This document shows positions 1 through 64,000 of a stretch of 64,000 nucleotides of DNA, in pieces. Each line of letters opens with the position of its first letter. Position 1 is the stretch's first letter. Under the pieces are notes generated by a model. The model was not told where the DNA came from, ran no database searches, and saw nothing but the letters and a program-made list of their open reading frames with translations. The position numbers and the translations under genes were made by a program. Source of the stretch: Bacteroidaceae bacterium (GTDB lineage Bacteria; Bacteroidota; Bacteroidia; Bacteroidales; Barnesiellaceae_A); assembly GCA_017410245.1 (NCBI GenBank), contig JAFQRE010000034.1:1-64000 (forward strand), read 5' to 3'.

Positions 1-97
1 CGCCACTTTCTACTTCTCGGACTACCGCCAACTTGAAACTCATCGGATAGTCGCGTTGCGTTCGCTTGATATACAAGCTTTTACTCTTTTCTTCCAT
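1..97 (-). CDS. IS3-family transposase OrfA, N-terminal fragment (runs off window)
   Basis: The reading frame from ATG at 97 to the window edge gives a 32-residue start of a protein containing KRTQRDYPMSFKLAVVREVE. This resembles the N-terminal helix-turn-helix of OrfA (transposase_8/HTH) proteins of Bacteroidetes IS3 elements, which bind the IS ends. The frame is open to base 1, so the gene continues to the left. The identification rests on resemblance of this short stretch. The position next to a TG...CA-like end at base 139 supports it. Confidence 0.75.
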   Translation of the reverse strand, partial: MEEKSKSLYIKRTQRDYPMSFKLAVVREVESG

Positions 98-139
98 AGC
101 TTTACTTTTTATTGTGTAACGCTATTTTAGGACGGGACA
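1..139 (-). mobile_element. End of an IS3-like insertion sequence (partial)
   Basis: The first 139 bases look like the 5' end of an IS3-family element transcribed leftwards. They hold the start of an OrfA-type transposase gene (codons 1-32 at 97-1). Read inward from base 139, the sequence starts TGTCCCGTCC, fitting the TG...CA terminus typical of IS3 elements. The boundary at 139 is inferred from this TG...CA logic; the other end is outside the window, so inverted repeats and target duplication cannot be checked. The element sits just beyond the terminator of the hydrogenase operon, so it probably does not disrupt a gene here. Confidence 0.65.
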
Positions 140-150
140 TACCATATTAC

Positions 151-184
151 AAAAAAAGCGATGTACAATATAATACATCGCTTT
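151..184 (-). terminator. Terminator of the hyd operon
   Basis: An 11-bp perfect inverted repeat (AAAGCGATGTA / TACATCGCTTT, arms 155-165 and 174-184) with an 8-base loop lies 24 bases past the hydF stop. On the minus strand it is followed by a T run (A151-A157 on the plus strand). This is a classic Rho-independent terminator. The TTTCTTT on the other side could let it work in both directions. Confidence 0.8.
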
Positions 185-207
185 CTTTAAGACTTTCGTA
201 GTAGTTC

Positions 208-1386
208 TCAATACTCTATCCTATCCAATATACCGGTGAGGGCCGCTATGGTGATGCCATAGTTGGTAATGGGTACGGCTTGTATGCGGGCGCGGGCTAT
301 GCGATTGAGCACATGGCGACTATTGAACATACAAGCTCCACAGTGTATGACAAGGTCATAACCGGTGAGGTCTTGCGGAAATTCATTACCCCCCACTACA
401 TCGATGTGCAACGCTCCACCAAATTTCTTACGCAACATGGCAGGCAGTTTCACTCTACCTATATCCTCATTCTGCGGCACATGCGAGCAAGCCTCAGCAA
501 TGAGAATGCGGGCATCGGGACGAAGTGTTTTCAAGGCCTTAGCACCCTCGACAAAGGTTGTTATATCGCCTTTGTAACGGGCAAAAAGTACCGAGAAAGA
601 TGTGAGTCGCGAAGCCTCGGGTTTAAGTTGATATACTGCTTCAAACACTTGCGAGTCGGTGATAATGAGATGCGGGGGTTGAGCCAACGAGGCCAATGCC
701 GCCGGCATACCTTCGGTGGTGCAACTCACTACGGTGCATTGACGATCGAGCAGTTCGCGTATGGTTTGCACTTGGGGCTGAATGAGGCGTCCTTTGGGTG
801 CACTGGCATCTTGCGGCATCACAAGCAGTACGGTGTCACCGGCCTTGACAAGCCCTTGCAAGATGGTGCGTTCCTCACGCTCGCCGGCTTTGGCCAACGC
901 CTCGTACAAGGCGGGTATGCCTTGGCGGGTAACGGCACTGACAGCTATGGGTTGCACGCCAGTGGCTGTTGCTATTGCATCGATGGTACTCGATGCGTGC
1001 TCAATGCGGTCGCTCTGTGCCAATAGTGCTACGATAGGTATTTCGCGAGCCTTAAACTCGGCAATCCATCGCTGCTCCTCAGCATCACACTGCGATGTGA
1101 TGAGCATAACGGCCACATCGGTCTTATCTATCACCTTCACAGTCTGTGCAATGCGCTGCTCGCCCAAGATGCTTGTATCGTCATAACCCGGGGTATCTAT
1201 CAGTACACATGCACCCAACCCGGGCAGCTCGATAGGCTTGTTCACAGGGTCGGTGGTAGTACCGCTCACATCGCTTACTACAGCAATGTTTTGCCCGGTC
1301 AGGGCATTGATAAGCGACGATTTACCACTATTGCAACGGCCGAAAAAGGCTATATGCAGGCGTTCCGATTGGGGTGTCTGTTGCAT
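208..1386 (-). CDS. hydF: [FeFe] hydrogenase H-cluster maturation GTPase HydF
   Basis: 392 residues. HydF is the scaffold on which the 2Fe subcluster made by HydE and HydG is assembled before transfer to apo-hydrogenase. The N-terminal Era/TrmE-like GTPase domain shows the P-loop GRCNSGKSS (about residue 17), a switch TTTDP and the G3-type DTPGYDD. The C-terminal part shows the HydF iron-sulfur ligands as a CSH motif followed about 50 residues later by HCGAC. It is the last gene of the hydA-hydE-hydG-hydF unit, 16 bases after hydG, and a terminator follows. Length and motifs are as expected for the family; nothing looks broken. Confidence 0.95.
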   Translation of the reverse strand: MQQTPQSERLHIAFFGRCNSGKSSLINALTGQNIAVVSDVSGTTTDPVNKPIELPGLGACVLIDTPGYDDTSILGEQRIAQTVKVIDKTDVAVMLITSQCDAEEQRWIAEFKAREIPIVALLAQSDRIEHASSTIDAIATATGVQPIAVSAVTRQGIPALYEALAKAGEREERTILQGLVKAGDTVLLVMPQDASAPKGRLIQPQVQTIRELLDRQCTVVSCTTEGMPAALASLAQPPHLIITDSQVFEAVYQLKPEASRLTSFSVLFARYKGDITTFVEGAKALKTLRPDARILIAEACSHVPQNEDIGRVKLPAMLRKKFGGALHIDVVGGNEFPQDLTGYDLVIHCGACMFNSRHVLNRIARARIQAVPITNYGITIAALTGILDRIEY

Positions 1387-1402
1387 GGCTGTAGGTATTA
1401 TA

Positions 1403-2827
1403 TCAGAAACGGAAGTCGCGCTTACCCTCTACTATCTTCTTCAGGTTTTCGATGGTTATGCCACGCACTTTGTCGGAGGGTATGAGCCTGATTTCACGAT
1501 TAATAATATCCTCGGCCAATTGGCGGGTGCGAGGTGAAGCATAATCCTCGAGATACTCGCGCAGTGTAAACAACGCATTGGGAGCACAACAGTTGCCTAT
1601 GAGTCCGCGCTTTGCCAACGACATGAAGCGGTCGCCGGTGCGTCCCTCGCGATAGCAAGCTGTACAGAAGCTGGGCAGATAGCCAAGTTCGAGCAACCAA
1701 GCCACAATCTCATCGAGTGTGCGATTGTCCGAGATGTCAAATTGAGCCGAGTCCTCGGCATCTTCGATACCCTCGGCATAGCCACCCACCGATGTGCGTG
1801 AGCCACCACTCAACTGTGAAACACCCACGTCAAGAACCAATTCGCGCGAACGTTGCGACTCGCGGGTAGATACAATCATACCGGTATAAGGCACAGCTAT
1901 GCGCAGCACTGCCACTATACGACGGAACACCTCGTCGGTAACAGCATCGGGGAAGTCGGCCGGATCGATGTCATCGGCCGGACGTATGCGAGGCACACTG
2001 ATTGTGTGCGGGCCTACACCATAACAAGCCTCTAAGTGCTCGGCATGCATGAGTATGCCTACAAAGTCGTAACGATAGTTACACAATCCGAAGAGTGCAC
2101 CTATACCCACATCGTCAATGCCACCTTGCATGGCACGGTCCATAGCCTCGGTATGGTATGCCCAATCGCTCTTGGGGCCTGTGGGGTGTAGTTCCTCATA
2201 TACCTTGCGGTTATAGGTCTCTTCAAACAAGATGTAAGTACCTATACCGGCATCGCGCAAGAGGCGATAGTGCTCTACTGTTGTAGCGGCAATATTCACA
2301 TTCACACGGCGTATAGCACCATTTTTGTGATGAATAGAGTAGATGGTATCGATCGACTCCAATACATACTCAATAGGATTTTTGGTAGGGTGCTCACCGG
2401 TCTCCAGCGCAAGGCGTTTGTGTCCCATGTCTTGCAAGGCAATCACTTCGCGACGTATCTCCTCTTGTGTGAGTTTGCGACGCGGAATGGTGCGATTCTT
2501 GGCATGATAGGGACAATATACACAACCGTTTATACAATAATTTGACAAATACAATGGAGCAAACATCACAATACGATTGCCATATATGTGCTGCTTTATC
2601 TCACGAGCCAACGCAAAGATGCGCTCTACAATTTCGGGCTCGTCACACTCCAACAACACCGCAGCCTCGCGGTGTGTAAGACCTTTTCGCTGAGCTGCAC
2701 GCTCTAAGATTTCTTCAACCAGAGCCCTATCATTGCGATGGGCCGCGGCATATTCGAGCGTAGCTCTTATTTCACCATCGTGTATAAACTCTTCGGCACG
2801 AGGTGATTTTACTTGATACTCTGTCAT
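1403..2827 (-). CDS. hydG: [FeFe] hydrogenase maturase HydG (radical SAM tyrosine lyase)
   Basis: 474 residues. HydG cleaves tyrosine to p-cresol plus the CO and CN- ligands of the H-cluster, delivered as an Fe(CO)2CN synthon. The radical-SAM CX3CX2C motif is visible as CINGCVYCPYH (about residues 92-102). The C-terminal second-cluster motif is CTACYREGRTGDRFM followed by a CC pair, which separates HydG from the ThiH branch that lacks it. The start codon overlaps the hydE stop by four bases (ATGA), indicating translational coupling. Confidence 0.96.
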   Translation of the reverse strand: MTEYQVKSPRAEEFIHDGEIRATLEYAAAHRNDRALVEEILERAAQRKGLTHREAAVLLECDEPEIVERIFALAREIKQHIYGNRIVMFAPLYLSNYCINGCVYCPYHAKNRTIPRRKLTQEEIRREVIALQDMGHKRLALETGEHPTKNPIEYVLESIDTIYSIHHKNGAIRRVNVNIAATTVEHYRLLRDAGIGTYILFEETYNRKVYEELHPTGPKSDWAYHTEAMDRAMQGGIDDVGIGALFGLCNYRYDFVGILMHAEHLEACYGVGPHTISVPRIRPADDIDPADFPDAVTDEVFRRIVAVLRIAVPYTGMIVSTRESQRSRELVLDVGVSQLSGGSRTSVGGYAEGIEDAEDSAQFDISDNRTLDEIVAWLLELGYLPSFCTACYREGRTGDRFMSLAKRGLIGNCCAPNALFTLREYLEDYASPRTRQLAEDIINREIRLIPSDKVRGITIENLKKIVEGKRDFRF

Positions 2828-3873
2828 ATCTTTACCTCCTCATTATAGTTACCAATATCGTAACTGATTTCATAATTAATAGTTGAGAGTCGTGCCGCCA
2901 ATTGCCTGAGGCCTTCGGCAGCCTCGGTACCAAAGGCAGCTTTACCCTCGTATATCTCATAGTTACGCCGCACATCGGCGGGCGAAAGATTGGGCATAAT
3001 AACGTTGGCTCCGGCTGCTATACCTTCAATTTGCGCCATTGGCGACAAGGTAGCCAATGCCGTTGTAGAGGGAATGAGTGCATGAGGCAACAGAAGCCGT
3101 ATGATAGATATAAGACGCAAAGTCATCTCGACCGACCCTACCGGATAGTCTCCCAATGGGGTGAGCGAGTGAGGTATGAACGGACCTATACCCACCATTT
3201 GTGGCCGTATCTGCTGCAAGAGCATAAGGTCTTGGACAAGATGCTCTATAGTCTGTCCGGGAGCACCTATCATCATACCCATACCGGTCTGATATCCTAT
3301 TTCTTTGAGAGTTTCGATGCACTCAATTCTGTTCTGCCACGACATATCGGCCGGGTGTAACCGGGCATATAGTTGTGGCGAAGCTGTTTCGTGACGCAAC
3401 AGATAGCGCCTTGCACCGGCCTCGTAGAGTGCACGATACGAGGCCGCCGACCGCTCGCCCAACGATAGTGTTATGGCGCAATCGGGGTACTGTGTGTGTA
3501 TAGTATTGATGAGGGGAACCAAGCGATTGTCGGCAAACGCGCCATCTTCGCCACCCTGCATAACAAAGGTACGGAAACCCAATTGATACCCGGCACTGCA
3601 TGCCGAGAGTATCTGCTCGTCGGTGAGGCGATACCGCTCTACTTGTCGGTTATCGCGACGAATACCACAATAGAAGCAGTTGTTGCGACAATAGTTGCTC
3701 ACCTCGATGAGCCCACGTATATATACACGCCTGCCGAAGTGGCGTTGGGCCACTTCGGCAGCATGTTGTCGTATTGAATTGAACGTAAGTTGGTCGCTCG
3801 ACTCAAGCAGAGAGCGAAGCTCAGCAGCTTCAAGTCGGTGCTCGCATACCAAACGATCAACCAACGCACCCAT
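2824..3873 (-). CDS. hydE: [FeFe] hydrogenase maturase HydE (radical SAM)
   Basis: 349 residues from the chosen ATG at 3873. HydE is a radical-SAM enzyme supplying part of the dithiomethylamine-bridged diiron precursor of the H-cluster. The motif is CRNNCFYCGIRRDN, the BioB/HydE form of CX3CX2C. A frame open upstream to 3975 would overlap hydA heavily and adds a Lys/Thr-rich segment unlike HydE. The ATG at 3873, 14 bases after the hydA stop, gives the usual family length. The 3' end overlaps hydG by four bases. Confidence 0.95.
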   Translation of the reverse strand: MGALVDRLVCEHRLEAAELRSLLESSDQLTFNSIRQHAAEVAQRHFGRRVYIRGLIEVSNYCRNNCFYCGIRRDNRQVERYRLTDEQILSACSAGYQLGFRTFVMQGGEDGAFADNRLVPLINTIHTQYPDCAITLSLGERSAASYRALYEAGARRYLLRHETASPQLYARLHPADMSWQNRIECIETLKEIGYQTGMGMMIGAPGQTIEHLVQDLMLLQQIRPQMVGIGPFIPHSLTPLGDYPVGSVEMTLRLISIIRLLLPHALIPSTTALATLSPMAQIEGIAAGANVIMPNLSPADVRRNYEIYEGKAAFGTEAAEGLRQLAARLSTINYEISYDIGNYNEEVKI

Positions 3874-3886
3874 AGTGAAGATGCGT

Positions 3887-5326
3887 TTATCGTTTTTGCA
3901 ATTCTTTGTTGTAAGTCTGACGTGCTTTGTCGTAAACCTCGTGGTTGGCAGGTCCTGAGATACAACCGCCCTCACAAGCCATTACCTCAATAAATTGTAC
4001 GGGAGCCTTGCCGGTCTTGCCATAAGCGCGCAAGAGGGCAACATTCTTCTTGGTAAGGTTGGCTACCAACGTTGCCGAGAATGTAAAGCTACCGTTAATT
4101 TCGTTCAATACAGCTTGAGTAACACCATTGGTTTGTGCAAAGCCGTGAGCAAACTTGCTCGAAGATACAGGAATGTCGAATACATGTTGTTCGCCCATTT
4201 CAATACCCAGACCATCGAGTACCGAGTGCATCTCTTCGAATGTCATTACATAGCTTACCAAGTCGTCACGACGAGCCTCCTTGCGCTTAGCAATACAAGG
4301 ACCTACAAAGACGAGCTTAGCATCGGGATACTTCTCACGAGCAATGAGAGCTGTGTAATACATAGGAGAGCGAGTGCTCGAAATATATTTTTTCAAGTCG
4401 GGAGCATGTTTCTCGGCCATCTCGATATAGGCGGGACAGCAAGATGTAGTCATGAAAGGAGCACCCTCTTCAAGACGCTCTTTCAACTCGGCACTCTCCA
4501 AGCGAGTAGTCTCCTCGGCACCTTGAGCCACCTCGATAACATCGGTAAAACCAACTGCCTTGATTGCACCATAAACTTGCTCGGCAGGAACATTGTATTG
4601 AGCCAAAATAGCGGGAGCTACCATAGCTACAACTTTCTCGCCACGACGTATGCTTTGCAATACATCAAATACTTGCGAAATCTCAAATATAGCGCCGAAA
4701 GGACAGCTATTGAGACACTTACCACAATATATACACTTGCTCTCGTCGATATGCTCTACGCCATATTGGTCTTTGGTAATAGCACCAACAGGACAAGCCT
4801 CCTCACAAGGAACAGGTATATAAACGATAGCATGATAGGGACATGCCTCGAAGCACTTACCGCAGCTGATACAATCGTTGTGGTTGATGCGACCTTGACT
4901 TGTGTAGGGGTCAAACTCGATAGCATTCTTGGGACAAGCATGCGAACAAGCACGAGCCACACAACCGCGACACAAGTTGGTAATATCATAGTTGATGCGA
5001 ACGCACGAAGAACAAGCCTCGTCAATCACACACATGATATTGTCTTTGATTTTTTCACGCTCCATGGCACGACGTGCATAGTCGCTGAGAGGTGTCAGTT
5101 CATCGGTCTCATCGGTCATGTCATAGCCCAAGAGGGGGAGTGATTTATACTTCCACACTGCACGCTCTTTGTGAATACAACAACGTCCACGTACTTGTGC
5201 ATTGCGGGGACTTAACTCAATAGGTAGTCGGTCGATCTTTTCAACCAACTCTCCGTCTTTCCATAGTTTAATCAGATTTGTCAGCAATTTATGTCTGACA
5301 ATCATTACGTTATTTTTAATAGCCAT
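3887..5326 (-). CDS. hydA: Monomeric [FeFe] hydrogenase, group B-like
   Basis: 479 residues. Catalyses reversible H2 formation with ferredoxin-type electron donors, probably in the cytosol since no signal peptide is seen. An N-terminal region (about residues 95-215) carries three Cys-rich 4Fe-4S blocks (CRGCVARACSHACP, CISCGKCFEACP, CIYCGKCLNSCP). The H-cluster ligands are in TSCCPAYIEM, VGPCIAKRKE and EVMACEGGCISG. The second motif begins with GPC rather than the MPC of classical group A enzymes, and this form is typical of the group B enzymes common in gut Bacteroidetes. It is first in an operon with all three maturases, so the unit should make active enzyme by itself. A fermentative electron-sink role is inference. 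Confidence 0.93.
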   Translation of the reverse strand: MAIKNNVMIVRHKLLTNLIKLWKDGELVEKIDRLPIELSPRNAQVRGRCCIHKERAVWKYKSLPLLGYDMTDETDELTPLSDYARRAMEREKIKDNIMCVIDEACSSCVRINYDITNLCRGCVARACSHACPKNAIEFDPYTSQGRINHNDCISCGKCFEACPYHAIVYIPVPCEEACPVGAITKDQYGVEHIDESKCIYCGKCLNSCPFGAIFEISQVFDVLQSIRRGEKVVAMVAPAILAQYNVPAEQVYGAIKAVGFTDVIEVAQGAEETTRLESAELKERLEEGAPFMTTSCCPAYIEMAEKHAPDLKKYISSTRSPMYYTALIAREKYPDAKLVFVGPCIAKRKEARRDDLVSYVMTFEEMHSVLDGLGIEMGEQHVFDIPVSSSKFAHGFAQTNGVTQAVLNEINGSFTFSATLVANLTKKNVALLRAYGKTGKAPVQFIEVMACEGGCISGPANHEVYDKARQTYNKELQKR

Positions 5327-5357
5327 AACTTAAGATAAGGTTATTCTCTTTCAAGTT

Positions 5358-5388
5358 GCAAAGATAACCTTTTTTCGTCGTTTTACAG
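5358..5388 (-). promoter_or_regulatory. Promoter of the hyd operon
   Basis: On the minus strand TATCTTTGC (5366 to 5358) matches the Bacteroidetes -7 box TAnnTTTG exactly. A CTG at 5388-5386, 19 bases upstream, is a two-of-three match to the -33 TTG. The predicted transcript starts near 5351, giving hydA a leader of about 25 bases. Confidence 0.6.
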
Positions 5389-5468
5389 CCATAAAAAGCT
5401 AAAAATATTATCGTCAAACAAAAATTTAATACAAGAGCGCGTAGAGTGCAATCTTTTTTGCTTATCAC

Positions 5469-5500
5469 TTGGGATATTGACGGCTAAAATGTATCTTTGC
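5469..5500 (+). promoter_or_regulatory. Promoter of the rluA-type operon
   Basis: TTG at 5469-5471 and TATCTTTGC at 5492-5500, spaced by 20 bases, fit the Bacteroidetes -33/-7 consensus. Transcription should start near 5507, 15 bases before the ATG at 5522. This rules out the longer TTG-initiated frame that begins at 5477. Confidence 0.75.
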
Positions 5501-5521
5501 ACGATATTATATAATAGAGAT

Positions 5522-6436
5522 ATGAAACAACCACAGAGACACAATACATCTCACCGACAAGATAAGGAATATACCTATCATGTAGAGAACGACTGCATAC
5601 TTCTCGATTTTCTTTTGGCCACACTCAAAGACAAGTCACGCACCACTATTAAGTCGTACTTGGGGCACCGTCAAGTTGCAGTAAATGATATGCCCACTAC
5701 TCAATTCAACACTCCCTTGCATCGTGGCGACCGCGTTAAGATCAATTTCACCACCGGTTACAAGCAATTTCGTCATCGTCGCCTGCGCATCATCTTTGAG
5801 GACGAGTTTCTCATTGTTATCGACAAGGGCTACGGACTATTATCGATGGCTACCAAAAACGAGAAGACCGAGACAGCCTATCGCATCGTGAGCGACTACG
5901 TAAAAACCAACGATCCAGAGGGACACATCTTTATTGTGCATCGTCTCGACCGCGATACATCGGGTGTGATGATCTTTGCCAAACGACAACGCATACAAGA
6001 GATGTTGCAACGCAACTGGAACGAGGCTGTAATAGAGCGCAAGTACACAGCTGTTGTTGAGGGTGAGATATCGCCAGCCACGGGAGAGGTAAAATCGTAT
6101 TTGAAAGAGAATGCCGCCATGCAGGTATATTCGACCAACAACCCCGAAGAGGGACAGCTTGCCATCACCCGCTACAAGACTATTGCCTCTAATGGTCGCT
6201 TCTCGTTGGTAGAGCTTCAATTGGAAACAGGCCGAAAGAACCAAATACGTGTACACATGCACGACTTGAAGCACCCCATTATCGGCGACCGCAAGTATGG
6301 GTCGATATGCAATCCCATAGGACGTGTGGCTCTTCATGCCACCTCATTGCGATTTAAGCACCCCATTACAGGTCAGATGCTGCACTTCGAGTCTATCGTA
6401 CCCGAAAAATTTGAATATATCGTAAAAGAAAAATAA
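5522..6436 (+). CDS. RluA-family 23S rRNA/tRNA pseudouridine synthase
   Basis: 304 residues. Isomerises specific uridines in structured RNA to pseudouridine. An S4-like RNA-binding segment occupies roughly residues 25-85 and the catalytic domain follows. The family motif HRLDRDTSG is present, with the catalytic Asp at about residue 143, as is the later RKNQIRVHM motif. The start was placed at 5522 because the promoter lies within the longer frame. The protein is of the RluA/C/D class, but the target nucleotide cannot be read from sequence. It leads a plus-strand run with short gaps through 9939. Confidence 0.9.
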   Translation: MKQPQRHNTSHRQDKEYTYHVENDCILLDFLLATLKDKSRTTIKSYLGHRQVAVNDMPTTQFNTPLHRGDRVKINFTTGYKQFRHRRLRIIFEDEFLIVIDKGYGLLSMATKNEKTETAYRIVSDYVKTNDPEGHIFIVHRLDRDTSGVMIFAKRQRIQEMLQRNWNEAVIERKYTAVVEGEISPATGEVKSYLKENAAMQVYSTNNPEEGQLAITRYKTIASNGRFSLVELQLETGRKNQIRVHMHDLKHPIIGDRKYGSICNPIGRVALHATSLRFKHPITGQMLHFESIVPEKFEYIVKEK

Positions 6437-6462
6437 TCATCATAAAACAAAATCTTAAAATC

Positions 6463-6957
6463 ATGTTACAACGTGTACAATCGCTATACTTGCTTTGCTC
6501 TATAGTATTTTTGGCTATTTTTGCCTTCACCCCCTATTTCAACATCACAACTAACGTGGGCACATACGAGTTGGACTGTATGGGTATAACTTTGAGTATG
6601 CTTCCCGAAATAGCAACCGGCACTGCTGTTATCACAGCATCGAGCAACTATATTGTAGCCATTATTACAGCCCTCATAGCTATCATGAGCGCCATTACCA
6701 TCTTCTTGTATAAGAACCGCAACAAACAGATATTGATATGCCGCGTGAACATATTGTTCTATATCACAATGTTTGTAGTAATGGGAATATTGGTTTACAA
6801 CAACTACACACTCTTGCAAGGTACAGCATTGAAACCTACAAGCTACCTGATGTTTCCCATCTGCGCACTCATCACCAACTGCTTGGCAATGGGAGCTATC
6901 AACAAAGATGAGCAAATGGTGCGCGACAGCGAACGCATGTGGACTCGTAATCGTTAA
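6463..6957 (+). CDS. DUF4293 family membrane protein
   Basis: 164 residues with four hydrophobic segments, starting MLQRVQSLYLL. This opening and the four-helix pattern match DUF4293, a family of unknown function found in Bacteroidetes. The protein should be in the inner membrane. It lies 26 bases after the pseudouridine synthase and 27 before the MgtC-like gene, so co-transcription is likely. No catalytic motif is visible. Confidence 0.8.
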   Translation: MLQRVQSLYLLCSIVFLAIFAFTPYFNITTNVGTYELDCMGITLSMLPEIATGTAVITASSNYIVAIITALIAIMSAITIFLYKNRNKQILICRVNILFYITMFVVMGILVYNNYTLLQGTALKPTSYLMFPICALITNCLAMGAINKDEQMVRDSERMWTRNR

Positions 6958-6984
6958 TCATACACACCAACCACTCCCTACAAG

Positions 6985-7707
6985 ATGATGTCTCTTATAG
7001 AACAATTTAACAACCTGATGACTGCTACCGATGTAACAACCGGCAGCGCAATTTGCAAATTGGTTGTAAGCGCCTTGCTGGGTGGAGCAATAGGCTTTGA
7101 GCGCAAGCGCAAAGGCCAGATTGCCGGCTCACGCACCTTTGCGCTTATCTCTATGGGAGCAACTTTGGCCATGCTTGTTTCTTGTGCCATACCGCAGCTA
7201 TTCAGCCACCTCGACAACGGAGGCGATCCGGCACGTATAGCCGCACAGGTAATCAGCGGTATTGGCTTCTTGGGAGCCGGAGCTATCATTCAAACCAAAG
7301 CCTCGGTACGCGGACTCACAACCGCAGCCGGCATTTGGGTTTCGGCAGGATTGGGACTTGCAGTAGGCATAGGATTGTATGTCATAGCATTTGTGGCTAT
7401 GATACTTATCCTCATCACGCTGGTGGTAATAAACAATATAGAAGCACGCTTCAACCTCGAGTGGGAGAGCCATATCATCAACATCAAGATACCTCTCATC
7501 ATCGAGTCGATAGATGCCTACCGTAGCATATTTGAACAACACGGAGTGAAACTGCACGAATGGTATATTGATGCTGATTATAACCGTCCGGCAACGAGCA
7601 TTGACTTTGTAGTACAAATTCGCGAAAATGCCGATATACTCAAGCTTTTTGCAGCCATGCAGCAAGTATATCCCACCAACAACATATCACTGCAAAACGA
7701 AATATAA
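6985..7707 (+). CDS. MgtC/SapB family membrane protein
   Basis: 240 residues. The N-terminal half has four or five transmembrane helices with the MgtC signature region GGAIGFERKRKGQIAG and RTFALISMGA, then GIGFLGAGAII. The C-terminal half looks like the soluble ACT-like domain of MgtC relatives. MgtC proteins affect Mg2+ homeostasis and F-ATPase in intracellular pathogens; in a commensal the role is uncertain. An alternative ATG three bases downstream (6988) cannot be excluded. It is followed six bases later by an antiporter gene, which fits an ion-homeostasis operon. Confidence 0.85.
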   Translation: MMSLIEQFNNLMTATDVTTGSAICKLVVSALLGGAIGFERKRKGQIAGSRTFALISMGATLAMLVSCAIPQLFSHLDNGGDPARIAAQVISGIGFLGAGAIIQTKASVRGLTTAAGIWVSAGLGLAVGIGLYVIAFVAMILILITLVVINNIEARFNLEWESHIINIKIPLIIESIDAYRSIFEQHGVKLHEWYIDADYNRPATSIDFVVQIRENADILKLFAAMQQVYPTNNISLQNEI

Positions 7708-7713
7708 TAAACC

Positions 7714-9939
7714 ATGGAAGGCGTTCAACCACTCATTATAGACCTCGCACTTATTCTCATACTTGCAGGTATTGTAACACTCGTTTTCAAGCGACTGCGT
7801 CAGCCCGTTGTTTTGGGCTACATCGTAGCCGGCTTCTTGGCCAGCCCCAATTTCCACTATCTACCCTCTATTGTCGATACTGCCAATATAAATATATGGG
7901 CCGAGATAGGTATCATTATACTGCTCTTCACGTTAGGACTTGAGTTTAACTTCAAGAAATTGCTCAACGTAGGAGGCACAGCATTCACTACAGCCCTCAC
8001 AATAGCCATAGGTATGATAGCCATAGGCTACATGGCCGGTCAGTTTTTGGGTTTCACTACGTTCGATAGTATATTCCTCGGAGCCATGATGTCGATGTCA
8101 TCGACAATGATTATCATCAAGGCGTTTAGCGACTTAGGATTGCGGCAACAGAAGTTCACACAGACGGTCTTTGGCGTGCTCATCGTTCAAGACCTCTTGG
8201 CAGTGGTACTTTTGGTTATCCTCTCTTCGATTGCAGCAGGTAGCGTAGAGGGAGGAGAGTTGCTCAATAGCATAGCCCGACTGATATTCTTCCTCGTCCT
8301 ATGGTTTGTGATAGGAACATTCATTATACCCACATTTATACGTGCAGTACGCCGATACCTCAACAACGAGACACTACTCATCGTATCGATGGGATTGTGC
8401 TTTGGCATGGTGGTATTGGCCAACTATGCAGGATTTTCGTCGGCATTGGGAGCATTTGTCATGGGTTCAATCTTATCGAGTGCCAATGAAGTAGAGCGCA
8501 TGGAACACATTGTAAAACCCATCAAGGATCTTTTTGGTGCAGTGTTCTTCATATCGGTGGGAATGCTTGTCAATGTAGATATCTTGGTAGAATATGCCCT
8601 GCCCATTATCATACTCTCGTTAGTAGTCATTCTGGGACAATCGGTATTGGCTACATTCGGTATGTTGCTCTCGGGACAACCTTTGCGTACTGCCATACAA
8701 TCGGGATTCAGTCTGTCACAAATTGGTGAGTTCTCGTTTATCATAGCCTCATTGGGTATCTCACTGGGCGTTATGAACCCTACCCTATACCCCATCATCG
8801 TAGCGGTATCGGTAGTGACTACATTCACCACCCCCTACATGATAAAGTTGGCCCTACCCTTCTACAACAAGATAGAGAAGCATATACCCGAGCGCATACG
8901 CAAACGCCTCGACGACTATGCCCAGAGTAACACTATCATTCAAGGCGACAAGAAGGCCATTTGGAAGCGAGTTATCCTCAACTACATAGGCAAGATAACA
9001 ATCTTCTGTATCTTGATATTGGCCATCATGATAGCCTCACGAATATGGTTGTTCCCCTTTGCCGAAGAGTGGATACCCGGCACAGTAGGTACACTATTGG
9101 CCACTATAGCCACACTCATGGCTGTAGCTCCATTCTTGTGGGCAATAACCATGCGCCGCACCAACAACAACATACTGCAAGCCCTGTGGAGCGATGGTCG
9201 CAGCAACCAAGTGCCCATCATGCTGCTCATAGTGTTGCGCTACGTTATTGCCATAGCCTTTGTATTGGGATTTTTGCACACCGTTTACTCATACGTGGGC
9301 ATGACTATAGGAGCTATCATCTTTATATTGCTCATGAAGACATTCTCGAAAGATATACAGAAACAATTTACTCGTCTCGAAAAAGGCTTCCTCGACAACC
9401 TCAACCTGCGTGAACGTAGCAAGAAGGGCATAGACCTCATTCACGACCTGCACATTGCCCGCATGAAGATACACGAGGACAGCGAACTGGCGGGTGTGAG
9501 CCTTGCCAACTCCAATCTGCGCAAACAGTATGGTGTAAACATAGTGAGCATACTGCGAGGTACACGCCGCATCAACATACCCGGTAGCGATGTGCGCCTC
9601 TTCCCCGGCGACATCATACGTGTCATTGGTACCGATGAGCAGATAGCCCGACTACTCCCTGCCATAGAGTGTGGCGAAACAATTGAAGACGGCACAAGCG
9701 AAGAGGTAAAATACTCATATATAATAGTAGGCCCCACGTCCGACTGGATAGGCAAATCGACAGCCGACTTGGGACTACGCAACAACTATCATTGCCTATT
9801 GATAGGTATAGAACGAGGCACCAATGCCTTCTTGCAACCCGATGGAACCATCAAACTGGAGGCCAACGATATACTATGGGTGGCAGGAGAGCCCAACTCT
9901 ATCAAGACTATCAAAGAGATAGCCAAAGGCAACGACTGA
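7714..9939 (+). CDS. Kef/CPA2-type cation:proton antiporter with RCK C-terminal (TrkA-C) domains
   Basis: 741 residues. Residues 1-390 form a Na+/H+ exchanger-like membrane domain with about 12 helices (for example GYIVAGFLASPN and ALGAFVMGSILS). A second hydrophobic block of about four helices (around 425-550) follows. Two TrkA-C-like regulatory stretches come next (DSELAGVSLANSNLRKQYGV and GKSTADLGLRNNYHCLLIGI). Such proteins move K+ or Na+ against protons and are gated through their cytosolic domains. No complete TrkA-N Rossmann domain is seen, so the nucleotide gating of KefB/C is doubtful. The ion transported is not predictable. Confidence 0.88.
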   Translation: MEGVQPLIIDLALILILAGIVTLVFKRLRQPVVLGYIVAGFLASPNFHYLPSIVDTANINIWAEIGIIILLFTLGLEFNFKKLLNVGGTAFTTALTIAIGMIAIGYMAGQFLGFTTFDSIFLGAMMSMSSTMIIIKAFSDLGLRQQKFTQTVFGVLIVQDLLAVVLLVILSSIAAGSVEGGELLNSIARLIFFLVLWFVIGTFIIPTFIRAVRRYLNNETLLIVSMGLCFGMVVLANYAGFSSALGAFVMGSILSSANEVERMEHIVKPIKDLFGAVFFISVGMLVNVDILVEYALPIIILSLVVILGQSVLATFGMLLSGQPLRTAIQSGFSLSQIGEFSFIIASLGISLGVMNPTLYPIIVAVSVVTTFTTPYMIKLALPFYNKIEKHIPERIRKRLDDYAQSNTIIQGDKKAIWKRVILNYIGKITIFCILILAIMIASRIWLFPFAEEWIPGTVGTLLATIATLMAVAPFLWAITMRRTNNNILQALWSDGRSNQVPIMLLIVLRYVIAIAFVLGFLHTVYSYVGMTIGAIIFILLMKTFSKDIQKQFTRLEKGFLDNLNLRERSKKGIDLIHDLHIARMKIHEDSELAGVSLANSNLRKQYGVNIVSILRGTRRINIPGSDVRLFPGDIIRVIGTDEQIARLLPAIECGETIEDGTSEEVKYSYIIVGPTSDWIGKSTADLGLRNNYHCLLIGIERGTNAFLQPDGTIKLEANDILWVAGEPNSIKTIKEIAKGND

Positions 9940-9989
9940 CCTTGAAATGAGACCGAAATAAACACTATAAATATATAACATCAAGAAAG

Positions 9990-11516
9990 ATGCAAGAAAG
10001 AATTATTATCCTCGACTTCGGTTCGCAGTACACACAACTCATAGCACGCCGCTTGCGTGAGATGAACACCTATTGCGAGCTTATGCCCTACAACAAGTTC
10101 CCATTTGGCAACGAAGAGGGCATCAAAGGTGTAATATTGTCGGGTAGCCCCTACTCGGTCAATGACCCCAATGCCTTACAAATAGATTTGTCGAAATTGA
10201 GAGGCAAATATCCCATCTTGGGTGTATGCTATGGTGCACAATACATAGCTCACACATCGGGTGGTAAGGTAGAACGTAGCGAGACTCGCGAGTATGGTCG
10301 CGCCAACCTCGCTTGGCACGACGAGAACGACACACTCATGCATGGTGTGCGTGAGAACTCGCAAGTGTGGATGTCGCACGGCGATACCATCACTCAACTT
10401 CCCGACGGATTTACCCTCATAGCCAGTACCCATGAGGTACGCTCGGCCGCTTACCGCATCGAGGGCGAAAAGACGTGGGCTGTACAATTCCACCCCGAGG
10501 TATATCATAGCGAAGATGGCACCATCTTGCTCACCAACTTTGTTCGCGACATTTGCGGTTGCAAACAAGACTGGACACCCGCATCGTTTATCGAGCACAC
10601 AGTAGAGGCATTGAAAGCCCAACTCGGCAACGATAAAGTTGTATTGGGACTATCGGGCGGCGTCGATTCGACCGTAGCTGCCGTACTGCTCAATCGCGCT
10701 ATCGGACACAACCTCACCTGTATTTTCGTTGATAACGGTTTGTTGCGCAAGAACGAGTTTGAAGGCGTTCTTGACAACTACAAAGATATGGGCCTCAACG
10801 TGATAGGAGTAGATGCTAAAGCATACTTCTACGAGCAATTGGCCGGTGTTGTAGAGCCCGAGCGCAAACGCAAAATCATTGGCGCAGGCTTCATCGATGT
10901 GTTTGACCAAGAGGCCAAAAAGCTCAAAGACATCAAATGGTTGGGACAAGGTACTATCTACCCCGATGTTATCGAGTCGCTCTCTATCACAGGTATGGTC
11001 ATCAAGAGTCACCACAACGTAGGTGGTCTGCCCGAGCGTATGAACCTCAAGTTGGTAGAGCCTCTGCGCCTGTTGTTCAAAGACGAGGTGCGCCGTGTAG
11101 GTCGCGAATTGGGCATCAGCGAACGTCTCATAGGCCGTCACCCCTTCCCCGGCCCCGGCTTGGCTGTGCGCATTCTTGGCGACATCACTCCCGAGAAAGT
11201 ACAAATCCTGCAAGAAGCCGACCACATCTTCATTCAAGGCCTCATCGACAACGACCTCTACGACAAAGTATGGCAGGCAGGTGTTGTGTTGTTGCCCGTC
11301 AAGAGTGTGGGTGTAATGGGCGATGAACGTTCATATGAGCGTGCCGTTGCCTTGCGTGCCGTACTCTCAACCGATGGTATGACTGCCGACTGGGCTCGCC
11401 TACCCTATGAGTTCCTTGCCAAAGTGTCGAACGACATTATCAACAAGGTAAAAGGTGTAAACCGCGTAGTGTATGACATCAGCTCAAAACCACCTTCGAC
11501 AATCGAGTGGGAATAA
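9990..11516 (+). CDS. guaA: GMP synthase (glutamine-hydrolysing)
   Basis: 508 residues. Converts XMP, ATP and glutamine to GMP, the last step of guanine nucleotide synthesis. The class I amidotransferase domain has the nucleophile in LGVCYGAQ (Cys80) and the His/Glu pair in FHPEV. The ATP-pyrophosphatase domain has the P-loop SGGVDST, and the C-terminal dimerisation domain ends KPPSTIEWE as in all GuaA. Complete and of normal length. A terminator hairpin follows 20 bases after the stop. Confidence 0.97.
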
Positions 11517-11536
11517 TCGCACTTCAATATCCCTAC

Positions 11537-11573
11537 AATAGGTTGCTCCAGTATAGGTGCAACCTATTTTTTT
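11537..11573 (+). terminator. Terminator after guaA
   Basis: A 10-bp perfect stem (AATAGGTTGC at 11537-11546, GCAACCTATT at 11559-11568) with a 12-base loop runs directly into seven Ts. A strong Rho-independent terminator closing the plus-strand run that ends in guaA. Confidence 0.88.
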
Positions 11574-11627
11574 GCCCATATTATGCAACGTGTTGCATAG
11601 CGTTTGCGTAGCTGTTGCACTGCCGAT

Positions 11628-11659
11628 TTGGAGGATAAAGAATTTTGTTATAACTTTGC
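11628..11659 (+). promoter_or_regulatory. Promoter for the thioredoxin-like gene
   Basis: TTG at 11628-11630 and TAACTTTGC at 11651-11659, spaced by 20 bases, are an exact Bacteroidetes promoter. The start would be near 11666, leaving an unusually long leader of about 130 bases before the ATG at 11795. Confidence 0.75.
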
Positions 11660-11665
11660 ACGCTC

Positions 11666-11794
11666 AAAATGGCAAGTATCGCATAGCAACCATGTTGTCG
11701 AGCGCTGCTTGTTACTGCCGAAAATCGGCGGGGACTTGCTCCTGTGGTGCGATGCCACGACAGCAGGTTTTAGTGTAAACTTAAACACCTCGAT
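11666..11794 (+). other. Long 5' leader with hairpins and a possible Cys-rich leader ORF
   Basis: Between the predicted transcription start and the ATG at 11795 lies a leader of about 130 bases. It contains a tight hairpin (GCCGA at 11717-11721 pairing with TCGGC at 11725-11729) and a second stem (GTGG at 11744-11747 with CCAC at 11755-11758). A 28-codon frame (11692-11778) would encode a peptide with four cysteines in CYC and CSC pairs. No known riboswitch consensus is recognised. Whether the leader is regulatory is inference. Confidence 0.35.
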
Positions 11795-12283
11795 ATGAAG
11801 AGATATTTTTATATCGTTGCAGTATTGGTTGTAATATTGATGTTACCATCGGCCATAAGTCCACAGCGACAAGGTATAAAGCCGGGTAATATAGCCCCCA
11901 AGGTGGTTGTAGGCGACACACTCCTATACAACGCCACAACAAATGGCACAGGTTACACCCTCCTACACTTCTGGGCCAGCTACGATGCACCATCGCGCAT
12001 TGCCAATATACAATATAACGATGTGATGGAGTTGCTTGACAGCGATGCCATACAATATATAGCCGTATCGTATGAGCATAGCGAGACATTGTTCAGCGAG
12101 ATTGTCAAGCGAGACAATGTGGCAACTACAAGTCAATACTACGACGAGGCCGGTAGAGCATCAAGAACATACGGTCGCTATCGGTTGCACAAAGGCTTTG
12201 CAACATACCTGATAGACGCTACAGGAAAGATTGTTGCCGAGAACCCCTCACCACAGGATTTAACCCAACTCTTTGGGCAATAG
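11795..12283 (+). CDS. Exported thioredoxin-fold protein lacking the CXXC motif
   Basis: 162 residues. A hydrophobic N-terminus (about residues 4-20) suggests export or an N-terminal membrane anchor. The rest looks like a TlpA/AhpC-type thioredoxin fold: an APKVVVGDTLLYNA-type entry strand, then LLHFWASYDAPSR where redox-active relatives have W-(C)-xx-(C), and a C-terminal TYLIDATGKIVAENPS resembling the cis-Pro/strand region. Both catalytic cysteines are absent, so classical disulfide chemistry is unlikely. A binding or chaperone role is possible. It is a single-gene unit with its own promoter. Confidence 0.6.
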   Translation: MKRYFYIVAVLVVILMLPSAISPQRQGIKPGNIAPKVVVGDTLLYNATTNGTGYTLLHFWASYDAPSRIANIQYNDVMELLDSDAIQYIAVSYEHSETLFSEIVKRDNVATTSQYYDEAGRASRTYGRYRLHKGFATYLIDATGKIVAENPSPQDLTQLFGQ

Positions 12284-12300
12284 ATTACACACCTACCTAT

Positions 12301-12347
12301 AAACAAGCAAGAGGCCACATCATACGATGCAGCCTCTTGTTTGTTTT
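12301..12347. terminator. Bidirectional terminator between convergent genes
   Basis: CAAGAGGC (12308-12315) pairs with GCCTCTTG (12332-12339). Flanking AAAC and GTTTG extend the symmetry and a T-rich run follows on the plus strand. It lies between the converging ends of the thioredoxin-like gene and the saccharopine dehydrogenase-like gene and probably serves both. Confidence 0.7.
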
Positions 12348-12362
12348 TGTTTACTATCACTA

Positions 12363-13559
12363 TTACAACTCCAAGTCGCCGTTGAACACTTCGTGCCAAG
12401 GCAAACCTTGTTTTGAGAGTTGCTCCATGAAGGGATCGGGGTTGAACTCCTCAACATTGTACACACCAGGCTTGCGCCACTCGCCTTTGAGGAACATCAT
12501 AGCACCTATCATAGCGGGAACGCCTGTTGTGTAGCTTACGCCTTGAGCACCCACCTCTTTGTAGGCGGCCTCGTGGCTACAGTTGTTGTAGATGTAGTAT
12601 GTAAGGGGCTTACCCTCCTTGTCGATACCACTGATGCGGCAACCAATTGAAGTCTCACCGGTGTAGTTCTCGCCCAGCTCACCGGGATTGGGCAATACAG
12701 CCTTGAGGAATTGGATAGGAACAATCTCCACACCATTGTACATGATAGGCTCGATGCTGGCCATACCGATGTTTTGGATTACGCGCAAGTGAGTAAGATA
12801 CTCTTGACCAAATGTCATCCAGAAACGAGCACGCTTGATGGTAGGATAGTTGATAACCAACGACTCCAACTCCTCGTGGTAGATGAGGTACGACTCGCGA
12901 GGACCGATGTTGGGGTAAGTAAGGGGCTTGTGTATCTCATGAGGCTCGGTCATAATCCACTCGCCATTCTCATAGTATTTACCCTTTTGAGTCACCTCAC
13001 GAATGTTAATCTCGGGGTTGAAGTTGGTAGCAAAAGCCTTGTGGTGATCGCCGGCATTGCAATCAACAATATCGAGGTAGTGCATCTCGCCGAAGTGATG
13101 CTTGGCAGCATAGGCAGTAAATACGCCCGACACGCCCGGATCGAAACCGCAACCGAGTATGGCAGTCAAGCCGGCCTCCTCGAAGCGTTTGCGGTAGGCC
13201 CATTGCCATTTGTATTCATATTTAGCCTCATCGAGTGGCTCATAGTTGGCAGTGTCGAGGTAGTTGACACCACATTGCAAGCAAGCCTCCATGATAGTGA
13301 GGTCTTGGTAAGGCAACGCCACGTTGATAACGATATCGGGGCGATGAGTGTTGAACAAGCGTACCAAGTCTTCAACATTATCGGCATCTACGTGGTCGGT
13401 CTTGATACGAGGATCACCTATGGCCTTAGCAATGGCATCACACTTCGATTGTGTACGACTGGCCAATACAACCTCGGTAAAAACATCGGGGTTTTGTGCC
13501 ACTTTGTGTGCTACAACTGTACCCACACCACCGGCACCAATAATAAGAACTTTTCCCAT
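12363..13559 (-). CDS. Saccharopine dehydrogenase family protein, probable carboxynorspermidine synthase
   Basis: 398 residues. The N-terminal Rossmann fold begins MGKVLIIGAGGVGTVVAHKV. The centre carries LGCGFDPGVSGVF and the rest matches the LYS1-like family. In bacteria these enzymes often reductively couple aspartate semialdehyde to a diamine, making carboxy(nor)spermidine. In Bacteroidetes this is the usual polyamine route with NspC-type decarboxylases, so that is the likeliest role; lysine metabolism is the alternative. No partner decarboxylase is in the window. It is a single-gene unit with a good promoter. Confidence 0.85.
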   Translation of the reverse strand: MGKVLIIGAGGVGTVVAHKVAQNPDVFTEVVLASRTQSKCDAIAKAIGDPRIKTDHVDADNVEDLVRLFNTHRPDIVINVALPYQDLTIMEACLQCGVNYLDTANYEPLDEAKYEYKWQWAYRKRFEEAGLTAILGCGFDPGVSGVFTAYAAKHHFGEMHYLDIVDCNAGDHHKAFATNFNPEINIREVTQKGKYYENGEWIMTEPHEIHKPLTYPNIGPRESYLIYHEELESLVINYPTIKRARFWMTFGQEYLTHLRVIQNIGMASIEPIMYNGVEIVPIQFLKAVLPNPGELGENYTGETSIGCRISGIDKEGKPLTYYIYNNCSHEAAYKEVGAQGVSYTTGVPAMIGAMMFLKGEWRKPGVYNVEEFNPDPFMEQLSKQGLPWHEVFNGDLEL

Positions 13560-13642
13560 TTTAGTCTTTTATTTAGGGGTTAATAATCTATATACTTTAG
13601 CATGTTATGCATGGTCTATCTTCCAACCATATTGCACCATTT

Positions 13643-13673
13643 GCAAAGTTAAAAATAATAATTGAGAAACAAA
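13643..13673 (-). promoter_or_regulatory. Promoter of the saccharopine dehydrogenase-like gene
   Basis: On the minus strand TTTG (13673-13670) and TAACTTTGC (13651-13643), spaced by 18 bases, match the Bacteroidetes consensus. Start near 13636, leader of about 75 bases. The -33 element sits inside the T-run of the neighbouring terminator. Confidence 0.65.
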
Positions 13674-13707
13674 AATGGTAGTTGGTTCTATTTTACCAAC
13701 TACCATT
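13669..13707 (-). terminator. Terminator of the BACON/LRR operon
   Basis: A 13-bp perfect stem (AATGGTAGTTGGT, 13674-13686, with ACCAACTACCATT, 13695-13707) and an 8-base loop are followed by a T-run on the minus strand. It closes the operon ending at 13730 and partly overlaps the promoter of the next gene. Confidence 0.8.
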
Positions 13708-13729
13708 CCATCTGCAATAAACTTACTAT

Positions 13730-15907
13730 TTAGAAATCATATCCTTGTATTTGAGACTCTACCGAATACCACGCTTCCTTATATTGTTCCACACTATTTC
13801 GAGGTACATATATAATCAGGCCATCGATTCCGTCAAAAGGAGAATAGGACGAAGGAGGCGTAAGTGGCTTACAATATACCGTTTGCAAGCCAGAACAACC
13901 ATTGAATGCCCAGGAGTGTATTTCTGTAACATTTTTAGGAATTGTTATACTCTCCAATTTTTCGCAACTACTAAATGCATTTGCACCTATTGTTTTTAGG
14001 TTTTCTGATAGAGTTACATCGGTAAGATTGCTACAGTGGAAGAATGCACTATTTTCTATTTCAGTCACATTATCCGGGATTTCAATACTTGAAAGACTAC
14101 TACAAAATTGGAAAGCAAACTGACTTATTTTGCTAATCTCTGCCGGGAGTTTAACATATTTAAGTGCCTGACAACCAGCAAATGCCGATTCTGCAATTTC
14201 AGTAACATTATCCGGGATTTCAATACTTTCAAGCTTCAAACAGTAATAAAAAGCCTTGTAGCCAATCTTCTTGACACTATTGGGAATACCTATACTTATT
14301 ATAAGTTGTGTTATACTTTTAAAAGCTTCATCGGGAATCTGCGTAACAGGACCGTCAAAAACAATTTCGCCATAGGTGTGCGAAATAACATTAGCCCCCC
14401 AATCAAGATTGTCAATACCCTGAATCATAAGACTACTTTTAGTAGTATAAGTAATAGCATACCAAGCACCTTGTTTAACGATAATCTCAGCAGAAAGATT
14501 GTATTGGGTGCTTTCTACTATTACTTTCGCCTCACGCACATCAGAAGTAGTATTCTTATCAACCTTAATGGTAATAGTAGCAGTATTACTACCCAACGAT
14601 GGCGAAACATTAATCCAATCGGCCGAAGACGAAGCCTTCCATGAACAGTTGGCATTGATAGTTACCGATTTAGACTCTCCTGAGCCCGACAATTCAATAT
14701 AATTTGTAGAAACCGACAGATAAGGAGTTCCTGCTTGTTGTGTGACAACAATCTTAGCCGATGTCGTTATCTTGTCATCAGTTGCTTTGACTTCGATGGT
14801 TGCAGTACGTTCTTGACTGAGATTATTATCTAAGGGGATAATCTCAACCGCAGTAGTACCGGCATCACCAACACGAGGCATGATAGTGATCCAATCGGCA
14901 TCACATGATATTTTCCATGCCAGATTGGTGGTTATAACTACTGTTTGTGCACTATTATTTGTCGCGGCAAAATTGATTGAAGACTTATCGGTTTTGATAT
15001 AAGGAGTGAACTGCGTTACCTTGATTTCCTTCGATACACCTTGCTCTGAGTTAGAAATTTTTATCGTTGCAGATCTCGGTGTTTCTTGCGAATGAGATTT
15101 AACAGTAATTTGCATAGTTGTAGCTCCTTTATTGCCACTCTTGGGTGACAATGTAATCCAATCGGCACTGCATGATGCACTCCAAGAGATATTACTCTCA
15201 ATGGTTACCGACTTGTCGCAACCTACACTGGGTACATCTATTTCACTTTCCGAAAGTATGATATATGGGCCATCATTCTGCTGCAAGATAGTTATCTCGG
15301 CTGATACCTTATCATCACTACCTGTTCCCGACAAGGTAACTGTGGCCTTTCTATCATTGTTCTCGCGGTTAGCTTCAGCCTCAATCTTCATAGTGGTTGC
15401 ACCCAATTCACCCTTTGTAGGAGTAATAGTAAGCCATTCATAGTCATCGGCCACAACTTTCCATGCGATATTCGACTCTACTGTAATCGATTGGGTTTCA
15501 CCAATAGATGCAAAGGTCAAATTCTTCTCCGATACCGATATAAAGGGAGTATTGTTCTCTTGGGCAACTTCAATCTTACGAGATACGTTGTACTTATCAT
15601 TATACAAGGTAAGTGTCGCTGTACGCTTATTTACAGAGGTATTAGGCTCGATAGTAATATCGAGAGAAGTTTTACCCTTCGAGCCGGACTTATGCGAAAC
15701 TTCTATCCAATCCCAGTTCTCATCACTCGAGATGTTCCATTCGCAATAGGCATTCACTTCGACTGTAGTCTTACCACCCAAGCAATCGGAATCTATATTC
15801 TCTATTGATGTAGTTATTACATCTTCAACATCAAGTCCTTCCATAGTATCGGTACAACCGGTACATAGCATGATGCCAGTGAGTATTAAGTATATAAATC
15901 TTTTCAT
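13730..15907 (-). CDS. Surface lipoprotein with five BACON domains and BspA-type leucine-rich repeats
   Basis: 725 residues from the ATG at 15907, chosen because it directly precedes a lipoprotein signal (lipobox LCTGC, Cys18). Five tandem BACON domains of about 90 residues follow. Each has the W-(I/L)-x-(V/I/L) core (DWIEV, EWLTI, DWITL, DWITI, DWINV) and an SG..G-T turn. The last third (about residues 500-725) is a BspA/LRR_5 array with units such as IGANAFSSCEKLESITIP. BACON domains bind glycans or act as spacers; BspA LRRs bind host proteins or other bacteria. Last gene of a three-gene operon, 12 bases after the barrel-like gene. Ligand unknown. Confidence 0.85.
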   Translation of the reverse strand: MKRFIYLILTGIMLCTGCTDTMEGLDVEDVITTSIENIDSDCLGGKTTVEVNAYCEWNISSDENWDWIEVSHKSGSKGKTSLDITIEPNTSVNKRTATLTLYNDKYNVSRKIEVAQENNTPFISVSEKNLTFASIGETQSITVESNIAWKVVADDYEWLTITPTKGELGATTMKIEAEANRENNDRKATVTLSGTGSDDKVSAEITILQQNDGPYIILSESEIDVPSVGCDKSVTIESNISWSASCSADWITLSPKSGNKGATTMQITVKSHSQETPRSATIKISNSEQGVSKEIKVTQFTPYIKTDKSSINFAATNNSAQTVVITTNLAWKISCDADWITIMPRVGDAGTTAVEIIPLDNNLSQERTATIEVKATDDKITTSAKIVVTQQAGTPYLSVSTNYIELSGSGESKSVTINANCSWKASSSADWINVSPSLGSNTATITIKVDKNTTSDVREAKVIVESTQYNLSAEIIVKQGAWYAITYTTKSSLMIQGIDNLDWGANVISHTYGEIVFDGPVTQIPDEAFKSITQLIISIGIPNSVKKIGYKAFYYCLKLESIEIPDNVTEIAESAFAGCQALKYVKLPAEISKISQFAFQFCSSLSSIEIPDNVTEIENSAFFHCSNLTDVTLSENLKTIGANAFSSCEKLESITIPKNVTEIHSWAFNGCSGLQTVYCKPLTPPSSYSPFDGIDGLIIYVPRNSVEQYKEAWYSVESQIQGYDF

Positions 15908-15919
15908 GATGAGCATAGA

Positions 15920-17308
15920 TTAAAAGGTAAAACCTAAGTGAATATCAACACCGGGAGTAAATACTTGCTTGATGTGAGCATTATACCCTGTATGCGAGGG
16001 GCAACAGGGTGTAACGTAACCTTGGAAACCTACTGCAAGATATAGACTTGTAGTGAGCGTAGTGCGGAAATTGATACCCAACTGCGGATTGACAAAGAAA
16101 CTACTTGTAGCATACTCAACATCGTATAGGTCGAGGTGTAGAGTCTGCTTTCCGGCCAACTCATATCCTGCAGCCAAAGCAAAGAATGGCGAGAAACGGC
16201 CATTGATAAAATTGGCTCGGAAATAGGCAAACACCGGTATAGAGATAGCCGATGGACTAAGAACAACACCTTGAGGAGCCTCAACGGCAAGTTGCAGGGG
16301 CTTGTTATTGGTGAAATAATTAAGCCCTACACCGGCACCTACATATATAGCGTTGTTGAGTCGATAACCTGCGGTATAACTGAGACCCAAATTGGAGCTA
16401 AAATCACTGCCTATAGGCATACGATAGCTAACATCGATCATCGATGCAAATCCCGATTGTTTCCGGGCATACTCCTTTCTAATCTTCTCGGCCTCAATCT
16501 TGGCTATTCTATCTCTTTCGGCCTTAGCTTCGGCCTTGGCTTTTGCCTCAGCCTCTTTGCGAGCGGCTATACGAGCACGTTCTTCGGCTTCGGCCTTTGC
16601 TTTTGCCTCAGCTTCCTTGCGAGCGGCTATGCGAGCCTCTTCTTCGGCTTTAGCCTTTGCTTTTGCCTCTGCCTCTTTTTGGGCGGCTATACGAGCTTTT
16701 TCTTCGGCCTTGGCCTTGGCTTCTGCCTCCTTCTTGGCAGCTATACGTGCTTGCTCCTCGGCTTTAGCCTTTGCTGCAGCCTCCTTTTCGGCAGCTATAC
16801 GTGCTTGCTCCTCGGCCTTTGCTTTTGCTTTCGCCTCAGCCTCCATAGCTGCAGCAATACGTGCCTTCTCTTCAGCCTCTGCCTTGGCTTGCGCTTCTCT
16901 TTGAGCCTCTATACGAGCACGCTCCTCGGCCTCTGCCTTAGCTTTAGCCTCAGCCTCCTTCTCGGCAGCTATACGAGCCTCTTCTTCGGCCTTGGCCTTC
17001 TTCTTGGCGTAATTTTTGTCGATTTTCAACTTAAAGACCAAATATGTACCATCTATTTCGGCCGACTTGGTAATGTAACCCTCCATCGAGGCCTCGACAT
17101 ACTTGGCATAAGGTGATACTTTCATCTCAAAAAGGCCATTCTCGTCCGACAATGTAGAAACATCTGGCGAACCTACCACGCTGACGGTAACGCCCTGCAA
17201 AGGTATATCTTTGTCATCAAAGACAACACCTCTGACAGTGCGTGACGCTTGGCCAAACGCAGCCAATGAGACGACTGAGCAAAATAATAGAAACAATATT
17301 TTTCTCAT
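15920..17308 (-). CDS. Exported protein: CarboxypepD_reg-like domain, TolA-like Ala/Glu/Lys repeat, C-terminal barrel-like domain
   Basis: 462 residues with a signal peptide ending near AAFGQ. Residues about 22-95 look like a carboxypeptidase regulatory-like beta-sandwich (VRGVVFDDKDIPLQGVTVSV). Residues about 100-275 are eight imperfect repeats built on EARIAAEKEAEAKAKAE, predicted to be a long rigid alpha-helix like the periplasmic stalk of TolA. Residues about 285-462 contain alternating strands and aromatic ends, ending HLGFTF as outer-membrane barrels do. The architecture suggests an outer-membrane protein with a helical rod spanning the periplasm. I recognise no named family for the whole. 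Confidence 0.7.
   Translation of the reverse strand: MRKILFLLFCSVVSLAAFGQASRTVRGVVFDDKDIPLQGVTVSVVGSPDVSTLSDENGLFEMKVSPYAKYVEASMEGYITKSAEIDGTYLVFKLKIDKNYAKKKAKAEEEARIAAEKEAEAKAKAEAEERARIEAQREAQAKAEAEEKARIAAAMEAEAKAKAKAEEQARIAAEKEAAAKAKAEEQARIAAKKEAEAKAKAEEKARIAAQKEAEAKAKAKAEEEARIAARKEAEAKAKAEAEERARIAARKEAEAKAKAEAKAERDRIAKIEAEKIRKEYARKQSGFASMIDVSYRMPIGSDFSSNLGLSYTAGYRLNNAIYVGAGVGLNYFTNNKPLQLAVEAPQGVVLSPSAISIPVFAYFRANFINGRFSPFFALAAGYELAGKQTLHLDLYDVEYATSSFFVNPQLGINFRTTLTTSLYLAVGFQGYVTPCCPSHTGYNAHIKQVFTPGVDIHLGFTF
16486..17011 (-). repeat. Tandem coding repeats of the Ala/Glu/Lys rod
   Basis: About eight imperfect units of 48-63 bases encode EARIAA-type heptads followed by KEAEAKAKAE-type runs. 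Repeats differ by whole codons and by synonymous and Lys/Arg changes. The length varies between units, which suggests growth and loss by slippage or recombination. The frame stays open through all units. Confidence 0.85.
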
Positions 17309-17337
17309 GATTATAGTTCTATTTTATACGTCTGCTA

Positions 17338-17796
17338 TTAGAAAAGACTAAAAGGAGAACTGCTACCGCTATTTCCATTAGCCGAACCTTTGCTAATCTC
17401 TTTGAGGTAGTCATCACCGGGGTTGCGGAAATTGACATACTTGGCAGGATAGCCGGTAATGGTAATAGACTCGATTTCGCTCTTTTCGTTATACTTCACT
17501 TGAGTCTCAAGACCTACTATCACATCACCGTTGCCATTATTGGCAAGAGCCTCGCGTACGGCCGAGTTTACCACATTGTCGTAACCACCTCTTGCTACAG
17601 TCTTGCTGGGCAGATAGAAGTACGAAATCTTGTTGGGCGAAACTTCTAAGTCGGCAAATACGGCAACGATGGGAGTAGCAGCACTTACTTGTGTGTGAGT
17701 GGCAGTAGTTTTTACCATGGCCTTAGGACCAAATGAACCACAACTTGTCAATAATGCTACCATAACGATGGCAAAAGGTACAATAATCTTTTTCAT
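17338..17796 (-). CDS. Small conserved Bacteroidales lipoprotein
   Basis: 152 residues. Signal peptide with lipobox LTSC (Cys19). The mature part includes VREALANNGNGDVIVG and ITITGYPAKYVNFRN, a pattern I know from uncharacterised Bacteroidales lipoproteins, and a Ser/Gly-rich tail. First gene of the operon, 29 bases ahead of the TolA-like gene. An envelope role with the two downstream products is inferred from the operon only. Confidence 0.75.
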   Translation of the reverse strand: MKKIIVPFAIVMVALLTSCGSFGPKAMVKTTATHTQVSAATPIVAVFADLEVSPNKISYFYLPSKTVARGGYDNVVNSAVREALANNGNGDVIVGLETQVKYNEKSEIESITITGYPAKYVNFRNPGDDYLKEISKGSANGNSGSSSPFSLF

Positions 17797-17874
17797 AATG
17801 ATGATGTTTTAAAAAAGTGTTTATAAATACAAATAATATTGGTTTATCTCTATATCCTCAAGAAATTACTATTT

Positions 17875-17883
17875 GCAAAAATA
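17875..17883 (-). promoter_or_regulatory. Possible -7 box of the lipoprotein-rod-BACON operon
   Basis: TATTTTTGC on the minus strand fits TAnnTTTG and lies 79 bases upstream of the ATG at 17796. The nearest TTTG (17901-17898) is only 14 bases upstream, shorter than usual, so the assignment is weak. The palindrome at 17906-17922 would sit just upstream of the promoter. Confidence 0.35.
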
Positions 17884-17905
17884 TATAAATTATTTCGCAA
17901 ATAAT

Positions 17906-17922
17906 TGGTCCATTTTGGACCA
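17906..17922. promoter_or_regulatory. Perfect inverted repeat, candidate operator between divergent units
   Basis: TGGTCCATTTTGGACCA: 7-bp arms around a 3-base centre, in the spacer between the lipoprotein operon (minus) and the regulator-kinase pair (plus). It lies upstream of both predicted promoters, so one dimeric protein bound here could affect both. The binding protein is unknown; the regulator-like protein at 18034 is the nearest candidate. Confidence 0.45.
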
Positions 17923-17957
17923 TTTGGAAGATATAAATGGCTATTTAGGGAGGTTTC

Positions 17958-17989
17958 TTGTAAGAAATAATTTAAATGTCTAAATTTGT
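17958..17989 (+). promoter_or_regulatory. Promoter of the regulator-kinase pair
   Basis: TTG at 17958-17960 and TAAATTTGT at 17981-17989, spaced by exactly 20 bases, match the Bacteroidetes consensus. Start near 17996, so the ATG at 18034 is used and not the upstream frame opening at 17986. Confidence 0.7.
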
Positions 17990-18033
17990 GCTACAATATT
18001 TTATTATTGTCTTGTACCTATACAATAGATATT

Positions 18034-18603
18034 ATGGAGAATGAGTATAAAAATCTATGTCAAGCTGTAGAACACCGCGCCGACCGTAAGATGCAAACCC
18101 CTCGCGACTTCGATTTTTTATCGGTATGTGTCGAGCAAATCACACATCGACATATAGGTGTAAATACGTTGAAACGGCTGTGGGGATATATAAGTAATGA
18201 AAAGACAAGCACACCCCGACAATATACCATAGACACACTGGCTCAATATGTAGGTTACAAAAATTATGACGACTTTGCTCAGACCAGCATTTATGCCAAT
18301 GATGTAGATAGCGACTTTATAACATCTCCAACACTCAATGTCCCCAACATAAGCATAGGTACACATCTGCGCATTACATGGCACCCCGACCGCATAATGA
18401 TGGTGCGCTATGAGGGCGACAATACATTCATTGTAGAGAAAGTAGAGAACAGCAAGCTCATGGTTGGCGACTGCTTCTGTTGCGACCAACTCACACAAAA
18501 CGAGCCACTATTCCTGTATAATCTCATACACGATGGAAACAAGCCTACCGGATATGTGTGTGGCCGATTGGGTGGCATAAGATATAATATCATAAACGAT
18601 TAA
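18034..18603 (+). CDS. Regulator-like protein paired with the membrane kinase
   Basis: 189 residues. The N-terminal part (1-85) is all-helical with the stretch FDFLSVCVEQITHRHIGVNT and then LKRLWGYIS. I recognise this pattern from uncharacterised Bacteroidetes proteins; it may be a helix-turn-helix-like or adaptor module. The C-terminal half (about 100-189) looks like a small beta domain (THLRITWHPDRIMMVRYEGD). No classical DNA-binding family can be named with confidence. It lies 57 bases upstream of the Ser/Thr kinase, so it is a possible partner or substrate. Start chosen to fit the promoter. Confidence 0.65.
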   Translation: MENEYKNLCQAVEHRADRKMQTPRDFDFLSVCVEQITHRHIGVNTLKRLWGYISNEKTSTPRQYTIDTLAQYVGYKNYDDFAQTSIYANDVDSDFITSPTLNVPNISIGTHLRITWHPDRIMMVRYEGDNTFIVEKVENSKLMVGDCFCCDQLTQNEPLFLYNLIHDGNKPTGYVCGRLGGIRYNIIND

Positions 18604-18660
18604 TCTGTTTCGCAACCCAATAAGCATAAGTACATTCACTGTCTATAAAGTATAGTTGCA

Positions 18661-20289
18661 ATGAGCGATATAGACCCCTCGGTGTTTATAGAGGCCGGAG
18701 AGCCTGTTAAGAGTAGCAATGGTGCCAGCATCATACCCATTCCTATGGGCGAGAGTGCCATGGCTCTCACCTATACGGTACACGTCGATGGGAAGGTGCT
18801 GTTTATGAAACGGCTCAAGCCCCATTTACTCACGCAAGATATTTACCGACAGCTATTCAAAAAAGAGTATGAGGTGGGAAGCGAATTGTCGCACCACAAT
18901 ATTGTGCAGTACGAGTTGCTACATAACGAGCCCGACGATTGCTACCTACTCATGGAGCACATTCAGGGCGACACCTTGTCGGAACGCATCTTGTCCTCTC
19001 CTCAATACTTTACCAAGCGGGCTCAATTGGATAAGTTTGTGCTACAACTGCTCGACGGCGTAGGCTATCTGCATGAGCACAATGTGCTACATGGCGACCT
19101 GAAGCCTCAAAACATCATGCTCACTCAGGTAAACAATGATGTAAAGATTATCGACCTCGGATTTTGCCTATCCAATAGCTACACTACCACCGCCGGCATG
19201 ACACCTACCTATGCAGCCCCCGAACAATTGGAAGGCGCATTGAGCGAAATGTCGCACACTACCGACATATATGCCATAGGCAAAATTCTTGAATACATAG
19301 ACCAACGCACACGTAAGGGCTTGCCGGCGATATACCGTCGCATCATGCGAAAATGCCTACACCCAAACCCTGCCAACCGATATAGCAGTGTAGCGGAGAT
19401 ACAAAATGTATTGAATCGCCGTTGGTGGAAACTGAAGCGTGTGTGGGGCGCTGTTGCATTGATCGTAATATCGGTGTGTTGTATATGGTGTGCCGCTCTC
19501 AACAAGCCCCAATCGCTATACGACATCGATAAATATGGCATTGGATATAAGATAATATCGGACGAGAACAATACCTGCGAGGCTGTGTGTCACACAAAAT
19601 ACGACGAAAAAAAGGGAGGCGTAAAAAACATCATCTTGCATAGCATGGTACTCATAAATGGGAAAGAATATAATGTAGTAGGCATAGCCGATAGTAGCTT
19701 TGTAGGCGATACATTGACTCCATCGGTGCACATTCCCGAGGGTGTGAAGTACATAGGTGAAGGAGCTTTCATTGACTTGAAAAATGTAAGTCTTATAAAG
19801 TTGCCCAATAGCGTGACCTATATAGGCAAGGAGGCTTTTATGGGCATGGATAATCTCAAGCACCTCTACTTAGGAAATGGATTAGACACCATCTATGAGC
19901 GCACTTTCGCTTGCAATTATGGACTACTGAAAGTGGAGATACCCGAGGGCATAAAAACACTGAAACTCGATGCCTTTGCCGGCTGTTGGGATATGCAATC
20001 GGTGTCACTGCCATCTACACTGACAACCATCGAGCGGGGTGTCTTCTACCAATGTACATCGCTCACAGAGATAACAATACCCGCCTCGGTAGAATATATA
20101 GGCGAATATGCCTTCTATGAATGTGAGAAACTGACCAAGATATACAACCTCAATCCCACCCCACAACCAGGCAGACCCATTGTAAATAATCCATCGCAAA
20201 TAACACTATACGTGCCGGCCGGAGCAGCTCAACAATATCGTCAGGCCGACTTCTGGCGCGAAATGAACATCACCGAATTGCCCGAGTGA
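18661..20289 (+). CDS. Transmembrane Ser/Thr protein kinase with extracytoplasmic BspA-type LRR domain
   Basis: 542 residues. Cytosolic kinase domain (about 25-255) with Lys50 (FMKRL), a helix-C Glu near residue 69, catalytic loop HGDLKPQN (Asp146, Asn151), a DLG metal motif (Asp165) and APE (185-188 region). The HRD Arg is replaced by Gly and the glycine-rich loop is degenerate (PMGESAMALTY). One membrane helix (about 261-280) follows. Residues about 310-542 are BspA/LRR_5 repeats such as IGKEAFMGMDNLKHLYLGNG, placed outside the cytoplasm by the topology. This is a receptor-kinase arrangement: outside LRR sensor, inside kinase. The LRR type is the same as in the lipoprotein at 13730. Confidence 0.88.
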   Translation: MSDIDPSVFIEAGEPVKSSNGASIIPIPMGESAMALTYTVHVDGKVLFMKRLKPHLLTQDIYRQLFKKEYEVGSELSHHNIVQYELLHNEPDDCYLLMEHIQGDTLSERILSSPQYFTKRAQLDKFVLQLLDGVGYLHEHNVLHGDLKPQNIMLTQVNNDVKIIDLGFCLSNSYTTTAGMTPTYAAPEQLEGALSEMSHTTDIYAIGKILEYIDQRTRKGLPAIYRRIMRKCLHPNPANRYSSVAEIQNVLNRRWWKLKRVWGAVALIVISVCCIWCAALNKPQSLYDIDKYGIGYKIISDENNTCEAVCHTKYDEKKGGVKNIILHSMVLINGKEYNVVGIADSSFVGDTLTPSVHIPEGVKYIGEGAFIDLKNVSLIKLPNSVTYIGKEAFMGMDNLKHLYLGNGLDTIYERTFACNYGLLKVEIPEGIKTLKLDAFAGCWDMQSVSLPSTLTTIERGVFYQCTSLTEITIPASVEYIGEYAFYECEKLTKIYNLNPTPQPGRPIVNNPSQITLYVPAGAAQQYRQADFWREMNITELPE

Positions 20290-20323
20290 GATTATATACA
20301 CCATAGCAAAGAAAAGGCAGCTT

Positions 20324-20354
20324 TTGATTATTAGAGTGTTTGTATTATCTTTGC
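20324..20354 (+). promoter_or_regulatory. Orphan promoter at the left edge of the RM island
   Basis: TTG at 20324-20326 and TATCTTTGC at 20346-20354, 19 bases apart, make a good plus-strand promoter, but only minus-strand genes follow until 23109. It is part of the left copy of a 17-bp direct repeat. It may be the original promoter of the kinase/MurU unit at 23109, cut off by the island. Confidence 0.6.
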
Positions 20355-20355
20355 A
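20339..20355 (+). repeat. Left copy of the 17-bp direct repeat flanking the RM island
   Basis: TTTGTATTATCTTTGCA, identical to 23074-23090. The two copies bracket the three RM genes. Nine of the 17 bases are promoter consensus, so part of the match could be functional constraint. Confidence 0.55.
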
Positions 20356-20478
20356 TAGGATAATCAATTATTCCGTATCTGACTGATACACAAACATTGT
20401 TCTAAAATTTCTAATTTAGCAACAACTTTAAACAATTTTCTAATTGAGATTCCAAATACGCTTTACTAAATAATAAGA

Positions 20479-21180
20479 TTAATATAGTTCTAAAAGTCGC
20501 TTTATTTCATTATTAATTTGTTCAATCACTTCTTTGTTTGCAATTTCCCCATCTAAACTAAAAACAACGAAGACATTACCACTATATTGTTCCTTGAAAG
20601 ATTCAAAACTTGCTTTCATTCTTTCTGTCAATGAATAACTGCCAAAATTAGCGCTTGCTGTAATCGGTTTGATTTGAATGCCAATGGATGCATTGCCGAC
20701 CTTTGCTACATAATCAATATCACCTGCATGGTCTAATTCAGGATCACTTTCCTCGAACTTTATATATGGGAATAGTTTGGCTAATCCATCGTTTATGACA
20801 GATTTTTCACGCAAATATCCATCGTAAGTTCTATTGATGGTAAGATTATAGATATAATCAATACAATCTTGCTCGGTCAACTCTCTAAAAGCACTTTCCC
20901 ACTCAGGAATAACTATCTCCGTAATCTTGGCATACAATCGTTCACCCAATTCTCGTAAACTTTCATTAGTAATCTTGGTGGGTTTCTTCCCTGATGTATG
21001 AGCATTTAAGAAATACCACTGCTCCCATTCTTCAAAAGAATTCGGTTGACACTCTCTAATCAATGCCATAACAGCTCCAACTTTATTGGGACGAGACAAT
21101 TGATATGTTTGACAAGCGTAATTTAAAACACGCTCCTTCTTTCCAAAATTCATTGAATACTTATCCATATACTTATTCAT
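20479..21180 (-). CDS. Type II restriction endonuclease, MjaI-like
   Basis: 233 residues. The C-terminal half carries DPELDHAGDIDYVAKVG then IGIQIKP, a PD-(D/E)XK-type core with Asp154/Asp156 and Gln169-x-Lys171. This resembles the MjaI family, whose prototype cuts CTAG. The specificity here is not certain. Its start overlaps the methyltransferase stop by eight bases, the usual tight coupling of modification before restriction. It is last in the controller-methylase-endonuclease operon. The DNA is visibly richer in A+T than the neighbours, suggesting horizontal transfer. Confidence 0.72.
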   Translation of the reverse strand: MNKYMDKYSMNFGKKERVLNYACQTYQLSRPNKVGAVMALIRECQPNSFEEWEQWYFLNAHTSGKKPTKITNESLRELGERLYAKITEIVIPEWESAFRELTEQDCIDYIYNLTINRTYDGYLREKSVINDGLAKLFPYIKFEESDPELDHAGDIDYVAKVGNASIGIQIKPITASANFGSYSLTERMKASFESFKEQYSGNVFVVFSLDGEIANKEVIEQINNEIKRLLELY

Positions 21181-22456
21181 TTAATAGTTTCTCAAATTTA
21201 GCTTTATATTTAAAGTCTATTGAATAGTCAACATCTGCAAGTCCATTCTTCAACATATGCGCATTTATAAAAGTCTTATTATCTAAATATAAATAGCATA
21301 ATAATGTATTTTCAGAATCATACTTTACTGAATCATATTTTAGAAAAACCTTTCTGCCCTTAGTTTTCTCAATAAGAAATCTCGTAGCGCTTCCATTTAC
21401 AGAAGGTTTCTCTTTTATTCCAATCAGTCTAATTGTTACCCCATTATTAAGTATAATAGTATTAGGAGAAAGAACCCTCTTTACGGAATAATATTCTTCA
21501 CGTTCTTTGCTGTCCTTATCTATTTTTGAACCAAATTGAAGTTTCTTGACATCAATTTTACTTTCCATTTTATGTGGATCATTAAACACATAAGGTAATG
21601 TATTTAGTTTTTCATCTTTGTTAACTATAGAAGAATCCACTATATATATGCAAGTTGAATTGTTAAACAGACGAGCATTATCAACTTTTTGCTTATAATA
21701 ATCCACAAAATCAGGATTAATTTCATAACCTATTGAATTCCTTTGAAGATTTCGTGCAGCTAACGCACTCGTTCCGCTACCCATAAATGGATCAAAAACA
21801 GTTTCTCCCACAAAAGAAAACATTTTGATCAATCGATGAGGTAATTCTTCAGGGAACACAGCTATATGACCATCTTGTTTTGCTCCACCAAAAGTCCAAT
21901 GAGAGGCAAAATAAGTATTCCACTCTTCTTTTGTCATTTCAGACAATTTCTTTTGTTCCAATGATGGGATAGGAGCTTTACCTTGCTTCTTGAAAATAAG
22001 AATAAACTCATAATCTATTTTAAGAATACCATTTCTAGGATATGGGAAACTACCCATAACAGCACCCCCACCAGTCGTATTCATAGTTGTCTGCTTTTGC
22101 CAGATAATTGCACCCATATAATCCATGCCTAACGTTTCGCAAAAACGAATTATCTCAGTTCTGATAGGGATAACCTTATAACGACCATAATATACGGAAC
22201 GAGCAAATTGATCACCAATATTAATACACAAACGACAACCATCATGCAATATGCGATTACACTCAGACCAAACCATATTGAGATTATTTATATAACCCTC
22301 ATAACTATCATGAAACCCTATCTGATTATCACTACCATAATCTTTAAGTTGCCAATAAGGAGGTGACGTAATAATAAGGTGAACAGATTTATCTGGTATT
22401 AAAGACAGATTTCTGCTATCTCCTATAACAAGTGTATGTTTAGTATTTATTTCCAT
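21173..22456 (-). CDS. DNA methyltransferase (N4-cytosine/N6-adenine, beta-type order) with SNase-like C-terminal domain
   Basis: 427 residues. Catalytic motif TSPPYW (30-35) comes first and the AdoMet motif DPFMGSGT (222-229) later. The SPPY form is most often seen in N4-cytosine enzymes. Residues about 300-427 look like a staphylococcal-nuclease OB fold: IRLIGI, FLIEKTKGRKVFLKYDS, LCYLYLDNKTFINAHMLKNG. The Asp after LIGI is Lys, and the Arg that normally precedes the YVYLDG strand is missing. The extra domain is therefore probably a non-catalytic DNA-binding module. It protects host DNA from the adjacent MjaI-like enzyme. Confidence 0.85.
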   Translation of the reverse strand: MEINTKHTLVIGDSRNLSLIPDKSVHLIITSPPYWQLKDYGSDNQIGFHDSYEGYINNLNMVWSECNRILHDGCRLCINIGDQFARSVYYGRYKVIPIRTEIIRFCETLGMDYMGAIIWQKQTTMNTTGGGAVMGSFPYPRNGILKIDYEFILIFKKQGKAPIPSLEQKKLSEMTKEEWNTYFASHWTFGGAKQDGHIAVFPEELPHRLIKMFSFVGETVFDPFMGSGTSALAARNLQRNSIGYEINPDFVDYYKQKVDNARLFNNSTCIYIVDSSIVNKDEKLNTLPYVFNDPHKMESKIDVKKLQFGSKIDKDSKEREEYYSVKRVLSPNTIILNNGVTIRLIGIKEKPSVNGSATRFLIEKTKGRKVFLKYDSVKYDSENTLLCYLYLDNKTFINAHMLKNGLADVDYSIDFKYKAKFEKLLNE

Positions 22457-22733
22457 ATCTTGACATCGTAATTAATTTTAATGCTTTATCAGCCACTTCT
22501 TTTTCATTGTCAATTATAGCATTAACTTTATCTGCAATCCATAGACTCAATAGTTCCTCTTGTTCAATACTTAAAAGATGGGAAAGCAACAAGACTTGTT
22601 CTCTTTTGGCATTTCTATCACCTCGTTCAATTCTACTATACATTGGAACATCAATATTAAGAGCCGTTGCTAATTCTCTTTGCAATAGCCCTTTTTCTTC
22701 TCTTGCTATTTTAATTCGTTGAGCAAACATCAT
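22440..22733 (-). CDS. XRE-family controller protein of the RM system
   Basis: 97 residues from ATG 22733 (longer versions start at 22751 or 22781). The helix-turn-helix occupies about residues 3-57 (FAQRIKIAREEKGLLQRELA then SRIERGDRNAKREQVLLLSH). It resembles C proteins that time expression of restriction enzymes. The 3' end overlaps the methyltransferase start by 17 bases. The shorter start is preferred because a -7-like box (TACATTTGC) lies at 22766-22758, inside the longer frames. Confidence 0.7.
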   Translation of the reverse strand: MMFAQRIKIAREEKGLLQRELATALNIDVPMYSRIERGDRNAKREQVLLLSHLLSIEQEELLSLWIADKVNAIIDNEKEVADKALKLITMSRYGNKY

Positions 22734-22757
22734 AACAATATAATTTGTCATTATTTG

Positions 22758-22766
22758 GCAAATGTA
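22758..22766 (-). promoter_or_regulatory. Possible -7 box of the RM operon
   Basis: TACATTTGC on the minus strand fits TAnnTTTG. No TTG is found at the usual 19-21 base distance (the nearest, 22797-22795, is 28 bases away). It may depend on activation, as C-protein promoters often do; that is inference. Confidence 0.4.
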
Positions 22767-22781
22767 ATCAAAATAATCCAT

Positions 22782-23073
22782 ATTGACGTTGTCGCAATGC
22801 CACTATTTAATTTAAGTTAGGATTTTTCTTTAAATCCTCCAACTAGGAAGAAAGATATTTGCAGAATATATCAAGGTTTTCGGGAACAACCGGAGATGTT
22901 TTGACCAGTTCAAATCAACCTTGAAAAGTCAAGAATCAAAGTAACGGTATAGTAACGAAACTATGTCATTTCTTGGCTTTTCATTGGCATTTGATGGCAC
23001 TACAACATCTCGCAAACATCGTTAAATAACTAACAGCCTACATTCTTCCCCATTTCGCACTCTCTTTTGTATC
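22782..23073. other. Gene-free right part of the RM island
   Basis: About 290 bases between the controller gene and the right direct repeat. A short open frame (up to about 36 codons on the plus strand, ending at a TAA near 22944) shows no family I can name. No tRNA, inverted repeat or integrase remnant is convincing. The composition is A+T-rich like the RM genes, so I count it as part of the acquired segment. Confidence 0.4.
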
Positions 23074-23090
23074 TTTGTATTATCTTTGCA
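23074..23090 (+). repeat. Right copy of the 17-bp direct repeat flanking the RM island
   Basis: TTTGTATTATCTTTGCA, identical to 20339-20355, lying 18 bases before the ATG at 23109. It holds the -7 box TATCTTTGC (23081-23089). Unlike the left copy it has no TTG at 19-21 bases upstream (nearest TTG 11 bases away). Confidence 0.55.
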
Positions 23091-23108
23091 AAGGAGATGG
23101 CATAAGCC

Positions 23109-24548
23109 ATGGTGGTTATGGAACAACTCAAGCTGCTATATACTCAATACTACGGTGTGCAACCGACGAGTGTACAACCATTGACAGCGGCCGGATCGGG
23201 TCGCCGATATTATCGTCTGCAGGCGGGAGGTAGTCCGCTGGTGGGCGTCGTAGGCGAATCGGCCGACGAGAATCGTGCTTTTATCGCCCTATCGCATCAT
23301 CTGTTGCAAGCCGGTGTGGCTGTGCCTCGTGTGGTGGCTGTGAGCGATGACGGTATGCGTTACTTACAGAGCGACCTGGGCAACACATCGCTTTACGATG
23401 CCTTGGCCGAATGTCGCAAGAGTGGCGTGTGGCATGATGAGGCCACAGAGCTTCTGGCTCAAACCCTCAGCCAATTGGCGCATCTACAAGTTGAGGGAGA
23501 CCGAGACATGGATTACTCGGTGTGCTACCCATCGGCACAGTTTGATGCCCGCACCATCATGTACGACCTCAACTACTTCAAGTATTGCTTCTTAAAGGCC
23601 ACCGGAGTGGTGTTTCATGAGAACTTGCTACAAGACGACTTTGAACTATTGTGTGAGCATCTCATGATGGCCGAGCCTAAAGGGCTGCTATACCGCGACT
23701 TCCAAAGCCGCAACGTGATGATAGCCGACGGCAAGCCATATTTCATAGATTTTCAAGGTGCACGATACGGAGCTATTCACTACGATGTAGCCTCGTTTTT
23801 GTGGCAAGCCCGGGCTCAATACCCCGAAGAGTTGCGTTGCAGACTCATTGATGAATACTTCGGTGCTATACAGAGCTACCATAGGCACATCGACCGTGAC
23901 ACCTTCACACACGACCTCAATCGGTATGTGCTGTTCCGCACCATACAAGTGCTTGGTGCATACGGCTTCAGAGGGTATTTTGAGCGCAAAGAGATGTTTA
24001 TGCAAAGCATACCTGCGGCTATCAACAACCTTCGCACATTGCTCGCGCAAGGTATTGCATCGCCCTACCCTCACCTGCAAGCCACACTACAAGCCGTATG
24101 CAATCTGCCTCGCTTCAATAGCGTAGAGCCTCGCACCAACTTATGCGTTACGGTGTATAGTTTTGCCTACAAGATGGGTATGCCTACCGACGATAGTGGC
24201 AATGGCGGAGGCTATATATTCGACTGCCGGGCCATACACAATCCGGGTCGTTACGAAGAGTATAAGCAACTTACCGGTAAGGATACACCGGTAATAGAGT
24301 TTTTGGAGAAAGATGGCGAAATATTGACATTCCTCAACCATGCCTACGCACTGACCGATGCCTCGGTAGAACGATACTTGCGTCGCGGTTTTACTTCACT
24401 GCAAGTGGCATTTGGGTGCACCGGCGGACAACATCGCTCGGTATATGCCGCCGAAGCCATGGCCATGCATCTGCACAAGAAATACAACATCGAGGTGAAG
24501 CTGATACACCGCGAACGCAACATAACTCAACACTTACTTCCACAATGA
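23109..24548 (+). CDS. Aminoglycoside-phosphotransferase-like sugar kinase fused to RapZ C-terminal domain (AmgK-like)
   Basis: 479 residues. Residues 1-320 are an APH-fold kinase with a catalytic-loop-like LLYRDFQSRNVMI and metal motif FIDFQGARYG. Residues about 340-479 match the C-terminal domain of RapZ/YvcJ: VTVYSFAYKMGMPTDDSG, YIFDCRAIHNPG, FGCTGGQHRSVY. The overlapping downstream nucleotidyltransferase gives the AmgK/MurU pairing, in which MurNAc/GlcNAc is 1-phosphorylated and then turned into the UDP sugar. RapZ of E. coli senses glucosamine-6-phosphate, so the fused domain may sense an amino sugar. An AGGAG 11 bases upstream supports this start; ATG 23118 is an alternative. Confidence 0.82.
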   Translation: MVVMEQLKLLYTQYYGVQPTSVQPLTAAGSGRRYYRLQAGGSPLVGVVGESADENRAFIALSHHLLQAGVAVPRVVAVSDDGMRYLQSDLGNTSLYDALAECRKSGVWHDEATELLAQTLSQLAHLQVEGDRDMDYSVCYPSAQFDARTIMYDLNYFKYCFLKATGVVFHENLLQDDFELLCEHLMMAEPKGLLYRDFQSRNVMIADGKPYFIDFQGARYGAIHYDVASFLWQARAQYPEELRCRLIDEYFGAIQSYHRHIDRDTFTHDLNRYVLFRTIQVLGAYGFRGYFERKEMFMQSIPAAINNLRTLLAQGIASPYPHLQATLQAVCNLPRFNSVEPRTNLCVTVYSFAYKMGMPTDDSGNGGGYIFDCRAIHNPGRYEEYKQLTGKDTPVIEFLEKDGEILTFLNHAYALTDASVERYLRRGFTSLQVAFGCTGGQHRSVYAAEAMAMHLHKKYNIEVKLIHRERNITQHLLPQ

Positions 24549-25267
24549 AAGCTATGATATTTGCAGCCGGATTGGGCACTCGGTTGCGACCTCTCACTGA
24601 CACCATTCCTAAGGCTCTTGTACCGGTCAATGGCAAGCCTCTATTGCACCATCTGCTCACCAAGTTACAACAAGCCGGGTGTACCCATGTTGTTGTCAAT
24701 GTGCATCATCACGCTTTGCAAATAATCGATTACATAGCCACACACAACTATGGAATGCACATAGCCATATCGGACGAGAGCGAAATGCTACTTGATACAG
24801 GTGGCGGACTACGTAAAGCTAAGCAACTACTTGAGGGAGAAGAACCTATATTGGTGCACAATGTCGATATACTCTCCAACCTCGATTTTGAGCCACTCAT
24901 GCAAGCCCACCACCCCGACAACCTTGCTACCGTTGTAGTGAGCCCACGCAATACAAGTCGTTATCTGCTCTTTGACAACGATATGCGTATGCATGGTTGG
25001 ACAAACATCAATAGCGGAGAGGTGAAGCCGGCCAATATAGATACAACACTCTTACAACAATACGCATTTGCCGGCGTACATGTCGTGTCGCCTCGCATAT
25101 TCGACCTCATGCAAGATATGCCATCGAAGTTTTCAATCATCGACTTCTACCTACAAGCTATGGCACAACACCGCATCATGGGATATGTTCCACAAGATTT
25201 TGCCATGCTCGATGTGGGTAAGGTAGATAGTCTCGTAGCAGCCGAGGAGTTCATCAAGCAACTATAA
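24545..25267 (+). CDS. Sugar-1-phosphate nucleotidyltransferase, MurU-like
   Basis: 240 residues. Starts with AAGLGTRLRPLTDTIPKAL, the GXGXRXXPXT...PK signature of NTP-transferases. It continues with VHNVDILSN (the metal-binding Asp region) and ends with a short tail without a left-handed helix domain, as in MurU. Its ATG overlaps the stop of the kinase gene (ATGA), so the two are translationally coupled. In AmgK/MurU systems it makes UDP-MurNAc from MurNAc-1-phosphate. Substrate assignment rests on the pairing. A longer upstream frame to 24416 is rejected as it lies inside the kinase gene. Confidence 0.85.
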   Translation: MKAMIFAAGLGTRLRPLTDTIPKALVPVNGKPLLHHLLTKLQQAGCTHVVVNVHHHALQIIDYIATHNYGMHIAISDESEMLLDTGGGLRKAKQLLEGEEPILVHNVDILSNLDFEPLMQAHHPDNLATVVVSPRNTSRYLLFDNDMRMHGWTNINSGEVKPANIDTTLLQQYAFAGVHVVSPRIFDLMQDMPSKFSIIDFYLQAMAQHRIMGYVPQDFAMLDVGKVDSLVAAEEFIKQL

Positions 25268-25819
25268 TCCCCGTTCGCGCAAAAGAGGCAGTATTTCGTT
25301 CTCGAAAATATCGCGTCGAATGATGCGATAATGCGGGTTATACAGCTCATTGTACAACTTGCTGTGATGAACTACATACTTACCTTGCTGCAACATATCG
25401 GCTATAGCGGTAGAGTCCTCTTGAAAATCGGTTATGAGAGGAGCATGCCGCGAAATGCGATGAGCATTCTCCTTGACAACGGCCAATACTACTTGCTGTA
25501 TGCGTTGCCACTCATTGATCCACACATCGGTAACTTGGGGAGTTACAGCCGGGGCACTACGATAAAAGGCATCGGCAAAGGCATTGAGTGAAACAATACT
25601 ATCGGCCACAACAGCAAGACTCACCCTATAGTAGTTGCCACGCATACCACACGGCTCGTAATAGAGCGCGTCGGTCATCTCAGCCTGCGCCAACTCTTGG
25701 GCTATATATGCCATAGCCTTGTCATACGAGGGTATAGCATGAGCCGGCCCAAAAAAGTCTTGAAAACAACTCTTATAGACATCTTGCAACGAGGTATAGG
25801 GATATCGTTGCAACATCAT
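25262..25819 (-). CDS. Uncharacterised conserved Bacteroidetes protein
   Basis: 185 residues, no signal peptide or membrane helix. Visible patterns include VYKSCFQDFFGPAHAI near the start and EPCGMRGNYYRVSLAVV in the middle, then YVVHHSKLYNELYNPHYRII. I know such sequences as conserved Bacteroidetes proteins without assigned function. It is the last gene behind the DUF362 lipoprotein (24-base gap), and its 3' end overlaps the converging MurU-like gene by six bases. Confidence 0.7.
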   Translation of the reverse strand: MMLQRYPYTSLQDVYKSCFQDFFGPAHAIPSYDKAMAYIAQELAQAEMTDALYYEPCGMRGNYYRVSLAVVADSIVSLNAFADAFYRSAPAVTPQVTDVWINEWQRIQQVVLAVVKENAHRISRHAPLITDFQEDSTAIADMLQQGKYVVHHSKLYNELYNPHYRIIRRDIFENEILPLLRERGL

Positions 25820-25843
25820 CGACAGCGCTTCACGCGTTGTCAG

Positions 25844-26833
25844 TCAGTCGATATCGATCAACTCATATTGCTTCGATCCAAGTCCTATCTTCTCGGCATA
25901 ATCGACAATGTGTGTACCATGACGGCTCTTGATGCGCTCGAGAAGAGGCTGATTGTCATTACCCTCGGTAGGCTCGACAGCAAATACAAGGTCGAGACAC
26001 GCCTGATCGAGTGCTACAGGATCGGTAGAGGCCAATATACCTATATCTTTGAGCAGAGGAGCATCGGGGTGAGCATCACAATCACAATCGACCGACAAGT
26101 TATTCATCACGTTGATATACAATATCTTCTCGCCACCATCGAAGTATTCGTGTACCGATTGTGCAGCGGCAGCCATCGACTCAAGAAATCCTATTTGGTC
26201 GCCAACGTGGTTCCAAAATTCGTTCAAATCCTCGGTATAACCAGCACTATGGATATATGCCTTGCCGGCACTCGAAGCAACACCTATAGATTGGTTTTTG
26301 AGCACACCACCAAAACCTCCCATAGCATGGCCTTTGAAGTGAGCCAAATTAATCATAAAGTCGTAGTTCTGCAAGTTAGCACCTACACGATTATATTTGA
26401 TGTGAGTAGTATCTTGTACGGGTATGGTAATATCGCCCTCGGCGTCCATAATATCGACATGAGCAATATCGAAAAATCCATGCTCACGAGCTGCCTCCAA
26501 GTGAGCCTCGGTTGTATTGCGACGACCTTTATAGGCTGTGTTACACTCCACAATTGTACCATTCACTTTCTGTACAAGATTTTTTATCAATGCCGGTTGG
26601 AGGAAGTTTTTACCACCGGGCTCACCGGTACTTATTTTCACAGCAACACGACCATTTGCCTCACGACCTACAGCCTCATATACACGCACAAGACCTTCAG
26701 CCGAAATATCGGTTGTCATATAGACTGCGGGTTTGCTATCTTGAGCCACCTCGGCAGTAGCGGCCTGTTTATTACCACATGCTACGCACAATACGGTAGC
26801 ACATAAGACACATAAAAAGAGTCTCCAATTCAT
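25844..26833 (-). CDS. DUF362 domain lipoprotein
   Basis: 329 residues with lipobox CVAC (Cys19). The body matches DUF362: VAVKISTGEPGGKNFLQPAL, NLAHFKGHAMGGFGGVLKN, and the Cys motif VDCDCDAHPDAP followed by DIGILASTDPVALDQACLDL. The cysteines may bind an Fe-S cluster, but function is unknown. It follows the 2-hydroxyacid dehydrogenase gene by 13 bases and precedes an uncharacterised gene, forming a three-gene operon. Being a lipoprotein, it probably acts on the periplasmic side. Confidence 0.82.
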   Translation of the reverse strand: MNWRLFLCVLCATVLCVACGNKQAATAEVAQDSKPAVYMTTDISAEGLVRVYEAVGREANGRVAVKISTGEPGGKNFLQPALIKNLVQKVNGTIVECNTAYKGRRNTTEAHLEAAREHGFFDIAHVDIMDAEGDITIPVQDTTHIKYNRVGANLQNYDFMINLAHFKGHAMGGFGGVLKNQSIGVASSAGKAYIHSAGYTEDLNEFWNHVGDQIGFLESMAAAAQSVHEYFDGGEKILYINVMNNLSVDCDCDAHPDAPLLKDIGILASTDPVALDQACLDLVFAVEPTEGNDNQPLLERIKSRHGTHIVDYAEKIGLGSKQYELIDID

Positions 26834-26846
26834 ATATATACCTATT

Positions 26847-27809
26847 TTAGTTCACTTTATTTATAACATTACCACTCAAGAAAGCCTCAATATTGCCCAA
26901 CATAATATCCATCAGGCGCACACGAGCCTCATAGGAAGCCCACGCGATATGAGGCGTGAAGAAGGCATTACGCGCACGCAAGAGCGGATTATGGTATGAG
27001 GCCGGCTCAACAGCCAATACATCAAATCCGGCCGCACGCAATTTACCTTTGTTCAAGGCATCGGCAACAGCCTCCTCATCAATGAGTGGACCACGACCGG
27101 TGTTAATAAGAATAGCACCATCTTTCATCTGCTCTATTGTAGCAGCATTGATAAGGTGTTGAGTTTCGGAGGTAAGGGGGCAATGCAATGTCACCACATC
27201 GCTCTCGGCCAAGAGGGTATCGAGCGTAACGGGAGTGATATATGAGGGTAATTCATCGGCCGACTTAGATGTCTTGGCTACAACACGCAGTCCGAAAGCA
27301 TCGGCAATACGAGCCACGCGACGACCTATATTGCCCAAACCTACTATACCAAGTGTCTTGCCTGCCAACTCGGTTTGAGGCGAGAGCATATAACTAAAGT
27401 CGGCCGAACGGCACCACTCGCCACAGCGCACACTATCGGAGTGTGTTTGCACAGCATTGACAATGTTGAGCAGATGCGCAAAGACCATCTGAGCCACCGA
27501 GTCGGTACTATAAGCCGGAATATTTGTCACCACAATACCACGCTTGGCAGCATTGGCAATATCTACCACATTATATCCGGTAGCCAGCACGCCTACATAT
27601 TGCAAGCGGGGCAACTCTGCCATAATTTCCTCATTAATAACAACCTTGTTTGTCAGCACAATGTCAGCCTCTTTACAACGCTCTACCACATCAGCCGGGG
27701 CAGTACGGTCGTAAATTGTGCAATTTCCAAGAGCTTTGAGAGCGTCCCACGAGAGGTCGCCGGGATTGAGTGTATAGCCATCAAGGACTACTATGTTTTT
27801 CTTTTCCAT
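26847..27809 (-). CDS. D-isomer-specific 2-hydroxyacid dehydrogenase
   Basis: 320 residues. NAD-binding motif GKTLGIVGLGNIGRRVARIA at about residues 148-167. Catalytic Arg in INTGRGPLIDEEAV, Glu in FDVLAVEPAS and His in FFTPHIAWAS. These enzymes interconvert 2-keto acids and D-2-hydroxy acids (lactate, glycerate, 3-phosphoglycerate and others). It resembles the hydroxypyruvate/glycerate reductase group, but the substrate is not fixed by sequence. First gene of a three-gene minus-strand operon with its own promoter. Confidence 0.9.
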   Translation of the reverse strand: MEKKNIVVLDGYTLNPGDLSWDALKALGNCTIYDRTAPADVVERCKEADIVLTNKVVINEEIMAELPRLQYVGVLATGYNVVDIANAAKRGIVVTNIPAYSTDSVAQMVFAHLLNIVNAVQTHSDSVRCGEWCRSADFSYMLSPQTELAGKTLGIVGLGNIGRRVARIADAFGLRVVAKTSKSADELPSYITPVTLDTLLAESDVVTLHCPLTSETQHLINAATIEQMKDGAILINTGRGPLIDEEAVADALNKGKLRAAGFDVLAVEPASYHNPLLRARNAFFTPHIAWASYEARVRLMDIMLGNIEAFLSGNVINKVN

Positions 27810-27843
27810 GAATAGTTATCGTTAAGGTGTTTGTAATCGTTAT

Positions 27844-27877
27844 ACAAATGTAATGAAAAGTAAATAAAAAAGACAAA
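27844..27877 (-). promoter_or_regulatory. Promoter of the 2-hydroxyacid dehydrogenase operon
   Basis: On the minus strand TTTG (27877-27874) and TACATTTGT (27852-27844), spaced by 21 bases, match the Bacteroidetes consensus. Start near 27837, leader of about 28 bases. Confidence 0.65.
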
Positions 27878-27913
27878 CTTGCCCTATATATTTTTCTACC
27901 CACACGCGTAGAT

Positions 27914-27942
27914 AAAAAAGTCGGACTCTAAAGCCCGACTTT
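27914..27942 (-). terminator. Terminator of lon
   Basis: AAAGTCGG (27917-27924) pairs with CCGACTTT (27935-27942) around a 10-base loop. The run A27914-A27919 gives a T tract on the minus strand. It lies about 60 bases beyond the lon stop. Confidence 0.75.
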
Positions 27943-28003
27943 ACTATATTCTCAGCACCCAGGGTGTCAATAGCAAAATCATTGCACACACCGGGCTATG
28001 TTA

Positions 28004-30433
28004 TCAATTCAACTTGAGCGGATTGCTAACCTTCTGTGCTGTGAGGGCTATATCCCACACATCTTTGATGGTCTTGACATAGTGGAAAGTGAGGCCTTTG
28101 AGGTACATCTCATTTATCTCCTCGATGTCTTTGCGGTTGTCTTCCGAAAGGATTATCTCTTTCATACCCGAGCGTTTAGCTGCAAGGATTTTCTCCTTGA
28201 TACCACCAACGGGCAACACTTTGCCACGCAGAGTTATCTCACCGGTCATGGCAACACGAGCACGCACCTTGCGCTGTGTAAATACCGAGGCCAACGAAGT
28301 AGCCATAGTAATACCCGCCGAAGGGCCATCTTTGGGTATAGCACCTTCGGGAACGTGTATGTGCACATTCCACTTCTCAAATACCTCTTCGGGGATACCT
28401 AAGACATCGGCATGCGCTCTGATATATTGCAGCGCAATTACAGCCGACTCTTTCATCACATCGCCCAAGTTGCCGGTAAGGGTAAGTTTCTCGCCCTTGC
28501 CTTTGTTCAAGCTCGACTCGACAAATAGTATCTCGCCACCTACGGCAGTCCACGCCAATCCTGTCACCACACCTGCATAATCGTTACCTTCATAGGTGTC
28601 GGCAATATTGGTAGCCACACCCAGATACTCACGCAAGTCCTCAACCGATACAGTTTTGTTATATTCCACCTCTTCGGCTTTCTTCACCGCAATCTTGCGC
28701 ATTACCTTTGCCAACATCTTATCGAGCAAGCGCACGCCCGACTCGCGAGTATATTTGTCGATTATGGTCGAGATAGTCTTTTTGGGCAAGTCTATATCGT
28801 CCTTGGTAAGTCCATGAGCCTTCATCTGCTTGGGTATAAGATGCCTGCGAGCAATCTCAATTTTCTCCTCAAGGATATATCCACTCACATCTATCAGCTC
28901 CATACGGTCGAGAAGCGGACGCGAAATGGTGCTAAGGTCGTTGGCTGTAGCTATAAAGAATACGTTTGACAAGTCGTAGTCTATATCGACATAGTTGTCA
29001 TGGAAAGCCGAGTTTTGCTCGGGGTCGAGAACTTCGAGCAGAGCCGAAGCCGGATCGCCCTTAAAGTCGGCACCTATCTTATCAATCTCGTCAAGAACAA
29101 ATACGGGATTGCTCTTCTTGGCTTTGGTAATGGCCTGCATGATACGACCGGGCATGGCACCGATGTAGGTACGACGGTGTCCGCGTATTTCGGCCTCATC
29201 ATGGAGTCCGCCCAAGGATATGCGCACATACTCGCGATGTATGGCACGAGCAATACTCTTACCCAACGATGTCTTACCCACTCCGGGAGGGCCATACAGA
29301 CACAATATGGGAGCATGAGAGAGGTCGGTCAGTTTCACTACGGCAAGATGCTCTATGATGCGCTCTTTTACTTTCTCAAGTCCATAGTGGTCTTCGTCAA
29401 GTACCTTACGAGCCTCCTTCAGGTTGATATAGTCTTCACTATTCTCGTTCCACGGCAAGTTGAGCAGATTGTCGAGATAGCTATATTGCACCGAGTAGTC
29501 GGGAGTTTGCGGGTGCAAACGCTCCAACTTGCGCACCTCTTTCTCAAAGGTTTTGGCTACATCTTCGTTCCAATCCTTAGCAGCCCCACGTCGGTGCAAC
29601 TCTTCTACCTCTTGTTCTATACCATCACCACCCAACTCCTCTTGTATGGTGCGTATCTGTTGTTGTAAGAAGTGCTCGCGTTGTTGTTGGTTGATACCTT
29701 CGCGAGTCTTAGATTGTATATCGGCCTTAATCTCTATGAGTTGTACCTCGCGGCTGAGCATCTCATATAGAGCAAAGGCACGAGCCTTGAGACTGTCTTT
29801 GTTGAGCAATTGTTGCTTATCGGTAGCTTCAAGAGGCGAATTGCAACTTACAAAGTTGGTGAGATAGGTAGCACTATCTATGTTATTGACAGCAAATGCC
29901 ATCTCTTTGCCCTGATCGCCAACCGATCGCAACATCTTTATCATCAACTCTTTGATCGACAACATCAATGCCTCATACTCCTTGTCTCCGGCAGTAGGAT
30001 AGTTATCGTCGATGAGAGTGAAACGAGCACGCATATATGGCTCATCTGCAGTCTGTTCGCCCAAGACCATACGTCGTTTACCCTGCAATATTACCGTTGT
30101 CGAGTCATCGGGCATCTCCAGTATCTTGAGTACCTCTGCCACAACACCTACCGAATATAGGTCCTTGACAGTAGGATCTTCTACCTCGGCATCAATCTGA
30201 CATGCCACACCAATGAGCATGCGTTTGCGTTGTGCCTCTTTGATGAGTCGGAGTGTCTTTTTACGACCTATCAATACCGGCATAGCCACCCCGGGAAACA
30301 ATACCATATTGCGCAAGGTGAGTATAGGCAAGTCTTCGTTTTTTATTTCTACAGCTTCCTCTTCGATGGGAGCACTTATTTCGGCGAAAATGGGCATAAT
30401 AGGAGATGATTTTTCGTCGTTATCGTTATACAT
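28004..30433 (-). CDS. lon: ATP-dependent protease La (Lon)
   Basis: 809 residues. The N-terminal substrate-binding domain starts at LPILTLRNMVLFPG, the AAA+ module has Walker A GPPGVGKTS and Walker B VFVLDEIDKI, and the C-terminal protease has the Ser-Lys dyad Ser705 in KDGPSAG and Lys748 in GGIKEK. It degrades misfolded and regulatory proteins in the cytosol. The N-terminal extension of about 30 residues is acidic and typical of Bacteroidetes Lon. Single gene with a terminator; no clear promoter motif was found upstream. Confidence 0.97.
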   Translation of the reverse strand: MYNDNDEKSSPIMPIFAEISAPIEEEAVEIKNEDLPILTLRNMVLFPGVAMPVLIGRKKTLRLIKEAQRKRMLIGVACQIDAEVEDPTVKDLYSVGVVAEVLKILEMPDDSTTVILQGKRRMVLGEQTADEPYMRARFTLIDDNYPTAGDKEYEALMLSIKELMIKMLRSVGDQGKEMAFAVNNIDSATYLTNFVSCNSPLEATDKQQLLNKDSLKARAFALYEMLSREVQLIEIKADIQSKTREGINQQQREHFLQQQIRTIQEELGGDGIEQEVEELHRRGAAKDWNEDVAKTFEKEVRKLERLHPQTPDYSVQYSYLDNLLNLPWNENSEDYINLKEARKVLDEDHYGLEKVKERIIEHLAVVKLTDLSHAPILCLYGPPGVGKTSLGKSIARAIHREYVRISLGGLHDEAEIRGHRRTYIGAMPGRIMQAITKAKKSNPVFVLDEIDKIGADFKGDPASALLEVLDPEQNSAFHDNYVDIDYDLSNVFFIATANDLSTISRPLLDRMELIDVSGYILEEKIEIARRHLIPKQMKAHGLTKDDIDLPKKTISTIIDKYTRESGVRLLDKMLAKVMRKIAVKKAEEVEYNKTVSVEDLREYLGVATNIADTYEGNDYAGVVTGLAWTAVGGEILFVESSLNKGKGEKLTLTGNLGDVMKESAVIALQYIRAHADVLGIPEEVFEKWNVHIHVPEGAIPKDGPSAGITMATSLASVFTQRKVRARVAMTGEITLRGKVLPVGGIKEKILAAKRSGMKEIILSEDNRKDIEEINEMYLKGLTFHYVKTIKDVWDIALTAQKVSNPLKLN

Positions 30434-30622
30434 ATTTCTACAATTCTCTTTTAAGTGTTATACATATCATGATTGACAATATGGCAGTAAACTGACATAT
30501 ATGACATCAAAACATAGTTGTTGCTATGCATACATATTATTATACAAATAGTGTGCCATACAAAACCGCACTTACCAAGTGCTCGGCAAAAGCAGGTTGC
30601 GTAGTATATTCTACGCCTATAT

Positions 30623-30654
30623 TTGTAATATTTTACTTATTTTATTTACTTTGC
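30623..30654 (+). promoter_or_regulatory. Promoter of the TrmN6-like gene
   Basis: TTG at 30623-30625 and TTACTTTGC at 30646-30654, 20 bases apart. The -7 box differs from TAnnTTTG at one position. Start near 30660 supports the ATG at 30684 over the longer frame opening at 30579. Confidence 0.55.
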
Positions 30655-30683
30655 GTTGTCAAACAATACGTTATTGCCACACT

Positions 30684-31400
30684 ATGTCACACGACAAGTT
30701 CACATTTAAATGTTTTGAGGTACATCAAGACCGGTGTGCCATGAAAGTAGGCACCGACAGTGTACTATTGGGAGCATGGCTCGATATACCTCCCTCGGGT
30801 ACTATTCTCGACATAGGAACAGGTACAGGTATCTTACCACTGATGGTGGCACAACGTGATGAGACAGTACAAATCACCGCTATTGAAATAGACAAGCAAG
30901 CCGCACTACAAGCTCAAGAGAATATAGAGCGAAGTATGTGGCGCAGCCGCATAGAGGTAGTGCATGCCGACTTTACGCAAGTAGCAGCCTCTCTCAACAA
31001 GAAATATGATTGTATCATATCCAATCCGCCCTACTTTCAACAATCGCTCTTGTCGCCCGATGAGGCCCGCACAGTGGCACGCCACACAACGGCATTGAGT
31101 TTCGACAGTATCTTCAGCTTGTCGAGAGAGATTGTTACCGCCGGTGGACGACTGTCGCTTGTCATACCGGCCAACCTATACAATGAGGTAAACCATACTG
31201 CCATGCTATATGGCTGGGGAGCTACACGACTCACTCATGTGCGCACAACTACCCGCAAGCAACCCAAGAGAGTGCTATGCGAGTGGCAACGCAACTACTT
31301 CTCAGCATGCACCGAAGATACCATCACCATACATGTCCCATCGGGCGAGTACTCCGAGCAATACATTGCTCTCACCCGTAATTTTTACCTACACTTCTGA
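30684..31400 (+). CDS. trmN6: tRNA1(Val) adenine-37 N6-methyltransferase, TrmN6-like
   Basis: 238 residues. AdoMet-binding motif I LDIGTGTGILPLM, and motif IV ISNPPYF typical of N6-adenine methylation. The opening FKCFEVHQDRCAMKVGTDSV is the usual N-terminus of the YfiC/TrmN6 group. It methylates A37 of tRNA1(Val) in E. coli. The start at 30684 gives the family's normal length and removes a hydrophobic stretch that is only promoter DNA. Confidence 0.88.
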   Translation: MSHDKFTFKCFEVHQDRCAMKVGTDSVLLGAWLDIPPSGTILDIGTGTGILPLMVAQRDETVQITAIEIDKQAALQAQENIERSMWRSRIEVVHADFTQVAASLNKKYDCIISNPPYFQQSLLSPDEARTVARHTTALSFDSIFSLSREIVTAGGRLSLVIPANLYNEVNHTAMLYGWGATRLTHVRTTTRKQPKRVLCEWQRNYFSACTEDTITIHVPSGEYSEQYIALTRNFYLHF

Positions 31401-31424
31401 CAATCATTCATACTATCTATACAC

Positions 31425-31456
31425 AAAACTCGGCACAACCTCACGGTTATGCCGAG
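31425..31456 (-). terminator. Terminator of the GntR/ABC operon
   Basis: CTCGGCA-c-AACC (31429-31440) pairs with GGTT-a-TGCCGAG (31445-31456) around a 4-base loop. On the minus strand a TTTTGT run follows. It lies just beyond the stop of the outer-membrane barrel gene. Confidence 0.65.
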
Positions 31457-31508
31457 CGATACTTTTGAGAGAATTATCTTCTATTTTTGAAACTTATATA
31501 GTTGTATG

Positions 31509-33998
31509 TTACATACCACTTACACCACCGGCACCGCCTTGCGAGGCCATTCCCTCCGAAGAGCCACCTACGATGTCATCATTGACAATTGAGCGATTGG
31601 CTTTCTTGACGCGGGCATTGAGCTTACCAAATGTGTAAGTTACGCTCAACTGCAAACGTTGGGCACGCTGTCCACCCTCCGATATGGTAAGGAATCCATC
31701 ACCCTCGGCACGCATGCGATAGTGGTTGTACTTGTTGAATATATTATTGGCCGAGAGAGTCACCTTGAGTTGGTCGTTGAAGAATCGTTGTGAAACACCT
31801 ATGCCATAGTAATACCACATCAACTCGCTCTCTTGTTGCATGTGTCCATCGGGCAAGCCACCACCACCATTGATACTGATGCTACCACCCTTCCAAGGCA
31901 TCAAGTTGCAACCGGCAAAGAGAGTACCTGCCCAACGAGCCTCTTGCATATTCATATTGGGAGCATTGAATGTCTTATAGACCGGTTGTAAGTTGATGTA
32001 GTAATTGAACATCGGCGAAACCTGCCCCGATATATAAGCCGACAACCCATATACAGCCTCATTGGCAATATTGCCGTATGTAGTGCGCGAAATGGTATTA
32101 ACAGGATCTATCTGAATGAGGGGCGAAATGGCATTGGTAGATATACGGGCAAACCACTGCAGATTGAGATTAAATACCCCCTTGAAGATAGAGTATGCAG
32201 CTGTGAAAGAGTGCGACACCTCGGGTTTGAGGTCGGGATTACCTACTTGCACACTGGTGGGTGTAGTCCACTGCTCGTAGGGCGAGAGGTAGCTGATACC
32301 GGGACGATTGATGCGTTGCGTATAAGAGAAGCGCAACGACTCCATAGGCGATAGGTTGTAGTTGATAGAGGCATAGGGCACGAAGTTGCCATAGGGTTTG
32401 CCATAATCGACACGCACGCCTGCTTGCTGGAATGTCGCATCTATAAAGGTCATCTCATATCTACCTCCCAAACGAAATCCCCAACTTGTCTTGTTAAAAC
32501 CATAACCTGCGTAGAGAGCTGCAACTTGTTGGGTATAGTCAAATATCTGTTGCGCTCCACTCGACTGCCATGAATTGCCCAACAACATCATATAGTCGTC
32601 GTCACTGTGATTGAGACGCATGATATACTTGGCACCGGCCTCTACCGAGTGAACATTGTTGATGGGGTTGTTGTAATCGACCTGTACTGTGTGCTCTTGC
32701 GAGAAGGCATTGTTCTCGTTTTTCTGACCCGCCATGGGAGCATTGAGTGTCTCGTCATCGAAGACGATAGAGTCGGTATATGACGATCCATTGGGATTGT
32801 ACTCGTAGCGATAAGAGGCTGTAAGTGTGTGTTGCGGACGATTGAAGGTGTGCTGGTAGTCGAAGTTGGCCGATGCACCACCCCACAAACCCGATTGCGA
32901 AATGTTATCGATATAGTTTACCATCAAGTTGCCATCTTTCGAGAAGGTGCGGTTTAAACCCAATCCCGAAGCACCATATCGACCTAAATTTCCCGACAGA
33001 CCCAAGGTAAAGAGATTTAATGAATCTAACTCATAGCTACTCTCAAATGTCAAGAAGTGGTAGTTTCCAAGGACAGCCATATCGCCAAATTCGCTTGTAG
33101 AGATGATAGTCTTATACATATCGGGGTTGTTATAGTTGTACATGGTAGCATTGCTATACTGATTACTGACAAAACGGCCACCACTATAGTTGAGCGATGC
33201 AGTGAATTTCTTGTGTTGCAATGTCAAGTAGGCATTGCCACCAAACGAGCCTTGCAATACATCGCCATAGCCGGTGAGCGAACCGGTAATACCGGTGACA
33301 CTATTACTCTGGGCACGTGCTGTGATGATATTGATGACACCGCCTGAACCCTCGGCATCGTAGCGGGTAGAGGGGTTGGTAATGACCTGAATATCTTGCA
33401 CGCCGGCAGCCGGCATAGCTTTGAGAACCTCTTTAAGATTGTTCTTTACCATGGCCGACTCTTTGCCATTGATGAGCACCTTGAAGTCGGACGAGCCATT
33501 GAGTTGCACATTATCCTCGGCATCTACTGTCACCATAGGCACTTTGCGCATCATATCGAGCAGAGTTTGGCCATCTGACTCGGGGTCGGCAGTAACATCA
33601 TAGGTAATCTTCTCGGCATCGCTCTTGATAATGGGCTTTTGCGATACCACCACCACCTCATCGAGCTCGGTAGAAGAACGCAATTCGATACGTCCCATGT
33701 CATACTTAGCCTTCTGTGGCAACTCTATAGCTTGCTTATAGGGAGTATAACCCACCGATGTGATTTCTATTATATAGGTATCGCCTTGTTGCAGGGTCAT
33801 TGTAAATCGGCCATCGGCATCGGCCGCAAGACGTGTCACATTCTTCTTACCCTTGTATGCACCTACTGTGGCATAGGGTATTGTTTCGCCGGTTGCATCT
33901 ACAACCACACCTTGCAGTTTACATTCACTCTGAGCCATAGCTACCGTGCTCGATACCAAGCATACAGCTACCATCAATATTTGTAAAAACCTTCTCAT
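31509..33998 (-). CDS. Outer membrane beta-barrel family protein (TonB-dependent receptor-like)
   Basis: 829 residues. Signal peptide ending VAMAQ, then a CarboxypepD_reg-like domain (CKLQGVVVDATGETIPYATV). A plug-like part carries VINIITARAQ, and a large C-terminal barrel carries many aromatic-ended strands. This is the form of the outer-membrane beta-barrel family related to TonB receptors. No TonB box is evident and the substrate is unknown. It is last in the operon headed by the ABC ATPase, so it may be part of an envelope-stress or export response. The tail ends Gly/Ser-rich after the last strand. Confidence 0.83.
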   Translation of the reverse strand: MRRFLQILMVAVCLVSSTVAMAQSECKLQGVVVDATGETIPYATVGAYKGKKNVTRLAADADGRFTMTLQQGDTYIIEITSVGYTPYKQAIELPQKAKYDMGRIELRSSTELDEVVVVSQKPIIKSDAEKITYDVTADPESDGQTLLDMMRKVPMVTVDAEDNVQLNGSSDFKVLINGKESAMVKNNLKEVLKAMPAAGVQDIQVITNPSTRYDAEGSGGVINIITARAQSNSVTGITGSLTGYGDVLQGSFGGNAYLTLQHKKFTASLNYSGGRFVSNQYSNATMYNYNNPDMYKTIISTSEFGDMAVLGNYHFLTFESSYELDSLNLFTLGLSGNLGRYGASGLGLNRTFSKDGNLMVNYIDNISQSGLWGGASANFDYQHTFNRPQHTLTASYRYEYNPNGSSYTDSIVFDDETLNAPMAGQKNENNAFSQEHTVQVDYNNPINNVHSVEAGAKYIMRLNHSDDDYMMLLGNSWQSSGAQQIFDYTQQVAALYAGYGFNKTSWGFRLGGRYEMTFIDATFQQAGVRVDYGKPYGNFVPYASINYNLSPMESLRFSYTQRINRPGISYLSPYEQWTTPTSVQVGNPDLKPEVSHSFTAAYSIFKGVFNLNLQWFARISTNAISPLIQIDPVNTISRTTYGNIANEAVYGLSAYISGQVSPMFNYYINLQPVYKTFNAPNMNMQEARWAGTLFAGCNLMPWKGGSISINGGGGLPDGHMQQESELMWYYYGIGVSQRFFNDQLKVTLSANNIFNKYNHYRMRAEGDGFLTISEGGQRAQRLQLSVTYTFGKLNARVKKANRSIVNDDIVGGSSEGMASQGGAGGVSGM

Positions 33999-34064
33999 AG
34001 GAATTTTCTTTTTAAAGTTTATTTATGGTAATTATTTGTTTTGTTGATTATTGATTATCACACA

Positions 34065-35093
34065 TCAGAGACCTATTTTTACAATCTCTTTGCCGTCTTC
34101 TTTCACAACGATGCCAGTAGGAGTAATCTGCACAGTTTCGTCTTCGGTTTCAACATGTACACCGGTTAATGACACATTCACTTTCTCTCCTGTTTCGGTC
34201 TCTACGAGAATGCCCGAAGGCGATATATCGACCTTATCCGAATCACTTTCTACTTTCACAATCGAAGAAGTAGCTGCATCGCCCGACATGACTATAGTCT
34301 TACCATCATCATCGCTCTTGATGATAATCGACCCGGCATTGGTATGTGATGTAATAGTACAATCTTCAATAACAGCCATATCACGACAAGCATCGTTCCA
34401 TGAGCATACGCCAAAATTGCTATCGCTCAACTCTATGGCCGAGCAAGTACCCATTATGTCCATAGCACCCACATTGCTGTCATCGACACGCAATGCGAGG
34501 TTATCGCCATTGATTTTCATGGCACCTACATTGCTGTTCTCTATATCGAGTTTTTTGGATACAATACAATCGCTTCCCGAGAGTACACCCAAATTGCTAT
34601 CCGAAACAAGCAAGTCGCTCAGCGACGAAACAAGCATGGCACCTACACTGGCATGTTGCAGTCGCACATCGGCAGTGGGTACATCATTATATATCTTCAG
34701 GTCGCTACTGCGAGGCAACTCGATAGTGAGACATAGCCCCTCGCCCACCAACGCATCTACCTTATCGAGCATAACAAGGATAGAGTCGCCACGAAGTACA
34801 GCCGAAACACCGTCGGAAGGGTCGATGAAGTGAACAGAACGCATCGAATCGACAGCTCCCTCATAGGTAGTTATGCTTATATAGCAATCGGGTACAGAGG
34901 TAGCATCGGTAGCGGTGATGAGCATCTTATAATTATATAGATTTTCGTTCTCGAAATCGGCATCTTCAATAGTTTCAATCACCCAATCTTTCAACGAAGA
35001 GGGTATACTGCGTATAGCTATACTGATGTATATAATAGGAGCAATGATAATCACAGCCAAAGCTACGATGAGAAATATTGTTGAACGTTTCAT
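34065..35093 (-). CDS. Membrane-anchored adhesin-like (DUF2807/DUF4097-type) protein
   Basis: 342 residues. One N-terminal membrane helix (about 5-27), then a long beta-rich region with repeated steps DSNLGVL, NSNVGAM, DSNVGAM and DSNFGVC. This looks like the beta-helix of putative auto-transporter adhesin-like heads. The last 90 residues are a second repetitive series (SPSGILVETETG, LTGVHVETED, TPTGIVVKED). Similar proteins commonly sit beside YtrA-type GntR/ABC operons in Bacteroidetes. Function unknown. Confidence 0.6.
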   Translation of the reverse strand: MKRSTIFLIVALAVIIIAPIIYISIAIRSIPSSLKDWVIETIEDADFENENLYNYKMLITATDATSVPDCYISITTYEGAVDSMRSVHFIDPSDGVSAVLRGDSILVMLDKVDALVGEGLCLTIELPRSSDLKIYNDVPTADVRLQHASVGAMLVSSLSDLLVSDSNLGVLSGSDCIVSKKLDIENSNVGAMKINGDNLALRVDDSNVGAMDIMGTCSAIELSDSNFGVCSWNDACRDMAVIEDCTITSHTNAGSIIIKSDDDGKTIVMSGDAATSSIVKVESDSDKVDISPSGILVETETGEKVNVSLTGVHVETEDETVQITPTGIVVKEDGKEIVKIGL

Positions 35094-35123
35094 AGTAAAA
35101 GTATTTAATAAATTGTTAGCAGA

Positions 35124-35498
35124 TTATTTGTTTGAATATTTGGACAGATACTCGGCATAGCGAGTATCTATCTCCTCTACCGATATGCCCAGGGTATATA
35201 GACGATTGAAAAACAGAGGCAGCTCGTCGTTGAAGAAACGCTCGCGACGTATAGCCTTGATATGATGCTTACCCTCGGGCGATACATAGTAGCCAATGCC
35301 TCGCTTGTTGAATATAATCTCTTGCTGTTGCAACCACTCATACGAGCGTACAACGGTGTTGGCATTTACCTCGACAAGAGCCGCATACTCGCGTATAGAA
35401 GGAATACGCTCGCCGGGCGGAAACTTGTTTTCGAGTATCTCATCGCAAATGCGCTCGGCGATTTGCAGATAGATAGATTGATTGTCACGAAATATCAT
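35124..35498 (-). CDS. GntR-family transcriptional regulator, YtrA type
   Basis: 124 residues from the ATG at 35498. Winged-helix DNA-binding domain: YLQIAERICDEILENKFPPG, then IPSIREYAALVEVNANTVVR. The short C-terminal helical part without a ligand domain is typical of the YtrA subfamily, which usually represses its own ABC operon. Start chosen because it gives the family N-terminus and a 7-base gap after the permease; the longer frame would overlap it. A probable operator is at 37184-37205. Confidence 0.88.
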   Translation of the reverse strand: MIFRDNQSIYLQIAERICDEILENKFPPGERIPSIREYAALVEVNANTVVRSYEWLQQQEIIFNKRGIGYYVSPEGKHHIKAIRRERFFNDELPLFFNRLYTLGISVEEIDTRYAEYLSKYSNK

Positions 35499-35505
35499 AA
35501 GGCAA

Positions 35506-36255
35506 CTATTTTTTGGTTTCATTCACCTCCATTTCGCTGATGCGCATATAGCTTACACCAAAGAAAAGGAGTGTTACGACTACCGTCATTACAATCATGA
35601 AGTTTGCACCGGTGCGATTTACAGTATCAAAGTTTTCCCACTCCGAGAAGGCATTTACACCTATTGCATGAGCACCTACAGCAATGGTCATGAGCAACAT
35701 GAAGGCAAAACTGACTACTATATACAAGCCGGTGGTCTTCAAGAAACTGTTCTTGGTAAAGATTGTTGCACCCATCAAGTAGAATGCGACAGCAGGTAAA
35801 TACGACAATATATACAGCAGTACTACCGAGCCATCTACATCGATACCGGCAAAGGGAGCCTCAAACTGCGGCATGGAGAGTGTAAAAAGAGCCGTTACCA
35901 ATGTAGCACAATACTGGGCTACAAACAACGCCACCGCAAACATGATGGGTATATATATGTACAGATGCACTACCATGGCCAAGAACTTCTCGAACTGCGA
36001 AGCCGGAGTGAGCAAGAACTTGATCTTCTGGGCACGAGGTGTAAAGAAGTAGTTCAACGAGCTGGCCGAAATAATGGCGAAAAGAAACAATGCCGCAGAG
36101 GCGTTAAAGAAATCGGGCTTGGTGCCAAAAATAAATTGTAAAGCAGCAAAAACCCCTGAAAGAATAGCAAATTGCAGACGCAAACCACGATACTCTGAAA
36201 AATACTTGTTGAGATATGCGCCAAAACGCGATATTGAAAAGACTTGATTTTCCAT
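35506..36255 (-). CDS. ABC transporter permease-type membrane protein
   Basis: 249 residues with six hydrophobic segments, and no ATPase motif. Start at 36255 chosen since the longer frame overlaps the ATPase gene. The pattern and place, directly after the ABC ATPase (19-base gap) and before the GntR regulator, indicate the membrane subunit of this exporter-like system. Sequence similarity to named permeases is not evident by eye. Confidence 0.78.
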   Translation of the reverse strand: MENQVFSISRFGAYLNKYFSEYRGLRLQFAILSGVFAALQFIFGTKPDFFNASAALFLFAIISASSLNYFFTPRAQKIKFLLTPASQFEKFLAMVVHLYIYIPIMFAVALFVAQYCATLVTALFTLSMPQFEAPFAGIDVDGSVVLLYILSYLPAVAFYLMGATIFTKNSFLKTTGLYIVVSFAFMLLMTIAVGAHAIGVNAFSEWENFDTVNRTGANFMIVMTVVVTLLFFGVSYMRISEMEVNETKK

Positions 36256-36274
36256 AATTACATTCGATTGAGGA

Positions 36275-37108
36275 TTAGACAAAGAGTTGTTGCACCAACA
36301 AAGGGTTGGCAATAACAGCATTAAAGAGCGACTCCAAATCGACTTGTGTATCTACTCCATCGACATTGGGACGCACCCCTACAAAGCCTTCGGGTGTAAA
36401 GGTAGAGTAGATGCAACCCTGCAAATCCTCCTTTGAAGTGGTGCGTATAAACTCCAACTTCTCGGCAATGCGCATTACATCTTCGTTAAGTATCATGGTG
36501 TTGTCGTGCAAGAGCAACACACGATCTATCATACTCTCCAAGTCGCGCACCTGGTGTGTAGAGATGATGATACTGCGATTGTCATTCATACCCATAGCTA
36601 TAACCTTGCGGAATTGACTCTTGGAGGGTATATCCATACCGTTGGTAGGCTCGTCCATGAGGAGCAAGGGTGTGTTGGTAGCAAGAGCAAACGACACGAT
36701 AAACTTCTTCTTTTGTCCCATAGAGTATTGCGAGAGCTTCTTGACAGGTGGCAACTCAAATATTTGCAAATAGTTGTTAAACTCCTCGCGGCTGAAATGA
36801 GGATAGAATGAAGCATTATACTTGACATACACTTCGGCCGATACCTCGGGCAAATCGAATTCCTCGGGCAGAAGGTAGATATTGCGCAACATCTCGGGAG
36901 TGCGCTTGAATGCTGCCACTTCGTTATAAGTAACTGTTCCGATTTGGGGTTTCATCAATCCGGTCAAGAGATACAACAAGGTAGATTTGCCACTACCATT
37001 CTTTCCAAGCAGGCCATACACGCCACCGGGAGTAATCTCGACGTTGAGTTTGTTGAGCAGATACTCGTTGCGACGATACGAGAATGCCATGTTTTCTACT
37101 TTCAACAT
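36275..37108 (-). CDS. ABC transporter ATP-binding protein
   Basis: 277 residues. Walker A GLLGKNGSGKSTLLYLL, degenerate signature YSMGQKKKF, Walker B LLLMDEPTNGMD, and the switch STHQVRD. It belongs to the YtrB/CcmA-like group of exporter ATPases. First gene of a five-gene operon (ATPase, permease, GntR, adhesin-like, barrel). The repressor encoded third probably controls the whole unit. The substrate is unknown; YtrA-type systems in Firmicutes respond to cell-wall antibiotics. Confidence 0.92.
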   Translation of the reverse strand: MLKVENMAFSYRRNEYLLNKLNVEITPGGVYGLLGKNGSGKSTLLYLLTGLMKPQIGTVTYNEVAAFKRTPEMLRNIYLLPEEFDLPEVSAEVYVKYNASFYPHFSREEFNNYLQIFELPPVKKLSQYSMGQKKKFIVSFALATNTPLLLMDEPTNGMDIPSKSQFRKVIAMGMNDNRSIIISTHQVRDLESMIDRVLLLHDNTMILNEDVMRIAEKLEFIRTTSKEDLQGCIYSTFTPEGFVGVRPNVDGVDTQVDLESLFNAVIANPLLVQQLFV

Positions 37109-37183
37109 AATCTTCTATATTTTTGATGTTTTCAATTCTATTGTTTTCTATCACAACCAAGAGTCAGATGACACACTGTTATG

Positions 37184-37205
37184 GTGTATTAGTTTAATAG
37201 TACAC
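37184..37205. promoter_or_regulatory. Probable GntR (YtrA-type) operator
   Basis: Arms GTGTA (37184-37188) and TACAC (37201-37205) are separated by 12 bases, with further inner symmetry TTA...TAG. This resembles GTGTA...TACAC operators of YtrA-type repressors. It covers the predicted transcription start (about 37200) of the operon that encodes such a repressor, as expected for autorepression. Confidence 0.65.
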
Positions 37206-37206
37206 T

Positions 37207-37237
37207 GTAAAGGTATATAGATTTTTTATATCTCCAA
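37207..37237 (-). promoter_or_regulatory. Promoter of the ABC/GntR operon
   Basis: On the minus strand TTG (37237-37235) and TACCTTTAC (37215-37207), 19 bases apart. The -7 box differs from consensus at its last G. Start near 37200, within the inverted repeat at 37184-37205. Confidence 0.6.
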
Positions 37238-37264
37238 AAAAAATCGCAAAAAAATTAGATATTT

Positions 37265-37295
37265 TTGTTATTTTCGCCAACAAGTAGTACTTTTG
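37265..37295 (+). promoter_or_regulatory. Promoter of the acidic protein-OmpA-sppA-lpxK operon
   Basis: TTG at 37265-37267 and TACTTTTG at 37288-37295, separated by 20 bases, fit the Bacteroidetes consensus. Start near 37302, 52 bases before the ATG at 37354. Confidence 0.7.
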
Positions 37296-37353
37296 AGGTA
37301 GAAAACCAAAACTCCAAAATAAAGAACACATTATTAAATAATAGCAAACGATT

Positions 37354-37680
37354 ATGAGTCAAGACAACGATTTCTTTTCATTTGATGATGACAAGGCGGT
37401 AGAGTTTATCCGTCCACGCCTACCCCAAGAGATACAAGATAAGTATAGCGACAACGAGATTATCTACATAGGCGACATAGTATATGACTTCTATGAGAAA
37501 AAAGGCTTCTTCGACGAGAATAACGATGAAGAGATAGATCTCGATGTAGATGAGTTGATAGAATTTGTCCGCACCAGCCTCAAGAAAGACGAGGGTGCCG
37601 AGTATGCCGATGAAGACATAGAATTCTTGGTACGAGGCGAACTCGACTACGAGGAGTATCTGGGCATGTGGGAGGCTTGA
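37354..37680 (+). CDS. Small acidic conserved protein of unknown function
   Basis: 108 residues, rich in Asp and Glu, no signal or membrane segment. It includes RPRLPQEIQDKYSDNEIIYI and a second part ADEDIEFLVRGELDYEEYLG. Both halves show a similar P/E-(Y)-x-(D)-(D/N)-E-(I)-x-(F/Y) rhythm, so it may be an internal duplication of a small helical unit. The family seems restricted to Bacteroidetes. Heads an operon with an OmpA-like protein, SppA and LpxK. Confidence 0.75.
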   Translation: MSQDNDFFSFDDDKAVEFIRPRLPQEIQDKYSDNEIIYIGDIVYDFYEKKGFFDENNDEEIDLDVDELIEFVRTSLKKDEGAEYADEDIEFLVRGELDYEEYLGMWEA

Positions 37681-37686
37681 TAAGTG

Positions 37687-38340
37687 ATGAAGAGACCGCA
37701 TTTGATGATAGCACTGGTAGCCTTGAGTAGTGTGCTACCGGTATGGGGCAATACCACAGCCGATAGCTGGATAGACAAGCTATTCAAGCGCAACGACAAG
37801 GCACAAGAGGTAGTAGAGCACCCTAAGCTACCCGAATTGACAGTAGATGAAAACCTTGCCATACCCGAGCTTGACAAGAAGCAGAAGGCCAAAGCCGTTA
37901 AGTTGCAAGCCATAGAGGCCGAACGACTGAAAAAGAGCGAAGGCATGTCGGTAGAGTTGATGCGCGACAATGAAGTAATACACATCACCATTGCAGCATC
38001 GACACTCTTCGCACCCAACGAAACCACCCTACTCGACTCGTCCGATGCCATATTGCGTTCGCTACTACCATGCCTACGCACCCCCGACTACTACCACATG
38101 CTACTTGTCATGCACAGCGACAATACCGGCAACGAGGAGTACAACTATGCCCTCACAACCGACCGCGTGTCGGCCATATACGATTGGTTTGAGATAAATG
38201 GTGGCTGTGTAGAGTATGTTGTGCCGTATGCAGCAGGTAGTTTCGAGCCTATAGTAGCCAACAATACAATAGCCGGACGTGCCAAGAACCGTCGTTTAGA
38301 AATATACCTCATTCCGGCCGAGGCTATGTTTAAGAAGTAA
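37687..38340 (+). CDS. Exported OmpA-like protein
   Basis: 217 residues. Signal peptide ending VLPVWG. Residues about 90-215 look like the OmpA C-terminal peptidoglycan-binding fold: IHITIAASTLFAPNETTLLD, VMHSDNTGNEEYNYALTTDR (the TD...N..L...R motif), and GRAKNRRLEIYLIP. Binds cell wall at the periplasmic face. The middle (50-85) is a charged helix. Follows the acidic protein by six bases. ATG chosen over the GTG just before. Confidence 0.8.
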   Translation: MKRPHLMIALVALSSVLPVWGNTTADSWIDKLFKRNDKAQEVVEHPKLPELTVDENLAIPELDKKQKAKAVKLQAIEAERLKKSEGMSVELMRDNEVIHITIAASTLFAPNETTLLDSSDAILRSLLPCLRTPDYYHMLLVMHSDNTGNEEYNYALTTDRVSAIYDWFEINGGCVEYVVPYAAGSFEPIVANNTIAGRAKNRRLEIYLIPAEAMFKK

Positions 38341-38366
38341 ACAGAAACATTAATACAGATAGAATT

Positions 38367-40136
38367 ATGAAAAAGTTTTTTAAGACCACATTTGCCTGTG
38401 TACTGGGTACACTGATAGCAGGCATGCTCTTTGTTCTTATCTTTACATTTGGTATCATAGGAACTATAGCATCATCGGTATCGTCCGAAGAAGTAGAGTA
38501 TATCCCCACCGAAAATACAGTATTGAAACTAAGCCTCAGCGGCAGTGTGCAAGAGCGCGAGATAGAAGATCCTATGGCTGCTTTCACCTCTGACAATACA
38601 GCACAATTGGGACTTGATAAATTTCGTCGCGCCATTGAGGTAGCTACTACCAACGACAACATCAAAGGTATCTATATCGATGCTCGTGGCATCTCGGCCA
38701 TGCCGGCCTCTATCGAAGAGATACGCAACCTCTTGGTGGAGTTTAAGGAGAATTCGGGCAAGTGGATATATGCCTATGCCGACAACTACACACAAGGCGA
38801 CTACATCATTGCATCGGTTGCCGACAAAGTGATAATCAACCCCATAGGAACTGTCGATATTCATGGATTGGGTGGCATACAGATGTTCTATCCTCGCTTG
38901 TTCGACAAGTTGGGTGTCGAATTTCTTGTTTTCCGTGTTGGTACATACAAGTCGGCCGTAGAGCCTTACATGTGCGACAAGATGAGCGATGCCAACCGCG
39001 AGCAAACATTGGTATATCTCAATACTATATGGGATACATACACACAAGGTGTAACAGCCTCTCGTGGCTTCTCGGCCAACCACTTCAACGATGTAGCCAA
39101 CTCTATCACTTCGTTGCGTCCTACTCAAGACATGCTCACCTACAACCTTGTAGATACTATGATGTATCGTCCCGAGTTTAATACATGGCTCAAGAAACAA
39201 GTAGGTATCGATGAGGACAAGGACATCAAATTTGCATCGGTATCGGACCTCGCATCGGTAGCCCAAGAGAAGAATAAATCGAAAAACGAAATAGCAATTG
39301 TATATGCTGTTGGCGTAATCACAAAGAGCGGTGGTGAAGGCATCAATAGCGAAGAGCTTGTACCCGAACTTACCAAGATACGCAAAGATGATGATATCAA
39401 GGCCGTAGTATTTCGCGTAAACTCGCCCGGTGGTAGTGCATACGCATCGGAGCAGATTTGGGCCGAGTTGGAAGCTATCCAAGCCGCCGGTAAGAAGATC
39501 ATTGTATCAATGGGCGATATGGCCGCTTCGGGTGGTTATTATATCTCTTGTGGTGCCGACTATATCTTTGCCGAGAATACTACACTCACAGGCTCAATAG
39601 GTGTATTTGGTCTTATGCCTTGCGCCGAGGAGTTGTTTACCGACAAGTTGGGCTTGCAATTTGACGCAGCACGCACTCACGAGCATGGCTTTGTTTTCGG
39701 TGATGCCATATACCAAAAGATGGGACAAGCCGAGAGCATAGCAATGCAACGCAATGTTGAATATATATATGACCTCTTTACTCGCCGTTGTGCCGAAGGT
39801 CGTGGTGTTGCTCAAGACGATATCAAGAAAATAGCCGAGGGTCGTGTATGGGCCGGTAAGACAGCTTGCGAATTGGGTCTTGTAGATTCGATAGGTAGCT
39901 TAGACGATGCTATTGCATATGCTGCCGAAGCGGCTCAATTGCAAGACTATAAGATAAGCACCTACCCCACTATCAAGACCTCGTTTGAGCGTTTGATGGA
40001 GAAGTTTGGCAACTCAACTCGTATGACTATTGGCGCATGGTTGTTGGGTGAAGATGCCGAATACATACAAAATATACGCAACATCGAAAACATCAGTGGC
40101 ATACAAGCTCGTATGGACAATATCACCATCGAATAA
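38367..40136 (+). CDS. sppA: Signal peptide peptidase SppA, 67K type
   Basis: 589 residues. One N-terminal membrane helix, then two tandem S49 domains. The catalytic Lys region GKWIYAYADNYTQGDYIIAS is in the first, and the Ser in GDMAASGGYYIS in the second, as in the long E. coli form. It degrades cleaved signal peptides in the membrane. The stop overlaps the lpxK start by one base (TAATG), indicating coupling. Confidence 0.94.
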   Translation: MKKFFKTTFACVLGTLIAGMLFVLIFTFGIIGTIASSVSSEEVEYIPTENTVLKLSLSGSVQEREIEDPMAAFTSDNTAQLGLDKFRRAIEVATTNDNIKGIYIDARGISAMPASIEEIRNLLVEFKENSGKWIYAYADNYTQGDYIIASVADKVIINPIGTVDIHGLGGIQMFYPRLFDKLGVEFLVFRVGTYKSAVEPYMCDKMSDANREQTLVYLNTIWDTYTQGVTASRGFSANHFNDVANSITSLRPTQDMLTYNLVDTMMYRPEFNTWLKKQVGIDEDKDIKFASVSDLASVAQEKNKSKNEIAIVYAVGVITKSGGEGINSEELVPELTKIRKDDDIKAVVFRVNSPGGSAYASEQIWAELEAIQAAGKKIIVSMGDMAASGGYYISCGADYIFAENTTLTGSIGVFGLMPCAEELFTDKLGLQFDAARTHEHGFVFGDAIYQKMGQAESIAMQRNVEYIYDLFTRRCAEGRGVAQDDIKKIAEGRVWAGKTACELGLVDSIGSLDDAIAYAAEAAQLQDYKISTYPTIKTSFERLMEKFGNSTRMTIGAWLLGEDAEYIQNIRNIENISGIQARMDNITIE

Positions 40137-41203
40137 TGCCTCGAACTATCGACATACCGCACATCTGCAAGCCACTGCTTCCATTGGCATGGTTGTATAG
40201 TGCAGGTGTGTGGGTAAGAAACCAACTCTTCGACCGTCGAATACTCCCGGTCGAAGAGTTTTCTATACCCGTCATTTCGGTGGGTAACCTCACTGTGGGC
40301 GGAACGGGCAAAACGCCCATGATAGAGTATCTCATTGAACTCATATCGCCACACAGACGCGTAGCCGTACTCAGCCGAGGCTACCGACGCAAAAGCAAAG
40401 GTTTTGTTGTAGCAAACGCACAAACCACTACCCTCGATATAGGCGATGAACCATATCAGATACATTGCAAATATAACAACTTAATAGTAGCAGTCGATAG
40501 CAATCGTCGCCGAGGCATCAAACAACTGCTAACCCTCTCTACCCCACCCGAGGTCATACTGCTCGATGATGCTCACCAACATCGCTATGTACTACCATCA
40601 CTCTCTATTGTGTTGTGCGACTACAACCGTCCCATATATGCCGACCTACCCCTTCCGGCCGGCCGACTGCGTGAGCCTCACAGTGGATTGCGCCGCGCAC
40701 ACATCGTAGTACTCACCAAAACTCCTCATACCCTCACACAACAAGAGATAGCCGAGGAGGCTAAGCTCTTGCACATAAGCCATCAGGAGCTATATGCAGC
40801 TCATATCGAGTATCAACAGCTACACCACATTACCGATGCAAGCCGACACGACATAGCCTCAACAATAGCCCACAGACCGGTAATACTCTTTACAGGCATA
40901 GCCAATCCCATGCCTATGATGCAATATATCGAGAGATATACCTCGCATATCACCTGCATGACATACCCCGACCACCATGACTTCAGTACCAATGAGCTGA
41001 ACGAGTTGTCCCAACGTGCCCAACGTGAAGATGCTGTCATAATTACAACCGAGAAAGATGCCGCACGACTCAATCATATCAAATTGCCCGAAGAAGTAGC
41101 CAAACATTGCTATATATTGCCCATGAAAACAGCCATACAGCCCACAAGTCAGGCAATCGACTTTGACAATTTGATACTTCAAAAAATAGGGATAAATCAA
41201 TAA
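40136..41203 (+). CDS. lpxK: Tetraacyldisaccharide 4'-kinase
   Basis: 355 residues. Phosphorylates the 4' position of the lipid A disaccharide precursor at the inner membrane. P-loop VGNLTVGGTGKTP, the catalytic region LLDDAHQHRYV, and TEKDAARL near the end are typical. The start overlaps sppA by one base. It is the last gene of its operon. Complete. Confidence 0.95.
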   Translation: MPRTIDIPHICKPLLPLAWLYSAGVWVRNQLFDRRILPVEEFSIPVISVGNLTVGGTGKTPMIEYLIELISPHRRVAVLSRGYRRKSKGFVVANAQTTTLDIGDEPYQIHCKYNNLIVAVDSNRRRGIKQLLTLSTPPEVILLDDAHQHRYVLPSLSIVLCDYNRPIYADLPLPAGRLREPHSGLRRAHIVVLTKTPHTLTQQEIAEEAKLLHISHQELYAAHIEYQQLHHITDASRHDIASTIAHRPVILFTGIANPMPMMQYIERYTSHITCMTYPDHHDFSTNELNELSQRAQREDAVIITTEKDAARLNHIKLPEEVAKHCYILPMKTAIQPTSQAIDFDNLILQKIGINQ

Positions 41204-41286
41204 ATACACACCTCCAAGATTGCACATTACATCAACTCGTGTGCAAAACATATACATTAAGGCTTCACTTGACTGCGCTTAAATAG

Positions 41287-41317
41287 TTGTAAATTTCAAT
41301 TGATTTACTATATTTGC
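41287..41317 (+). promoter_or_regulatory. Promoter of the etfBA-acyl-CoA dehydrogenase operon
   Basis: TTG at 41287-41289 and TATATTTGC at 41309-41317, 19 bases apart, match the Bacteroidetes consensus. Start near 41324, leader of about 64 bases. Confidence 0.7.
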
Positions 41318-41387
41318 AGAATGTTTATTTTCCTATAGGATTGAAATATAGGAAAATCAAGATTTGTAATATCAAATATATAAATTT

Positions 41388-42254
41388 ATGAGTTTGAAAA
41401 TCGTAGTTCTGGCCAAACAAGTGCCCGATACCCGTAATGTGGGCAAAGATGCGATGAAAGAAGACGGAACAATCAACCGCGCCGCCCTTCCCGCAATCTT
41501 CAACCCCGAAGACTTGAACGCTCTTGAACAAGCACTCCGCTTGAAAGAAGAACACCCCGGCTCAACTGTAACATTGCTCACAATGGGTCCTCCCCGTGCA
41601 GCCGAAATCATACGTGAAGGCATGTTTCGTGGTGCCGATGGTGGCATCGTTCTCACCGACCGAGCATTTGCCGGTGCCGATACACTGGCCACATCATACG
41701 CCTTGTCATGCGCAGCACGCAAGATAGAGGGTTATGACATCATAATAGGTGGTCGCCAAGCTATTGATGGCGATACTGCCCAAGTAGGTCCTCAGATTGC
41801 CGAAAAATTGGGTATTCCTCAAGTTACCTATGCCGAGGAAATCATCTCGGTAGCAGAAGGAAAAGCTACTATCAAACGTCGCCTTGAGCGCGGTGTAGAG
41901 ACTGTAACCTGCCCTCTCCCATTGGTAGTGACCGTAAATGGCAGTGCCGATGAGTGCCGTCCCCGCAATGCACGCCTCATACAGAAATATAAATACGCCA
42001 AATCGCCCAGCGAAAAGGCCGAGTTGAAGTGTACCAAACTCTATGATGAGCGCGAATATCTCAACATCTTGGAGTGGAGCGTAAACGACGTAGATGCCGA
42101 CCTCAATCAAGTAGGTCTTGCAGGCTCACCCACCAAGGTAAAAAGTATAGAGAACGTCGTATTCCAAGCCAAAGAGAGCAAACGCCTCGAAGGAACTGAT
42201 GCCGAGATAGACGAGTTGATACAAGAACTCATTGCCAACCACACTATTGGATAA
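41388..42254 (+). CDS. etfB: Electron transfer flavoprotein beta subunit (FixA-like)
   Basis: 288 residues. Starts with KIVVLAKQVPDTRNVG, with EDLNALEQALRLKE and the signature region RRLERGVETVTCPLPLVVTV. Forms a heterodimer with EtfA to move electrons between acyl-CoA dehydrogenase and the quinone or ferredoxin/NAD pool. It is of the longer FixA-like branch. Bifurcation is possible in anaerobes but not shown by sequence alone. Confidence 0.93.
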   Translation: MSLKIVVLAKQVPDTRNVGKDAMKEDGTINRAALPAIFNPEDLNALEQALRLKEEHPGSTVTLLTMGPPRAAEIIREGMFRGADGGIVLTDRAFAGADTLATSYALSCAARKIEGYDIIIGGRQAIDGDTAQVGPQIAEKLGIPQVTYAEEIISVAEGKATIKRRLERGVETVTCPLPLVVTVNGSADECRPRNARLIQKYKYAKSPSEKAELKCTKLYDEREYLNILEWSVNDVDADLNQVGLAGSPTKVKSIENVVFQAKESKRLEGTDAEIDELIQELIANHTIG

Positions 42255-42296
42255 GCATCGATGCCTACATATATAAACAAGTAATACCAATAGAAT

Positions 42297-43316
42297 ATGA
42301 ATAACCTCATTGTATATTGCGAAATAGAAGATGGCATCATTGCCGATGTCAGCCTCGAACTCCTTACCAAAGGACGTACACTTGCCAACAAGCTCAATTG
42401 TCAACTTGAAGCACTCGTAATAGGCAGCCAACTCGAAGGCGTAGAAAAGCAACTCTACCCTTATGGTGCCGACATAGTATATACGGCCGACGATACTCGT
42501 CTCTACCCTTACACATCACTTCCCCACACTGCTATAGTATGTGGTTTGTTCCGTGAAATAACACCACAAGTGTGCTTGATGGGCGCTACCAGCATAGGTC
42601 GTGATTTGGGTCCTCGTGTTTCATCAACCTTGCACAGCGGTCTTACAGCCGACTGCACATCGCTTGAGATAGGTCCTCACGAAGACATGAAAGCCGGCAA
42701 GAGATACGAAAACTTGCTCTACCAAATTCGTCCCGCCTTTGGAGGTAACATTGTAGCTACCATTGTCAATCCCGACTGTCGCCCGCAAATGGCAACCGTG
42801 CGTGAGGGTGTGATGAAGAAAGAGATATACGATGCCAATCATCAAGGTCAAGTAGTGAAACTCGATGTAGCCAAATATGTACAAGAGACCGACTTTGTAG
42901 TAGAAATCATTGACCGCCAAATTGAGAAATCGAAAGCCAACATCAAGGGCGCATCGATAGTGGTAGCCGGTGGTTATGGTATGGGCTCGAAAGAGAACTT
43001 CGATATGCTCTACGACTTGGCCGGTATATTGGGTGGTGAAGTAGGTGCCAGCCGTGCAGCTGTAGATGCCGGATATTGTGAGCACGAACGTCAGATAGGC
43101 CAAACCGGTGTTACTGTTCGTCCCAAACTCTATATCGCTTGCGGTATATCGGGCCAAATACAGCACATAGCCGGTATGCAAGAGAGCTCTATCATCATAT
43201 CTATCAACAACGATGCCAACGCACCTATCAATACAATTGCCGACTATGTCATCACAGGCAATGTTGAAGATATTGTACCCAAGCTCATCAAGTACTACAA
43301 GAAAAACTCGAAATAA
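42297..43316 (+). CDS. etfA: Electron transfer flavoprotein alpha subunit (FixB-like)
   Basis: 339 residues. The C-terminal FAD-binding domain shows VVAGGYGMGSKENF, GQTGVTVRPKLYIACGISGQ and INNDANAPINTIADYVITGN, all typical for EtfA. N-terminal Rossmann-like domain. Encoded 42 bases after etfB and 27 before the acyl-CoA dehydrogenase, so the three act together. No N-terminal ferredoxin-like Cys motif is present. Confidence 0.94.
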   Translation: MNNLIVYCEIEDGIIADVSLELLTKGRTLANKLNCQLEALVIGSQLEGVEKQLYPYGADIVYTADDTRLYPYTSLPHTAIVCGLFREITPQVCLMGATSIGRDLGPRVSSTLHSGLTADCTSLEIGPHEDMKAGKRYENLLYQIRPAFGGNIVATIVNPDCRPQMATVREGVMKKEIYDANHQGQVVKLDVAKYVQETDFVVEIIDRQIEKSKANIKGASIVVAGGYGMGSKENFDMLYDLAGILGGEVGASRAAVDAGYCEHERQIGQTGVTVRPKLYIACGISGQIQHIAGMQESSIIISINNDANAPINTIADYVITGNVEDIVPKLIKYYKKNSK

Positions 43317-43343
43317 TAACGGACTACGATAAAAGCAAAGAAT

Positions 43344-45047
43344 ATGTCAAATTTCTATTTAGATAACAGTGACTTAAAGCATCACTTGACCCACCCGCTC
43401 ATGGAGAAGTTGGTGGCCATGAAAGAGCGCAACTATGCCGATGCCGAGAAATACGACTACGCACCCTTCAACTATGAAGATGCCATGGATAGCTACGAAA
43501 AGGTATTGGAAATAGCCGGTGAAATATCGGGCGAAATCGTAGCCGCCAATGCCGAGAGTGTAGATCACGAAGGCCCCCATGTAGTAGATGGTCGCGTAGT
43601 ATATGCTCAAGGCACACAGAAAAACCTTGACGCACTTATCAAAGCCGGATTGATGGGTATCTCAATACCTCGTCGCTACAATGGCTTGAACTTCTCACTT
43701 GTTCCCTATATCATGGCAGCCGACATGGTGAGCCGTGCCGATGCCGGATTTGTAAATATATGGGGATTGCAAGACTGCGCCGAGACAATATACGAGTTTG
43801 CCAGCGAAGAGCAAAAGGCCAAATATCTGCCCCGCGTATGTGCCGGTGAAACTATGGCCATGGACCTCACAGAGCCCGATGCCGGCAGCGACTTACAAGC
43901 AGTAATGCTCAAGGCTACCTACAGCGAGCAAGATGGTTGCTGGTACTTGAATGGTGTGAAACGCTTCATTACCAATGGTGATGGCGATATAGCTCTCGTA
44001 TTGGCCCGCTCGGAAGAGGGTACAAAAGATGGTCGTGGTCTATCGATGTTTATCTACGACAAGAACGATGGTGGTGTAACAGTACGCCGCATAGAGAATA
44101 AGATGGGTATCAAAGGCTCGCCCACTTGCGAGTTGGTATTCAAGAACGCACGCGCCGAGTTGTGCGGTAGCCGCAAAATGGGTCTTATCAAATATGTTAT
44201 GGCCCTGATGAATGGTGCCCGCTTGGGTATCGCAGCCCAATCGGTGGGTGTATCGGAGGCTGCATATCGCGAGGCTCTTGCTTATGCTCAAGACCGCAAA
44301 CAGTTTGGCAAGGCTATCATCGAGTTCCCCGCTGTGTATGAGATGATTTCGGTTATGAAAGCCAAGCTCGATGCTTCACGTTCGCTCTTGTACGAAACAA
44401 CACGTTTTGTCGATTTATATAAGAACTGGGAAGACATCGCCAAAGAGCGTCTCTTGGAAGACGATGAGCGCGCCGAGATGAAGGCATTCCAAAAGTTGGC
44501 CGATGCATTCACTCCCCTTGCCAAAGGTATGTCGAGCGAATATTGCAACCAAAACGCATACGACTGCGTGCAAGTGCATGGTGGCTCGGGTTTCATGAAA
44601 GACTATGCTTGCGAGCGTATCTATCGCGATGCCCGCATCACATCTATCTATGAGGGTACAACTCAGTTGCAAGTTGTAGCTGCTATCCGCCACGTCACAA
44701 CCGGCACATACCTCAATAAGATAATGAACTATGAGACAGCCGATATAAATGCCGACTTGCTCCCCTTGCGTGAGCGTCTTGTGGCTATGCGTCAGAAGTA
44801 TGAGGCTGCTGTTGAGAAGGTAACAGCTACCAAGAACAACGAGTATATCGACTTCATGGCTCGCCGATTGGTAGAGATGGCCGGTAACATCATTATGGGT
44901 CACTTGCTCTTGCTCGACACCACTCGTAATGAGAAGTTTGCCACTTCGGCCCGCGTATATATAAACATGGGTGAGGCCGAGGTTGCCAAGCATGCTGCAT
45001 TTATCGACAGCTATACAGCCGAGCAATTGGCCGATTACCGTAAGTAA
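43344..45047 (+). CDS. Acyl-CoA dehydrogenase with C-terminal extension
   Basis: 567 residues, longer than the usual 380-residue ACAD. Core features: GETMAMDLTEPDAGSDLQAV, GVKRFITNGDGD, the flavin/substrate region VQVHGGSGFMKDYACERIYR and IYEGTTQLQ. The last 120 residues form a helical extension seen in longer ACADs. It oxidises acyl-CoA to enoyl-CoA (or runs the reverse) with EtfAB. The substrate is not evident. Followed by a strong hairpin. Confidence 0.93.
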   Translation: MSNFYLDNSDLKHHLTHPLMEKLVAMKERNYADAEKYDYAPFNYEDAMDSYEKVLEIAGEISGEIVAANAESVDHEGPHVVDGRVVYAQGTQKNLDALIKAGLMGISIPRRYNGLNFSLVPYIMAADMVSRADAGFVNIWGLQDCAETIYEFASEEQKAKYLPRVCAGETMAMDLTEPDAGSDLQAVMLKATYSEQDGCWYLNGVKRFITNGDGDIALVLARSEEGTKDGRGLSMFIYDKNDGGVTVRRIENKMGIKGSPTCELVFKNARAELCGSRKMGLIKYVMALMNGARLGIAAQSVGVSEAAYREALAYAQDRKQFGKAIIEFPAVYEMISVMKAKLDASRSLLYETTRFVDLYKNWEDIAKERLLEDDERAEMKAFQKLADAFTPLAKGMSSEYCNQNAYDCVQVHGGSGFMKDYACERIYRDARITSIYEGTTQLQVVAAIRHVTTGTYLNKIMNYETADINADLLPLRERLVAMRQKYEAAVEKVTATKNNEYIDFMARRLVEMAGNIIMGHLLLLDTTRNEKFATSARVYINMGEAEVAKHAAFIDSYTAEQLADYRK

Positions 45048-45068
45048 ATCGACTCTCTCAATACAACA

Positions 45069-45104
45069 CACAACGGTGTACTCCTCATAGGGTACACCGT
45101 TGTG
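45069..45104 (+). terminator. Hairpin after the acyl-CoA dehydrogenase gene
   Basis: A 13-bp perfect stem (CACAACGGTGTAC at 45069-45081, GTACACCGTTGTG at 45092-45104) with a 10-base loop starts 22 bases after the stop. No strong T tract follows, so it may act in mRNA stabilisation as well as termination. Confidence 0.65.
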
Positions 45105-45139
45105 CTATATATGAGCGGTAAATGCACCATACCTATAAA

Positions 45140-45175
45140 ATAATGGGGAGTACCACAATAGATACTCCCCATTAT
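45140..45175 (-). terminator. Hairpin after proS
   Basis: A 13-bp perfect stem (ATAATGGGGAGTA at 45140-45152, TACTCCCCATTAT at 45163-45175) with a 10-base loop lies 26 bases past the proS stop. T-tracts are weak on both sides. It faces the hairpin at 45069-45104. Confidence 0.65.
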
Positions 45176-45200
45176 GTATGTTGTTGCGATAGAGTTACTA

Positions 45201-46682
45201 TCAATATGAACGAGCAAAGAGTACGCGACGAGCCGAAGGCTTACCGGTCACCATACATACACCCGGAGTCATATCGCCGTCCAAAGGCAGACAGCGGATA
45301 GTAGCCTTGGTTTCCTCTTTGATGCGAGCCTCGGTCTCGGGAGTACCGTCCCAGTGAGCCAAGATGAAACCACCCTCTTCGATGCGCTCCTTAAACTCTT
45401 CGTAAGTATCCACCTCGATAGTGCGACTTTGACGATAGTCGAGAGCCTTCTTGAGCATATTGCTTTGTATATCATCGAGCAAATTGCGTACAACATCTTC
45501 TATGCCATCGAGTGCCATAGTCTCTTTCTCAAGCGTATCGCGACGCATTACCTCGATAGTACCGTTCTCCAAGTCACGACCACCCAATACCAAGCGAACG
45601 GGAACTCCCTTCAACTCATATTCGGCAAACTTGAAGCCGGGACGACGTTTGTCGTCGTTGTCATACTTAACCGATATACCCATAGCCTTGAGGTTGGCAA
45701 CGATGCTTGCTACGCGCTCATCGATGGCGGCAAGTTGCTCGGGGCCTTTGTAAATAGGCACGATAACAACTTGTATGGGAGCCAAACGAGGAGGCAATAC
45801 AAGACCGTTATCGTCGCTGTGTGTCATGATGAGCGCACCCATCAAGCGTGTAGATACCCCCCATGAGGTAGCCCATACATATTCAAGTTCGTTATTCTTG
45901 TTTACAAATTGTACATCGAATGCCTTGGCAAAGTTCTGACCCAAGAAGTGCGATGTACCGGCTTGAAGAGCTTTACCGTCTTGCATCATGGCCTCGATGG
46001 TGTATGTATCGAGAGCTCCGGCAAAACGCTCGCTGGCACTCTTCACACCCTTAACAACAGGCATAGCCATATATTGCTCGGCAAATGTACCATACACATC
46101 GAGCATACGACGTGTCTCCTCCTCTGCCTCTTCGCGGGTAGCGTGTGCGGTGTGACCCTCCTGCCACAAGAACTCGGCTGTGCGGAGGAACAAACGTGTA
46201 CGCATCTCCCAACGCATTACGTTGGCCCATTGATTTACCAACAAGGGCAGATCGCGGTATGATTGAATCCAGTTTTTATATGTATTCCAGATGATAGTTT
46301 CCGATGTAGGACGAATGATGAGCTCCTCCTCCAACTTGGCAGCTGGGTCAACGATTACACCCGAGCCATTGGGGTCGTTTTTGAGGCGGTGGTGTGTTAC
46401 CACAGCACACTCCTTGGCAAAGCCCTCAACGTGCTCAGCTTCACGCGAAAGGAAAGACTTGGGGATAAGCAACGGGAAGTAAGCATTTACGTGACCTGTC
46501 TCCTTGAACATATCGTCAAGTGTACGTTGCATCTTCTCCCAAATGGCATAACCATAGGGCTTAATCACCATACAGCCACGCACGGCCGATTGTTCGGCGA
46601 GGTCGGCTTTCATAACCAAGTCGTTGTACCATTGCGAGTAGTTGTCGGCACGCTTGGTCATCTCTTTCAATTCTTTAGCCAT
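45201..46682 (-). CDS. proS: Prolyl-tRNA synthetase (archaeal/eukaryote-like short form)
   Basis: 493 residues. Charges tRNA(Pro) with proline. Class II motifs: [20 protein letters not shown] and the motif 2 region [20 protein letters not shown]. The anticodon-binding domain follows and a C-terminal zinc-like domain ends [10 protein letters not shown]. The editing insertion of the bacterial long form is absent, so this is the type 3 (ProX-dependent or non-editing) enzyme usual in Bacteroidetes. Confidence 0.96.
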
Positions 46683-46753
46683 AGCTATTGTATATTTTAG
46701 TGTGTTAATATCTTTATTTTTTGAGCCTACAAAGGTAATACTTTTATATGAAC

Positions 46754-46790
46754 AAAGGAAGTGATGTCGTGAAAAAACATCACTTCCTTT
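46754..46790 (-). terminator. Hairpin after the MORN-like gene
   Basis: A 14-bp perfect stem (AAAGGAAGTGATGT at 46754-46767, ACATCACTTCCTTT at 46777-46790) with a 9-base loop lies just past the MORN-like gene stop and upstream of proS. The T tract on the minus strand is short. Confidence 0.7.
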
Positions 46791-46822
46791 ATTCTTTTGA
46801 AACAGAGATTAAAGAATAGCTT

Positions 46823-48124
46823 TTATTCTTTATCCCAATAGATATTGAGAGAATATCTCAAATCGTATGTCAATTCATTCTCGAGGCTTAACGAGCCACC
46901 GGGGCGTAGAGGTTCGCATACATTGAATACGATTTGTGATGCCGATACTTCGAGCAATCGCACATATTCAAAACCGTCGAGGGGGCATTTCATACCTACA
47001 CCCATCTCTACTGTTCCGGTTCTTATATCGTATTCTCCTTCTAAGACACGCGTCCACTCGTATCGCAAAGTTACAGGAGTAGCACTTACCGACAGACCAT
47101 TCTTCCACTCACACTCTTGTGTAGTATTCTTCTCATGGTCGGTAAAGACGATACGACCATGACAACGGCCATGCTCAAATGCACCTTCGTAGGTAAAACG
47201 CCAAGTATCGCACAACTTGCCATCTATATAGGCTTGCGATCTCACATCCTTGAATATACCTTGTCCATGAGGCATATCATCTACCACATCACCATCATAC
47301 ATCATTTCGCACCGATAACCATACTCAATGTGATTGCCCCACACGCGAGCTGTTATCTGTTCTTCGGGATTAATGGGATTGGGAATAGATTTCTCAACGG
47401 CACATGCGGGATTCCATTTTTCGCGCTCGACACGCTCCAGCTCATATTCTTTATAATATTCGTCGCGCATCTTGCCATTGGCCTGGTATCTTGTACCTAC
47501 TCCACCATAGGGTTGCAGGTTGCGTATATCGTAGTTGATGCTCTCATATACATCACCATTTCCATAGACAAGTTTACCCATCAAATAGTTTTCGTAAACA
47601 TAGTTATCATATCGGTTGGGCACGAGGCGACCACCCACCATTGTTACCGACATGCCATTGGCAAGCTCTACAACGAGTTCACGGCGGTCTTCGTCGATGG
47701 CGTTGAGCGTGTAGTTATTTACATCATAACGGCCTTGCTCCTCGCCATTGTACCACTCAACGACCTCGGTCTTCGGTGCGAGCAACACCTCTATACCATG
47801 ACGCTCGTTCAACCAGAACGAAGTGATAGATGCCGGTGAGCCGTCAACATTACGTACCTCATACACACCCTTCAAACCAAACTTTGTCAAGTCATCAGAG
47901 GTATTAATCCACGCATTCTCGATATACTTGCCATCGGCAAATGTATATTTACCATCGGCTACATAACAAGGGCCTTGAATGTGAGCAAAACTCAGATGAA
48001 AACAGCCCTCAAACGTATCGCCATTGGGGAACTCTACGCGACCTTCGCCGATAGGACCTTCAAGTTTCTCAAGGATAACACTCTTCTCTTGCCACTTTCC
48101 TATGTATTTTACAGCTTTCTTCAT
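46823..48124 (-). CDS. MORN-repeat-like protein of unknown function
   Basis: 433 residues, no signal peptide. Contains several MORN-like units: IGEGRVEFPNGDTFEG near the start, MMYDGDVVDDMPHGQGIFKD and YEGAFEHGRCHGRIVFTDHE later, plus FGLKGVYEVRN-like linkers. MORN repeats form beta-hairpin arrays that often contact lipids or proteins. The C-terminal 100 residues are a beta-rich tail (GTVEMGVGMKCPLDGFEYVR). Single gene; role not predictable. Confidence 0.7.
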   Translation of the reverse strand: MKKAVKYIGKWQEKSVILEKLEGPIGEGRVEFPNGDTFEGCFHLSFAHIQGPCYVADGKYTFADGKYIENAWINTSDDLTKFGLKGVYEVRNVDGSPASITSFWLNERHGIEVLLAPKTEVVEWYNGEEQGRYDVNNYTLNAIDEDRRELVVELANGMSVTMVGGRLVPNRYDNYVYENYLMGKLVYGNGDVYESINYDIRNLQPYGGVGTRYQANGKMRDEYYKEYELERVEREKWNPACAVEKSIPNPINPEEQITARVWGNHIEYGYRCEMMYDGDVVDDMPHGQGIFKDVRSQAYIDGKLCDTWRFTYEGAFEHGRCHGRIVFTDHEKNTTQECEWKNGLSVSATPVTLRYEWTRVLEGEYDIRTGTVEMGVGMKCPLDGFEYVRLLEVSASQIVFNVCEPLRPGGSLSLENELTYDLRYSLNIYWDKE

Positions 48125-48208
48125 GATAGTAGGTTTTATGATTATTTCTACAAATATAGCAAACTATTTTGTTTTTCCATAATCAATGGGCTGTTTTCTT
48201 ACAATTTA

Positions 48209-50047
48209 TCACCGCACACATTTTGCTACCACGGTGTCATGCGCAGTACAAACCTTAACAATAACCACACCGCGATTGTTATCAAGATCTATAGTATGAG
48301 TGTTGCAATGAGGCTGAGCTACATATAACAACTGACCACCGACACTCCACACCTCTACTTGTTCAAGCGTCTCTTGTGCAACGACTTCTATACCGGCTAC
48401 AGTAGGCACAACCTTTACATCGCCTGCAGTAACAGCATCAACAGCTTCGGGAATAGAGAGACTCACTTCATGTACATTGACAATCTCGCCGGTAGCTATT
48501 TCGGTAATTGCAGCTATCACTTTCACTTGGTCTAATCGTTGCACCTCGGGCATGTCAATCGAATATTGTACTGTAATAGGCGTATGACGGGGTGTTCCGG
48601 GTTCAAAGGCTGTGCTGTCTCCGGCAAACGAGGGGTACAACATACGTCCTACGTTGGCAAAATAGTACTCTCCGGCGGGTATGGGATCGGGCAGGTTTTC
48701 ATATCCACCCATCTCTTGCGCTCCGCCACTGAAGGCATTGGCCTGCTCATAACCGGTAACGCTATCTTCCACGATGATGTACAGCAAGCCAAACTCGTTC
48801 TCGGCAATGGCTTTACCAAACTCGACAGTAGCCACTACATCAATTTTTCCCTCCGCTACATATTGAGCTGTAGTGTGCACCTTACCTATAGCACCACGGT
48901 TTATAGCTATATTGAAAAGCGAATCGCCATCGAAATAAGGATCGCCTATGAGGTCGAAACTACGGTCAAACACGCTATTGGGGAAACTACCGTTGAAGTA
49001 GGGATATGAACCTACATAATAAGGTACAACCATCATTTCGTCACCACCATGCACAGCAACATCAACAAACTTACCCGGATACTTTTCATGTAGCAACTCC
49101 AAGCCATAGGCACCACGAGGACAATACATACACCATGTACCGGTACCCTCCTCAATGAGAACAGTACGCTCAAAACAAGTTATGCTGCCTTCATATTGCA
49201 TCACATCATTACCACCCAAACTGCTGATGCGCAACGAGTAGTCGCGTGTCTCGTCGAGAGGTACATCAATAGGCACTTCAAAGGCAAACTCTGCAACACT
49301 ATCGGCAGCTACTATATCGGCACTGCGATCGATAGTGGTTGTAGTGCCATTGTAGGTAAGTTCTACCTTATATCCCTCTACAGGAAGAAAACCCGACGAA
49401 GCAATTCGGCCTGTTACATATACAACACCGGGAGAAGAAATAGCCTCGGGGGTGGTCATCTCAAGATTGAAGCTGTGCTGATATGAGAAGACACTGATAT
49501 CATCAAGAGCCAAAATATTGCAATTGGTGCTATTGTTTACAAAGGCTACATATATGCTCTTTCCAGCCCATTCAGACAACGAGATGGCATGTTGTTGCCA
49601 TTGGCTACGCTCTCCCTCAACTACATATATAGGCTCGGAAGTAAAATCCTCGGGTTTATTACCCTCGGTACTGATATATACCGCATACCCATCGGGGTGC
49701 TTGTCATCGAGTGCATACGCTCGCCACGAAAGTATATTGCGCACATCGGCCACCTCGATTGCCGAGGTTACCAACCAGTCGTTCGATTGGGCCGGTGTCT
49801 TATACCATGAGCCACTATAAGCAGCTGTATTGTTCGTCTCGGCATCGGTATAGGCAGCCCATGCAACGCCATCGGTGAGTCCGTAACTCTTCATACTACG
49901 TGAGGGAACATTGCCGTCTAAGTCGTAGGTAGCAAATGCCGCCGGTATTCCCTCCTCAAAATCGCAAGTATATACAACACTCTGTGCCTGTGCCCAACCT
50001 GCCGATAGTGCTACAAATGTAGCTATCAATATATTATATTTTTTCAT
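48209..50047 (-). CDS. Secreted Omp28-like protein with choice-of-anchor J domain
   Basis: 612 residues with signal peptide ending GWAQAQ. Residues about 22-195 look like a choice-of-anchor J (lectin-like jelly-roll) domain with NDWLVTSAIEV and ILALDDISVF. Residues about 300-500 resemble Omp28: VLIEEGTGTWCMYCPRGAYG with a CxxC pair, then GSYPYFNGSFPNSVFDR. The last 80 residues are a sorting-like beta domain (VEVWSVGGQLLYVAQP). Probably reaches the surface through type IX secretion. Nine bases after the large protein gene, so one operon. Confidence 0.75.
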   Translation of the reverse strand: MKKYNILIATFVALSAGWAQAQSVVYTCDFEEGIPAAFATYDLDGNVPSRSMKSYGLTDGVAWAAYTDAETNNTAAYSGSWYKTPAQSNDWLVTSAIEVADVRNILSWRAYALDDKHPDGYAVYISTEGNKPEDFTSEPIYVVEGERSQWQQHAISLSEWAGKSIYVAFVNNSTNCNILALDDISVFSYQHSFNLEMTTPEAISSPGVVYVTGRIASSGFLPVEGYKVELTYNGTTTTIDRSADIVAADSVAEFAFEVPIDVPLDETRDYSLRISSLGGNDVMQYEGSITCFERTVLIEEGTGTWCMYCPRGAYGLELLHEKYPGKFVDVAVHGGDEMMVVPYYVGSYPYFNGSFPNSVFDRSFDLIGDPYFDGDSLFNIAINRGAIGKVHTTAQYVAEGKIDVVATVEFGKAIAENEFGLLYIIVEDSVTGYEQANAFSGGAQEMGGYENLPDPIPAGEYYFANVGRMLYPSFAGDSTAFEPGTPRHTPITVQYSIDMPEVQRLDQVKVIAAITEIATGEIVNVHEVSLSIPEAVDAVTAGDVKVVPTVAGIEVVAQETLEQVEVWSVGGQLLYVAQPHCNTHTIDLDNNRGVVIVKVCTAHDTVVAKCVR

Positions 50048-50056
50048 ATCTATTGC

Positions 50057-53000
50057 TTATTTCTTAATGAGTATTTTTTCGACATTCCACACACCATCTA
50101 CCAATGCACGCACCATATACACGCCATCGCCACACGATGCTACCGGCACAACACTGGTATTCTCGAGCGACACTACGAGTGTTCCTTCGGCACTATATAA
50201 CATCACTTCGCGAGCTTCTCGGTTCATGTATAGCATACTCTTATCGGACGATAATGCTACGGTAAAATCTTCGGTCAGGACATCATCTACTGCAGTCTTA
50301 TCGAGAGTAAGGGTATTGGTATAAGCAGGCTCCGACTCTTTGGCATTGGCATATACTGTTGTAATTGCATAACGATACTCGCCATCGGGCAGTGTAAGCC
50401 AAGCATCATCGTATATCGAGAGTTGTGAGGTTGCACTACATACTACCTCACTCATCATAGCCGCATTTTCTCTATTTACATTGTAGGTAACAGCAGGAGC
50501 AGCATCGGTAGCCAATACTATACCTTGATAACCAAGATGGAAGTTCTCACAATAATCGGCACCCAAAGTCTCTACATACTCATATGTAGGCTTAACAAGA
50601 TAGTCCTCGATATAAGCATTGTAGTTGTAAACGAATGGTTTATCGGGGGTATTGACAGCAGTTACAATTTCGAGAAATCCATTATCGGTACTTAATCCTA
50701 TAAAGCAACCATAAGGAGCATAGACATCGTGGGTAAATGTGTAAACAGACGGATTAAAAGTTTCGTTACGTGCATCGCCATCAACATACAATTCCTCACC
50801 GGTAAGACGCCCTTTTTCATCAAGAGCCAAGACTACGACATTTACAGTAGTATCGGAACTGAGCAAGAACCAATCGATGCTCTTAAGAATAATGGGGTCG
50901 TGACATACAACACCAATGAGAGTACCAAACGTACCGTCCGTAGCTCCAAAGGTGTATGAAATCTGTCCGCTATAAGCAGCAACACTCTCATCTATACCGG
51001 GACGTGCCCACTCGATAGTCGATTTTCTATTCACTGCATCATATTGTGCGGTTGCTATAGCCGGAGGCAAGATGCTATCGTTGAGTGTAACATTGAGGTC
51101 GATATTGCTATCGGCAACCTCAACATCACGTACTAACGGCACGTAAAAGTCTTTAGAAGCAAGATAGGTATAGGGTTGAGTGCTTTCATATACATTTGTG
51201 ATAGAGTACGTACCATCGGCAGCTGTTGTAGTAGCATACTTGGTGTAACCATTGAGCGCCACAGAGACATCGGCAAGAGGCTCGCCATACTCATTTTTGA
51301 CACTACCCGATACTGTATAAGCCTTGCGCTTGATAACATCAAGTTCTACATTGACATCTTGCAATGCAGTTACTGTAACACTTTGAGGCACATTGATATA
51401 TCCCAATTTTTCGCTATTGATGGTGTAATTTCCATCGGGCACATTAGAAATCTCAAAGAATCCACGCTCATCGGTATAAGCACCAAATTCGGTACCCTCG
51501 AGGCTTACAAACACATCGGCTACAGGGCGCGAACTATCGTCCCACACATCACCACGAATATTACCATCGCCATTGATAGCCACCTCTACACTATATACTG
51601 CCAAGTAATTGCTCAACACACCATTTGATGTGCATTGGATACATACCGAATAGTCGCCTGCCGGCACGCTATCCAACTCTACTCGATAGAATCCATAGGT
51701 GTCAATATCAAATGTTTCGCCAATCTTAATGGCTGTAGTGAGGTTGTAGTCGCGAATAAGAAAGACACTGAATTGCTCTATTTGTTGCGCATTGGCTGGA
51801 GCTGCCTCTACAACAATCTTATAGGGTGTCTCCTTCTCAAAGATGACAGGAGGCGATATAAGCCAGTCGTTGGCTTGTTGCATGGTATAGGTTTGATAAT
51901 AATAGGCACCAAAACCATAATTCTCGTCATAAGTCCAGAAATACGAAATACCGTCACCATTGGCATCTCCAACCGACCACAAGTTGGCCTCGGCATCATT
52001 ATTTACATTAAAATCAGACAAAATAGGTGCAGGACGAGCCGGACCATTAACAATGTAGCCACTATTGGTAGTACCGCCAGTTCCGTCGACATTGTAAGAT
52101 ACAATTTCATATCTGTAACGAGCCAACTCTACAATACCCTCATCGACAATGGTAGTATCGGTGAGCGAATCGGCCAATATGGTTTTGTCGGAAGTGCGAA
52201 CGACTTTGTAACGCAACGATTGAGTATCTATATATCCACCATTAACACCTTTCTCAACAGGTTGCCAGGACAAAGTAATAGAATGCGACGTGGTACGCAC
52301 CAACTTCAATCCGGCAACAGCAGCAGGCACATCACGACCCACATAGGCAGTTATCGTACGCAACTCGCCCAAACCGGCATGGTTGGCAGCTTGTACTTTA
52401 TAAGTATAAGTTCCGGCTTTTTCTACCGAGTCGTGCCATGTCATGCTTGCACCGGGAGTAGCATCGGTGAGAGTAGCCACAACTACTCCATCGCGCGAGA
52501 CCTCAATATAGTCGATAGCCGACAATTGAGAGCCATCAATAAGAGTTGTAGGACAAGTCCAACTGAGGGTAGCACCCAATTGGCCACCAGCATCGGGGGT
52601 TATTTGCAAGTCGGTAACAAAAGAGGGAGCAACCTCGTCATACAAAGAATATGGTACATGAAGTCCCACGACCTGTTGTTCTTCCTTTCCGCCGATATAG
52701 CCAAGTTGAGTAGGAACGCCGGTAGTGACATCGAGCGAATAAAGAACTCCATAACGCTGAACTCCGCTGAATGCCCAATATACAATGCCTGTCTTACGGT
52801 CGAAATCCATCGATTGACGATAGAAAGGTTTCAAGCCTGTATTAGCCACCTCAGTACAGCTACCTGTTTGTGTATCGATCTTGCACAACATACCATTATG
52901 ATCTACTCCATACATAACACCTTCGGCATTGATAGCCATTGCATAGAAGTGACGTCCCATGTTATTGCATACATACTCTTGTACTCCGGTAGTAAGATCG

Positions 53001-53590
53001 ACTGTGAGCAGGGCCGAGTTATATTGTTCCGGGTCGGCTGGTGAATTGGCAACCATATACATTTTTCTCGTTATCACATCATAACTCATCTCAAATGCTT
53101 GCAGTGCATAATCATTTTCTAATGTACAAACTGCTACATTCTCGATTTCACCGGTTTCGAGATTTACCTTGGCCAACGTTGGGTTGAAACTATTATCGAT
53201 AATCATTACATAATAATGCTCATCGGCATAGGCTCCGGCTGTAGCCCACTCTTTGCTTTTCTGAATATTAGTAATTTTTGCAGGGGACGATGTATTGAAT
53301 TTGATAAGTCCGGTTTTACTTTCATCGGTAAGATTATACTCCGTAAATCCATATATATCCTTCCCTTCGGCCATAGGTAGTTGTTTACGGGCTATAGCAT
53401 TATCTACAGTTACTGTAAAGTCACTTGCAGCATCGGTCACAAACCCTCGATTATGTGACAATGATGACTGAGCTACCGTAGCAGCTTCGTCTGCACAAAG
53501 TCGCTCAAATCCACCGGCCAATTGTGCCAATGAAACTATACTTGTTAATGCCATCAACACCGACACAACAAGTAATCTACTGTTTTTCAT
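50057..53590 (-). CDS. Very large secreted multidomain protein with type IX secretion-like tail
   Basis: 1177 residues from the ATG at 53590, chosen because a signal peptide (MKNSRLLVVSVLMALTSIVS) starts there. Domains in order: a beta-propeller-like region (about 80-330), two fibronectin type III-like domains (about 330-530), a choice-of-anchor J domain (NDWLISPPVIFE, about 540-690), two CarboxypepD_reg-like beta-sandwiches (VWDDSSRPVADVFVSLEG and EYGEPLADVSVALNG), a beta-rich region, and a tail with VMLYSAEGTLVVS and a Lys-rich end EKILIKK as in T9SS type A signals. Ligand and function unknown. Same operon as 48209. Confidence 0.75.
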   Translation of the reverse strand: MKNSRLLVVSVLMALTSIVSLAQLAGGFERLCADEAATVAQSSLSHNRGFVTDAASDFTVTVDNAIARKQLPMAEGKDIYGFTEYNLTDESKTGLIKFNTSSPAKITNIQKSKEWATAGAYADEHYYVMIIDNSFNPTLAKVNLETGEIENVAVCTLENDYALQAFEMSYDVITRKMYMVANSPADPEQYNSALLTVDLTTGVQEYVCNNMGRHFYAMAINAEGVMYGVDHNGMLCKIDTQTGSCTEVANTGLKPFYRQSMDFDRKTGIVYWAFSGVQRYGVLYSLDVTTGVPTQLGYIGGKEEQQVVGLHVPYSLYDEVAPSFVTDLQITPDAGGQLGATLSWTCPTTLIDGSQLSAIDYIEVSRDGVVVATLTDATPGASMTWHDSVEKAGTYTYKVQAANHAGLGELRTITAYVGRDVPAAVAGLKLVRTTSHSITLSWQPVEKGVNGGYIDTQSLRYKVVRTSDKTILADSLTDTTIVDEGIVELARYRYEIVSYNVDGTGGTTNSGYIVNGPARPAPILSDFNVNNDAEANLWSVGDANGDGISYFWTYDENYGFGAYYYQTYTMQQANDWLISPPVIFEKETPYKIVVEAAPANAQQIEQFSVFLIRDYNLTTAIKIGETFDIDTYGFYRVELDSVPAGDYSVCIQCTSNGVLSNYLAVYSVEVAINGDGNIRGDVWDDSSRPVADVFVSLEGTEFGAYTDERGFFEISNVPDGNYTINSEKLGYINVPQSVTVTALQDVNVELDVIKRKAYTVSGSVKNEYGEPLADVSVALNGYTKYATTTAADGTYSITNVYESTQPYTYLASKDFYVPLVRDVEVADSNIDLNVTLNDSILPPAIATAQYDAVNRKSTIEWARPGIDESVAAYSGQISYTFGATDGTFGTLIGVVCHDPIILKSIDWFLLSSDTTVNVVVLALDEKGRLTGEELYVDGDARNETFNPSVYTFTHDVYAPYGCFIGLSTDNGFLEIVTAVNTPDKPFVYNYNAYIEDYLVKPTYEYVETLGADYCENFHLGYQGIVLATDAAPAVTYNVNRENAAMMSEVVCSATSQLSIYDDAWLTLPDGEYRYAITTVYANAKESEPAYTNTLTLDKTAVDDVLTEDFTVALSSDKSMLYMNREAREVMLYSAEGTLVVSLENTSVVPVASCGDGVYMVRALVDGVWNVEKILIKK

Positions 53591-53644
53591 AAATTTTATA
53601 TTATTAGTGTTATTTATATTCATATTCAACAGCAATTACAAATT

Positions 53645-53653
53645 ACAAATTTA
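53645..53653 (-). promoter_or_regulatory. Possible -7 box of the large secreted protein operon
   Basis: TAAATTTGT on the minus strand fits TAnnTTTG, about 55 bases upstream of the ATG at 53590. No clear TTG lies at the usual distance. Confidence 0.4.
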
Positions 53654-53726
53654 ATCTTTTTTTTAAACATACACTCTAAGAAAAAAATATTTATACGATA
53701 AAAAATGTTATTAACATTAACGACAC

Positions 53727-53760
53727 AAGACCGAGGTCACTACAAATTGGCCTCGGTCTT
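53727..53760 (-). terminator. Hairpin after the Na/Pi cotransporter gene
   Basis: AAGACCGAGG (53727-53736) pairs with CCTCGGTCTT (53751-53760) around a 14-base loop, 64 bases past the cotransporter stop. No T tract follows on either strand, so it is only a probable terminator. Confidence 0.5.
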
Positions 53761-53824
53761 AAATAGCGAATATTGCAGAAGTAAAGTAAATACAATACTT
53801 AATTCAATAGCCCCCCTCGGGATA

Positions 53825-55561
53825 CTATGGCTCGTGTATGTAGGTTCGCTCAAGAACTTGCGAAACATTAATCATAAAATCGCCCATTTTTTCAAATTCG
53901 CTTACAATGTCAATATAGTAAACGCTGGTGTGATAATTCTTTCCATTGTTTTCAATATCATCAATTTCAGAGTCACGCAAATAATTTCTCATGTTATTGA
54001 TGCGTTCCTCGGCATTATAAGCATTTGAAATATCGGCCAGAGTTCCGTTATGCGCTGCTGTAAGATTTTCAATCATTACAGCATAAGCATTCTCTACAGC
54101 CTCACACATATTGTTCAAGTTCTTTATAGTAGCCTCATCAAAACTCTTCTTATGAATATTTCGACGCGAAAGGATACGACTTATAGCCTCGCCCGAGTCA
54201 CCAAGCGACTCAAGTTCACCAATAATCTTATACATCGCTTTTATCTTCATCGAGGTAGCCTTACTTATCTCTTCGCTCGATACAGCATTGAGGAATGTGG
54301 CAATCTCAAACTCTATGCGATCCGAAATCTCTTCATACTTAATGAGTTTGTTTCGGAGTTCCTCAAACTTATCGACATCGCTCTCACTGAGCGCGCTCTT
54401 GGCATATCCAAGACCATTCTTAGAGATTTGAGCAAAATGTATAATCTCGTCAAATGCTTGCTCGGTAGCCAATTCGGGTGTAGCTATAGGACCGGCCGAT
54501 ATGTATTTCAATCGGAACACTTCGTTTTCTTGGTTGGCAGGGGTTTTTATAATCCATATCACAGCCTTCTCTATCACCTTGATAAACCATATCAACAAGA
54601 ATGTGTTTATCGTATTAAACAATGTGTGCAACATAGAGAGTCCATAGAGAGCAGCTGTACTGCTATTGGGAGCAGAAGCCACAACAGCAAAGTCTTGTGC
54701 CGAGGGATTGGGCAACCCCATTAACTCAATAGTCATTCCTACCAATGAGAGGAACGGCTTGAAGAAAATCAAGGCCCATGTAACACCAATAAGGTTGAAT
54801 ATGGTGTGCGACATGGCAGCACGCTTGGCTTGAGTATTACCTATCGAAGCTGCTATGTTGGCAGTGATAGTAGTACCAATGTTCTCACCCAACACCATAG
54901 CACAAGCCATATCGAAAGGTATCCAGCCCATGCTGAGCATAATGAGGGTAATGGCCATTGTTGCCGATGAAGATTGAAGAATGAGAGTCAGTACCGTACC
55001 AAAAGCAAGGAACAACAACACCGATCCAAATCCATGATTAGACCAAGCCTTGACAAAATCGAGAATTTGAGGTGTCTCGCCAAGATCGGGAACAGACTCC
55101 TTCATAAAAGAGAGACCTAAAAAAAGGAGGCTGAATCCAACAATCAATTCACCTATATTTCTACGCTGACTCTTTTTAGAATTAGAAAAGAGAAAACCAA
55201 AGAGCATCATGGGCACAGCCAAAATAGAAATGTCGGCCTTAAAGCCAAGCCATGACACAAGCCAAGCTGTAACAGTAGTACCGATATTGGCACCCATAAT
55301 AACTCCTATGGCTTGCGAGAGAGCAAGAAGTCCGGCATTAACAAAACTTACAACCATTACTGTTGTAGCCGAAGAGGATTGTATAACAGTAGTTATACCC
55401 AGTCCTGTTAAAACAGCTTTGAAAGGATTGGAAGTCATTGCTGACAGTAAGCCTCTAAGTTTATCTCCGGCAACTTTTTGCAAACCCGAACTCATCAAGT
55501 TCATTCCATAAAGGAACATTCCCAATGCTCCAAGAAGCGTAAAAATCTGTAGAATTCCCAT
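53825..55561 (-). CDS. Na+/phosphate cotransporter family protein with PhoU-like tail
   Basis: 578 residues. Membrane part (1-340) with two inverted repeats carrying the QSSSATT motifs (TTVIQSSSATTVMVVSFVNA and TLILQSSSATMAIT), which bind Na+ and phosphate. Residues about 360-578 are helical and resemble PhoU domains. Typical NptA/YjbB family; takes up or exports phosphate at the inner membrane. Single gene. Confidence 0.92.
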   Translation of the reverse strand: MGILQIFTLLGALGMFLYGMNLMSSGLQKVAGDKLRGLLSAMTSNPFKAVLTGLGITTVIQSSSATTVMVVSFVNAGLLALSQAIGVIMGANIGTTVTAWLVSWLGFKADISILAVPMMLFGFLFSNSKKSQRRNIGELIVGFSLLFLGLSFMKESVPDLGETPQILDFVKAWSNHGFGSVLLFLAFGTVLTLILQSSSATMAITLIMLSMGWIPFDMACAMVLGENIGTTITANIAASIGNTQAKRAAMSHTIFNLIGVTWALIFFKPFLSLVGMTIELMGLPNPSAQDFAVVASAPNSSTAALYGLSMLHTLFNTINTFLLIWFIKVIEKAVIWIIKTPANQENEVFRLKYISAGPIATPELATEQAFDEIIHFAQISKNGLGYAKSALSESDVDKFEELRNKLIKYEEISDRIEFEIATFLNAVSSEEISKATSMKIKAMYKIIGELESLGDSGEAISRILSRRNIHKKSFDEATIKNLNNMCEAVENAYAVMIENLTAAHNGTLADISNAYNAEERINNMRNYLRDSEIDDIENNGKNYHTSVYYIDIVSEFEKMGDFMINVSQVLERTYIHEP

Positions 55562-55632
55562 AAATCTAAATATTTATTTGGTATTGATATAATACAAATT
55601 TATAATGCTAATTGCAGATATTAAAGTTCTTA

Positions 55633-56079
55633 TTATTTGATTAATTTTTCGACTTGGGCTACATCATACTCCATCATATCCGAACATACTTCGTAACGAT
55701 AGGGAACATACTCAAACAGTTGCATATATGCTTTATTGGCAGCCTTGTTGTAATAAACATCAAGGCGCAATGTGTTGCCATTCGCCTTAGCATTCACCTC
55801 TATACTCTCGGGAGCCGATTTCATGGCTGCAAGGAGTGTATCCTTGACACCATTTACAAAGTACAATTCTTTCTTGGCATACTTCATACCATCATCAAGA
55901 TTTTTATAATTGCTCTTGAGCACAAATACCATGATAAGTCCGGTAAAGAAAAGCATTCCTCCCACTACATTCAACGATGCACCTACAGGAGTAGCAATAA
56001 GAATACTACCCATTATGATGAGTAATACAGATATGATGATGTCTTTGTTTGATTGTACTTTGACAAATTGAGTTTCCAT
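55633..56079 (-). CDS. Small membrane protein of unknown function
   Basis: 148 residues with two adjacent membrane helices (about 13-51) separated by a short turn, then a soluble C-terminal domain of about 90 residues (VNGVKDTLLAAMKSAPESIE, RLDVYYNKAANKAYMQLFEY). No known motif. It is 72 bases upstream of the Na/Pi cotransporter gene in the same direction and might be co-transcribed, but a -7-like TAAATTTGT (55602-55594) could separate them. Confidence 0.65.
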   Translation of the reverse strand: METQFVKVQSNKDIIISVLLIIMGSILIATPVGASLNVVGGMLFFTGLIMVFVLKSNYKNLDDGMKYAKKELYFVNGVKDTLLAAMKSAPESIEVNAKANGNTLRLDVYYNKAANKAYMQLFEYVPYRYEVCSDMMEYDVAQVEKLIK

Positions 56080-56249
56080 AATTGTGTTATTTTAGTCTTT
56101 TCTATTGTAATAATATTATTGTATAGTTATCTCATTATGCGCAGTATTCTGCACATACTATTGTCTCAACAGAGAAACAACAGCACACGACACTACATTT
56201 AAGAGAAGAAAACGTAGCATCAAAAAAAACTGGAAATACAATAAAAAAG

Positions 56250-56642
56250 CTAAATAACAAGTCGTCCGAGTTTTGGCAAACAATCGGAAGGCTCAAACAA
56301 GGGAGAAAATTTAAGACTTAATAAAGTATAATTGTTGTGTCTGCTATATATACTTCTGCATACTTTTGTCACAATTTGTTTACACCTAAACCAAGAATTG
56401 GTACGGCGTTGGCTGTTCTGCAAACGCTGTGCATTGACCGATGATGTAGGGCGAGATAATGCGATAGAGTTATCTATTGGTTCAAATACATTGGCATCTA
56501 TAACAGTATCTTCTGTCATGTCACACACCAATATTTCGTCTCCGATAGAATGGTCACTTATAGATAAAAAACCCGACCAACTTTGTACAAAAGTTGTAAG
56601 ACAGATAATAGGTATAATATATCTCAAAAGTGCTTTTACCAT
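56250..56642 (-). CDS. Hypothetical small exported protein
   Basis: 130 residues. The N-terminus (VKALLRYIIPIICLTTFVQSWS) looks like a signal peptide. The rest has no recognisable domain; a Cys/Arg-rich part (WFRCKQIVTKVCRSIYSRH) stands out. A -7-like TAACTTTG lies at 56657-56650, so transcription would start almost at the ATG, leaving practically no leader. The gene is only moderately likely: no homology is recognised and an opposite-strand frame overlaps it. Confidence 0.45.
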   Translation of the reverse strand: MVKALLRYIIPIICLTTFVQSWSGFLSISDHSIGDEILVCDMTEDTVIDANVFEPIDNSIALSRPTSSVNAQRLQNSQRRTNSWFRCKQIVTKVCRSIYSRHNNYTLLSLKFSPLFEPSDCLPKLGRLVI

Positions 56643-56745
56643 TGTAGGACAAAGTTAATACTAATATTTTTATATCTAAAATATCTCGTTGATTATTTTA
56701 AAAAAAATAGCGCTTTTGCCAAGCATTTTGCCATAGCTTTGTCGC

Positions 56746-56785
56746 AATAAAAAAAGCCTGCACACCTTTAGGGTACGTAGGCTTT
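56746..56785 (-). terminator. Terminator of the lipoprotein gene at 56807
   Basis: AAAGCCT (56753-56759) pairs with AGGCTTT (56779-56785), with an inner ACC/GGGT pairing. The A run on the left gives a T tract on the minus strand. Confidence 0.7.
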
Positions 56786-56806
56786 ATACTATAGGTTATT
56801 TCTATC

Positions 56807-57169
56807 TTACTTTTCAAACTCTATAACTGTACCGGTAGCAATTGCTTTAACCTTAGAACAAACTACATAACTTTCTACACGGAAAAATACGTTTGTGTTG
56901 ATAATGGCTTGCGAGCCTGATAGATGGGCATTTTGATACATTTCACCCAAAGCCGATTGCTCCATCGATTTCTTTGACAAGCCACCGATGCCCAATACAT
57001 AGAATTGACTGCACTCACCGGTCACTGTGCCTACAACATTGTAGTTGGCTTGGCTCAACACAACCGATGTTTGATTTTGATTTTCGTTATAAACTGCATG
57101 ATGTGTAATACCACAGCTCGACAACATCATGGTAAAAATAACTGAAAGAATGAGTAACGCCTTTTTCAT
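56807..57169 (-). CDS. Small lipoprotein, DUF6567-like
   Basis: 120 residues from the ATG at 57169, which starts a lipoprotein signal (lipobox LSSC, Cys19). The mature part includes SVVLSQANYNVVGTVTGECS and ALGEMYQNAHLSGSQAIINT. I recall a similar DUF6567-like family in Bacteroidetes. It probably sits on the inner face of the outer membrane. Function unknown. Single gene with terminator. Confidence 0.7.
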   Translation of the reverse strand: MKKALLILSVIFTMMLSSCGITHHAVYNENQNQTSVVLSQANYNVVGTVTGECSQFYVLGIGGLSKKSMEQSALGEMYQNAHLSGSQAIINTNVFFRVESYVVCSKVKAIATGTVIEFEK

Positions 57170-57312
57170 ATTTGTGTTTGTTTGTGTGCCACAATCCACA
57201 ACGACACGTTAATAATAGGAAGAATAGTGGATTGAAATATTCCAATTGCAAAAATATGAATAAAAGCGTTCAACTATACCAATATCATAGTTAAATTTAT
57301 CAATTACAACCT

Positions 57313-57351
57313 AAAAAAATCCAACACACCATCTATAGGCATGTTGGATTT
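57313..57351 (-). terminator. Terminator of the rubredoxin gene
   Basis: AAATCCAACA (57317-57326) pairs with TGTTGGATTT (57342-57351) around a 15-base loop. A T tract on the minus strand comes from A57313-A57319. Confidence 0.75.
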
Positions 57352-57372
57352 ATATTCATGTGGTTGTTACAA

Positions 57373-57537
57373 TCAATCTTCAACAGGCGAGAAGTCCTCT
57401 TTACCTACACCGCACAAAGGGCATACCCAATCTTCAGGAAGGTCTTCAAAAGCTATACCGGGAGCTACATCACCATCAGTATCACCAATTGCGGGATCAT
57501 ATATCCAACCACAAACATCGCAAACATATTTTTTCAT
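57373..57537 (-). CDS. Rubredoxin
   Basis: 54 residues: starts [18 protein letters not shown] and ends near [17 protein letters not shown]. The four iron-binding cysteines are Cys6, Cys9, Cys39 and Cys42 in CxxCG pairs, exactly the rubredoxin pattern. It carries one electron, often to rubrerythrin or to superoxide and peroxide reductases in anaerobes. Short and easily missed because of its size. It has its own promoter and terminator. No partner enzyme is adjacent. Confidence 0.95.
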
Positions 57538-57578
57538 AACATTATAATTTTAGAATTAGTATAAATTTTTATTTGATA

Positions 57579-57609
57579 CAAAAGTAGAATACATTTTAAT
57601 ACCACACAA
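57579..57609 (-). promoter_or_regulatory. Promoter of the rubredoxin gene
   Basis: On the minus strand TTG (57609-57607) and TACTTTTG (57586-57579), spaced by 20 bases, match the Bacteroidetes consensus. It overlaps the last codons of the upstream nuclease gene (stop at 57596). Start near 57572, leader of about 35 bases. Confidence 0.7.
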
Positions 57610-60436
57610 GTTTTTGATAAAAAATATTTTCATTATTAACAATTTTTATCAAATAGACTCCTTTCTGACCTAAGGTGAGCATACATTGTGTGGCAGAGGT
57701 ACACAATGTGCTACACAACATACCTTGCAAGTTATATACCGATATAACACAATCGAGAGGCAAATTGTTGAGTTGCACCTGCCCATCGTACATTTTATAT
57801 TGTATGGGCAAGCTATCTATATTATCTACTGCCGTGAAGGTAGTATCGGTTGTTGCAACTATGGTTTCGGACCAATCGGAATATCTATTTCCTAAAACCG
57901 ACCGCACATTGAAGTAATATGTACACGGTGCTGAAAGTCCTGCTATAGTGGCATAAGTTTGCGAAACGTACTGCTCCTGAGCAACATATACTGTATCGAG
58001 AGCGGCATAGGTTATCGATACATCGTCAATAGCCATATTGCCACTTACCTTACTATATGTATAGCGGAAGGCTCGCACGTCATCGCCTGGCTCAAATGCA
58101 TATTCGAGTATTGCCTTACTTGTGTTTTCATACTCAACACGTTGCAATGTTTGCCACACTCCCGCCCGGTAGTACTCTACCAACAATGATGAGCCTGTAG
58201 CTTTAGAAGCGAAACGATACATAAACGACATGTGGCTAACGGGAGCCTCGTAATAGGGAGTCTCAATATATTCGCCTGTACTTTTCAAGGCCACCGAAGG
58301 TGCCGAACTGCCCGTGCTTGCTGCACTTGTATAGTTGCCCGATGCAGTTCCACTCCACCCCTCGGGCAGGGGTGTTCCTTTAGAGCCCACACAATCGAAA
58401 TGCTCTACATCGGTAGTACTCTCAACACCGGCGAGTCTATAACAATTTATTTCATAGCCATCGGCCTCGGCAACAGCTGTCCACTGCCACTCTATACTCT
58501 CGGCATATATGTGCGCAGCACTCACATCGGCCGGAGCGGGCAAATTGGCTGTAATAAACGCACAATCGTACAAGGTTGTATGGTGGTTATTACCCACACA
58601 AGCAGTCACACTATATGTATAAGTAGTATTGGGGAACAAATCTGTAACCTCCATCTCGGTGGTAGTAACGATAGTATCCACTACAATGATGGGAGTAGAA
58701 ACAATACCCGACACACGATGCGAACGCAACAATGCGAAGTCATTTTGAGGTGCTTCTACCCATTGTATTTTATTATAATGTATAGTAGGTCCGAGTGTCA
58801 TATATGAGCGATACAACGTTACGTCCTTACCCCAATTTTCTGCCACGCCATACTCTCCCACTACATCTATGAGCAATTCGTTGTGATACAGAGCCACAGC
58901 ATCATTGCCATTGAAGTTGAGCGGCGAATACTCACTCGATGGCACAAACTTATCGGCATAGCCTCTCAACTCGGAGTTATCGCACTGGCTGTTTACGAGT
59001 ATATAGGTTGCACCGGCATCGAGTGTCACGTTGGGCAGTTTCCAATAGTCGGTAAACTCGCCTACCCCATTGTGCTGTCGTGCAATCGCATAATCCGTCA
59101 GTTCTATAGCACGCTTCGTACCATTATATAGCGCTATAGCTTTGTTATACCCGCTACCCTCTACATAGGCCGATATAAAGAGATCGGTAGCTTCACCGGC
59201 ACCTTCACGCAACTCTACCCTATACGACTCGGCCTCGGGCATAGCAACCCACCTGAGTAGCGCTGTCGTAGAGGTCACATCGACCGGAGGCAAGGTGATA
59301 AACGAAGGGGTAGATTGCAGTGTAACAGGCACCTCGACATCACGCAACATACCACCACCCGATATAACCAAAGTATCGCGCAACGAGCCGGACAACAATG
59401 TGTTGGTATAGCTGAGTTGTACCGTAGTACCCGCCTCAGCAACATCGACAGCAATACAATCGGTATCGAGTTCTATACCGGCACGGTTGCGCCATGCGAG
59501 AGTGAGAGGTGCCGACAGATTGGCTCCCTCGATATATAGGTCGTAGGTAATGGTAGAGCCACACATCACTACTCCCATATCTATCATATCGCCATGAATG
59601 GGAGCGACAAGATAGGGTCTCTCCTCAATATGAGCATCAAACACACGTCCTATGCTATCGCCCCACAAATACTCGGCCAATAATGGAAAATCGATATAGG
59701 GATTGCGATTGTTCTGAGTGGCATAGACAGCATCATTGCGGTTTATCTCCTTGATACTCACGGGGTCGTTACGATGCCATTTCATCAACAATTCACGAGC
59801 ATAGGTGTTGAGTGTAGGATAGCTTTCGCTATTGAACATATACACTCCGTCTGACTTCCACTCATAGTCTTGATAGCAAGTAACAACATACATATACATA
59901 CGTGCAAAGTCGCCCTTATACTCATCATGAGGCTCAAATGCCGTAAGGCTTTTTGAGCCAACAGTTGCCTTGCCTATTTTCGATACACCATTGTCGAATG
60001 TTGGTGCGGCAACCTCACCCAACACATGATTACTCTTCGACATATTGGTCGAGGCATCGGCCGGAACAAGATGATGCAGGTCGAAAGATGCTTCGTAAAT
60101 AAACGTACTCTGCTCACCCCACCAACTCTTGGGCACACTGTGCTCTATATGCATCTCGGAGTGAGAGCCTCTATCGGGGAAATAGCGCACAATGTCGGAG
60201 TACATATCCCATATAGAGCCATCACTGCGCACATCGCTTGTACGAAATACCACCCACGTGCCATTTGCGCCATAGTCGATGTGTGTATGAGGCTCGATAA
60301 TCTCATGCATGGCGGTCTTCAACTCGGCATCTTTCTTACCAACAGCACGATTATAATAACCGGCAGGCACTGCAGCATGCACCATAGAACATACCACACA
60401 CAGCAACAACGACAAAAACAATCGGTCTCTAACCAT
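57596..60436 (-). CDS. Secreted endonuclease I family nuclease with type IX secretion-like tail (second copy)
   Basis: 946 residues from the ATG at 60436. Signal peptide ending VHAAVP. Endonuclease I domain about 20-265: IEHSVPKSWWG (catalytic His), FDLHHLVPADASTNMSKSNH, GDFARMYMYVVT. Then beta-sandwich and fibronectin-like domains, with a fibronectin III-type LLRWVAMPEAESYRVELREG, an LTD-like segment (YNKAIALYNGTKRAIELTDY) and a jelly-roll near 700-830. The tail (VISVYNLQGMLC then KGVYLIKIV) is T9SS type A-like. It hydrolyses DNA or RNA outside the cell. Tandem to 60451, 14 bases apart. Confidence 0.85.
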   Translation of the reverse strand: MVRDRLFLSLLLCVVCSMVHAAVPAGYYNRAVGKKDAELKTAMHEIIEPHTHIDYGANGTWVVFRTSDVRSDGSIWDMYSDIVRYFPDRGSHSEMHIEHSVPKSWWGEQSTFIYEASFDLHHLVPADASTNMSKSNHVLGEVAAPTFDNGVSKIGKATVGSKSLTAFEPHDEYKGDFARMYMYVVTCYQDYEWKSDGVYMFNSESYPTLNTYARELLMKWHRNDPVSIKEINRNDAVYATQNNRNPYIDFPLLAEYLWGDSIGRVFDAHIEERPYLVAPIHGDMIDMGVVMCGSTITYDLYIEGANLSAPLTLAWRNRAGIELDTDCIAVDVAEAGTTVQLSYTNTLLSGSLRDTLVISGGGMLRDVEVPVTLQSTPSFITLPPVDVTSTTALLRWVAMPEAESYRVELREGAGEATDLFISAYVEGSGYNKAIALYNGTKRAIELTDYAIARQHNGVGEFTDYWKLPNVTLDAGATYILVNSQCDNSELRGYADKFVPSSEYSPLNFNGNDAVALYHNELLIDVVGEYGVAENWGKDVTLYRSYMTLGPTIHYNKIQWVEAPQNDFALLRSHRVSGIVSTPIIVVDTIVTTTEMEVTDLFPNTTYTYSVTACVGNNHHTTLYDCAFITANLPAPADVSAAHIYAESIEWQWTAVAEADGYEINCYRLAGVESTTDVEHFDCVGSKGTPLPEGWSGTASGNYTSAASTGSSAPSVALKSTGEYIETPYYEAPVSHMSFMYRFASKATGSSLLVEYYRAGVWQTLQRVEYENTSKAILEYAFEPGDDVRAFRYTYSKVSGNMAIDDVSITYAALDTVYVAQEQYVSQTYATIAGLSAPCTYYFNVRSVLGNRYSDWSETIVATTDTTFTAVDNIDSLPIQYKMYDGQVQLNNLPLDCVISVYNLQGMLCSTLCTSATQCMLTLGQKGVYLIKIVNNENIFYQKLVWY

Positions 60437-60450
60437 AAGCACTCAATATA

Positions 60451-62493
60451 CTATAATACGGCAACGCGAGTGGCATAGCAACCCGATGGGCATACTACTT
60501 GCACAACAAAGATACCTCGGTGCAAGGGGCGCAACACCTCACGGGGCGCATGCACTATACGTGTGTCGCACAATGTACCATCGAGCGAGTAGCAACTGAT
60601 GCGTGCATTGAGGGGAGCATCATCGACATAGATTTCACCATTATAGGCATAGACAAACAAACCCTCGGGCATATCACTCGGCACAGATTTTATATCGGTA
60701 GCACCGGTTGTGAGTGTTATCGTATTGGATTGCTCCAATACCTTACCATTACTATAGGCCGTCACATTATAATGATACTCGCTCAAAGGCTCTACATCAG
60801 ACACTACATATTGTGTCACATTACCCACATTGCGAGGATAGCCATCGAGCATCTTCATAGAGCTACCACCCGATGTAAGTTTGACTGTTTGCAGATACAC
60901 ACGATGCGATTTCTTAGCTTCGAGAGTAATGCTTGAGTACTCTGTTGCCGGCTCAAGTACAATGGTTTCTGTCACCTCGCCTTGAGCACAATCTATCTGA
61001 GCCACCTCTTCTCCATCAACAAGGATATACAACACCGAGTTGTCGGTGGTCTTATAGGGTGAACAAGTTACCGTGAGAGTAGTAGGTGTGCTCAAATCCA
61101 ATGCAGGAGTCACCACCGAGCCATCATTTTTACCCGAAGCCAAACGAATGGCGTTATTCTCGGTGTTGGTATAACCCAAAGTGCTCCAATCGGCAGGCAC
61201 GCCATTGTCAAAGTTTACTTCTATCAATGTCTGTTCTACAACATGGCCACCATCGGTAGTCCACACAGCCAGCTCATAATCGGTAGCATGCGAGTGTGCC
61301 ACCCAATTGGCTTGGAACGAAGCATCATACACCTGAGTAGCATTAATGGCAGCAAACCCCTCTACAGCTACACCTACGAGCGATACCGTTACAGTTTGTT
61401 TCAGTCCGCCTCCGGTTATACTGATTGTAGCCGAATGTGTACCACTCTTCTCGGGGTTATAATATATCGTTACCGCAGTGCCATTACAAGCATCATCGGC
61501 TGCTACTTGCGAGGTAGAAAGAGAGAAATAAGAAGAACCCGACACCGTCAGTGCGAGAGGTGACGAAATATTACTGCCACGCAGCGACATCGAATAGGAA
61601 GCGACACGCTCATTCCCACCCAATTGCACTGCACCCATATCGATGGTGCTATCCATTACCGGCAGTTCGAGCGTAGCAGATGGTGTTACATCGCCGGGGG
61701 TAAAGGGGGTAGATGTTTCGCTACCAAAAATCAAATCGACCAATTCGGGATAATCGACAAATGGATTACGATTGCCTTGCCGGGTAGCATACACAGCATC
61801 GTTGCGATCTATCTCTTTCTGACTCACCGGGTCGAGTTGATGCCAACGCAACATCATCACACGAGTCCATTCATCGAGATGAGGGAATGAACCACTGAAA
61901 CCCTCTCCGCTCCAACTTCCACACTCCGAATAGTATCGAGTAGCTGCATAGAAATATATACGGGCAAAGTCACCTTTATACTCATCATTAGGCTCAAAGA
62001 CCGTACCGGAATAGCCCGATGTGATGCAAGTACCCACCTTCGAGAAGTTATTGTCGGAAGTGTAGCTCGACGAGCCGACCTCTCCAAAGGGGTAACTGCT
62101 GCGACGATTATTGACATATCCATCGGTAGGCACAACGATGTGCGCATCGGAATATTTACTGCCTCCACGCCAACTTTTGGGTATAGAGTGTTCCCGATTG
62201 TAGCAGTCGCCCTCGCCACTATAGTTGCCACACTGGTCGCTACCAAATGTAAAATTGGTTGTATTGGAATACATGTCCCACACCTTGCCATCGTCACGGC
62301 AATCGGTAGTCTTATATATATCCCACAAGCTATCATAGCCGGGATCGCTATGATTTATAATACGTGACAAGGTCGATTGCAATGTACTGCCACTTTTACC
62401 TATAGCTTCATCATAATATCCTTCGGGTATCTCGGCCACTGTCACGATGGCTATCATTAGCGACAAGGCAGAGAAGATAAATCTCGTTTTCAT
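60451..62493 (-). CDS. Secreted endonuclease I family nuclease with type IX secretion-like tail (first copy)
   Basis: 680 residues. Signal peptide ending TVAEIP, then GYYDEAIGKSG as the start of the mature domain. Catalytic region NREHSIPKSWRG, DAHIVVPTDGYVNNRR, and GDFARIYFYAATRY. A beta-sandwich (about 280-380), a jelly-roll like region and a C-terminal tail follow (ARISCYSLDGTLC then HRGIFVVQVV), giving the same order as its neighbour. First gene of the pair. A -7-like TAAATTTGC is at 62533-62525, with a weak -33. Confidence 0.86.
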   Translation of the reverse strand: MKTRFIFSALSLMIAIVTVAEIPEGYYDEAIGKSGSTLQSTLSRIINHSDPGYDSLWDIYKTTDCRDDGKVWDMYSNTTNFTFGSDQCGNYSGEGDCYNREHSIPKSWRGGSKYSDAHIVVPTDGYVNNRRSSYPFGEVGSSSYTSDNNFSKVGTCITSGYSGTVFEPNDEYKGDFARIYFYAATRYYSECGSWSGEGFSGSFPHLDEWTRVMMLRWHQLDPVSQKEIDRNDAVYATRQGNRNPFVDYPELVDLIFGSETSTPFTPGDVTPSATLELPVMDSTIDMGAVQLGGNERVASYSMSLRGSNISSPLALTVSGSSYFSLSTSQVAADDACNGTAVTIYYNPEKSGTHSATISITGGGLKQTVTVSLVGVAVEGFAAINATQVYDASFQANWVAHSHATDYELAVWTTDGGHVVEQTLIEVNFDNGVPADWSTLGYTNTENNAIRLASGKNDGSVVTPALDLSTPTTLTVTCSPYKTTDNSVLYILVDGEEVAQIDCAQGEVTETIVLEPATEYSSITLEAKKSHRVYLQTVKLTSGGSSMKMLDGYPRNVGNVTQYVVSDVEPLSEYHYNVTAYSNGKVLEQSNTITLTTGATDIKSVPSDMPEGLFVYAYNGEIYVDDAPLNARISCYSLDGTLCDTRIVHAPREVLRPLHRGIFVVQVVCPSGCYATRVAVL

Positions 62494-62524
62494 TCCTACA
62501 ACTTCTTAGTTAATATTTGGGAAC

Positions 62525-62533
62525 GCAAATTTA
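62525..62533 (-). promoter_or_regulatory. Possible -7 box of the tandem nuclease operon
   Basis: TAAATTTGC on the minus strand matches TAnnTTTG. The nearest TTG upstream (62560-62558) is 24 bases away, longer than usual. Confidence 0.45.
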
Positions 62534-62597
62534 AGAAACTATATCAAAATAATAAAACAAGAAGCCACAGAAAAACAAAGAAATCGAATTAAGGCAT

Positions 62598-63782
62598 TCA
62601 ACGCATCGCTCTATTGTCGTAGTGAACAGCCACTCGCGCTGTAATCATATAAAAAACGACGAGCACCCATAAATGGCAGTAGGACTGAGCAACGTCGCTA
62701 AAGCAAGCCCCCATCGTAGATAGTTGTACAAAGCCTTCAACACCCCATGTCGAAGGAAATATATAACTCAACCATCGCCACACCGCGGGCATAGCATATC
62801 GAGGCCATGCTATACCCGACAGGAACAGCAATATGACTGACATGGCTACAAACAACAAATAGACCTGCTCACGCTCTCGCACCATAACCGATAATGTAAC
62901 AGCCATACATATAGAGGATAGTATAAATGGCAACGAGAAAATCATTATATCGCTCAGAGTGCCCAACTGCGGATAGCCAAATATCGATGGTATGAAGTGC
63001 AACAAATAGATGGTATTGAATAGATAGATACTACTATAACACAACATACGTCCTACAAGTTGTGTCCAATAATTCCTTCGTTCAAACCACCCCCGTCCTT
63101 GCTCGTGAGCTTTACCGGCCAGCATAGCTATACCAAGCACAACGCTTTGTTGTAATATCAACACCAATACTGCCGGTATGAGAAATGAGGCTATGCCCGA
63201 TGTAGGATTGTAGAGGACTACCGATGTGTAGGGAATGGGATTGGCTACAATATCGGTTATCGACGAAGATAGACCTATGGGCATCTGCTGCAATCTTATT
63301 GTCGATTCTATATCGAGTACTACATTGTTGAGTGCCATATAGAGCTCTTTGTAATTGAGCAGCAGACTCATATCGGTGTAGAATACTATTGAGGATTGCT
63401 CTCCGCGATCTATATCACGAGAGAAGCTACCGGGGAAGAGAATAATAGCATAACACTCCCGCTGCATCATCATGGAGCGAGCTTCATCGAGATTGGCACA
63501 ATACCCCACGATATGAGCGGCCGGTGTAGCATCGAAACAACGCACAATCTCACGGCTCAACGCAGTGCGAGCATCATCTACAACCACTACCGGTATATCA
63601 GTTACAACCTCAGGGTTGTATATCAGCGCATAAAGTATAGGATAGGCTATGGGCAATAGTAGGAAGAACACCAACACCTCGGCATCGCGCAGTACATGGC
63701 GATACTCGCGAAGCCAATAGTACCTCACGCCGGCAAGCACTCGCCTACAACGGCACAACAAGTTATCCTTATCGCTTCTCAT
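62598..63782 (-). CDS. ABC-2 type transporter permease
   Basis: 394 residues. One N-terminal membrane helix (about 32-52), a large periplasmic loop (about 55-190), and then five C-terminal helices (SFLIPAVLVLILQQSVVLGI and later FLSGIAWPRYAMP). This is the YhhJ/YbhR-like shape of ABC-2 exporters. Such permeases usually work in pairs with an ATPase and an HlyD-like protein. The start overlaps the stop of the upstream permease gene by 14 bases. The ATPase is not in the window. Confidence 0.88.
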   Translation of the reverse strand: MRSDKDNLLCRCRRVLAGVRYYWLREYRHVLRDAEVLVFFLLLPIAYPILYALIYNPEVVTDIPVVVVDDARTALSREIVRCFDATPAAHIVGYCANLDEARSMMMQRECYAIILFPGSFSRDIDRGEQSSIVFYTDMSLLLNYKELYMALNNVVLDIESTIRLQQMPIGLSSSITDIVANPIPYTSVVLYNPTSGIASFLIPAVLVLILQQSVVLGIAMLAGKAHEQGRGWFERRNYWTQLVGRMLCYSSIYLFNTIYLLHFIPSIFGYPQLGTLSDIMIFSLPFILSSICMAVTLSVMVREREQVYLLFVAMSVILLFLSGIAWPRYAMPAVWRWLSYIFPSTWGVEGFVQLSTMGACFSDVAQSYCHLWVLVVFYMITARVAVHYDNRAMR

Positions 63783-64000
63783 AGCTCGCCATCACACTAC
63801 ACAATCGTGGCAACAATATGATTGCCACCACCACAAAAACCAGAAGAACCACATACGAATATCGACAATAGTACACAGTATAACCATTGAGCGCATTATT
63901 GACATAGATAAGAAAGTAGTGTCGCATAGGCAGTAGGTTGGTGAGCAAACGAAACGGAACATACATATCGGCTACCGGAAAAGAGAAACCACCCAGCGAA
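63769..64000 (-). CDS. Second ABC-2 permease, C-terminal part (runs off window)
   Basis: The frame is open from the stop at 63769 to the window edge. The visible part (about 76 residues) reads FSFPVADMYVPFRLLTNLLP then a membrane helix near VVLLVFVVVAIILLPRL. This is the usual C-terminal end of ABC-2 permeases (PxxxM...LLP). It overlaps the following permease gene by 14 bases. The two form a pair of half-transporters. The start is outside the window. Confidence 0.8.
   Translation of the reverse strand, partial: SLGGFSFPVADMYVPFRLLTNLLPMRHYFLIYVNNALNGYTVYYCRYSYVVLLVFVVVAIILLPRLCSVMASYEKR

Follow-up and report, generated by a model that had tools for sequence, protein, structure and literature searches.

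What would the C-terminal domain of the RNase adapter RapZ do at the end of a kinase for cell-wall sugars? The question is raised by a locus within the first 64,000 nucleotides (hereafter the window) of contig JAFQRE010000034.1 from a Bacteroidaceae bacterium (Barnesiellaceae_A; assembly GCA_017410245.1), in which an AmgK-like kinase carrying a RapZ C-terminal domain (RapZ-C) is directly followed by a MurU-like gene. A preliminary description of this DNA had proposed that the fused sensor couples amino-sugar salvage to de novo synthesis, with glmS and small RNAs as the link. The AmgK/MurU route is already known, including in Bacteroidia, and so is RapZ-C as a sensor of GlcN6P. A description of the kinase-RapZ-C fusion was not found in the open-access literature (subscription papers lay outside the scope of this search), where the one paper naming both RapZ and Bacteroidetes reviews RNA degradation, to judge from its title and abstract. 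Domain databases may well list the arrangement already.

Gene organization and domain architecture

The reading of this locus as an AmgK-like kinase fused to RapZ-C and lying next to a MurU-like gene was borne out, as both domain profiles are matched within one uninterrupted frame, the stop codon of which overlaps the start of murU (Table 1). Judged by where homologues begin, the internal ATG is the likelier true start of the fusion. An AlphaFold model computed with a 51-member family alignment (mean pLDDT 93, pTM 0.74) predicts each domain well, the mutual arrangement of the domains being less sure.

Table 1. Features of the fusion gene, its domains and the adjoining murU-like gene (positions in the window)
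Feature	Position	Strand	Remarks
Sequence TATCTTTG upstream of the fusion gene, with weak likeness to the Bacteroidetes -7 element TAnnTTTG	23070..23077	+	sequence reading
Fusion gene, AmgK-like kinase + RapZ-C	23109..24548	+	single open frame, 479 aa; alternative start ATG at 23118
AmgK-like kinase domain of the APH fold, aa 1-315	23109..24053	+	PF01636 and NF045759 profile matches; closest PDB structure 3csv
Catalytic loop R196-D197-F-Q-S-R-N202, Y195 replacing the usual His	23694..23714	+	R196, D197, N202 invariant (51/51)
D214, DFG-like metal ligand (IDFQG)	23748..23750	+	invariant (51/51)
Inter-domain linker	24054..24140	+	29-53 residues across the family alignment
RapZ C-terminal domain, aa 345-470	24141..24518	+	PF22740; E. 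coli RapZ-CTD 5o5s
GCTGGQHRS pocket motif (E. coli C247, T248, G249, H252, R253)	24414..24440	+	invariant (51/51) except Q441 (47/51)
ATGA stop/start overlap of fusion gene and murU (translational coupling)	24545..24548	+	same 4-base overlap in 14/55 same-strand pairs measured
MurU-like nucleotidyltransferase, 240 aa	24545..25267	+	NF045761, E 3.8e-40; best PDB match MurU 4y7t

Upstream of the fusion gene, the pattern scan returned no full TTTG-N-TAnnTTTG promoter match at the -7-like sequence, promoter and terminator scans near the gene gave nothing above chance, and an Rfam scan of the window yielded zero matches. In the window as a whole, 7 occurrences of the pattern TTTG-N(17-24)-TAnnTTTG of Bacteroidetes promoters were observed, with 1.8 expected.

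Several neighbouring genes deserve a brief mention in their own right. A 542-aa protein (18661-20289, plus strand) consists of a Ser/Thr protein kinase domain, BspA-type leucine-rich repeats and, between the two, a putative membrane segment. It is followed on the minus strand (20479-22781) by a compact restriction-modification cluster, which comprises a small HTH protein, an MjaI-type endonuclease (PF09568) and a DNA methylase ending in a staphylococcal-nuclease-like domain (PF01555 + PF00565); the joining of methylase and nuclease-like domain looked unusual. Downstream, a 185-aa frame without a Pfam or NCBIfam match (25262-25819, minus strand) converges with murU and shares a few bases with the end of that gene, and a DUF362 protein with a lipoprotein-like N-terminus follows (25844-26833, minus strand).

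An AmgK-like kinase paired with a MurU-like nucleotidyltransferase

The kinase part, the first two thirds of the protein, matches the APH family PF01636 (Pfam) at aa 23-255 (E 2.3e-18) and, with full-length coverage, the AmgK model NF045759 (NCBIfam; aa 4-310 of 324 model positions, E 1.7e-19). Its closest PDB entry by sequence is the putative aminoglycoside phosphotransferase 3csv (E 1.8e-26 with the family profile), which was again the closest in the fold comparison of the modelled kinase. R196, D197, N202 and D214 are invariant in all 51 aligned fusions, so that the APH catalytic Asp/Asn and the metal-binding Asp are present. All 51 match the RapZ model and both AmgK models, AmgK being the sole NCBIfam kinase family hit at E<=1e-5. 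The fusion thus resembles AmgK, the MurNAc/GlcNAc 1-kinase of Pseudomonas and Caulobacter (NF045759, NF045698), in its APH fold, full-length profile, catalytic residues and murU linkage, but differs by the additional C-terminal RapZ domain, by a Tyr/Phe in place of the HRD-type His and by scores far below the equivalog cut-offs (70.1 vs 550 for NF045759, 33.8 vs 500 for the second AmgK model); its activity is a predicted one. MurK and K1058, which phosphorylate MurNAc in T. forsythia, were considered as relatives and rejected, being ASKHA-fold 6-kinases (PMC10465942) unrelated to the APH-fold fusion.

The partner gene shares with MurU, the MurNAc-alpha-1-phosphate uridylyltransferase (4y7t, 8hhd), the full-length profile match, the motif GxGxRxxPLTxxxPKAL and the invariant D108 and D223, and P. 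putida MurU (4y7t) is its best PDB match with an E value of 4.9e-24. Throughout the 29 aligned neighbours G9, G11, R13 and K23 are invariant as well, and all 29 match both MurU models, with MurU best and other sugar-1-phosphate nucleotidyltransferases behind. The lead of the MurU models over other NTP-transferase families amounts to about 30-50 bits (138 vs 89.5 for the window gene). Yet the window gene reaches only 138.1 bits against a cut-off of 250 (NF045761) and 131 against 370 for the second MurU model, hence MurU-like, with a predicted activity. Because the scores of both proteins lie far under the equivalog cut-offs, we speak of AmgK-like and MurU-like throughout, and of putative substrates. 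With this restraint in naming, the family-wide matches agree with the original assignment of the pair to the AmgK/MurU route.

Gene order points the same way in related genomes: clustering found both genes in 57 named loci, and in 52 of them murU comes directly after the kinase gene. Beyond murU, the conserved neighbours in 80 named loci are only clade-specific housekeeping genes (chaperonin, GMP synthase, tRNA synthetase, glutamate dehydrogenase, transglycosylase SLT protein), and context therefore adds nothing further.

Distribution and natural variants of the fusion

RapZ-C was detected in 36 of 296 genomes sampled across the phylum and in 160 of 198 sampled across the order of the window. 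Nearly all of the frames concerned have the length of the fusion (470-540 aa), the remainder being mostly stand-alone genes of 130-160 aa. Of the first 60 loci, 56 are in-frame fusions, two have the kinase encoded by the gene just upstream, and another two lack a kinase nearby; since one open frame recurs in 56 of these 60, the fusion is no assembly artefact. Named records include Phocaeicola, Bacteroides, Parabacteroides, Prevotella relatives, Paludibacter, Tannerella and Muribaculum. Further carriers are Chitinophagaceae, Saprospirales, Ignavibacteriales, Calditrichia and Delongbacteria, which takes the fusion outside the Bacteroidota into Ignavibacteria, Calditrichota and Delongbacteria. 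The kinase-RapZ-C fusion is an old and widely kept architecture of the Bacteroidota and no oddity of a single genome.

Natural variants exist in which the parts are rearranged. One family (f5, four loci, L152-L155) has three genes in a row, coding for the kinase, a RapZ-C of 139-155 aa and MurU. In two genomes (G317, G430) the kinase gene stops before RapZ-C and murU follows directly, and a bare kinase without RapZ-C occurs in four more (G297, G400, G402, G471). On a quick tree, bare kinases are scattered among fused ones, and the well supported branches imply no fewer than five switches of the label 'bare', a figure that is approximate in view of the quick method and the long branches. RapZ-C is therefore a module that can be separated or dropped without breaking up the pair of kinase and MurU, and given the split-gene family and the kinase lineages without RapZ-C, it looks like an accessory regulator and not like a catalytic part.

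In addition, two genomes (G180, G271; loci L150 and L151) have stand-alone RapZ-C genes, with a divergent kinase far away in the genome. Seven loci (L141-L143, L145, L146, L148, L149) hold MurU-like genes without a kinase in the stretch examined, and some of the genomes concerned (G333, G353, G401, G449, G456) gave zero kinase matches genome-wide at E<=1e-10.

Co-occurrence with cell-wall recycling and the case of Tannerella

AnmK is the anhydro-MurNAc kinase of peptidoglycan recycling. Among the 198 genomes of the order, RapZ-C and MurU occur together in 151, singly in 9 and 11, and neither in 27 (odds ratio 41); for RapZ-C and AnmK the corresponding counts are 125, 35, 10 and 28 (odds ratio 10), and for RapZ-C and GlmS no association was seen (p=0.35), all three comparisons being uncorrected for kinship and draft quality. 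AnmK, present in about two thirds of the order, is absent from the genome of the window and from its two sampled congeners, so the usual supply of anhydro-MurNAc to AmgK is missing here and free MurNAc must arrive otherwise. As this genome lacks AnmK and has both MurA and GlmS, the substrate here would be free MurNAc or GlcNAc.

GlmS above its family cut-off is absent from three fusion-bearing genomes that are each 99% complete (G230, G323, G399) and from five fusion-bearing Tannerella genomes (G492, G493, G513, G520, G525). The absence of MurA was dropped as a test across the order sample, where the 11 genomes without a match were mostly fragmented drafts, and the genus Tannerella was used instead. 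There, G492 (3.3 Mb) lacks MurA and a GlmS above cut-off (a weak partial GlmS match has E 4.3e-14) and retains the fusion and murU; its near sister G493 has MurA and likewise no GlmS above cut-off. The dN/dS between these two genomes is lowest in RapZ-C (0.014), followed by the kinase (0.032) and MurU (0.088). RapZ-C is thus under very strong purifying selection where no glmS exists to regulate.

G492 is probably T. forsythia. This species is described as lacking murA, murB, glmS and glmU and as requiring MurNAc, and deletion of murK leaves it able to form UDP-MurNAc-pentapeptide from MurNAc (PMC5790795). For T. forsythia, one account proposes the AmgK/MurU route (PMC7670621) and another cites it as observed (PMC13046382). 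The salvage proposed there follows the same route in a relative from the same order, and the probable T. forsythia genome G492 has the fusion and MurU; the organism of the window differs by its MurA and GlmS, and the passages on the route in the T. forsythia accounts leave the RapZ domain unmentioned.

Could the pair serve a sugar-1-phosphate other than that of MurNAc, mainly turning GlcNAc via GlcNAc-1-P into UDP-GlcNAc, or act on a different sugar altogether, with MurNAc as a minor substrate? The low scores relative to the equivalog cut-offs would allow it, the NTP-transferase relatives include GlmU-like, mannose-1-P and heptose-1-P enzymes, AmgK also takes GlcNAc according to the NCBIfam model names, and fusion genomes without GlmS need amino-sugar salvage. 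We nevertheless regard this as rather unlikely, given the lead of the MurU models, which all 29 neighbours match, AmgK as the sole kinase family matched in the 51 fusions, the association of RapZ-C with AnmK, and the retention of the pair in the MurA-less G492.

The RapZ domain keeps most residues of its ligand pocket and lacks most RNA-binding residues

RapZ-C matches PF22740 (Pfam) at aa 347-469 with E 1.8e-33 and 115.7 bits (cut-off 27), and the C-terminal part finds the E. coli RapZ-CTD (5o5s) with E 3.6e-14, or 4.3e-28 with the family profile. The pocket of the E. coli domain consists of H190, T248, G249, H252 and R253 (PMC5737377), and the CTD alone binds GlcN6P as determined by SPR (PMC7073468). 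Four of these five positions are invariant in all 51 fusions, as are the equivalents of C247, D182, R184 and H276, and H190 is replaced by Gly in 48. The strictest conservation within RapZ-C of the fusions falls on the GCTGGQHRS motif together with D372, R374, N378 and H467, and stand-alone RapZ-C proteins (137-155 aa) carry the same pocket motif. The invariant pocket residues lend support to the earlier suggestion that RapZ-C acts as a sensor on an amino-sugar kinase.

They also bear on the view that RapZ-C merely serves dimerisation or stability and passes no ligand signal to the kinase. In favour of this view are the stable dimer that the E. coli RapZ-CTD forms (PMC5737377), the existence of bare kinases and the separate RapZ-C gene of family f5. 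A mere dimerisation domain, however, sits poorly with a family whose strictest conservation lies in the phospho-ligand pocket, kept even in stand-alone RapZ-C, and we consider this view improbable.

Compared with E. coli RapZ (5o5o, 5o5s, 8b0i), the fusion shares the C-terminal domain and the phospho-ligand pocket residues C247, T248, G249, H252 and R253, but has Gly at H190 and an APH kinase instead of the P-loop NTPase N-domain, and its RNA-binding residues are mostly replaced or absent. E. coli RapZ relies on H190, K251, R238, K270 and K281-R282-K283 for RNA (PMC5737377, PMC9841335). In the fusions, K251 is Gln in 47 of 51, R238 is aromatic in all 51, K270 is not kept, and the K281-R282-K283 tail is missing, with a mean tail charge of -0.24. 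Basic residues persist at the positions of K170, R184 and R196, those of K194 and R211 are mixed, and R238, K251, K270 and the tail are lost in most fusions. This pattern suggests that the phosphate-binding part of RapZ-C was retained and most of its RNA-binding part was not.

Binding of small RNAs and control of glmS as in E. coli, which would link salvage to glmS expression, accordingly has little in its favour beyond the path of the RNA backbone across this pocket in E. coli RapZ (PMC9841335) and the kept equivalents of K170 and R184. Besides the lost residues, the fusions have Gly at H190, a position at which exchange for Ala inactivates the E. coli protein, genomes lacking GlmS retain the fusion under constraint, and a profile search for the canonical RapZ N-terminal P-loop NTPase domain (PF03668) gave zero matches in the genome of the window. 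GlmY and GlmZ are known from Enterobacterales. Because RNA residues are lost and RapZ-C is constrained in fusion genomes without glmS, feedback on glmS through small RNAs is very unlikely, and the preliminary proposal of such feedback on de novo synthesis, for which the GlmS counts gave no association either, was not upheld. RapZ-C most likely tunes the enzyme directly, and not genes via small RNAs.

That RapZ-C is itself catalytic or required for the kinase reaction, as its resemblance to the fructose-6-phosphate domain of phosphofructokinase (PMC5737377) and its many invariant residues might suggest, is hardly credible given its absence from the kinase-MurU operons of G317 and G430 and from four other kinase genomes.

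A model for regulated salvage

The observed architecture, gene order, conservation and co-occurrence lead us to favour, by a modest degree of confidence, a regulated AmgK-MurU salvage in which a MurNAc (perhaps GlcNAc) 1-kinase feeds MurU and is controlled in cis by an amino-sugar phosphate via RapZ-C; the substrates, the ligand, the direction of control and its allosteric rather than RNA-based nature are what we infer from them. Against this reading weigh the scores far under the equivalog cut-offs, the replacement of H190 in the pocket, the missing AnmK in the genome of the window, the uncorrected co-occurrence counts and the less sure mutual arrangement of the domains. According to this proposal, the N-terminal domain would phosphorylate MurNAc, and probably GlcNAc too, at C1 using ATP, and MurU from the same transcript would convert MurNAc-1-phosphate into UDP-MurNAc, with MurA and MurB being bypassed. 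RapZ-C would bind a phosphorylated amino sugar in its T248-G249-H252-R253-type pocket, and the ligand-bound domain would alter kinase activity in cis, or in trans where the genes are split, so that salvage would track the amino-sugar phosphate pool. GlcN6P is the first ligand candidate because of the E. coli RapZ data; GlcNAc6P, MurNAc6P or the product may take its place. Feedback inhibition of the kinase by ample GlcN6P is our guess as to the direction of control.

More tentatively, RapZ-C might be an old, exchangeable amino-sugar-phosphate sensor that was placed behind sugar-linked kinase domains, of the APH type in Bacteroidota and their relatives and of the P-loop kinase-like type in RapZ, with direct enzyme control being the older function and enterobacterial RNA binding a later one on the same pocket; we hold this to be possible, if doubtful.

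If the model is true, it suggests an origin of RapZ's sensor, and it would provide a simple enzyme assay for what RapZ-C senses, whereas in E. coli sensing and RNA binding are difficult to tease apart. Relatives without MurA may have no other known route to UDP-MurNAc than the kinase and MurU. For much of the gut and oral Bacteroidota, a single protein would meter MurNAc salvage according to the pool of amino-sugar phosphates, with no small-RNA circuit like that of E. coli involved.
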